Positions 1-37,376 of a stretch of 37,376 nucleotides of DNA are shown in pieces. The stretch covers positions 1-37,376 of the forward strand of contig PTLG01000006.1 in the NCBI GenBank assembly GCA_002937995.1. Direction: 5' to 3'. Numbering within the stretch: position 1 is the stretch's first letter; every line of letters starts with the position of its first letter. The stretch comes from Alphaproteobacteria bacterium MarineAlpha3_Bin7 (GTDB lineage Bacteria > Pseudomonadota > Alphaproteobacteria > Rhodospirillales > UBA2165). Both the position numbers and the translations under genes were made by a program. The notes below the pieces were generated by a model. The model had not been told where the DNA came from. It saw nothing but the letters and a program-made list of their open reading frames with translations, and searched no databases.

Positions 1-512
1 ATTTTTTCGACTTCTTCAATGGGCCGGTAAGCCATCAATACCCTGCCAGAGGCGCCTTTATAAATAGGTGCCCTATAGCCGATGGTTTGACTGGTTTTGC
101 TTGTTTTATTCTTCTGTAAGACCTCGATACACAGCCTTTCAAGACCTTTTGCTACTATTAGACAAACAGTCTCCCCCGTTTCGTGGACTAATTCCTCCAG
201 GTATGGGCGTGCAACCTTCCTGACATCACTTCTCCACGTATTAGAAAGGTTTGATATATTAGCACCGGGAATATACTTCTTTGATACTGAGTCCTGCTGT
301 ACCAAATTTTCTTTTTCTAAAGTCGCAAGCAATCGCCAAGTTGTGGTTTTGTCTAAATCCACGCCCCGGCTTATTTGTGATAGACCTGATGGTGTGCTAC
401 TCTCACATATATATCTGAGTACTTTAAATGCTCGTTCAACGGAGCGAATCGTATTCAACTTAATTTCCTTTTTATCATCAAAAAGCTGACTTTCCTTAAT
501 TATCAAAGACAC
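1..512 (-). CDS. IclR-family transcriptional regulator, N-terminal part (truncated by window edge)
   Basis: Minus-strand frame open to position 1; translation includes LNTIRSVERAFKVLRYICESSTPSGLSQISRGVDLDKTTTWRLLATLEKENLVQQ...APIYKGASGRVLMAYRPIEEVEK, a typical IclR wHTH plus start of effector domain. No ATG; start may be GTG at 512 or a TTG further in. The 97-489 plus ORF is antisense noise. Confidence 0.8.
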   Translation of the reverse strand, partial: MSLIIKESQLFDDKKEIKLNTIRSVERAFKVLRYICESSTPSGLSQISRGVDLDKTTTWRLLATLEKENLVQQDSVSKKYIPGANISNLSNTWRSDVRKVARPYLEELVHETGETVCLIVAKGLERLCIEVLQKNKTSKTSQTIGYRAPIYKGASGRVLMAYRPIEEVEK

Positions 513-673
513 TAAAGAGGCTATGTATTAGTATAAAGGAATAAATAACTAGATTCGGTAATAATTCTTCTTAATTTTGATTCAAAAGAAAATATTTAGT
601 TTTTATTGACTTTTTATAGGAAAACTTTCTATCTGCTGTTATTCAAAAACTTGAAACGATCGATGAACACTCG

Positions 674-1675
674 CTAAAAGTCACCAAGCACCTGCAGGAC
701 ATGACGCCTAAAGCTATCAATTAAGCTATCCTTGTGTAGACCCTGATAAATAATAACTAGACGCGTTCTGATAAAGGGTTCGGTCCAGTTAGGAAGATTT
801 TTTAATGGACTTATAGAGTTGCCCACAGCTTGCAAAAGTAAGGGTTCCTGTTTGCCCTCCAACCATATTATTCCCTTCATCCTTACTAAATTCTGTGGTC
901 GAAGAGAATATAACATCGACAACCAATAATTTAACTTTTCCTCAGGTATAGTGCCGTCGTGAGTAATTGAAACAGAGTCAATGTGATTATGAGCAGAACC
1001 TACCTTTTCTCCGTTTCTAGCAATATTAGCTTGGGCTTCTCTATTTGGGTTAATATCAATATTAAATAATTCATCGGGATCTATACATCCGTTAACTATT
1101 TCTCTTATCGGCGCTGTTGGATTAATACCGTTGACAGCCCCCATAAGGTTCTCAAGAGTCGTATTGTCCGAAATATCTCCCTTTGTAAGAAGCAAAACAT
1201 CAGATGACGCTATTTGGATTGATGCTTCCTGATATTTCTCCATTTGATTTTTCCCCAAAACACCATCAACTGTTGATATTACAGAGTCTAACCTAACGCG
1301 GTCCCTTAGAGCGAGGTTTTCATCAATACTGATTACGATTGGGCGAGGGTCCGCTAATCCAGTCGTTTCTATTATTATCCTGGAAAAAGCTGGTATCTTT
1401 CCATTAGTAACATTGGTAAAAAGGTCAGATATTGTATCTACTAGATCACCTCTTATAGAACAACAAATGCACCCATTTTCCAACAGAAGAGTATTCTCAA
1501 ACGAAGACTCCACTAATATATGGTCTAAACCTATTTCACCAAATTCATTAATTATAAGAGCCGTATCACGCAAATTATCGAGGCTTACAAGGTAATTAAT
1601 CAATGTAGTTTTACCGCTACCCAAAAATCCAGTTATAACTGAAACTGGGGTTCTATTTAAAGCTACCTCTGCCAT
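674..1675 (-). CDS. CobW/COG0523 (G3E) family GTPase, putative metal chaperone
   Basis: Walker A GFLGSGKTTL, GCICCS (CxCC) metal motif, TGLADP, C-terminal CobW_C-like region. Confidence 0.9.
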   Translation of the reverse strand: MAEVALNRTPVSVITGFLGSGKTTLINYLVSLDNLRDTALIINEFGEIGLDHILVESSFENTLLLENGCICCSIRGDLVDTISDLFTNVTNGKIPAFSRIIIETTGLADPRPIVISIDENLALRDRVRLDSVISTVDGVLGKNQMEKYQEASIQIASSDVLLLTKGDISDNTTLENLMGAVNGINPTAPIREIVNGCIDPDELFNIDINPNREAQANIARNGEKVGSAHNHIDSVSITHDGTIPEEKLNYWLSMLYSLRPQNLVRMKGIIWLEGKQEPLLLQAVGNSISPLKNLPNWTEPFIRTRLVIIYQGLHKDSLIDSFRRHVLQVLGDF

Positions 1676-1785
1676 TTAACCCAACTCACCAATCACTATT
1701 AAACCCAAACTAATATTTTGGATTTACAAATCACAACTATCATAGTTATGTAGACTCAAATAATACAGTCAAAATATCAGTTTAT

Positions 1786-3030
1786 ATGGGGTATCAAATG
1801 TCTGAAACACTCTCAAAGAATATGAAATTAATCGCACACCATGATTTAAATGGTTTTGGGGGTGTTGGTGAAGGAATGGCACTGCAAGTCACTAAAAATG
1901 GAAAAAGGGTATTATGGATTGCTCACGAGGGGCCACCAAAGAACTTTACTGGAGTAGATGTCACCGACCCCAGAAAACCAAAGATAATTTGCCAGACAGA
2001 ACTACCCCATGAAAAAATGCGCTCTAACTCGTTGGAGTTAAGTGGTGATATTTTGGCCGTAGCTTATCAAGTTTATGAACTTGGAATTGAACCAGCAGGT
2101 GTTGAATTGTTTGATGTAAGTGACCCCAGTTCGCCTGTATCCATTGGATTTCATTCAACCTCAGGGCCTCATTCACGAGGAGTGCACTGCCTTTGGTTTG
2201 TAGATGGAGAATATATCCATATGGCGAGCGGTGCTCCGGATTTTACTCCTAGGCACCCGAGAGATGATCAATTTTACCAGATAATAGATGCTCGAAAACC
2301 CTCAAAAATGGAAGAGGTAGGAAGGTGGTGGTATCCGGGTACGAGAGAGGGTGATGAGGCTGAATCACCAGAGAGAATTAATCCAGACCCATCAACTGAC
2401 CTTCGAGGCGGTGATGCGTTCCGTTTACATAATGCTAATATTTATCCAAGTAACCCTGATAGGGCCTACCTAGGTTACATTGATGGTGGAGCCTTCATTT
2501 TGGATATATCAAATAAATCAAACCCCACCGTGATATCTAGTTGGAGCCCCCACAACCCTTATCCAGGTTTTACTCATACTGTAATGCCCTTATTTGATCG
2601 TGGATTACTGGTTGTAACTGACGAGTGTATAAAAGATGATGGAGAAGATTGGCCAAAATTGACTTGGATAGTTGATGCTAGAAACGAAGAAAAGTTGGTG
2701 CCAATAAGCACATTACCAATGCCACCACTGGAAGAATTTGGCAGTAAAGGTGGTAGATTTGGCTCACACAACCTCCATGAAAATCGTCCGGGGCCGTCAT
2801 TTTTTAGCGAGGAAATTATAATAGGGGCTTTTTTCAATGCTGGTATTAGGGTTTATGATATTAAAAACCCTTACCAACCGGAATTACTTGCCTTTTTTAT
2901 CCCACCAGGACCAAAAAATTCTCGTGTCAGCACCATCCAAATGAATGAAATTTACGTTGATGAAAATGGTATCGTCTATGCTGGAGACCGCTGGGCTGGA
3001 GGATTATACATCATGGAAATGGATATTTAG
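1786..3030 (+). CDS. LVIVD-repeat-like beta-propeller protein
   Basis: Repeated VDVTDPRKPKII / FDVSDPSSPVSIG / LDISNKSNPTVIS / YDIKNPYQPELLAFF motifs. First ATG at 1786; a second at 1798 is possible. Confidence 0.75.
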   Translation: MGYQMSETLSKNMKLIAHHDLNGFGGVGEGMALQVTKNGKRVLWIAHEGPPKNFTGVDVTDPRKPKIICQTELPHEKMRSNSLELSGDILAVAYQVYELGIEPAGVELFDVSDPSSPVSIGFHSTSGPHSRGVHCLWFVDGEYIHMASGAPDFTPRHPRDDQFYQIIDARKPSKMEEVGRWWYPGTREGDEAESPERINPDPSTDLRGGDAFRLHNANIYPSNPDRAYLGYIDGGAFILDISNKSNPTVISSWSPHNPYPGFTHTVMPLFDRGLLVVTDECIKDDGEDWPKLTWIVDARNEEKLVPISTLPMPPLEEFGSKGGRFGSHNLHENRPGPSFFSEEIIIGAFFNAGIRVYDIKNPYQPELLAFFIPPGPKNSRVSTIQMNEIYVDENGIVYAGDRWAGGLYIMEMDI

Positions 3031-3785
3031 TGCACCCTGATTTTTTATCCCCCAAGAATCCTAAAACCTTAATTATCTATGGTGTTTCCAAGTCACCATC
3101 AACTTTTGAAAAAGAGTGGATGAGTGAAGAAAATCATACTCAAGAAAGATTAGGGACTAACAGTGTGAGCTTGTCACCTAGCTCTCCGTCTCTTCGGTTA
3201 AATAGTAAGGGATGGATAAATATTAGCACTCAAACGCTCTCTGAACTAAAATCAACTGATGATTTATTTGAAAATTGTAAGTCGCGACTTCTACAAAACA
3301 TAGATAAGTTTTCTATATCTCTAAATAAGTTTGTATCAGTTTACATGAATTTAATACTTAAACTTATTGAAAAAAACAAACTAGAGATTAAAAAGTGGAT
3401 TCCCGAGAAAGAGGTGTATACATATAAAGACTTTATTTTTTCGGCCTATCTTCCACTACTTAATCCAAGAATATTGTTACCACCCAGCTACGACAGACGA
3501 AATGCTGAAACTCCCTATTTTGCTCACTTAGACATTGTTTTCTGGATTGATGAAGAACTGGTTTGTGTAAACATCGGTAGCAAAACTAGTGGTATAAAAT
3601 CTAGACGCAAAGCAATAGAATTTTTAACCACAAACTACCCAAAAATAAGGATGATCAATATTGAGGCCCAAGAACTTACATTAGACAAATTTCCAATTAC
3701 CAAATTTCCAACAAGTTTTGGTAAATTCTGGGAAACCATCAGTACCCCGATGGGTCCTGACGCGAGAGATTTTATTATACTTTAG
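3030..3785 (+). CDS. hypothetical protein, translationally coupled to the upstream LVIVD protein
   Basis: 251-aa ORF with GTG start overlapping the upstream stop (TAGTG). Confidence 0.6.
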   Translation: MHPDFLSPKNPKTLIIYGVSKSPSTFEKEWMSEENHTQERLGTNSVSLSPSSPSLRLNSKGWINISTQTLSELKSTDDLFENCKSRLLQNIDKFSISLNKFVSVYMNLILKLIEKNKLEIKKWIPEKEVYTYKDFIFSAYLPLLNPRILLPPSYDRRNAETPYFAHLDIVFWIDEELVCVNIGSKTSGIKSRRKAIEFLTTNYPKIRMINIEAQELTLDKFPITKFPTSFGKFWETISTPMGPDARDFIIL

Positions 3786-3875
3786 AATAGGGCCTCTTGA
3801 ATGAAATTTGACAGTTATTTTAAAAGAGTATTTGTTAGGCTTTATAGGTTTAGATAAACACGTTTTTAGGAAAAA

Positions 3876-5024
3876 ATGCCGAAAAAACTACTTACAATTG
3901 AAGACTTACGTTTCGCCGCTAAGAAAAGAATCCCGAAACTTGCATTTGACTACTTATCTGGAGGTGCAGGGGAGGAGAAAAATATTTACAGAAATCGAGC
4001 TAGTTTTGATAATATTTTGCTGTGCCCAGAATACATAATTAGCTTACCAGATAGGGAACAGAAGGTGAAAATATTTGACCATATTTATAATGGTCCAATC
4101 GGTATATCTCCTATGGGCCTAGCAAATCTTATATGGCCTAAAGCTGACACAATCCTTGCTAAAGCTGCAAAAAAAAGAAATATACCATACATTTTAAGTG
4201 CGGTTGGAACTAGTTCGATTGAAGAAATAGCAGATATTGCTCCTAACAATACCTGGTTTCAGCTTTACGTTCCCCAAGAAGAACACATATGTTTTGAACT
4301 CATCCTAAGAGCAAAACAATCTGGTATCAAAGTTTTGGTAGTTACTGTTGACGTCCCCTACCCTTCAAAAAGATTAAGAGACTGGAGAAATGATTTTAGC
4401 CTTCCATTCAAGATAAAGCCCAGTCTAATTTTTGATGTTTTGAGCAAACCTCAATGGCTCACGGGAACCCTAAAAAATGGAACACCGAGGTTTAAAAATC
4501 TAATTCCATACATGAAGGATGCATTCAAAGGTAAGTCTCTGTCAGCAGCTCAAATTCTGCAAGCCTCCCCTAACCTTGACAAAGCTCTCTTAAAACGAAT
4601 ACGAGACGAGTGGGATGGCCCTCTTGTTGTTAAAGGCATTTTATCGCCGAAAACAGCTTTAGTGGCTGAAAGTTGTGGCGTTGATGGCATAATTATATCT
4701 AATCATGGCGGTAGACAATTAAATAGCGCACCCTCTTCAATAGAAGCTTTACCTTACATTCTTGAAGTTCTTCAGCCAAAAACCAAAACTTTTATCGATA
4801 GCGGCATAAGGGGGGGTGAAGATGTTATAAAAGCATTTGCAATGGGAGCACATTATACTTTTTCTGGTCGCTCATTCATGTTTGGTGTGGGCGCTTTAGG
4901 GCCTTTAGGAGGCGAACATGTTTTGGATATATTTGCAGATGAAATAGACAGAATTTTAGCTCAAATTGGCTGCCCAGATATAAATGTTTTAGATCAAAAA
5001 TTTATCTGGCCACCAATAAAATAG
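3876..5024 (+). CDS. FMN-dependent alpha-hydroxyacid dehydrogenase (lactate/mandelate dehydrogenase family)
   Basis: FDYLSGGAGEE, GPIGISPMG, WFQLYVPQ, SNHGGRQL, DSGIRGGEDVIKAFAMGA motifs. Confidence 0.92.
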   Translation: MPKKLLTIEDLRFAAKKRIPKLAFDYLSGGAGEEKNIYRNRASFDNILLCPEYIISLPDREQKVKIFDHIYNGPIGISPMGLANLIWPKADTILAKAAKKRNIPYILSAVGTSSIEEIADIAPNNTWFQLYVPQEEHICFELILRAKQSGIKVLVVTVDVPYPSKRLRDWRNDFSLPFKIKPSLIFDVLSKPQWLTGTLKNGTPRFKNLIPYMKDAFKGKSLSAAQILQASPNLDKALLKRIRDEWDGPLVVKGILSPKTALVAESCGVDGIIISNHGGRQLNSAPSSIEALPYILEVLQPKTKTFIDSGIRGGEDVIKAFAMGAHYTFSGRSFMFGVGALGPLGGEHVLDIFADEIDRILAQIGCPDINVLDQKFIWPPIK

Positions 5025-5040
5025 TAAAACTTAATATCTA

Positions 5041-5436
5041 CTACAAAACCTCATCTAAGCGCTGTAATATCTCGTCCTTGTTAGGAATATCTGTATAATC
5101 TTCACTTAATTGTCCCGAACCGGCAGGACTCTTACAAGTAAAAAAGCGGCAGGGACTCTCTAGTATTCGTATGCCGTGCACCATATTTCTTGGAATGTGA
5201 ACCAGGTCTCCAGGACCTATGGTAATGATTTCATCCCCCAGAAGATGCGCCACGCGCCCCTCAAGCATATACACCCATTGCTCGTCATTGGGATGATAGT
5301 GAGGGGGTGGTGTTTCACCTGTTTTATAGGTTACAATTCCGACTTTTATCAAATCTCCTCCAAATTGCTTCATTAAAACATTTGGATTCTTTACGTCAGG
5401 CGTCGCCTGCATTTCATCTGCCTTATAAACTGGCAT
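5041..5436 (-). CDS. cupin-domain protein
   Basis: PPPHYHPNDEQWVYMLEG...GPGDLVHIPRNMVHGI cupin motifs; start placed at the internal MPVYKADEM with upstream GGAGGGT. Confidence 0.85.
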   Translation of the reverse strand: MPVYKADEMQATPDVKNPNVLMKQFGGDLIKVGIVTYKTGETPPPHYHPNDEQWVYMLEGRVAHLLGDEIITIGPGDLVHIPRNMVHGIRILESPCRFFTCKSPAGSGQLSEDYTDIPNKDEILQRLDEVL

Positions 5437-5563
5437 AAGTAACCCTCCTATACTTTTGTTGTGATAATCTCCATGCAAAGAACATTCAAAGCAGATATAG
5501 CCATCAAAGTGTGATCACCACAAAGACTAACATCTGGGGCGCCCAATTATCAAGTTACAGATA

Positions 5564-5590
5564 CAAAAAAACCCCTAAAAACTGAGGGTT
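5564..5590 (-). terminator. candidate intrinsic terminator, minus strand
   Basis: Minus strand AACCCTCAGTTTTTAGGGGTTTTTTTG: short stem followed by T run. Confidence 0.4.
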
Positions 5591-5718
5591 ACAAAAAAAC
5601 AAGCTAAATTTTATCTCAAGATTATTGAGCCGCAGGGATTAATGACTATAATGCAACGTGTTTTAAATAAGCTAAAAGGTACTAGTTGCTTTTTAGAAAT
5701 ACTACAGAGAGGGATAAA

Positions 5719-6645
5719 ATGCTTAACAAATCTTCTAACTTGCGAAAAGTAATTCTTGGCGCTGTCGCGGGCGCATTTGTTGCAATCGGAACCACAGGTG
5801 CCGTTGCTTACCCAACCAAACCAGTTACGTTTATCGTACCTTATTCTCCTGGCGGAGGATCGGATCAACAGGCACGTAGACTGCAACCTGGTCTGGAAAA
5901 AGCACTTGGCGTAAAAGTGCGTATCGTCTACAAGACTGGCGGTGGTGGAGCCGTTGGTTTTAGTGAACTATGGCGATCAAAGAACGACGGATATACTATT
6001 AGTAATGTCGTTGTTCCAAACATTGTCATTACAGCTAAAGGTAAAGACGTTGGATTTGATCCTAGTAAATTTTCTTATATTGGAATGACTGCTAGAGCTG
6101 TTGGTGCTCTGATGGTTCCAAAAAACAGTAGGTTCAAATCTTTAGACCAATTCGTAAAAGAAGCGAAAGCAAACCCTGGCAAGATCACAGTAGCTGGTGT
6201 AGGAAGTACTGGAAAAATGAATATGGCTGACTTAGCTGGTATTCTAGGAATTAAACATGCTTATGTTCCTGTTTCCGGAGGTGTTGGAAAGATGATCCCA
6301 ATGATATTGGGAAATCACGTTGATGCCGCTATGACAGCATCTTCTCATGCTACAAAACATAAAGCAAAATTAGACACCTTAGCTGTAGCGGGCCCAACTC
6401 CTGTAGCTACTCTTCCAGGTATACCCAACGTTAAAAAGTGGGGTTACATGACTACATGGGGTGTTATGGCACCTCCAGGTACTCCTGCGGATCGAATAAA
6501 AGTATTGAATGCAGCCCTCTTAAAGGCGACTGCTGATCCAAAGGTTAGGTCAATGGTGGAAAAAAATGGTTTATCTCCCATGCGCCAAACGCCAGCTGAA
6601 GCGGCAGCTTACGTAGCAGCTGCGGTTAAAAAACACTCTAACTAG
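5719..6645 (+). CDS. tctC: tripartite tricarboxylate transporter substrate-binding protein (TctC/BUG family)
   Basis: Signal peptide then YPTKPVTFIVPYSPGGGSDQQAR; start at MLNKSS after AGAGAGGGAT. Confidence 0.9.
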   Translation: MLNKSSNLRKVILGAVAGAFVAIGTTGAVAYPTKPVTFIVPYSPGGGSDQQARRLQPGLEKALGVKVRIVYKTGGGGAVGFSELWRSKNDGYTISNVVVPNIVITAKGKDVGFDPSKFSYIGMTARAVGALMVPKNSRFKSLDQFVKEAKANPGKITVAGVGSTGKMNMADLAGILGIKHAYVPVSGGVGKMIPMILGNHVDAAMTASSHATKHKAKLDTLAVAGPTPVATLPGIPNVKKWGYMTTWGVMAPPGTPADRIKVLNAALLKATADPKVRSMVEKNGLSPMRQTPAEAAAYVAAAVKKHSN

Positions 6646-6661
6646 TGATTTTTTGGTTTAG

Positions 6662-6699
6662 ACTGTCCTAGCAACAAGTTAATGCTGGGACAGTTTTTT
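6662..6699 (+). terminator. intrinsic terminator/attenuator between tctC and tctA
   Basis: ACTGTCCTAGCA-ACAAGTTAA-TGCTGGGACAGT followed by T6; the single non-Watson-Crick pair is U-G in the plus-strand RNA. Confidence 0.85.
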
Positions 6700-6789
6700 C
6701 TTCGCTTTTGAAGTAAATTATAAGACGACCTTTCAATAGTCAGTTTTGAGTTAAATTCCAGATAAGGCGGGTTGTGATAGGGGTTGTAA

Positions 6790-8298
6790 ATGATTGAAGG
6801 TCTAATGCAGGCGTTAAGCCCTGGCTATTTCTTTTACCTAACTCTTGGGGTTTTAATAGGCATGTTCGTGGGCACCCTTCCGGGTCTTACGGCTACTATG
6901 GGTACAGCTTTACTCGTCCCTTTCACTTTCGCATTGCCTACTGGAGAGGGTATTGCAATGTTGGGCGGGCTCTATGTTTGCGCCATGTTTTCCGACTCTA
7001 TTCCAGCTTGCCTGGTAAATACGCCTGGAACGCCCGCGGCTATGGCGACAGCATTTGATGGCCATCCCATGGTACAGCAAGGACGAGGACAAGAGGCAAT
7101 AGTTGCCTCGTGTTTTAGTTCAACAATTGGAACAGTATTTGGAGCAGGCTGTTATTTAGTATTAGCTTGGCCCTTAATCGAGATAGCACTTAAGTTTGGT
7201 CCTCCAGAATTTTTTTGGCTTGGTATTTTTGCATTAACAATCATTGGCAGTTTAGCTGGTGACTCAATTCTAAAAGGACTAGCTGGCGGAGCAATTGGAC
7301 TTTTAATCAGTTGCGTCGGCATAAGTCATGGAAATGAACTTGCTCGATTTACTTTTGGCGTACCTGAACTTCGAGGAGGTGTATCTCTTGTGGCAGGCCT
7401 AATTGGTATTTTTGCTATCCCGCAAGTGCTATCGATGGTAACGGAACTAAGAAAAAAAGAATTTATAGCAGAATATAAGCCCAAAGGAGGTGAAACTTTT
7501 AAGACCATTAGAAAAGTAGTTGCACATCCTTTGCACTTATTGCGCTCTTCGGCAATTGGGAGCTTTATAGGAATTTTACCTGGAGCAGGAAGTCCCATTG
7601 CTGCCATAGTATCCTACAACGAAGCGGTCAGATGGAGTAAGGATAAAAGTCAATACGGAAAGGGTGACTTGCGCGGTGTAACAGCATCCGAAATAGCTAA
7701 CAATGCAGCAGCTCCAGCAGCTATGATCCCTCTAGTTACTCTTGGAGTTCCAGGATCTTCTCCTGCTGCGGTCATAGCTGGTGCTTTGATGCTGAGAGGC
7801 CTTAACCCTGGGCCTGAGCTCTTTCAGAGTGACGGCGCATTAGTTTATTCTTTCGGATGGGCTTTGTTATTTGCTGGTATAGTCACTTTTATTCTCGGTA
7901 GTCTATTTGCACCATTGTTGGTCAAAATAATTCGTATTCCACTTCGCCTTCTGGCTCCGTTAATTATGTTGTTAGCAACAATCGGCGCTTATGCTATTCG
8001 GAATAATATATTTGATGTGTATATTATGCTTGGTTTAGGAGTTTTTGTTTTCATAGTTCGCCGATTTGGGTTTCATCCTGGCCCAATTGGTCTGGGATTA
8101 ATACTTGGACCTATTATCGAGCCCTCATTAATTCAGGCTTTGTACATATCCGATGCGGTTGGTGTTGGCAAAGTTTTCTTTACGGGTACAATTAATATAA
8201 CACTAATTACTCTAAGCATATTATCCGTTCTTTTTGTGATATGGACGCGTCGCAGAGATAAAAAACTGCAAGCTGACGGTGGGGAAAGGAGTAATTGA
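6790..8298 (+). CDS. tctA: tripartite tricarboxylate transporter large permease TctA
   Basis: GMFVGTLPGLTATMGTALLVPFTF, NTPGTPAAMATAFDGHPM, GILPGAGSPIAA, PLVTLGVPGSSPAAV. Confidence 0.95.
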   Translation: MIEGLMQALSPGYFFYLTLGVLIGMFVGTLPGLTATMGTALLVPFTFALPTGEGIAMLGGLYVCAMFSDSIPACLVNTPGTPAAMATAFDGHPMVQQGRGQEAIVASCFSSTIGTVFGAGCYLVLAWPLIEIALKFGPPEFFWLGIFALTIIGSLAGDSILKGLAGGAIGLLISCVGISHGNELARFTFGVPELRGGVSLVAGLIGIFAIPQVLSMVTELRKKEFIAEYKPKGGETFKTIRKVVAHPLHLLRSSAIGSFIGILPGAGSPIAAIVSYNEAVRWSKDKSQYGKGDLRGVTASEIANNAAAPAAMIPLVTLGVPGSSPAAVIAGALMLRGLNPGPELFQSDGALVYSFGWALLFAGIVTFILGSLFAPLLVKIIRIPLRLLAPLIMLLATIGAYAIRNNIFDVYIMLGLGVFVFIVRRFGFHPGPIGLGLILGPIIEPSLIQALYISDAVGVGKVFFTGTINITLITLSILSVLFVIWTRRRDKKLQADGGERSN

Positions 8299-8797
8299 GT
8301 TGCAAAGATTAGCCGATAGGGATTTTCTTACATCAGTTGTTCTTTTGGGCGTTTATGGGTTGTTTGCATATGCGATCTATACAGCTACCAGTACTGACGT
8401 AAAAGATTGGATATTTCCAAAACTTGCAACTTATGTGCTTCTAATTATAGCTTTTGCTTTCTTAGCCAAGGTCTTATTTGAAACTATTTTAAAACGCATA
8501 CCTGATATTGTTGAATTTACCAAGGATGATCAGAGAGCCTACTTAGATGTCCTTGTCTTCTTCCTGATTGTACTGTGCTATCTATTCGTGATGTATGGTC
8601 TGGGATTTTGGCTCTCCAGTTTTCTGATGTTAATTCTTACTTCAACATACCTTACTATAGAAAAGACAACACGAAATATTAGGCTGGCTGTTATAGTGCC
8701 TTTTGCTAGCTGTATTGTGTTCTATTTTGTGTTCTTATATTTTTTCTATGTACCTTTTCCAAGAGCCACTTGGTGGATGGGGTTGATGCCCGATTAG
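8279..8797 (+). CDS. tctB: tripartite tricarboxylate transporter small permease TctB
   Basis: 172-aa, 4-TM-like protein overlapping the end of tctA; non-ATG start, exact start uncertain. Confidence 0.8.
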   Translation: MGKGVIELQRLADRDFLTSVVLLGVYGLFAYAIYTATSTDVKDWIFPKLATYVLLIIAFAFLAKVLFETILKRIPDIVEFTKDDQRAYLDVLVFFLIVLCYLFVMYGLGFWLSSFLMLILTSTYLTIEKTTRNIRLAVIVPFASCIVFYFVFLYFFYVPFPRATWWMGLMPD

Positions 8798-8845
8798 TAA
8801 ATAATAGTCAAACTATGTGCGAAATATAGTTTATTACTCCTTTAC

Positions 8846-9634
8846 TTATTTTCCAGTGAATTTCGGTACTCGCTTCTCCAAAAAACTTTTTACACCCTCC
8901 TCATGATCATCTGATAATTTTAAGGTGCTTTGTCCCAACCTCTCCAGATTTCGACCTGTTTCCAAGTCGGTATTCAAACATTGGTTGATTACTAACTTAG
9001 CCGTTCCTAACGCCAGCGGTGCCCGTGCAGCTAAAGTCTGTGCAAATTCTCTGCAGTGATCAATTAATTTGTCTGGTGCTACAACTTCCTCTATTAAACC
9101 AACCTCCAGCGCTCTTGAAGCATCAATTATTTCCCCGGTCATCACCAATTTTTTTGAAATAGCCGGACCTACTAATTTAACTAACCTGGATATGCCACCG
9201 GATCCTGGTATAAGTCCTACATTTCCCTCAGGAAGCCCAAACTTAGCATTTTCACTAGCGATACGGAAATCACATGATAAGGCAAGCTCAAGCCCACCTC
9301 CTGCTGCAACGCCATTTATAGCCGCAATTACCGGTATCTCAATTTGTTCCAAATCATCAAAAACATTATGGATCATCCTAACTCGACGCCGGAACCCCTT
9401 TGGCCCAACATTTGACAGATCCCCCATTCCCTGCACGTCCTCTCCCGCAGAAAAGGCCCTCCCACTGCCAGTTATTATGAGAACCCTTACATCATCGTCG
9501 TCGACAATATTTGAGACAGCTTCCCTCAACTGTTCGCGCATTAGAGTGTTCCAGGCGTTTAGCTTATCTGGTCTATCTAAGATAATCGTGGCAACGCCTT
9601 CCCGACTATCCAACTCTATATATTTATCAGTCAA
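8846..9634 (-). CDS. enoyl-CoA hydratase/isomerase family protein (PaaG-like)
   Basis: ILDRPDKLNAWNTLMREQL, GSGRAFSAGEDVQGM, AINGVAAGGGLELALSCDFRIA. Confidence 0.92.
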   Translation of the reverse strand: MTDKYIELDSREGVATIILDRPDKLNAWNTLMREQLREAVSNIVDDDDVRVLIITGSGRAFSAGEDVQGMGDLSNVGPKGFRRRVRMIHNVFDDLEQIEIPVIAAINGVAAGGGLELALSCDFRIASENAKFGLPEGNVGLIPGSGGISRLVKLVGPAISKKLVMTGEIIDASRALEVGLIEEVVAPDKLIDHCREFAQTLAARAPLALGTAKLVINQCLNTDLETGRNLERLGQSTLKLSDDHEEGVKSFLEKRVPKFTGK

Positions 9635-9813
9635 TTTTTTTCCAGTTTTGGGTGCAATTCAACATCGACCCCAAGGTTCCACAAGATCCAGTGAAGATTC
9701 AAATCGGCTTCATCTAAAGCACCTTCTACCATTGGTACGTCACATTCAATTAAAACCTCCTTTATGAGAGACCTCGCTGCAATGATTTTTTCCGTAGCCA
9801 AATCTATATCCAT
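9631..9813 (-). CDS. small (60-aa) acidic conserved-looking protein of unknown function
   Basis: Start at MDIDLATEKII after AAAAGGAGGCAGCTA; overlaps the downstream enoyl-CoA hydratase start by 4 nt. Confidence 0.6.
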   Translation of the reverse strand: MDIDLATEKIIAARSLIKEVLIECDVPMVEGALDEADLNLHWILWNLGVDVELHPKLEKN

Positions 9814-9832
9814 TAGCTGCCTCCTTTTTTTA

Positions 9833-11242
9833 TTAACGATCCATCGCCCTCTGAAACTCTTTTGGTCTATGGTCAAAAACCCGTTTTGTCTTTAAATCAT
9901 AGCGGGGCAAACTATAGGGAGGACTTGGAGTTACTTTCATTCTAACTTTCAGCTTATCTCTTACAACTTGTTGTACCTGATTAGATAGTTCCGCCCATTT
10001 CGTTTCAGGAATAACTTTCTCAGGCTCAAACTTTATTTCCATTTCATCGTTTCCCTCATCCTGTGTCATGTGTAATTCGTAATTACTACTAACACCATCT
10101 ATATCCCCTAAAATATTTTCGACAGCAGTAGGATAAACATTTGTCCCTCGCAATGTGATCATAAAATCTGTTCTACCCAAAACCGACCCTTCGAACTTTA
10201 ACCAGGTCCGCCCCGAAGGACACGAGTACCTGGGCCTAACTAAATCATGGGTCCTATAGTTTAATAGGGGTTGTGTACCATTTGTATAGCTTGTTACAAC
10301 ATGTTCGCCGATCTCACCCTCGGAGACCTCCTTGCCAGTATCAGGATCAATAACCCAACTATAGACAGACATTTCATCAACATGCACCCCATCACCAATA
10401 GAATTACAGGGAGCAAATGCATCTATCTCAGCTATACCAAGTAATTCTCCAGCATTTTGTGCTCCCCAAGCCTTTAGTATTTCCTTTTTCATGGCTGGTA
10501 ATGCTGTTGGACCTGGTTCCCCCGCGTGCATGGTATAGTTAACAGAACTATCTTCGAGATTTACCCCCATCTCCCTTGCTACTGTCGCCAACCTTAGAGC
10601 AAAGGTAGGTGTCGAAATAATAACCGTGGGTTTTAGTCTCTGGATTGCACTAATATGTCCTTCTGTATTCAAACCTCCGCCCGAAATTACTTTTCCACCA
10701 AATCTTCGGACACCCCAATAAGCACTCCAAAAACCAGCAAAGTTACCCCAGCCAAAGGCAAAATAAAAACTATCGGTGGGTCGAATACCAGTCGCCCAGA
10801 AGGCTGGACACCAGCTTTCTCCGTAACGCATAGTATCATATAGAGAATATGGTATTGCTAAAGGCGCTCCAGTTGTACCCGAAGTTTCCGCGTGATGAGC
10901 AATAAACTCCGCTGGCATGGCTTGTGTAGGACCATAGGGAGGAGATTTGGATTGTAGTTCTAGAAAGTCATCCTTATCTGTAAATGGAACTTTCTTTTGA
11001 TAATCATCGAGAGTTTTAATATCTCCTGGCTCAAGACCTATTTCTTTAAAACGTGACCTATAAAATGCACTATTTTCAGAAACATAATGAACTAATTTTT
11101 GAAGCCGCTTTAAATGCAAATCATTTAGCTTCTCCCGCGGCATGGTCTCAGCTATTACGTTCCAAAAAGGGCTTTCTTTGGATCCTGCACTATACTTTTT
11201 TAATTCATCCGCTTTCAACTTTTTTCCCCACCAATGCTTCAA
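9833..11242 (-). CDS. phenylacetate-CoA ligase family (PaaK-like) AMP-dependent CoA ligase
   Basis: HHAETSGTTGAPLAIPYS, YRTHDLVRPR, GRTDFMITLRGTNVYPTAVE motifs. Confidence 0.9.
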   Translation of the reverse strand: MKHWWGKKLKADELKKYSAGSKESPFWNVIAETMPREKLNDLHLKRLQKLVHYVSENSAFYRSRFKEIGLEPGDIKTLDDYQKKVPFTDKDDFLELQSKSPPYGPTQAMPAEFIAHHAETSGTTGAPLAIPYSLYDTMRYGESWCPAFWATGIRPTDSFYFAFGWGNFAGFWSAYWGVRRFGGKVISGGGLNTEGHISAIQRLKPTVIISTPTFALRLATVAREMGVNLEDSSVNYTMHAGEPGPTALPAMKKEILKAWGAQNAGELLGIAEIDAFAPCNSIGDGVHVDEMSVYSWVIDPDTGKEVSEGEIGEHVVTSYTNGTQPLLNYRTHDLVRPRYSCPSGRTWLKFEGSVLGRTDFMITLRGTNVYPTAVENILGDIDGVSSNYELHMTQDEGNDEMEIKFEPEKVIPETKWAELSNQVQQVVRDKLKVRMKVTPSPPYSLPRYDLKTKRVFDHRPKEFQRAMDR

Positions 11243-11278
11243 AAATAGAAAAAACCTATTCCTAGAGTAGCCGTACCC

Positions 11279-12052
11279 TTAACTACCCTTAAATTTAGGT
11301 TGCCTTTTGCTTAAAAAAGCATCCAGTCCCTCTCCAGCATCGTCAGTAGCCATGAGTATTTGTTGGTTTGATCTCTCGAGTGCCGTCCCTTCAGCTAAAG
11401 ACATTTCCAAACCTTTAATTATAGATTGTTTAGCAAAACCTTGTGCTAATGTTGGCCCCTCAGCAAGCTTTTCCGCATATTGCATTACCTTTGAATCAAA
11501 GTCTTTCTTATCTTCTAACCAATCAAAAATACCCCAGGTAAATGCTAATTCCGGACTAATTGTCTCTCCAGTCGTAATCATTCTAATGGATTTTGACCTA
11601 CCGATTAGACGGGGTAGCCGCTGTGTACCTCCCATAGCCGGATTTAAGCCCAAATTAATTTCAACCAACCCAAGTTTATAATCGCTATCCATTCCAAACC
11701 TGAGATCGCAGGCTAGAGCTAACTCCAGACCACCACCCATAGCATGACCAGCGATCGCCGCTATAATTACCTTGGGAGTTTCCTCAAGCATGGCCATAGT
11801 TTCACCTGCTACGGTAATGAAATTTCTAAATCCAGTTGAGTCTGTATCCTTAATCATTGAAATATCTGCCCCAGCACAAAAAAATTTTTCTATTGAGCTT
11901 TGTATCACAACAACTCTGATATCAGAATCTTGCCTTATATTTTGAATTATGGATTGAAACTCTTGCAACATTTCGAGGTTGTAAGCATTAGCAGGCGGAG
12001 CATTTAATGAGATTACACCAACACCACCAACCCTCTCTAGATCGACTGACAT
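11279..12052 (-). CDS. enoyl-CoA hydratase/isomerase family protein
   Basis: EKFFCAGADISMI, AIAGHAMGGGLELALACDLRFG. Confidence 0.92.
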   Translation of the reverse strand: MSVDLERVGGVGVISLNAPPANAYNLEMLQEFQSIIQNIRQDSDIRVVVIQSSIEKFFCAGADISMIKDTDSTGFRNFITVAGETMAMLEETPKVIIAAIAGHAMGGGLELALACDLRFGMDSDYKLGLVEINLGLNPAMGGTQRLPRLIGRSKSIRMITTGETISPELAFTWGIFDWLEDKKDFDSKVMQYAEKLAEGPTLAQGFAKQSIIKGLEMSLAEGTALERSNQQILMATDDAGEGLDAFLSKRQPKFKGS

Positions 12053-12074
12053 ACTTACCTCCCTTTCCCTACGA

Positions 12075-12827
12075 CTATAAATATTTACGATTTTCCATAT
12101 GATCGGGCACTTCTAATCCAAGCTCCTTTATTAAAGGCACTGTATCAGCAATATATTGTTGTCTCAGTTCCTCATTAGTTTTTCCCTTAATACCCCACTG
12201 GACATATATTTTTGAGTTATCGGAATCAGATCTACCAAACATATCTAAAGCAGCGGGCCACCATTTAGCTAACAGTTTTTGAGCTTCCTTTTTCCCATTT
12301 TCACTTTTCACTATATCTCTTAAAAATCTAAAGCCCGAGTCAGCATGAAATTTCTCATCCTTTTCCAACTGATCAGAAACTTTAGCTAAAGGCTCATAAG
12401 TGCTACCCATCCACTCGATACCCACATATAATCCAACCCTATCAATAAGCATATGAAACCAAGCAACATCACACCAACACTCTAGAGGCATTTTGAAAGC
12501 ATACTGACCTACCCATTTATCATTAAATGGATCTTCCCCAAGTGACCTTATTATATCAGCCACAATCCTTCCATGAGTTACTTCTTGTTTCACGATTTCA
12601 GCCTCGATTACCATAGCCTTTTCATCTGGTGCATACCTGAGCCCGGCCTCAGCGATATTAGCTAGCACATCCCTATAATTGGGATTTGCACTATTTTCCA
12701 CGTGACCATATTTTAGCAACTTCACCATAAACTCCTTGTACTCTTTAGGCATCTCAGGATCATCTTGCTTAAACATCTTTAATCCCTTTGCGCGAGATTC
12801 TTCTGTGAGTTGCATATTACTATCCAT
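12075..12827 (-). CDS. PaaA/PaaC-like diiron (ferritin-like) CoA-thioester epoxidase subunit homologue
   Basis: EIVKQEVTHGRIV and KDEKFHADSG (ExxH-type diiron ligands), WWPAALDMFGRSDSDNS...NEELRQQYIADTVPLIKELGL, similar to the PaaA C-terminal part. Confidence 0.8.
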   Translation of the reverse strand: MDSNMQLTEESRAKGLKMFKQDDPEMPKEYKEFMVKLLKYGHVENSANPNYRDVLANIAEAGLRYAPDEKAMVIEAEIVKQEVTHGRIVADIIRSLGEDPFNDKWVGQYAFKMPLECWCDVAWFHMLIDRVGLYVGIEWMGSTYEPLAKVSDQLEKDEKFHADSGFRFLRDIVKSENGKKEAQKLLAKWWPAALDMFGRSDSDNSKIYVQWGIKGKTNEELRQQYIADTVPLIKELGLEVPDHMENRKYL

Positions 12828-12925
12828 ATTCCTTAACTCCTTAATTTAACGCTCTCAAACAGCATAATAAGCAAAGTCCATCTGATTTCAATCACAGAAC
12901 ACATACAAGCTAAATACAATACAAC

Positions 12926-13654
12926 TCACTTGTCTAGCTCTGGGTAGTATCGAAAAACACCACTCTTATTGAATGGTATTCTCCGATCCGAACTCAAGTA
13001 TTTGGAAACTTTATTATCTAGAAACACTTTATCATTAAGTGAAAGCACCGACAGACATCTTTTCTCATGCTTTTTAAAACCTTTTGGAAACGCATACCTA
13101 AGACCTTGAACTACTTGAAATAGCGAAAGATCCACATACGTCATTGTGTCGCCTATTAGCCAACCTGAATGCGATGGGTTGTTTTGAAGAACTTTCTCAA
13201 AATAATTCATATATTTGGGGATACGATTATCTATAAATCCAGAGGCACGTTGCACAGATTCTTCCTTCTGCTCTTCATAGTATAGAGCATTGGAAATAGG
13301 ATGATGAGTATCATGCACTTCCATCAATAGATCTGTAACCGTTAACTGGAGTTGGTGAGCAAAATTCCTATCCGGCTCACTTGATGGCGCCAGACCAAGC
13401 TTGGGTCCCAAGTAGAATAATATATTTGCCGCCTGAGCAACCACTATATCGCCATCAATCAAGAAAGGCGGCGCAAAGGGCGGCCTTGCGGCGGATTCTT
13501 CATTGATTTTTTCCACAATTTTTTCTCTGCCAGCCTCGACACTGTCTGCATCCCGAGCCACGTCGATGTACTTTGCTCCACCCGCCTCAAGGGTCAGGCG
13601 AACAACCTCTCCCCTACCTTGTATATGTGGCCAGTAATAAAGTTGGTAAACCAC
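12926..13654 (-). CDS. glutathione S-transferase family protein
   Basis: YYWPHIQGRGEVVRLTLEAGGAKY N-terminal thioredoxin fold, PPFLIDGDIVVAQAANILFYL. Confidence 0.85.
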   Translation of the reverse strand: MVYQLYYWPHIQGRGEVVRLTLEAGGAKYIDVARDADSVEAGREKIVEKINEESAARPPFAPPFLIDGDIVVAQAANILFYLGPKLGLAPSSEPDRNFAHQLQLTVTDLLMEVHDTHHPISNALYYEEQKEESVQRASGFIDNRIPKYMNYFEKVLQNNPSHSGWLIGDTMTYVDLSLFQVVQGLRYAFPKGFKKHEKRCLSVLSLNDKVFLDNKVSKYLSSDRRIPFNKSGVFRYYPELDK

Positions 13655-13665
13655 TTATTACACTC

Positions 13666-14115
13666 TTAGAGATTATTCAAATCTCTAAGTACTTGATCAG
13701 GATGTTCAGCTGGCTTAACAGTATTATAGACTTTAATTACCTTGCCGTCTGGGCCAATAAGAACCGACATTCTACTAGCACTACCTGAATCACTTGGAGT
13801 CACACCAAAACTAATTGAAACTTGCTTGTCCAAATCACTTAAGAGGTCAAAAGGAAAACCATTTTTTTCCTTGAAGTTCTTATTAGACCCAGGTTTATCA
13901 AAGCTAACACCTAAAATTTGACAATTTTTCTCATTAAATTCTTGGATTCTATCACGGAACCCTAAACCTTCTTTAGTTCAGCCAGGTGTACTAGCCTTGG
14001 GGTACCACCACATTATTACATATTTTCCAGAAAAATCGCCAAGCTCCACAGATTCTTCATCTTGGTTTATAAATTTGAAATCTGGAGCTTGGTCACCCGA
14101 ACTTAAAACTGACAT
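13666..14115 (-). CDS. Bcp/PrxQ-like peroxiredoxin with in-frame TGA at the peroxidatic Cys position; predicted selenoprotein
   Basis: Hand translation: MSVLSSGDQAPDFKFINQDEESVELGDFSGKYVIMWWYPKASTPG-U-TKEGLGFRDRIQEFNEKNCQILGVSFDKPGSNKNFKEKNGFPFDLLSDLDKQVSISFGVTPSDSGSASRMSVLIGPDGKVIKVYNTVKPAEHPDQVLRDLNNL*. Codon 46 is TGA (13978-13980), SD GAGGAT upstream, stop TAA at 13666-13668. Absent from the supplied ORF track. Confidence 0.9.
13944..13962 (-). promoter_or_regulatory. candidate bacterial SECIS hairpin
   Basis: GGGTTC-CGTGATA-GAATCC (6-bp stem, 7-nt loop with G at loop position 2) starting 15 nt after the TGA. Confidence 0.65.
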
Positions 14116-14229
14116 ATTTATCCTCACAGTAAAATTTTTAACTCAACTAAATTACCCTCAAAAATAGGGGAGTCAAACAACTCTTATATCAAAAACTTGA
14201 GTAACATTCTTAAAACGTGAATAAGAGAA

Positions 14230-14257
14230 AAGGGAAACGCCAAAAAGCGCTTCCCTT
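14230..14257 (-). terminator. intrinsic terminator of a short minus-strand transcript
   Basis: Minus strand AAGGGAAGCGC-TTTTTG-GCGTTTCCCTT then TTCTC; the single imperfect pair is G-U in minus RNA but A-C in plus RNA, supporting minus orientation. Confidence 0.65.
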
Positions 14258-14290
14258 ACGTGACAAGGCAAATTACTGCCTTATTTAAAA

Positions 14291-14368
14291 CTATCTATGC
14301 GCTAGGAGTTTGTTCCTCTGTCGCTCATAAATTTTCTGGCAATAAAATACCCTTAAATCACTAGACAT
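14291..14368 (-). CDS. putative 25-aa small protein MSSDLRVFYCQKIYERQRNKLLAHR
   Basis: Near-consensus SD (AAAGGAGGTGG) ending about 5-7 nt before ATG at 14368, stop TAG at 14291, followed by two hairpins. Confidence 0.5.
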   Translation of the reverse strand: MSSDLRVFYCQKIYERQRNKLLAHR

Positions 14369-14542
14369 TAGACCACCTCCTTTCCGTTGTTAGAGATACT
14401 TTCAACGTATGCATATATTTTTTGGAATTCAAGCAGTCTAAAGAACTTTTTTAAGAAATTAAGAACTTTATAGAAAAGTAAAATAACTTTTGTTTGCAAG
14501 ACTATTAACTGGTTAAACTAATAAAATTATCTACTTATAGGA

Positions 14543-14959
14543 TTGGTGATAATCATTATGAAACAATTAAATCTATTTTTCTTTATAGCTATTTTTGGTT
14601 TTATTTTTTTTAGCGATGTAACCTCGGCAAACGATAAGCAAGGGATGTTTGTAAGCTATGGTGTTAAAGAATGTGAGTCAGTAATTTCGCTGTCTAAAAA
14701 AGTGATAAAAGAAAGCGACCAAAGCTCTCTTGATATACAGGTGCACAAAATTAGTGGCCATCCTGAGTTACAGTATTTACATGGTTGGCTATTAGGTTTT
14801 GCAACAGCTATTAATAGCTCAATTCATGGCCCACCCAATTTTTTTAAGGGAATGAAAGAGTCCGAAATAATAAAATGGACCGTCAATTGGTGTAAAAAAA
14901 ATCCTGGCGGAACCATTGATACGGCAATTCGCAAACTAGCAACACAACCAAAGCCTTAA
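14543..14959 (+). CDS. small secreted/periplasmic protein, Rap1a/HdeA-like pattern
   Basis: Hydrophobic N-terminal signal, one Cys near the N-terminus and one in NWCKKNP, LHGWLLGFATAIN motif. Confidence 0.6.
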   Translation: MVIIIMKQLNLFFFIAIFGFIFFSDVTSANDKQGMFVSYGVKECESVISLSKKVIKESDQSSLDIQVHKISGHPELQYLHGWLLGFATAINSSIHGPPNFFKGMKESEIIKWTVNWCKKNPGGTIDTAIRKLATQPKP

Positions 14960-14991
14960 ATATTTAATAAAGTAACTTAATTTTGTGTAAC

Positions 14992-16476
14992 CTAATCGAT
15001 ACCAATTATTTGGTCTAATAATTTTTGCGTATGAATTACATTCTGTTCTTGCCTGCAATAGCGATGGCCTGGAAAGGCTCGAGAGTGCATCCCCTGTTGA
15101 AATAGCGGCGTTGTCCGAAAATCCTGCATAAAAGATGGTGGCATACGATCTTTAGGATAATTTTGCCAATCCGGTATGAATTCATAATGAGTCTCTGGAG
15201 CCTCACCATCACCATAACGAAATAAAAAATATATATCCCAAATCATGGTATCGGGATCATCTCCATTGGGCCTAGACCTAAAAAGTCCAAAACTGTTGCC
15301 AGCTGCAGGGCCTAGCATGTTCGGGAATATGCGGTGCTCACATGGGAATCCAAACATTTGTTGGTTTTCCAAATGTGACAAATCAATACCATGTGCTGCA
15401 CAAGCATCGCGTCGCAGTTTGACCATAAATTCGGGTCCAAGCATATCCAGAGGTAAATCTTTTAAATCATCAAAGTAATCTAGTTCATACTGTGCAGCTC
15501 TATTTTGAACAACCATGATTTCAATTGCTTTTCGTGCCCACTCACGGGGAGTTGGATAATCTTCATCAGTCAGATCACCAAGCTTTACTCCAGGGGGCAA
15601 GCCTGTAGTCAGTTGCCAATGAGGTTCCCAAAAGTTGGTGTGGAGATCAAATTGTTCGTACACTGTCATCGCTCCAACCTTGTCTGGTGGCGGATAACTA
15701 TCGCCTTTCTTCTCGCCGACCCGGCGCCCTCCAGGCCCTGTTGAGACAGCCCCTACGTTATTTAGATCCATAACGTGGGTAGCCCAAACATGGTAGCCTT
15801 CTTGAAATTGATCTATAGCATATTTCCAATTACACGGCAGAACCATCGTGTAATGGCGGTGAATACGCATTTCTTTAATATTATAGGGCTTTAAATTATC
15901 AGGTGCGGGGTGAAGATAATCTAGCAAAGGTTCTGCATTCATATCCATATTAATAAAAACAAAACCCTCCCAGGTATCAATGAGAGCCCTCCGTAAACAC
16001 ACTTCTTCCCTCTTTACCATACCTTTTGCAAAATCCTTTGCTCCTGGTAAATGGCACAACTCACCGTCAAGGTCGTAAGCCCAACCATGAAATACACATG
16101 TTATTTTTCCATCAAATTGGGCTTTATTTCCATTAAATGTACCTGGACCACCGTACTCATGGTTTCCTTCTACTAACCTAGTTCCGCGGTGCATACAGGT
16201 ATTGTAAAATGCATTTAACTTATCTTCCCCTTCCCGAACTATAAGAAATGACTGATCTCCAATACGATATTCATAGAAATCACCTACATTTGGTATTTCT
16301 TCTTCCCGGCAAACCCATTGCCAGACCCTAGGCCAGAGGAGTTCATATTCTTTTTGTAGCCAGTCCTTGCCGATATATCGTTCTTTAGGAAATATACGAC
16401 TATAATCTTTCTCTTCGACTTTGGCTTTTAAACCTTTTAGAGAACCAGTCGTAAAATCTCTTGGCTTACCCTTCAT
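14992..16476 (-). CDS. Rieske-type aromatic ring-hydroxylating oxygenase, large (alpha) subunit
   Basis: Rieske ligands CMH...CVFH, mononuclear Fe site YHVWATH. Start placed at MKGKPRDF; the ORF extends to 16506. Confidence 0.92.
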   Translation of the reverse strand: MKGKPRDFTTGSLKGLKAKVEEKDYSRIFPKERYIGKDWLQKEYELLWPRVWQWVCREEEIPNVGDFYEYRIGDQSFLIVREGEDKLNAFYNTCMHRGTRLVEGNHEYGGPGTFNGNKAQFDGKITCVFHGWAYDLDGELCHLPGAKDFAKGMVKREEVCLRRALIDTWEGFVFINMDMNAEPLLDYLHPAPDNLKPYNIKEMRIHRHYTMVLPCNWKYAIDQFQEGYHVWATHVMDLNNVGAVSTGPGGRRVGEKKGDSYPPPDKVGAMTVYEQFDLHTNFWEPHWQLTTGLPPGVKLGDLTDEDYPTPREWARKAIEIMVVQNRAAQYELDYFDDLKDLPLDMLGPEFMVKLRRDACAAHGIDLSHLENQQMFGFPCEHRIFPNMLGPAAGNSFGLFRSRPNGDDPDTMIWDIYFLFRYGDGEAPETHYEFIPDWQNYPKDRMPPSFMQDFRTTPLFQQGMHSRAFPGHRYCRQEQNVIHTQKLLDQIIGID

Positions 16477-16541
16477 AATACTCACCCCCCATGCATCCAA
16501 CTGCAATTCATTATCATATCCGTTTTAAAACTATTGGCCAA

Positions 16542-17513
16542 TTAATATTCCAGTGGGAAATGACATGCCACGAACTGTCCTTTTCTAATCTCCCTTAAAT
16601 CTGGTTCATGATTTTCACATTTCTCTTCGGACCTTGAACAACGCGTTCTAAACCTGCAGCCCGACGGCGGATTCATTAGAGATGGTATTTCCCCAATTAA
16701 TTCTGTTTCCCGGATCTTTTTGTTTTCATAAAGTATCGATGGCACAGACCCTATGAGACCGTGTGTATAGGGATGGAGGGGCTTCTCATATATTTCCATA
16801 GAGGCCCCTATTTCACACAACTTCCCTAGATACATAACGGCCACCCTGTCGCTAATATTTTTTACTACAGCTAGATCATGACTGATAAATAATAAGGTAA
16901 GATCATGTTTTCTTTTCAAATCCTCGAGCAAGTTCAATATTTGCGCTTGAATCGAAACATCTAGTGAAGAAACCGGTTCATCACAAACTATGAATTTAGG
17001 CTCAAGAATTAGGGCACGGGCAATACAAATTCTCTGACATTGTCCACCTGAAAATTCATGAGGCCTCTTATCCACAGTAGTATCAGGATTCATATTAACG
17101 GCATTTAAAACAAACCTAACTCTCTCTTCTATTTGTTTTTTTTCTTTGACACCGGATATAATCAATGGCTCCGATAATATATTCCTCACCTTTCTCCGTG
17201 GATTTAAAGAGGCAACTGGATCTTGAAAAATAATTTGCATGTTATGACGCATCCTTTGAAGGGCGCGATTTGATAAATTGCTTAGCTGCTTACCCTCAAA
17301 TAATATTTTCCCCTTGGTAGGAGGAGGTAATTGGATAATTGATTTCCCTATAGATGATTTTCCACAACCGGATTCGCCAACAAGACCAAGTGTTTCTCCT
17401 TTTAATATACCAAAACTAACACCTTCTACTGCAGCAAAATGCTGACCCTGATAATCATATTCTACAGTCACATCCTGCAAATCTAATAGATACTGTTCCG
17501 TCATCGCATACAC
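16542..17513 (-). CDS. oligopeptide/dipeptide ABC transporter ATP-binding protein (DppF/OppF-like)
   Basis: GESGCGKSSIGKSI, EFSGGQCQRICIARAL, PPSGCRFRTRC C-terminal oligo_HPY motif. Confidence 0.95.
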   Translation of the reverse strand: MYAMTEQYLLDLQDVTVEYDYQGQHFAAVEGVSFGILKGETLGLVGESGCGKSSIGKSIIQLPPPTKGKILFEGKQLSNLSNRALQRMRHNMQIIFQDPVASLNPRRKVRNILSEPLIISGVKEKKQIEERVRFVLNAVNMNPDTTVDKRPHEFSGGQCQRICIARALILEPKFIVCDEPVSSLDVSIQAQILNLLEDLKRKHDLTLLFISHDLAVVKNISDRVAVMYLGKLCEIGASMEIYEKPLHPYTHGLIGSVPSILYENKKIRETELIGEIPSLMNPPSGCRFRTRCSRSEEKCENHEPDLREIRKGQFVACHFPLEY

Positions 17514-17519
17514 AAACCG

Positions 17520-18497
17520 CTAATTTTCTAATGGGTACCAACACCTGTAGCGGTGATCTCCCCCATTTAGTATTATTTCAGGCATCTCGGAAAAACACTT
17601 ATCCCGAACACCTTGACATCTCTCTTGAAAACGGCACCCCTGAGGTGTTTCCAAAAGACTTGGCGGCATCCCGTCAATAGCCCTCAGTTTGGTATGGGGT
17701 GGTGAGGTTAAATCAGGAACAGACCTCATCAATGCACTCGTATATGGCATCATTGGGTTTTTCATAAGCTCGGCAGTCGCTGACTCCTCAACAAATTGAC
17801 CCGAGTACATCACCGCAACCCGGTCGGTGTAGCGCGAAATTACACCTAAATTATGGGAAATTAGTATTATAGCTGTATTAAACTTATTAGTTTGTTCTTG
17901 TAATAGATTAAGAATCTGTCCCTGTATAGTAACATCCAGTGCAGTTGTCGGTTCATCAGCAATTAATAACTTTGGTTCAGGGGCCATTGCTATGGCTATT
18001 GCAATTCTTTGCCTCATGCCGCCAGACAAGTTCATAGGATAATTACTCAGCTGTTTTTCACTCTCAGCAATACCCATTGAATTCATTAGTTCTATAGCCC
18101 TATACCTGCTATCCGTTCTGCTTAGGCCTAACTTCTGTATTAAAACCTCTACTATTTGCTCACCTATTTTCTTAACAGGATTTAGAGAGGACATCGGATT
18201 CTGAAAGACCATAGCTATTTCTCTGCCTCTTATTTTCCTCATCTCTTTTTCTGGCAAAGATAATAAATTTCGGCCTTCAAATATTATTTCCCCCTTCGTA
18301 CTAACGATCCTATTTTCAGCGTGTACTCTAATAATTGTTCTAGACAAAACACTTTTACCAGAACCCGACTCTCCAACTATCCCAAAAGATTGACCGCGAT
18401 CAATTTTAAAGGAAACTTCATCTACCGCATTAAGCTTACCGCTTTTAGTCGCTAAACTCGTAACTAAACTCACTACTTCTAGAAGTAAACCTGCCAA
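17520..18497 (-). CDS. oligopeptide/dipeptide ABC transporter ATP-binding protein (DppD/OppD-like)
   Basis: GESGSGKSVLSRTI, NLSGGMRQRIAIAIAMAPEPKLLIADEPTTALD, PQGCRFQERC. Confidence 0.95.
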   Translation of the reverse strand: MAGLLLEVVSLVTSLATKSGKLNAVDEVSFKIDRGQSFGIVGESGSGKSVLSRTIIRVHAENRIVSTKGEIIFEGRNLLSLPEKEMRKIRGREIAMVFQNPMSSLNPVKKIGEQIVEVLIQKLGLSRTDSRYRAIELMNSMGIAESEKQLSNYPMNLSGGMRQRIAIAIAMAPEPKLLIADEPTTALDVTIQGQILNLLQEQTNKFNTAIILISHNLGVISRYTDRVAVMYSGQFVEESATAELMKNPMMPYTSALMRSVPDLTSPPHTKLRAIDGMPPSLLETPQGCRFQERCQGVRDKCFSEMPEIILNGGDHRYRCWYPLEN

Positions 18498-18514
18498 ATC
18501 TTACTCCTGACGCA

Positions 18515-19450
18515 TCATCTCTTACTTTTGCTGCTAGCTGTCGGCGCTCTAAAGGTGGAATCTGCGTTAAAGGTCCATTCCGAAAAAATTTCTGGACCAA
18601 CGTTAAAGCTTCTAGGCTTCCACTTTTCTGTCATTATGTCCTCGTCTGCGCAGTACTCTAGCGCTCCGCCTAATGGGCTAACAAAATACCAAAAACAAGC
18701 CGATGAGATATAATGCCTACCTGGACCCACTCGCGTTTTCCATCCTTTTTTTGTTAGGAACTGCCCCCCACCTATTACTTCGTGAATATCGTTTACTTTA
18801 AAGGCCAAATGATCAAACTTTGGCTTGCGGGAATCAATATTCAAAACAAATAAATTATGATGGTTTCCATTTGGTGCTGATCTCATAAAGACCCCTCTAT
18901 TGGGATATCTATCAGTCACCCGAAAACCAAGCCTACCACAATAAAATTTCTCCACTATTTGTATGTCTGGCACACCAAAAACAATATGACTAATGCACTG
19001 AGGAATGGCTCTCTCATAGAAAGTGGCTGGGTTATCCTTTCTAACGGCATTACCTGGATAGTTAAATTCAGTTTCAGCAACTTTTATTTTTTTTCTGATA
19101 CTCAACTTAAATCCGATTCCCAATCCCATATCATCTACTGTGCGTATCGAACCATCCTTGCAATACTCCACGGACCTATCCCTACTAAGCTCGTCAGCAA
19201 TATTTTTAATATCACTCTTTCTTTCGACACCCCATATAACTTCTCGAATATTAGATTTTGGTCCTATAGCTTTGGGTAAACTGCTATTTCCATAATCCCT
19301 AATTTTTACTACGGTCCCATCCACACAATTATAGTTAGCACCAAATTTGCCAGACCTTGTTCTTTTAAGGCCAAAGTCATCTAAAAATCTCACAGCTTTT
19401 TGCCGGTCCGTTACCCCAAAAACTGCCTCCTCAATACCTAAGATACTCAT
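18515..19450 (-). CDS. two-domain VOC/glyoxalase protein (type I extradiol dioxygenase-like)
   Basis: Duplicated VOC modules; QCISHIVFGVPD...FDHLAFKVNDI...ALEYCADEDI (H, H, E pattern). Confidence 0.8.
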   Translation of the reverse strand: MSILGIEEAVFGVTDRQKAVRFLDDFGLKRTRSGKFGANYNCVDGTVVKIRDYGNSSLPKAIGPKSNIREVIWGVERKSDIKNIADELSRDRSVEYCKDGSIRTVDDMGLGIGFKLSIRKKIKVAETEFNYPGNAVRKDNPATFYERAIPQCISHIVFGVPDIQIVEKFYCGRLGFRVTDRYPNRGVFMRSAPNGNHHNLFVLNIDSRKPKFDHLAFKVNDIHEVIGGGQFLTKKGWKTRVGPGRHYISSACFWYFVSPLGGALEYCADEDIMTEKWKPRSFNVGPEIFSEWTFNADSTFRAPTASSKSKR

Positions 19451-19454
19451 ATGA

Positions 19455-19880
19455 TTATTCCTCGTTTTGTCGTTTGAATATTATTCTAGCTTCTCTATGT
19501 TTAATTCTCCAGCCATCTTCCTTTTTAGAAAATATTTCATGATACTCACCTACAACAAAAGGACCATTTAAAGGGTAGGGCGGATTTTCATCTCCTCCGT
19601 ACAGATAGAGAGTATAATATGTAAGCCCATTCGCATTAAACTCGTCTATAATGTTGATTTCGGTAGACGTAACAAAATGACGTGTCTTATTCGGGGGCAT
19701 AGTTCCTACCCATTCAATAAAATCAACTATAGTCAACTCCTCCCCTAGGCGTGAATAGGTGCCGTCTGGTGTCATAAGCTTTGGCAACTCTTCATAACGT
19801 CTCTCATCTTGCAACCTACCGAACCGAAGCGATAAAGCCTGACATTCATCCTTAATAATTAATTTTTCCACTGCGTCCAT
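19455..19880 (-). CDS. SnoaL-like (NTF2-fold) protein
   Basis: RFGRLQDERRYEELPKLMTPDGTYS...GWRIKHREARIIFKR. Confidence 0.75.
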   Translation of the reverse strand: MDAVEKLIIKDECQALSLRFGRLQDERRYEELPKLMTPDGTYSRLGEELTIVDFIEWVGTMPPNKTRHFVTSTEINIIDEFNANGLTYYTLYLYGGDENPPYPLNGPFVVGEYHEIFSKKEDGWRIKHREARIIFKRQNEE

Positions 19881-19897
19881 TATTTTTTCTCCTCTCC

Positions 19898-20761
19898 TTA
19901 AATCGCGCTCTCACGAACGGCAACCCTACTGCGTAGTTGATCCCCTATTAAGTTTAGCGAAAGTACTGTTAAAAACAAAAACAATGCTGGCAAAAAAGTA
20001 ATATGGGGATCTGTATTAATATCTGGGAACCCCTGTGCAATCATTCCACCCAAGGTAGGTGTAGGCGGTGGAACCCCGACGCCCAAAAATGCCAAAGACC
20101 CCTCTATCATAATAATAATCGACATAAATGATAGAATATAGGCCATTTGTGGAAGTATTATATTTGGTAGAATTTCACGCCATAAAATCCTCAGATGGGA
20201 AGCTCCCTGAGCACGGGCGGCTAAGACAAAATCTCGTTTGGCGTATGTCAAAGTGGAAGCCCTAGCTATCCTTGTATTTGCTGGAATAGAAGTTATGGAA
20301 AGAACAATTATCAGATTAACAATACTTGCCCCTGCAAAGAATAAAATACACATGGCGAGAACAATATTTGGAAAAGCAAGAATAATGTCTATTAATCCAA
20401 CAACTAAAGACTCAAGCCTACCCCGATAATAGCCTGATACTATACCCAGGAAGAGCCCTATAAGCATTCCACAGACTGGTGCAAAAAAACCAACCGTTAG
20501 TGATGTCCTGCTGCCGTAAATAATTCTCGAAAAAATATCGCGCCCCAAAACATCCGTACCCAACCAAAATTCTGGACTGCCGCGTACCTTAAGAGCGGTA
20601 AAATCGCTCTCAAATGGATCATAAAGGGGCAACAAATCAGCAAATATTACCATGGCAAGAAGGCAACTAATCCATACAGCTGGAATCCACAATGTAAAAA
20701 TAGCATTTACCAGTGGAGGGATATTTCCAAGTCGCTGAGCAAATTTGGTAATGTTAGTCAT
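19898..20761 (-). CDS. ABC transporter permease (DppC-like)
   Basis: FWLGTDVLGRDIFSRIIYGSRTSL, ARAQGASHLRILWREILPN. Confidence 0.93.
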   Translation of the reverse strand: MTNITKFAQRLGNIPPLVNAIFTLWIPAVWISCLLAMVIFADLLPLYDPFESDFTALKVRGSPEFWLGTDVLGRDIFSRIIYGSRTSLTVGFFAPVCGMLIGLFLGIVSGYYRGRLESLVVGLIDIILAFPNIVLAMCILFFAGASIVNLIIVLSITSIPANTRIARASTLTYAKRDFVLAARAQGASHLRILWREILPNIILPQMAYILSFMSIIIMIEGSLAFLGVGVPPPTPTLGGMIAQGFPDINTDPHITFLPALFLFLTVLSLNLIGDQLRSRVAVRESAI

Positions 20762-21747
20762 TCTCTGACCCTTGGGTCGAGCACCCCATATAGAATATCA
20801 ACGACAAGGTTAATGATAACGTAAGCAATAGCCATAATTACGATAATTCCCTGAACCATTAGTATTTCACGAGAGTGAATAGAGTTGACCAATAGCGTAC
20901 CTACCCCAGGCAGCGCAAAAATACTCTCTACAATTACAGCACCACTGATTAGATTACCAAGTTGAATACCTATTACTGTAATCAGTGTAAATGACGAAGG
21001 TCTGAGCGCATGTCGCATTAGTATGTAGAAATTACTAAGTCCTTTCGCCTTAGCCATCAAAATATAATCCTGCTGCAATGTCTCTATTAGGTCGTTACGC
21101 AATACTCGACTAAGAATGGGCCATTCAATCAAAGCTAACGCCAGAGAGGGAAGTGTAAAGGAACGTAAATTACCAAGGGGATCTTCAGAAAAAGGAATAT
21201 AACCTGTCGCCGGGAACCAATTGAGAGTTACTGCAAACAAAAATGCCAGTATAATAGCAATTATGAAACTTGGTGCCGCTAAAAAAGCAAATGTAATTGT
21301 TGTTATACATTTATCAGTAAATTTTCCAGCTTTATAAGCTGTAATGATACCTGCTGGAATAGCAAATAGCACAGCTAAAAACTGGGCCATGATTAATAAC
21401 TGCAAGGTCACCGGCAATCTAATTGCTATAGCTTCAGAAACTAATTGCCCAGTCTGATAAGATTTTCCAAACTCCCCGGTGAATACACCCGCCAACCATG
21501 AAAAATATCTAACAATGACCGGGCGATTTAATCCCAAGTCTTTTCTAATTTCTTCAATTGCAGCCTCATCAATAACTGAGTTATCTGTCCCTACACCCGC
21601 GATAGCATCGGCAACATCGCCCGGCAACATATCCACAAAGAAGAAGCTCAAAGCTGTGACCGCAAATGTAATCGGTATCAAATGAATTAGTTTGCGACGT
21701 ATATATTTTAGCATACTTTGATGCTTCTGATCTATTTCTTCAGCCAA
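20758..21747 (-). CDS. ABC transporter permease (DppB-like)
   Basis: RRKLIHLIPITFAVTALSFF, AKAKGLSNFYILMRHALRPS, ESIFALPGVGTLLVNSI. Confidence 0.93.
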   Translation of the reverse strand: MAEEIDQKHQSMLKYIRRKLIHLIPITFAVTALSFFFVDMLPGDVADAIAGVGTDNSVIDEAAIEEIRKDLGLNRPVIVRYFSWLAGVFTGEFGKSYQTGQLVSEAIAIRLPVTLQLLIMAQFLAVLFAIPAGIITAYKAGKFTDKCITTITFAFLAAPSFIIAIILAFLFAVTLNWFPATGYIPFSEDPLGNLRSFTLPSLALALIEWPILSRVLRNDLIETLQQDYILMAKAKGLSNFYILMRHALRPSSFTLITVIGIQLGNLISGAVIVESIFALPGVGTLLVNSIHSREILMVQGIIVIMAIAYVIINLVVDILYGVLDPRVRE

Positions 21748-23258
21748 ACCTCATGGAGACGGGTAAGAGTTAGTTGTGATTTCTTGAGACCCCCCACTTT
21801 TTTTCCTGCTATAATAGCAAAGTTATTATGAGCACGAAAAAGTATAGGTTGGTGTTTAATAACAGCGCTAACATAGTCGCAATAGGCAGCTTTCCGTTTT
21901 ATTTCATCCTTAAAGCTACCCCATGCCTTTTTCAGTGCTGCGTCAACTTCTGGAAAATTTGACTTGGTACTGTTACCCCGATTTTTAGAAAAAAAGGCCT
22001 GACCTTGTAAACCGGGATCAACAGCCTCGGAAATGCCTACCAGCCAAGCATCAAATCTCCCTGAACGAATAGCCCTAAAGTAAGCAGGCCCTGGAGGGAC
22101 GACCTTTAACTCAACTTGTACACCCATCCGTTTCCAGAAAGTTTGATGTAGTTTAGCCCCGATAATAAAATTTTTAATTGGCATAGTAACCATTTTGAAT
22201 TTAACTGGCTTACCGTATGCTCTGAGCAACCCTTTAGCCTTACCAGGATTAAACTCTGGGTAACCTGTATTACCCTCACAATACCACTTAGAAGCTGGAC
22301 CGAACCAATCAGTAGAAGGTATACCAAAACCATCATTGGATGCTTTTAAATCAGCTCGACGATTAACCGCGTGAGCCAAAGCCCTTCTTACTCTGATATC
22401 ATTCAGTGGAGGCTTGCTTGTGTTAAACTCGATTGTTGTCGTACCGCCAACCAATTCGGTTAAAACTTGCAGGTTTGGATCATTCTTGGCCTGGTTGGCG
22501 GTTTTACCATCGCGAGTCAACATCACATCTATTGCTCCACTTTTCACTGAATTCAAGCGTGGCAACTCTCCCTTAATTACCTTGAAAATAATTTTATCTA
22601 GGTATTGACCATCTGGGTTTCTATAATAGGGATTTTTTACATACGTAATTGAAACGCCCGGCGTCCAATTAGACAACATATAAGGCCCTGTCCCTACCGG
22701 CTGACGATTAAGGTCTTGGCCAACTTTAGCAGAATGCTGTGGTGCATTAGCCCACATTGGATATACGGGATTTGAGAGTATTGCTCTAAATGCTGGAAAA
22801 GGCCTTAACATGCGAAACTCTACTGTATGATTATCCTTGGCTACTACTTCTTTGATTGGACCAACCATACCGCGAAGAAATCCCCAAGCCTTGCTAGATT
22901 GGTAACGTTTGAAATGAGCAACATAAGCTGAGGCATTAAAATCTTCTCCATTGGAAAACTTGAGACCCTTTTTCAATTTTACAGTCCAGTTTTTTTTGTC
23001 TGGGGAGTTTGTTAACGATAACCCAAGAATGGGCACCAAGCTACCGCCCGCTCCCTCACTAAATAAATCTTCGTATATTGGAAACATTGCATTACGACGA
23101 TTATATTCTGGCCGGGGATTTACAGAGGAATCAAAGCCCGTCATTGGGCGATCCATCCCAATGGTAAGTGTCCCACCTTTTTTCTGTGAAAATGCCACAT
23201 TTGACATAGTTAGTGTGATGGCTATTCCTAAAATTCCAAGTTTAACCATTTTTATCAT
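21732..23258 (-). CDS. ABC transporter substrate-binding protein, family 5 (SBP_bac_5)
   Basis: GTLTIGMDRPMTGFDSS, GLKFSNGEDFNASAYVAHF, PVGTGPYMLSNWTPG. Confidence 0.93.
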   Translation of the reverse strand: MIKMVKLGILGIAITLTMSNVAFSQKKGGTLTIGMDRPMTGFDSSVNPRPEYNRRNAMFPIYEDLFSEGAGGSLVPILGLSLTNSPDKKNWTVKLKKGLKFSNGEDFNASAYVAHFKRYQSSKAWGFLRGMVGPIKEVVAKDNHTVEFRMLRPFPAFRAILSNPVYPMWANAPQHSAKVGQDLNRQPVGTGPYMLSNWTPGVSITYVKNPYYRNPDGQYLDKIIFKVIKGELPRLNSVKSGAIDVMLTRDGKTANQAKNDPNLQVLTELVGGTTTIEFNTSKPPLNDIRVRRALAHAVNRRADLKASNDGFGIPSTDWFGPASKWYCEGNTGYPEFNPGKAKGLLRAYGKPVKFKMVTMPIKNFIIGAKLHQTFWKRMGVQVELKVVPPGPAYFRAIRSGRFDAWLVGISEAVDPGLQGQAFFSKNRGNSTKSNFPEVDAALKKAWGSFKDEIKRKAAYCDYVSAVIKHQPILFRAHNNFAIIAGKKVGGLKKSQLTLTRLHEVWLKK

Positions 23259-23285
23259 TACACCCCCCCTTTTTTTTAATTTATT

Positions 23286-23846
23286 TTAATACAGAGACTT
23301 GAATTCACGTCCAATCCGGGCCCAACCACTCCATTTTCTTAGGTATTCGGGCAAGATTAGCTCTCCATTTTCATCCGTATCGAACGCATTAAATATTTCC
23401 TTTTTAATATCTTTCGAAACAATGTTTCTGTAATCTATAAATTCTGATTTTGATACTCTCCTATCCTTATTGTTATCCATTGCAAAAAATATCTTACGTG
23501 CTTCATCAGTAATAATTCTTTGCCATGCATATTCATTCGCCGACATCTGACCATCCTGATTCGTATCAGCAGCCCTAAAAAACCCAGCAAGTCCCCTTGG
23601 ATTTCCCCTGAAATGCTTATTTTTTGAATACTCTTCTAAACTCAAATGCCCATTCTTATCGATATCAAGTCTATTCACAATTTTACGAAAACCCAAAATA
23701 TCTTTATTGGTAAAACCTTTCTCTAGCTTAATTTTCATAAAGGTCATTATCTGGTAGGGGGTTAAGGATTTAGCTTGTATCTGGGTTGGACAAAGTCCAA
23801 ACATAAGAACCAACAACAAATAAAAGATTGTTAACCCCCTAGCCAT
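23286..23846 (-). CDS. exported EF-hand protein with four candidate Ca-binding loops
   Basis: Signal peptide plus DIDKNGHLSLEE, DTNQDGQMSANE, DNNKDRRVSKSE, DTDENGELILPE. Confidence 0.85.
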   Translation of the reverse strand: MARGLTIFYLLLVLMFGLCPTQIQAKSLTPYQIMTFMKIKLEKGFTNKDILGFRKIVNRLDIDKNGHLSLEEYSKNKHFRGNPRGLAGFFRAADTNQDGQMSANEYAWQRIITDEARKIFFAMDNNKDRRVSKSEFIDYRNIVSKDIKKEIFNAFDTDENGELILPEYLRKWSGWARIGREFKSLY

Positions 23847-24850
23847 TAATTATTTTTTACCCCCGTGTATTCGTAGGTTTCAGGGTCAATAAGTTGATGC
23901 CAATCTTCTACTCCACCTACATTGGGTTGAAACTTATTTAATAAATCCCCTCCTTGCTCAAACATCCAATAATAACCGCCTCTTGGATAATCTTCAATTT
24001 GCCACGCGTTGTTATCCAGATCAGAAAACGTAAAACCATATGTTCCATGACTACCACTCGTTTTATGTATGACGTCAAAGCCAAATTTCTCTTGATTATC
24101 AACTATAATCTGGCGCGCAATATCGACGTTCTCAGGGCCGGCCACATCAAATCCAATATGATTATGCATTTTGTGCTCTCGTAGTTCACTATCAGTCTCA
24201 ATAAAATCAATTACAGCAACACTGTTTAGACGTCCAAGCATTCGTTTTGAGGTAAGACGGATACAATCGAGTCCAAAAACTTCTTCATATAAAACCCTAG
24301 ACTTCTCAATATCTATCACTTCACAAGTCATATGAGACATTAAAAGAGGCTTGAGAATAGACTTCCGATTTTCTAGATTTCTCTCTGAAAACGACGCAAG
24401 GGCGTGCCTGGTATCGCACTCGCCATCAAAGTAACGGGTGTAACCACCAATCTGATTTTCTAGAATTTCCCAATAATTACCATCCTGATCAAGTAACAAA
24501 AATGAGAGACCCTCGTCGCTTTCCACTAAGTCTCCAACATTCTTAATATGGAAACTTTCCTGATGTAGCAACGAAAGCTCATGAGCCTCTTTAACTTCAT
24601 CAGCTGTTGGAAAATCAAATCCAAAATGTGCATTTTTAAGCCACGGCCGGTTAGCCTTAGCAAGCCCCTTTTCCCCCAGCGTTACGCCAACAATAGCTGT
24701 ATTACTCCCTAGTCGCGCTACCAATGTTCGAGGACTCGTCTTGACAACATCCAATCCTATAAAATCACGATAAAATCGAACCGATTGTTCAACATCTTTT
24801 AGTGTTGCATGTCCATGAGACAAGAATGGTAGGTCTATTAAAGGCTTCAA
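23846..24850 (-). CDS. two-domain VOC/glyoxalase protein
   Basis: LPFLSHGHATLKDVEQSVRFYRDFIGLD...LLMSHMTCEVIDIEKSRVLYEEVFGLD, DLDNNAWQIEDYP. Confidence 0.82.
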   Translation of the reverse strand: MKPLIDLPFLSHGHATLKDVEQSVRFYRDFIGLDVVKTSPRTLVARLGSNTAIVGVTLGEKGLAKANRPWLKNAHFGFDFPTADEVKEAHELSLLHQESFHIKNVGDLVESDEGLSFLLLDQDGNYWEILENQIGGYTRYFDGECDTRHALASFSERNLENRKSILKPLLMSHMTCEVIDIEKSRVLYEEVFGLDCIRLTSKRMLGRLNSVAVIDFIETDSELREHKMHNHIGFDVAGPENVDIARQIIVDNQEKFGFDVIHKTSGSHGTYGFTFSDLDNNAWQIEDYPRGGYYWMFEQGGDLLNKFQPNVGGVEDWHQLIDPETYEYTGVKNN

Positions 24851-24874
24851 TCTATCGTTCCTCTATAATCTTTA

Positions 24875-26419
24875 TTACTTATCTAACCACATTTCATGAA
24901 GGCGACTCATCTTAAACACTGGCATTTTTGGGCCTTTTACATATTTCTTAGAAACAGAATAAAAGGTGTTATGATAGCGAAGGAGAAATGGCTGATGCTT
25001 AATGACCGTTCTAACATAATCACAAAATGCAGCCTTTCGTTTAGCTTGATTATCGAAGGGTGGATAAGTCCTTTCCAAAGCTTTATCAACTTCAGGGTGA
25101 TGAAACTTGAAAAAATTTCCACCACTGTTTGAATGCAGGTTTTGGGCTTGGAAACCTGGATCGAGAGCCCCACCAATGCCTAGGAAAAATGACTGGAAAC
25201 CTCCTCTCAACAATGGTAAAACCCAGGAGGCACCAGGTGGTCGTGGATCTAGCTCTACTTCAATACCGGCCCGCTTCCAGAAAGACTGATAAACCTGCGC
25301 GCCAGTAAGAAAAACTGGAAACGTCAACACTGCTAGCTTAAACTTTACGGGCTTTCCATAGGATTTGAGTAATTCTTTGGCCTTTGCTGGATTATACTCT
25401 GGATAATTTGTTCTGCCACCGCAGTACCATTTTGACTTTGGACCAAACCAGTCAGTAGCCAGAATACCCCCAACACCGCCCAAAGCCGCCTGCACCTCAA
25501 CTTTACGGTCAACAGCATAAGCTAGAGCTTTCCGAACACGCACATCATCTAGGGGTGGTTTGGATGTGTCTAATGCAACAATCCCTGATCCTTGATCCAC
25601 CTGACCAAAAACTTCGATACTCGGGTCTTTTTCTGCCTGTTTTGCTATTTTACCTGAGTTGGTAATATAAAGATCTATGTCACTGGACTTAAGTGCATTA
25701 AATCGTGCCTCTTCACGTGACACGAGGGGCATTACAATCCTATCCAGATATTGTTTTTCAGGGTAACGATAATTTGGATTCCGGACTAGGGTTAGTTTTA
25801 CACCTTGTTCCCAATCGTCAAGCATATAGGGGCCTGTACCAACAGGCAGTTTAGTCACAAATGGCCCCATATTCTTTGCGTGTTCTGGAGCATTTACCCA
25901 GAAAAACTGGAATGGGCCCGTAAGTGCCGCCTTGAAGCCCGCATGTGGACGTGACATGCGAAACTCAACAGTATGACTATCAACTGCAACTACATCTTTA
26001 ACTGGCCCGATCTGACCCCTAATAAAATTAACCATTGTTGCCTTCATGGCCCGCTTAAAATGATCTACAAAAGCGCGCGCAGTAAATGGTTCACCATTCG
26101 AGAATTTAACACCTTTCCTCAATGTCACCTTAAATAGCTTTTGATCCGATGAGATTTCAAGTGAAGTACCCAAAATCGGAATAATTTTCCCGTTCTTATC
26201 CAGACTAAATAAATCTTCGTAAATGGCGCGCTGCACATTTAATTTCGTTGGAAAAACTGTTGGGCTAGTTGCTGTGTCAAAACCATTAAAAGTTCTATTC
26301 ATTGCAACCCGCAACGTGCCTCCTCTTTTTTCAGCCAATAATTCACTTATGAAACCAAAAAAAAATAAAAGACCAACAATTATTACTTTTGAACAAAAAT
26401 ACACTATTTCACCCCACAA
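24875..26419 (-). CDS. second family 5 ABC substrate-binding protein, paralogue of 21732-23258
   Basis: GTLRVAMNRTFNGFDTA, GVKFSNGEPFTARAFVDHF, PVGTGPYMLDDWEQG. Confidence 0.92.
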   Translation of the reverse strand: MWGEIVYFCSKVIIVGLLFFFGFISELLAEKRGGTLRVAMNRTFNGFDTATSPTVFPTKLNVQRAIYEDLFSLDKNGKIIPILGTSLEISSDQKLFKVTLRKGVKFSNGEPFTARAFVDHFKRAMKATMVNFIRGQIGPVKDVVAVDSHTVEFRMSRPHAGFKAALTGPFQFFWVNAPEHAKNMGPFVTKLPVGTGPYMLDDWEQGVKLTLVRNPNYRYPEKQYLDRIVMPLVSREEARFNALKSSDIDLYITNSGKIAKQAEKDPSIEVFGQVDQGSGIVALDTSKPPLDDVRVRKALAYAVDRKVEVQAALGGVGGILATDWFGPKSKWYCGGRTNYPEYNPAKAKELLKSYGKPVKFKLAVLTFPVFLTGAQVYQSFWKRAGIEVELDPRPPGASWVLPLLRGGFQSFFLGIGGALDPGFQAQNLHSNSGGNFFKFHHPEVDKALERTYPPFDNQAKRKAAFCDYVRTVIKHQPFLLRYHNTFYSVSKKYVKGPKMPVFKMSRLHEMWLDK

Positions 26420-26627
26420 TTTTTTGTTTTCATAAAATTGAGATGAGCTAATTAAAGTGTATGCTACTTTCTACAATGTTATCAATGCCTAAGTAGCCCC
26501 TTACCCCTTTTATGAAGTTTGACTAACCAGCACTATTTTTTCACTTTCTTCTAAAGATAGAAAAATGATCTTAGATTTTTGACACAAATAAGATACATTT
26601 AATTCTAACAATAGGGGAGATAAAGGA

Positions 26628-27878
26628 ATGGGTATAGTCAACAAAGGGCTGTCACTCTTGGGGATGCTTGTCATAATGTCCACCCCTTTAACAGCGATGG
26701 GGCAAGAGCCTGAACTTCCACCTTTAGCAAAAATGCGCGATGCTAATAATAATAATCGTATTGAAAGGGATGAAGCCGCTGGACCACTAGTTGGTAATTT
26801 TGACACCATGGATTGTGACAAGTCCGGCAATTTAGACGGCAAGGAAATTCTTGGCTTTTTCCAGGGTATTGACTGCCCTAAAAAGCCTCATTCTAATCGC
26901 CCTCCTGCAAAGCCAACCACTTCGCGACCGTCTAATGAACTACTTTTTAATCTCTACATACCGCGAACTATTTCAATGTTTACGACTATTATTAAACCAT
27001 GGTCGAGGGCAATTGAATCATCAACCAAGGGCATAGTAAAAATAAAGTTTAGTGCATCATCCCTCGCACCAATTCCCCGCCAGCTTCGAATGGTGTCTTC
27101 GGGTGTCGCAGACGCAGGTATGGGTCTTCATCATTTTACTCCAAGAAAAACCGTCACGGCTCGCATCTCAGAACTGCCTTTTGCCGCTCGCTCATCCCGC
27201 GCTGTGTCAATCGCGGCGTGGAGAACTATAAAAGAGTTCGGAAAGGGATCGGAATATAAAGGCGTCAAACTTTTAGGGATTACAAGTCCGCCACCCACTC
27301 TTATCTTTAATTCAAAAAAAGTTATCAAAGCTGTGAAAGATTTTAGGTCTTTAAAAATGCTGGTTAGTGGTTCACTTGTAAAACCAGCAAAACTATTGGG
27401 CTCAGCTGTCGTAGGCATCCCACTGCCATTCGCATATGAACAGTTCTCTCGGGGAGTTGTGGACGGCACCATAAGTAATTACGGTGGTATTAAAGAATTT
27501 AGATTGGCTAAGTTTGTCAAATACGCGACGCCAATCCCTGGAGGTGTTGGAAACACTTCAATATTCATAGTGGTAAATAAAAAGAAATTTGATGGTTTTT
27601 CCAAGAATACACAAGATGCCATCATGCGAGTATCAGGAGAAAAATTTGGCAACTACGCAGCTGGTTGGGACAAAAATGAAAAAGCATCAATTAAATTATT
27701 GAAAAAGGCCGGCATTAAAGAAACACTATTATCGGCAGAGGTACTTGCCGATGTAAAAAAACGCTGGTCTGTAATTGAACCCAAATGGATTAAAGATGCT
27801 GGCAAACTGGGTATAGATGGCAGGCAAGTAATAAAATTTTACCGTAATGAGCTTGTCAAAATTGAGGGGGCTAAATAG
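26628..27878 (+). CDS. TRAP transporter substrate-binding protein (DctP-like) with N-terminal EF-hand pair
   Basis: Signal peptide; EF loops DANNNNRIERDE and DCDKSGNLDGKE; then a DctP-like domain; followed by DctQ and DctM genes. Confidence 0.88.
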   Translation: MGIVNKGLSLLGMLVIMSTPLTAMGQEPELPPLAKMRDANNNNRIERDEAAGPLVGNFDTMDCDKSGNLDGKEILGFFQGIDCPKKPHSNRPPAKPTTSRPSNELLFNLYIPRTISMFTTIIKPWSRAIESSTKGIVKIKFSASSLAPIPRQLRMVSSGVADAGMGLHHFTPRKTVTARISELPFAARSSRAVSIAAWRTIKEFGKGSEYKGVKLLGITSPPPTLIFNSKKVIKAVKDFRSLKMLVSGSLVKPAKLLGSAVVGIPLPFAYEQFSRGVVDGTISNYGGIKEFRLAKFVKYATPIPGGVGNTSIFIVVNKKKFDGFSKNTQDAIMRVSGEKFGNYAAGWDKNEKASIKLLKKAGIKETLLSAEVLADVKKRWSVIEPKWIKDAGKLGIDGRQVIKFYRNELVKIEGAK

Positions 27879-27883
27879 TAGTA

Positions 27884-28387
27884 TTGCAATACGTGAGGCC
27901 TCTTCACAAAGCAGTGAGTGCTACTGCAAGTATTTTATTATGCATTATGGTCATTCTCACTTCCATTGATGTAATTGGCCGTTATTTTTTCTTAACACCT
28001 CTTCTGGGTGCTCACGAAATGATTACTCTCGCTATGGGAATTATGATTTTTCTGGGCATACCCTTAGTTACCGCTTCTCGGGAACACTTAACCGTTGACC
28101 TAGCCAGCAGTTTACTCAACAAGAAGGGTAAACGCATCCAGCAAATTTTTGTTGATAGTATAAGTGCATTTACATTTTTGTTATTTTCTTGGCTACTTCT
28201 ATATCACGGCTTTGGTCTATCTGAGGATTTAATGACCACCGAGGATCTAGAGATAAAACAAGCGCCTATCTCTTTTACAATGGCAGCGATGTGTTTTTTA
28301 ACAATTTTCATTTTCCTCTATCAGGCGGCTTCTGGCAATGACGAGAAAGCATCCTCCTATAAAGGAAAAATGGGCTCCAAGCTGTAA
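27884..28387 (+). CDS. TRAP transporter small permease (DctQ-like)
   Basis: LCIMVILTSIDVIGRYFFLTPLLGAHEMITLAMGIMIFLGIPL; TTG start. Confidence 0.88.
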   Translation: MQYVRPLHKAVSATASILLCIMVILTSIDVIGRYFFLTPLLGAHEMITLAMGIMIFLGIPLVTASREHLTVDLASSLLNKKGKRIQQIFVDSISAFTFLLFSWLLLYHGFGLSEDLMTTEDLEIKQAPISFTMAAMCFLTIFIFLYQAASGNDEKASSYKGKMGSKL

Positions 28388-28389
28388 TT

Positions 28390-29763
28390 ATGGAGGCGGG
28401 ACTAATAGGACTGGCCTTGATGTTGGTGATGGCTTTCGCTGGTTTGCATCTAGGCACTGCCATGTTCCTAACCGGGTTTTTCGGATTTGCTTTTTTGCGT
28501 GGACTGGACGCATCAATTTCTCTTGCCGGAACCTTAATTTTTGATGCTTCGATGTCCTATGGATTTGCCTTATTACCACTTTTTCTTTTAATGGGTAACA
28601 TTATTTATTTATCTAAACTCTCCGAAGATCTTTATGACACAGCGAACACCTGGTTAGGACATCGTCCCGGAGGTCTGGCTAAAGCCACTGTAGCAGCTTG
28701 TGGCGGATTCGCTGCTGTATGCGGCAGCTCTATAGTAACAACAACAACTATGGCTTCTGTCGCAATGCCCAGCATGAGACGGTATAAATACGATGATCGT
28801 TTATCAACCGGTGCTATTGCAGCAGGGGGCACGCTGGGTATACTCATTCCACCAAGTGTACTCCTTGTATTTTATGGTATTCTTACAAACTCGGACATCG
28901 GGAAACTATTTATTGCAGGTATTTTTCCAGGTTTGATCTCTATACTTAGTTATTTTTTTGTCATAGATATAATCACTCGAGTAAAACCAGAACTTGGCCC
29001 TCGAGGTCACCGAATTCCAATAAAAGCTCGACTTCAGTCGTTAAAAAAAGTCTGGGGTGTATTAGCTTTATTCCTATTTGTATTAGGTGGAATCTATATT
29101 GGTTTTGTTACCCCAATTGAAGCTGGAGCTATTGGAGTACTTGGAGCACTAGTATTCGCTCTCGGCAGGGGGTTGCTAACTTTTGCTAACCTAAAAGAGG
29201 CTCTGGCTAAATCAGTTCGCACATCTGCCATGTTATTTTTTATAATCTTTGGCGCCCAAGTATTTTCTGCGTTCATTAATGCGGCGGATTTACCGGGGCA
29301 AACACTTATTTGGATTAATAGCCTCGAACTCTCATCCATGGGCGTACTGGTCATCATTTTAATTTTTTATATTGTTATGGGCTGCGTTTTCAGCGCATTT
29401 GCCCTTGTTCTGCTAACAGTTCCCATCTTTTTTCCGCTTGTTTCTGGCCTTGGGCTAGAAAATTTATTTGAAACGACACCAGCCAATATAATTATCTGGT
29501 TTGGCATTGTAATTGTTGTCGTAGCAGAAATAGGTCAGATCACTCCTCCTATCGGTATGAATGTTTTTGTACTTAAATCCATGCTTCCGGATGTTTCTCT
29601 AAGCACAATATTTAAGGGTATCATCCCATTCTTTGCTGCAGACTTATTCAGATTGGCCATCATAGTATTCTTTCCTGCCACAGTTTTATTTCTTCCCGAC
29701 AATATGGACCATATAGAGGATAATGTGGAATTATTCATAAATTGGGCAAAAAATATTTTGTAA
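28390..29763 (+). CDS. TRAP transporter large permease (DctM-like)
   Basis: FALLPLFLLMGNI, GGFAAVCGSSIVTTTTMASVAMPSM, AAGGTLGILIPPSVLLVFYG. Confidence 0.94.
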   Translation: MEAGLIGLALMLVMAFAGLHLGTAMFLTGFFGFAFLRGLDASISLAGTLIFDASMSYGFALLPLFLLMGNIIYLSKLSEDLYDTANTWLGHRPGGLAKATVAACGGFAAVCGSSIVTTTTMASVAMPSMRRYKYDDRLSTGAIAAGGTLGILIPPSVLLVFYGILTNSDIGKLFIAGIFPGLISILSYFFVIDIITRVKPELGPRGHRIPIKARLQSLKKVWGVLALFLFVLGGIYIGFVTPIEAGAIGVLGALVFALGRGLLTFANLKEALAKSVRTSAMLFFIIFGAQVFSAFINAADLPGQTLIWINSLELSSMGVLVIILIFYIVMGCVFSAFALVLLTVPIFFPLVSGLGLENLFETTPANIIIWFGIVIVVVAEIGQITPPIGMNVFVLKSMLPDVSLSTIFKGIIPFFAADLFRLAIIVFFPATVLFLPDNMDHIEDNVELFINWAKNIL

Positions 29764-29794
29764 TAGAAATTTTTAAATTGTACGAAAGATCAAG

Positions 29795-30730
29795 TTACAC
29801 AAGTTCATTAGCCAGAATACCAATATTTTCTATCTCTACTTCTATTCTATCTCCAGCTTTCATAAACACCTGAGGATCTCGACCAACCCCAACACCTGAA
29901 GGTGAACCAGTTGTGATAATATCTCCAGGATGAAAACAATACCATTTTGAGAAATAGGAGACAATTTCTGGGATCTTAAAAATCAAGTCATCCGTATTTG
30001 AATTTTGCATAACCTCACCATTCAATTTGGTTTGAAGTCTTAAATTGTTTACGTCATCAATTTCATCTTTAGTCACAATTACTGGGCCACAGGGTGTAAA
30101 GCCAGGTAAGTTTTTTCCCATTATATTCCTTTCCCATCCATGAATTGGGCCAAAAGGGGGGTCTCCTGAATAAATATCTGGTATCCAATTTCTAGCAGAT
30201 ACATCGTTAGCTATAGTATACCCAACAATATAGTCCATTGCTTCTTGCTCGTTTACATTGTGGCACATCTTGCCAAAAACGAATGACATCTCTCCCTCAT
30301 AATCAATCATATCTGAACACTGTCTAGGCACTTCTATAGATCTGCCTGAGCCTAGAAGTGTATCTCTCGTTTTAATAAAAGCAGCAGGATGTTTGGGACG
30401 GGGTGTATTATCCATCTCCGCCAAATGCTGGCCATAATTCATACCTACTGATAAAATAAGCCAGGGGTCTGGCACAGGAGGCAGAAGGGAGATTTTATCG
30501 TCATCCAGTATACATGAAGATAATTGCTCAATATTTTCCTCAGCCACATCACGAATTTTTTTTAATCTCTCAATACCATTGGAAAGTTCTAGTACCCCCC
30601 TAAGAGACCTAGGACGCCACTCATCTTCAAAGACTAAATCTGGTGCAGACCTTAAATCAAGCACTTGCCCGGTATCTAAGCAGATAGCTGGATGGCTTTC
30701 ACCTTCCAACTCTATTGTTAAAAGTCGCAC
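29795..30730 (-). CDS. fumarylacetoacetate hydrolase family protein
   Basis: DYEGEMSFVFGK, GYTIANDVSARNW, GDIITTGSPSGVGVGRDP. Confidence 0.93.
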   Translation of the reverse strand: MRLLTIELEGESHPAICLDTGQVLDLRSAPDLVFEDEWRPRSLRGVLELSNGIERLKKIRDVAEENIEQLSSCILDDDKISLLPPVPDPWLILSVGMNYGQHLAEMDNTPRPKHPAAFIKTRDTLLGSGRSIEVPRQCSDMIDYEGEMSFVFGKMCHNVNEQEAMDYIVGYTIANDVSARNWIPDIYSGDPPFGPIHGWERNIMGKNLPGFTPCGPVIVTKDEIDDVNNLRLQTKLNGEVMQNSNTDDLIFKIPEIVSYFSKWYCFHPGDIITTGSPSGVGVGRDPQVFMKAGDRIEVEIENIGILANELV

Positions 30731-30766
30731 TCTACCTCCCAGTAAGCAGGAAAAACCTCTCCAAAT

Positions 30767-31261
30767 CTATGTCTTTACCCCGGGTCGCTCAAACTTCTTA
30801 TCCATATGTCCCTTGCCTACCTGATCACCCTGCTCAAATAGCCAAGTATAACCACCTTTTGGATTGGTCAAAATTTCCCAACAATTATCATCATAATCCC
30901 AAAAATAAAAACTGTAAGTCCCGTGCTGGAGTATAGGTTTGGTTATCTTATGAAGACCCCATTTTTCAGCCTGTTCAACCACAACTTTGTGGGCCTCATC
31001 AACTTCTTCCTGGGTTTCTACATCAAAACCATTGTGGTAAAGAACTCCCATTACATCTTGGCGCTTCTTTTGCTCCACTACAGCATATGTATGTTCCCCA
31101 CCTAATCTTATCAAAAGTGAAATGGGACTAGTCCTGATAACATCACAGCCAAGAAATTCTTCGAAAAATTTTCTCGAGCGCTCCAAATCCTTGGATTCTA
31201 GCGTACCATGAGATAAAAAATTTAGCTTTAAAGCTGGCTCCGTTTTTACTTCCGCATCCAT
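30767..31261 (-). CDS. VOC/glyoxalase family protein
   Basis: LNFLSHGTLESKDLERSRKFFEEFLGCD...WDYDDNCWEILTNPKGG; start at MDAEVKT preceded by GGGGGGAGGGA. Confidence 0.8.
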   Translation of the reverse strand: MDAEVKTEPALKLNFLSHGTLESKDLERSRKFFEEFLGCDVIRTSPISLLIRLGGEHTYAVVEQKKRQDVMGVLYHNGFDVETQEEVDEAHKVVVEQAEKWGLHKITKPILQHGTYSFYFWDYDDNCWEILTNPKGGYTWLFEQGDQVGKGHMDKKFERPGVKT

Positions 31262-31403
31262 TAATCCCTCCCCCCTAAATTTATTATAACCTTCGATAAA
31301 CAATAACCTTTGAATTCATTATTGAAAAGGGACAAACAAATTCTCAATCCTAGGGGTATAGATATTGCTTTATAAGAAGTGTTCCTTGTGTTTTGCTACC
31401 TTG

Positions 31404-32999
31404 ATGAAAGTGAAAAGCATATTTGGCGAATTTCGTTGGTCTTTTCTACCTCCACTTATGGTGTATCTCGCTGCAGGCGTTGCCGCCTTAACGGGAATTG
31501 TCGGGACATTTTTTGTCAAAGAGTATTTGGGTTTATCGGCGATTTTTCTTGCTGGTCTTGGTTTTTGGGCTGGCCTACCCTGGGCACTAAAACTACCCCT
31601 CGGTCATTTGGTTGACCTGATCTGGCGATATAAAGCCTGGATGATAATTGCTGGAGCCGTCGTTCTAGCTGCAAGTAGCTTAATAATGTTAATGCTAGTT
31701 CTCGATCGTAATTTCATGGAGTCTATTTTTCCAATCCCGGTATGGTTTATTATTGCAACAATTTCTGCCCCTGTAGGATACGTACTTCAAGATGTTGTCG
31801 CCGACGCCATGACAGTTGAAGCAGTACCAACCAAAGATGATATGGGACAACCTCTGGAGCCGGAAAGAGTAAAATCAATGCACATAACTATGCAAACTCT
31901 TGGCAGAATCGCAATTATTGGCGGCACCTTGCTCGTTGCTATAGTAAATATGGCTGTATTTGCTGGCGTGGATCAACTTGCAGAAAATGAAAAACTTGAT
32001 GCCTATGCTAGGGTCTATGCTTATTCACTTGTTATACCCATAATTTCTGTAACAGGTGTTCTCTTGGCTTTTATTCAACAAAAAATCAAGCTGAGAACAT
32101 TAACAGCAAATGGGGTGCCAACTGAAGAGGCAAAGCTGTCTATAGCCCCCAAGCAAGATAATATAAGTCCTAACTGGACTATTTTACTTGGATCCGCTGT
32201 GTTTGTTGTTTTTTCAGTTTCAGTAGGCGTGTCGGGGATGCCTTTTTCTCAGGAAATTGTATTCTTTGGGTCCCTGGCAATAATACTATTTTTGCTGTAT
32301 CGCCTGATGCAAGAATTAGATGTTAAAGCTCAAAAAATCCTTATTGGAACGGCGATAATGGTCTTCATTTTTAGAGCTATGCCAGGCCCAGGCGCGGGAG
32401 CTAGTTGGTTTGAAATAGACAAACTTGGCTTTGACCAACAGTTCTTCTCTCTTTTGTCTCTAATTGCCGCATGCTTAACAATCTTTGGGATAATCGTCTT
32501 GAGACCTCTAATGGCCAGTAGCAGTATGGCGCGGCTAATCATAATACTCTCAATAGCTGGAGGAATTTTATATTTACCCTCTATTGGTCTTTATTATGGA
32601 GTACATAACTGGACTTCAAGTGTGACTAGCGGAGTAGTCGACGCTCGCTTCATTGCAATCTTCAACACTGCATTGGAGAGCCCACTAGGACAGGTTTCCA
32701 TGATACCAATATTGGCTTGGATAGCTAGATCAGCACCTAGCCACCTCAAGGCAACTTTTTTTGCTGTACTGGCTAGTTTTACTAATCTAGCACTATCTGC
32801 CAGTAATCTGGGCACAAAGTACCTAAACCAAATTTTTGTGATTAGTAGAGAAGTAAAAACAGAGACGGGAATGATTAAAGTTGCCGAAGATTATTCCTCA
32901 CTGGGATTACTTTTAATTTCGGTAGCTTTATTAGTATTAATTATACCGATGATTTCTGTTTGGTTAACCCAAAAAAGTAAATTTAGTTCAAATATCTAA
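31404..32999 (+). CDS. multi-TM permease, MFS/folate-biopterin (BT1)-like
   Basis: About 12 hydrophobic segments; QDVVADAMTVEAVP motif reminiscent of BT1 transporters; start at MKVKSIFG. Confidence 0.65.
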   Translation: MKVKSIFGEFRWSFLPPLMVYLAAGVAALTGIVGTFFVKEYLGLSAIFLAGLGFWAGLPWALKLPLGHLVDLIWRYKAWMIIAGAVVLAASSLIMLMLVLDRNFMESIFPIPVWFIIATISAPVGYVLQDVVADAMTVEAVPTKDDMGQPLEPERVKSMHITMQTLGRIAIIGGTLLVAIVNMAVFAGVDQLAENEKLDAYARVYAYSLVIPIISVTGVLLAFIQQKIKLRTLTANGVPTEEAKLSIAPKQDNISPNWTILLGSAVFVVFSVSVGVSGMPFSQEIVFFGSLAIILFLLYRLMQELDVKAQKILIGTAIMVFIFRAMPGPGAGASWFEIDKLGFDQQFFSLLSLIAACLTIFGIIVLRPLMASSSMARLIIILSIAGGILYLPSIGLYYGVHNWTSSVTSGVVDARFIAIFNTALESPLGQVSMIPILAWIARSAPSHLKATFFAVLASFTNLALSASNLGTKYLNQIFVISREVKTETGMIKVAEDYSSLGLLLISVALLVLIIPMISVWLTQKSKFSSNI

Positions 33000-33002
33000 T
33001 TT

Positions 33003-34184
33003 CTACTGTTTTATTGGAACCAGAGAGAATTTTGTATCAGCTGCTGGAATATATGCCTCCTCCAACCCTAACTCTTTTCTAACAATATTGGCTCCTCGTA
33101 CTAGTGAAACCATTTTGTAAAAAGCGTGCATTCTACTCATAGACTGACGGCCAAAACCGCAGTCACTGGACAAGATCAACCTCTCGGGCTCTATATACTT
33201 TAGACATAATCGAATTAGATCAGCAACTTCATGTGGTCTTTCTATCTGTAAAGTGCGATGACTAATAAAACCGACAGCTACCTTTTTATCTTTTGAAATC
33301 ATGGACCCATAAAGTGGGAAGTCCAAACCTCCGTTACTGGCACCTTCTAGTGTTAAAACATCAATATCCAGCTGATCCAGAAAGGGCAATGCATCTTTGT
33401 ATGAAACATCCATAGGAAACATTTTTTGGGCGCCAGGACTACCCCAACAGGTGTGTGCCCAAACTTCACATTTGTCACGAAGGCCTGCAACCTCACAATT
33501 AAATGCCTCCACATATTTTTCTGGAGTTATCTCCTGATTGCTGCCCTGTAAGGATTGATGTATAGCGGGTTCTTCTATTTGAACTATTGGTGCCCCGGCA
33601 TCAGCAAGAGTATGATACTCTTCATTAAGTGACTTGGACAAAGCCATCAATAGTTCAAATCTTGAATCATAATATTCATTAATGCACATATGGGCCAATA
33701 CTTGAGCAGAAATTGAGCCTACCTTTAGTGGCTTGGCAGACATGGATGCTGCTGCTTTCCATGCTCTATCCAGTTGCATACTAGAAGCACCAATCTCATG
33801 TTTTATTTTTGGTGTAAGCCGAGTTTCGATTACCTCCCAAACAAAATCACCCGGACCTGTATTATCCATAGCGGCGTAGGGTTGCACTTCTACATCTGCC
33901 GCTCCGACGCCTAAAATACGCTCTAGAGCATAACTTACCCAACTTTTCCCAGCCACATCATCATCAAGCCTTGTATCTCCGTCTACAAATATATCTATTC
34001 CCGCCTTATTTTGAGCACTTATGTGACAGGAAAGACAATCCATATGTTGTTCGCGGTAAGCACGTCGCGAGAGACCCTCGGATAGTGTTTTACCTCGCAG
34101 GTTTTCTGTATACCAAGTGGGGCGCGGAAGCGCACCGGTCGTAGTTGTCAATAAGGAACCAGCTTTAGTGGCGGTAAACATCAC
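33003..34184 (-). CDS. MetE C-terminal-like (cobalamin-independent methionine synthase II family) methyltransferase
   Basis: VQIEEPAIHQ, HTCWGS and SSDCGFG zinc-ligand motifs. Confidence 0.85.
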   Translation of the reverse strand: MMFTATKAGSLLTTTTGALPRPTWYTENLRGKTLSEGLSRRAYREQHMDCLSCHISAQNKAGIDIFVDGDTRLDDDVAGKSWVSYALERILGVGAADVEVQPYAAMDNTGPGDFVWEVIETRLTPKIKHEIGASSMQLDRAWKAAASMSAKPLKVGSISAQVLAHMCINEYYDSRFELLMALSKSLNEEYHTLADAGAPIVQIEEPAIHQSLQGSNQEITPEKYVEAFNCEVAGLRDKCEVWAHTCWGSPGAQKMFPMDVSYKDALPFLDQLDIDVLTLEGASNGGLDFPLYGSMISKDKKVAVGFISHRTLQIERPHEVADLIRLCLKYIEPERLILSSDCGFGRQSMSRMHAFYKMVSLVRGANIVRKELGLEEAYIPAADTKFSLVPIKQ

Positions 34185-34226
34185 AAAAACCTTTTCTAAG
34201 TAAATTCATGTTAAGTTATGAAGAAT

Positions 34227-34562
34227 CTATTTCTTGTATTCTATTTCGAGAGCTATAAGATCTGCCTCTCCTGCCACTGTTACGTTATGCTCAAAACCAC
34301 CGTCTACATCATAAAAGGTTGCCTTACCTTCGCTTGATTCTATGGAACCGGTTTTACCATCACCAAGCTCTACATTTACCTCACAGGATTGAAAGTGATA
34401 TCCCACATAATTATACTCGTGACGGTGCCACCCAGACTGTTGGCCAGGTTTTATGCGATGAAAAGTTATTCTGGTCGTCTCGTTATCAAGTAAAACCTCA
34501 GGAACACTCAGGCTACCGTCCGATTCTGCATCCTCATTCAATGTCTCTAGTTGCTTGGACAT
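34227..34562 (-). CDS. cupin-domain protein
   Basis: ITFHRIKPGQQSGWHRHEYNYVGY. Confidence 0.8.
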   Translation of the reverse strand: MSKQLETLNEDAESDGSLSVPEVLLDNETTRITFHRIKPGQQSGWHRHEYNYVGYHFQSCEVNVELGDGKTGSIESSEGKATFYDVDGGFEHNVTVAGEADLIALEIEYKK

Positions 34563-34637
34563 GCCCCCCCCTTTTTTTCCAAGTTTCTATTGATCTTGTA
34601 CTAATTATAATTAATTTACAAAAAATATGGTCATTTG

Positions 34638-35546
34638 TTAACCAGTTAAAACATCTTCACCTACCATCCATCTAGCATATGGTGGAGATTCTTCCCAATA
34701 ACGTGGTTCCCAGCTGTCATCCAAGCGATCCATATCCGCAAAGTACTCAATATCACCCCCGCAAGGATTCTTAAAATACCAGAAACAATTAGAACCCAAA
34801 GAATGCCTGCCCGGTCCAGATACACTTTCCGCACCTCTTTCTAACATATACTGTCCACCAGTCATAATTTCATCAAATGAATTAACTTCAAAAGCTACAT
34901 GATTAAAATACTGTTTAGTACCCTGTCTATGAAACAGGAAAATTGAATGGTGAAAATTAGAACCCTCAGCTCTCATGAAGGTTCCACCGTCTTTGGATCT
35001 ATCCGAAAGCCTGAAGTTAAGTCGTTTTATATAAAACTCTGCAGCCTCCCAGTTGCCATCTGATCTAATGCTGTAAACCACATGACCTATTCTTATGGGC
35101 GTGGCCCTCTCCTGGGGCCAGATGGTCTCATTCCAACGAGCAATGTCTTCATGAAAATTCAATTTATTCTTATGTACTTTTGCTTCAGAAAAATTAGAAA
35201 CTTTAAAGCCAATATAATTGCCGCTATCGTCTTGGCTATGAATAGTGCCATCACTTCCAGAGATTACTTCCCTGTCTGAACTAAGCTCTTTATAAATTTT
35301 ATCTAAATCTAATAAGCTATCTACTCCCCAAATAACTTCACGAACTGTAGAACCTACCTCATGGCTAGGGGGGAGGCTAACGTCACCGATCAATCTAAGC
35401 GAAACAATTTGATTCTCTAGTGTTTTGAAGTTAGCACCTTCACTAGTTTCCTCTAATTTAATTAAACCCCAATTTTCAAGAAAGTCAGAACACTCACGGA
35501 TATCCGATACACCGTATATTAACTCCTCGATCCTGCTAATAGCCAT
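34638..35546 (-). CDS. two-domain VOC protein, paralogue of 18515-19450
   Basis: IEELIYGVSDIRECSDFLENWGL...VREVIWGVDS...FNHVAFEVNSFDEIMTGGQYM...GDIEYFADMD. Confidence 0.8.
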   Translation of the reverse strand: MAISRIEELIYGVSDIRECSDFLENWGLIKLEETSEGANFKTLENQIVSLRLIGDVSLPPSHEVGSTVREVIWGVDSLLDLDKIYKELSSDREVISGSDGTIHSQDDSGNYIGFKVSNFSEAKVHKNKLNFHEDIARWNETIWPQERATPIRIGHVVYSIRSDGNWEAAEFYIKRLNFRLSDRSKDGGTFMRAEGSNFHHSIFLFHRQGTKQYFNHVAFEVNSFDEIMTGGQYMLERGAESVSGPGRHSLGSNCFWYFKNPCGGDIEYFADMDRLDDSWEPRYWEESPPYARWMVGEDVLTG

Positions 35547-35697
35547 TCCACCACACCCCACATATTAATTTAATAGGAAGGAAATAATTAAACAAAAATG
35601 ATAGCCCTAAAATTATTATTAGAATAAACTTCTGAACTAGATCAGTATAATAGAAAAATTATTAAGTCTGTAGCCAAAATTAGGGAGGTTGCACTTT

Positions 35698-37365
35698 ATG
35701 TCTAAAAACAACCCTCAATCCAATAAAGTTCCTGGAGGTGTTCCTTCTGCACATGTTGACACGTCTATTAAAGACCTATTGCCAGACCCTAGCCAACTAC
35801 CAGAATTTGACTTCACAGGAACCCCCGAATTAGCCAAATATCCAGATTATCTCAATGCAGCCTCTGAATTACTTGATGCAAATGTCGAGAACGGATTTGG
35901 CAACCGAATTGCTATCTCTTACGAACAAAAATCATGGACCTATAAGCAACTTTTGGAACTCAGCAACCAAATCGCCAGGGTGTTAGTTGAAGACTGTAAA
36001 CTTCAAACTGGCGGGAGAGTTCTACTTCGGTCTGGAAACACACCTATGCTAGTTGCTTGTTGGTTTGCAGTTTTAAAAGCCGGGGGTATTTGCGTGACTA
36101 CTATGCCCCTTCTAAGATCTAGAGAACTAGAGTTTATCATTGAAAAAGCAGGTGTTTCGGTAGCTCTGTCAGATATTGAATTACAAGACGATATTAGAGA
36201 AGCTTCCGAAAAAACTGGGCGCATACAACACTTACACTATTTCTCAAAAATGGGTGAAAATGACAATAATTCCACGTTGGAAAAATTATGTGAAGGAAAA
36301 TCCTCAAGCTTTGAAAACATTTTGACAGCGGCTGACGATATTGCACTAATCGCATTTACCTCAGGTACGACAGGCAATCCCAAAGGTACAGTACATTATC
36401 ACCGAGATATTTTGGCTATAACTGACTGTTTCCCTAGGTATGTGGGTAAAATCTCTCCAGATGATGTAATTACCGGAACTCCTCCTCTTGCATTTACCTT
36501 TGGATTAGGCGGGGTGACATTGTTCCCCATGAGATTTGGAGCTTCAACAAGATTTTTTCCAGCCAGCGGACCCGAAGCACTTTTTGATACAATTTCCAGG
36601 TATAGTGTAACTCAAGTTTATACGGCTCCCACGGCCTTTAGAGCCATGTCGAACTTGGTTGGTAAGTATGACCTCTCCAGTTTACGGCAGGGTATATCCG
36701 CTGGGGAAACCCTTCCAAAAGCTACGTGGGAAGCCTTTCACGAAGCTACCGGCGTTAAGATAATAGACGGACTTGGTTCAACTGAGATGTTGCACATATT
36801 TGTTTCAGCATCGGGTGACAAAATTAAGCCCGGTTTCACTGGTGTTCCAATACCTGGTTATAAAGCAAAAATAGTTGATGAATTGGGTAATGAATGCTCA
36901 AGCGGTACGCCTGGTCTACTAGCTGTAAAAGGACCAACTGGTTGCCGTTATTTAGACGATCCCAGACAAGAGAATTACGTTAAAGATGGTTGGAATTTTC
37001 CTGGAGACGTTTATGAAAAAGATTCAGAAGGATATTATAAATATGTAGCAAGGGCCGATGATATGATAATCTCGTCCGGCTACAATATTTCAGGACCAGA
37101 AGTTGAAAATGTGCTTCTTGAAAACCCAAATGTATTAGAATGCGCGGTTGTGGCCGAACCTGACCCCGATAGAACCAATATTGTAAAAGCATACATTGTT
37201 TTGAGGGACAGTGGCCAGGGTAGCCCAGAACTTACCGAAAAATTGCAAAACTACGTTAAGGAAAAAATTGCGCCTTATAAATATCCAAGAGCTATCGAGT
37301 ACACTGAGGAATTACCTAAAACTGCAACTGGAAAACTGCAACGTTTCAGGTTAAGAGAAAGATAA
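35698..37365 (+). CDS. AMP-dependent aryl-CoA ligase (benzoate / 2-aminobenzoate-CoA ligase-like)
   Basis: ALIAFTSGTTGNPKGTVHYHRDI, GLGSTEMLHIF, DGWNFPGDVYEKD, PKTATGKLQRFRLRER; SD AGGGAGG upstream. Confidence 0.9.
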   Translation: MSKNNPQSNKVPGGVPSAHVDTSIKDLLPDPSQLPEFDFTGTPELAKYPDYLNAASELLDANVENGFGNRIAISYEQKSWTYKQLLELSNQIARVLVEDCKLQTGGRVLLRSGNTPMLVACWFAVLKAGGICVTTMPLLRSRELEFIIEKAGVSVALSDIELQDDIREASEKTGRIQHLHYFSKMGENDNNSTLEKLCEGKSSSFENILTAADDIALIAFTSGTTGNPKGTVHYHRDILAITDCFPRYVGKISPDDVITGTPPLAFTFGLGGVTLFPMRFGASTRFFPASGPEALFDTISRYSVTQVYTAPTAFRAMSNLVGKYDLSSLRQGISAGETLPKATWEAFHEATGVKIIDGLGSTEMLHIFVSASGDKIKPGFTGVPIPGYKAKIVDELGNECSSGTPGLLAVKGPTGCRYLDDPRQENYVKDGWNFPGDVYEKDSEGYYKYVARADDMIISSGYNISGPEVENVLLENPNVLECAVVAEPDPDRTNIVKAYIVLRDSGQGSPELTEKLQNYVKEKIAPYKYPRAIEYTEELPKTATGKLQRFRLRER

Positions 37366-37376
37366 AATCTTAAAAA

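Follow-up and report, generated by a model that had tools for sequence, protein, structure and literature searches.

Marine peroxiredoxins of the COG1225 type in which selenocysteine (Sec) forms part of a TxxU motif have been known since 2005 from the selenoproteomes of the Sargasso Sea and GOS, where they are reported to be abundant, with 43 (PMC1088965) and 253 genes (PMC2398784), respectively, and they are listed in current catalogues as COG1225 Bcp, TxxU (PMC9312934; see also PMC13188914). The class is thus well established in marine metagenomes, as the initial annotation of this DNA had held. An experimentally characterised precedent for a Sec-peroxiredoxin is PrxU of Eubacterium acidaminophilum (NF040737), for which PMC9312934 cites Sohling 2001.

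Here we describe a gene of this kind in the window, by which we mean the whole stretch of 37,376 nucleotides that was analysed. The genome to which the window belongs (G000) is a draft of 2.58 Mb in 271 contigs, 92.5% complete. We read it as a functional selenoprotein gene and estimate a probability of about 0.96 for its identity as a Sec-containing peroxiredoxin of the Bcp/PrxQ type.

A conserved TGA codon in a Bcp/PrxQ-type peroxiredoxin gene

The gene lies on the minus strand and comprises the following features:

13666..14115, minus strand: predicted coding sequence of a Sec-containing Bcp/PrxQ-type peroxiredoxin of 149 aa, with start ATG at 14115 and stop TAA at 13668-13666
13978..13980, minus strand: codon 46, an in-frame TGA assigned to selenocysteine, where the family has its peroxidatic Cys (TPG-U-T)
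14121..14125, minus strand: Shine-Dalgarno-like GAGGA, 5 nt before the ATG, read from the sequence

Translated with TGA as Sec, the frame gives 149 residues (MSVLSSGDQ...KASTPG-U-TKEGLGFRDR...DLNNL and the stop), and its sole internal stop is the TGA at codon 46. The Pfam AhpC-TSA match (E=1.7e-33, residues 7-128) runs across the TGA, as does the Redoxin match (4.8e-21), and PrxQ/Bcp chains from the PDB align through it, with residue 46 opposite the Cys of TPGCT. Translation, Pfam and the PDB alignment therefore agree with the coordinates and the description in the initial annotation, namely a full-length, 149-residue, minus-strand Bcp/PrxQ peroxiredoxin with TGA at codon 46, and the Shine-Dalgarno sequence and normal TAA stop that it mentioned are both present. 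It had also remarked that ORF calling overlooks the gene, and the table 11 ORF list indeed lacks a full ORF at 13666-14115. The practical consequence is that standard ORF calling loses a catalytic gene of this genome, its active-site codon having the appearance of a stop.

A search of the 92.5%-complete assembly with the window protein returned no second homologue at E<=0.001, and, as far as this search and the completeness of the assembly allow, this may be the only PrxQ-type enzyme of the genome. Homologues among phage records all have less than 60% identity, and a scan for promoters and terminators gave a result no better than shuffled sequences.

Homologues were sought in a whole-genome search of 100 relatives, the codon at the site being read by script. 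The identical codon, TGA, occurs in the genomes of 16 relatives and in an uncultured alphaproteobacterial assembly (L002), making 17 genes. A class-wide search (240 genomes, family alignment) returned further TGA copies, and the five that were checked (L085-L089) have TGA at the same codon, bringing the total to 23 genes, that is, the window gene and 22 homologues from other genomes, spanning different genera and families. Two orthologues, in the genomes G001 and G011 of one genus, have TGC at the position of codon 46. The other homologues from both genome searches are mostly uninterrupted, with Cys in those checked. Thus, an in-frame UGA stands at a redox-active position that is occupied by Cys in homologues, and the similarity continues unbroken on both sides of the TGA, as had been claimed, in homologues with either TGA or a Cys codon there. 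On these comparative grounds, the 17 + 5 other genes with TGA at codon 46 exclude its occurrence by chance.

Purifying selection is apparent on both sides of the TGA. Pairwise counts for two of the homologous loci (L026 versus L030) give a pN of 0.06 and a pS of 0.47 upstream of the codon and 0.06 and 0.49 downstream. Since the same TGA is found in homologues and the gene is under purifying selection throughout, neither a pseudogene nor a read error can explain the codon, as judged from these alignments. More distant matches to the peroxiredoxin family (in G017, G015, G010, G006:C36 and G025:C41; 34-43% identity) also have one internal TGA each, and they probably represent other Sec-peroxiredoxin subfamilies.

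A SECIS-like hairpin downstream of the TGA

The RNA just 3' of the UGA can be folded into a candidate SECIS element:

13944..13962, minus strand: apical SECIS-like hairpin, with a 6-bp stem (GGGUUC/GAAUCC) and a 7-nt loop (CGUGAUA) that begins after a spacing of 21 nt from the UGA
13936..13971, minus strand: SECIS-like element including the lower helix, which is GAAG/CUUC in most relatives and GAAG/AUUU here, with one position unpaired

Published limits for bacterial SECIS elements are a loop of 3-9 nt, a stem of 4-16 bp, a G among the first two positions of the loop, a distance of 16-37 nt from the UGA and an MFE of at most -7.5 kcal/mol (PMC13188914). The window hairpin lies within all of them (7 nt, 6 bp, G second, 21 nt, MFE -8.9). 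Such a fold is not rare, however, as 193 of the 1255 TGA triplets in the window (15%) have a comparable 6-bp SECIS-like stem by chance, and the window hairpin taken alone does not differ significantly from shuffles (z=-1.12). Because the fold of the single sequence is not significant, it was dropped as proof of a SECIS, and conservation was used instead.

Across the TGA sequences the hairpin has the consensus GGGUUC-CGUGAU(A/C)-GAAUCC. With 18 sequences aligned, 100% of the upper-stem cells are paired, and with 23 sequences 99.3%; for the lower helix the figure is 95.7% of cells, again in 23 sequences. Covariation is thin, with a single double change (a compensatory change of G-C to A-U in L041) and several substitutions on one side of the stem that leave the base pair intact. 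From codon +6 to codon +12 past the TGA, synonymous sites are nearly invariant (GGG in 17/17, TTC in 18/18, CGT in 18/18 and ATC in 16/17, with Arg encoded only by CGA or AGA), whereas in other parts of the gene the codons for these amino acids vary freely (Mann-Whitney p=2.8e-5). The region downstream of the TGA thus appears to be under purifying selection as protein and, in addition, under an unusual synonymous constraint as RNA. In the TGC orthologues (G001 and G011), a stem of at most 2 bp can be formed at the hairpin position. The strength of the case for a SECIS lies in this conservation and in the contrast between Sec and Cys forms, both read from aligned sequences.

Selenocysteine machinery and alternative readings of the TGA

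Matches above the curated cut-offs identify three genes for Sec synthesis and insertion in the window's own genome:

C203:5187-6287: selA, E=4e-156
C203:3217-5133: selB, directly after selA, E=4e-133
C200:10966-11892: selD, E=4.5e-120

The initial annotation had proposed looking for the sel genes in this genome. The expectation stood for selA, selB and selD. tRNA-Sec, the product of selC, was not detected in the 92.5%-complete, 271-contig assembly, whether the search used Rfam RF01852 or a model derived from 15 relatives; with the latter, 150 of the 472 first-look candidates were scored. Those of the weak Rfam matches that were checked with ARAGORN proved to be tRNA-Ser, -Leu, -Tyr, -Gly or -Cys. 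In Alphaproteobacteria, selC has been described as nested in or beside selB (PMC8124441). Here selB ends normally, and neither ARAGORN nor Rfam places a tRNA near it.

The simplest reading is that selC sits in an unassembled part of the genome. Among the 16 relatives with the TGA gene, 12 have tRNA-Sec (68-82 bits, all called tRNA-SeC with anticodon TCA by ARAGORN) and 13 have SelA. Neither selA nor selC was detected in two of the genomes that carry the TGA gene, G005 (85% complete) and G021 (88% complete). The two genomes with TGC, which are 100% and 90% complete, gave no match to SelA, and the search for tRNA-Sec in them turned up only tRNA-Ser; as both belong to one genus, they count as one evolutionary event. 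In several relatives a single contig carries both selA and selC, ∼3–36 kb apart, so the missing selC may fall in a gap near C203. In another relative (G030:C360, locus L057), an ORF that resembles a phage-type integrase by eye adjoins the tRNA-Sec gene (∼1693–3090, minus strand), which suggests that selC can be an integration site and could explain assembly breaks at selC. A second tRNA-Sec in the genome G006 (C89:6110-6200), ∼3 kb from the Sec-peroxiredoxin gene at 2757-3197, could be either a real duplicate or contamination.

Two readings of the TGA that do not involve Sec have to be weighed against these data. A TGC in a former Cys-type PrxQ gene might have mutated to TGA, leaving a pseudogene, or might have been misread in sequencing or assembly; the two codons differ by one base, and the source is a fragmented draft of 271 contigs. 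The same codon in 22 other genes from different genera and families, the strong purifying selection that continues after it, the SECIS-like synonymous constraint and the presence of selA, selB and selD all argue against such an event, which we regard as extremely improbable. Slighter still is the chance that TGA has been reassigned throughout the genome to an ordinary amino acid such as Trp, which would equally leave the frame open if the TGA were read through. Full-length ORFs throughout the window follow table 11, and TGA terminates 5 of the 36 main ones, as it does some of the orthologous peroxiredoxin genes (L029, L002 and L041); homologues without the TGA have Cys at the position, not Trp; and no second gene-like frame broken by one TGA turned up when the window's intergenic stretches were scanned, the peroxiredoxin frame standing alone. 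The interpretation of the gene as encoding a selenoprotein, as originally proposed, is instead supported by TGA conservation, the SECIS-like hairpin and the three sel genes. Comparison establishes which codon is the Sec codon, the RNA element, the machinery genes apart from selC and the peroxiredoxin fold; that Sec is actually inserted, that the protein is an active peroxidase, which donor supplies its electrons and what part the GST-like protein plays are inferred.

Predicted active site, gene neighbour and known peroxiredoxins

An AlphaFold2 model built from the orthologue alignment (mean pLDDT 94.4) has the thioredoxin-type peroxiredoxin fold, and the closest solved structures include Bcp/PrxQ proteins, for example Bcp1 (3drn; TM 0.91, rmsd 1.3). 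Pfam and structure comparison both indicate an AhpC-TSA/Bcp domain whose peroxidatic site reads PxxxTxxU. Pro39, Thr43, residue 46 and Arg115 show little or no variation, as expected for such a site. There is no Cys at +5, the resolving position of 2-Cys PrxQ, and no conserved second Cys among 18 TGA sequences. The absence of a conserved resolving Cys favours a 1-Sec cycle with an external thiol donor, which we consider likely. In the proposed mechanism, SelB and Sec-tRNA(Sec) would recode UGA46, directed by the SECIS hairpin just 3' of the UGA. The selenolate would lie at the N-terminal end of helix 44-55, together with Pro39, Thr43 and Arg115, all conserved, and would reduce H2O2 or an alkyl hydroperoxide, itself becoming a selenenic acid. 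This would then be reduced directly by an external thiol, supplied by glutathione or by thioredoxin/glutaredoxin, the glutathione route possibly with help from the GST-like product of the adjacent gene.

Other chemistries can be envisaged for the same protein. Oxidised Sec46 might be resolved by Cys65 as a selenenylsulfide that is recycled by thioredoxin. Cys65 is the only other Cys of the window protein and a Cys is found there in 10 of the 18 TGA sequences, but it is missing in the other eight, of which four have no other Cys and four carry a Cys elsewhere, at a site that is not conserved, and the usual PrxQ resolving position is not Cys; such a two-residue mechanism is accordingly the less probable one, by a good distance. 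Sec might also be inserted into a protein that acts mainly as a thiol/selenol oxidoreductase or redox sensor, and Sec proteins with a peroxiredoxin fold and a UxxC motif are indeed catalogued as peroxiredoxin-like thiol:disulfide oxidoreductases (PMC13188914). The motif here, PxxxTPGU, is of the peroxidatic PxxxTxxC/U type and not UxxC, Pro39, Thr43 and Arg115 are conserved, and the nearest structures are Bcp/PrxQ peroxidases, which makes a role other than that of a peroxidase very unlikely.

The gene directly downstream of the peroxiredoxin gene is as follows:

12926..13654, minus strand: GST-like gene, start GTG, separated by an 11-nt gap (Pfam GST_C_3, E=1.3e-25)

In eight relatives an orthologue follows the peroxiredoxin gene on the same strand, within 26 nt in five of them, and the GST-like gene is probably a co-transcribed partner of the Sec-peroxiredoxin. 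That the GST-like protein assists in reducing the oxidised enzyme is plausible but more doubtful. An equally tentative proposal is that the conserved pair constitutes an undescribed selenium-dependent, peroxide-reducing module of this bacterial family, in which a Sec-peroxiredoxin lacking a resolving Cys would be recycled by glutathione via the neighbouring GST. In two relatives (L026 and L030), the unit includes an AhpD/CMD-like ORF (849-1497, minus strand; motif NNCHYCVEHHF) between the two genes, with a weak Pfam CMD match below the curated cut-off. The surrounding part of the window (8846-19450) is rich in catabolic genes, among them an enoyl-CoA hydratase-like gene, one for a PaaA/PaaC-type protein, the GST-like gene, a Rieske ring-hydroxylating oxygenase and transporters.

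How, then, does this locus compare with known systems? Cys-form Bcp/PrxQ, a thioredoxin-dependent thiol peroxidase (PRK09437; 3drn, 5iph, 3ixr), shares the fold and the active-site residues with the window protein, which differs in having Sec for the peroxidatic Cys and no Cys at +5 and which scores 125.2 against the NCBIfam model PRK09437, below its cut-off of 140. Peroxiredoxins of the 1-Cys, Prx6 type are reduced by glutathione with GST. They thus likewise combine one catalytic chalcogen residue with a partner of the GST family, but they belong to a different peroxiredoxin subfamily, and in the window the partner is suggested by gene neighbourhood only. A non-exhaustive check of the literature found no description of a Sec-PrxQ with a GST-like neighbour. 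PrxU is, like the window protein, a selenocysteine-containing peroxiredoxin. Its model (NF040737) is 233 positions long, whereas the window protein is of the shorter Bcp/PrxQ type and, scoring 56.4 bits where the cut-off is 270, falls outside PrxU.

The Sargasso Sea and GOS proteins have in common with the window protein the Bcp-type domain, the TxxU motif and Sec at the peroxidatic position, a likeness of domain and motif as opposed to one-to-one sequence comparison. Among relatives, the single TGC genus with no detectable Sec machinery offers a natural comparison for the benefit of selenium to a peroxidase. The window gene is a well-supported addition to the known marine class, of modest novelty. 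Whilst the Sargasso Sea and GOS genes are mostly environmental reads described at the family level, it adds a GST-like neighbour, a defined SECIS-like element and a matched set of genomes, and so anchors in particular genomes, with an RNA element and a neighbouring gene, a protein that had been known chiefly from marine reads.
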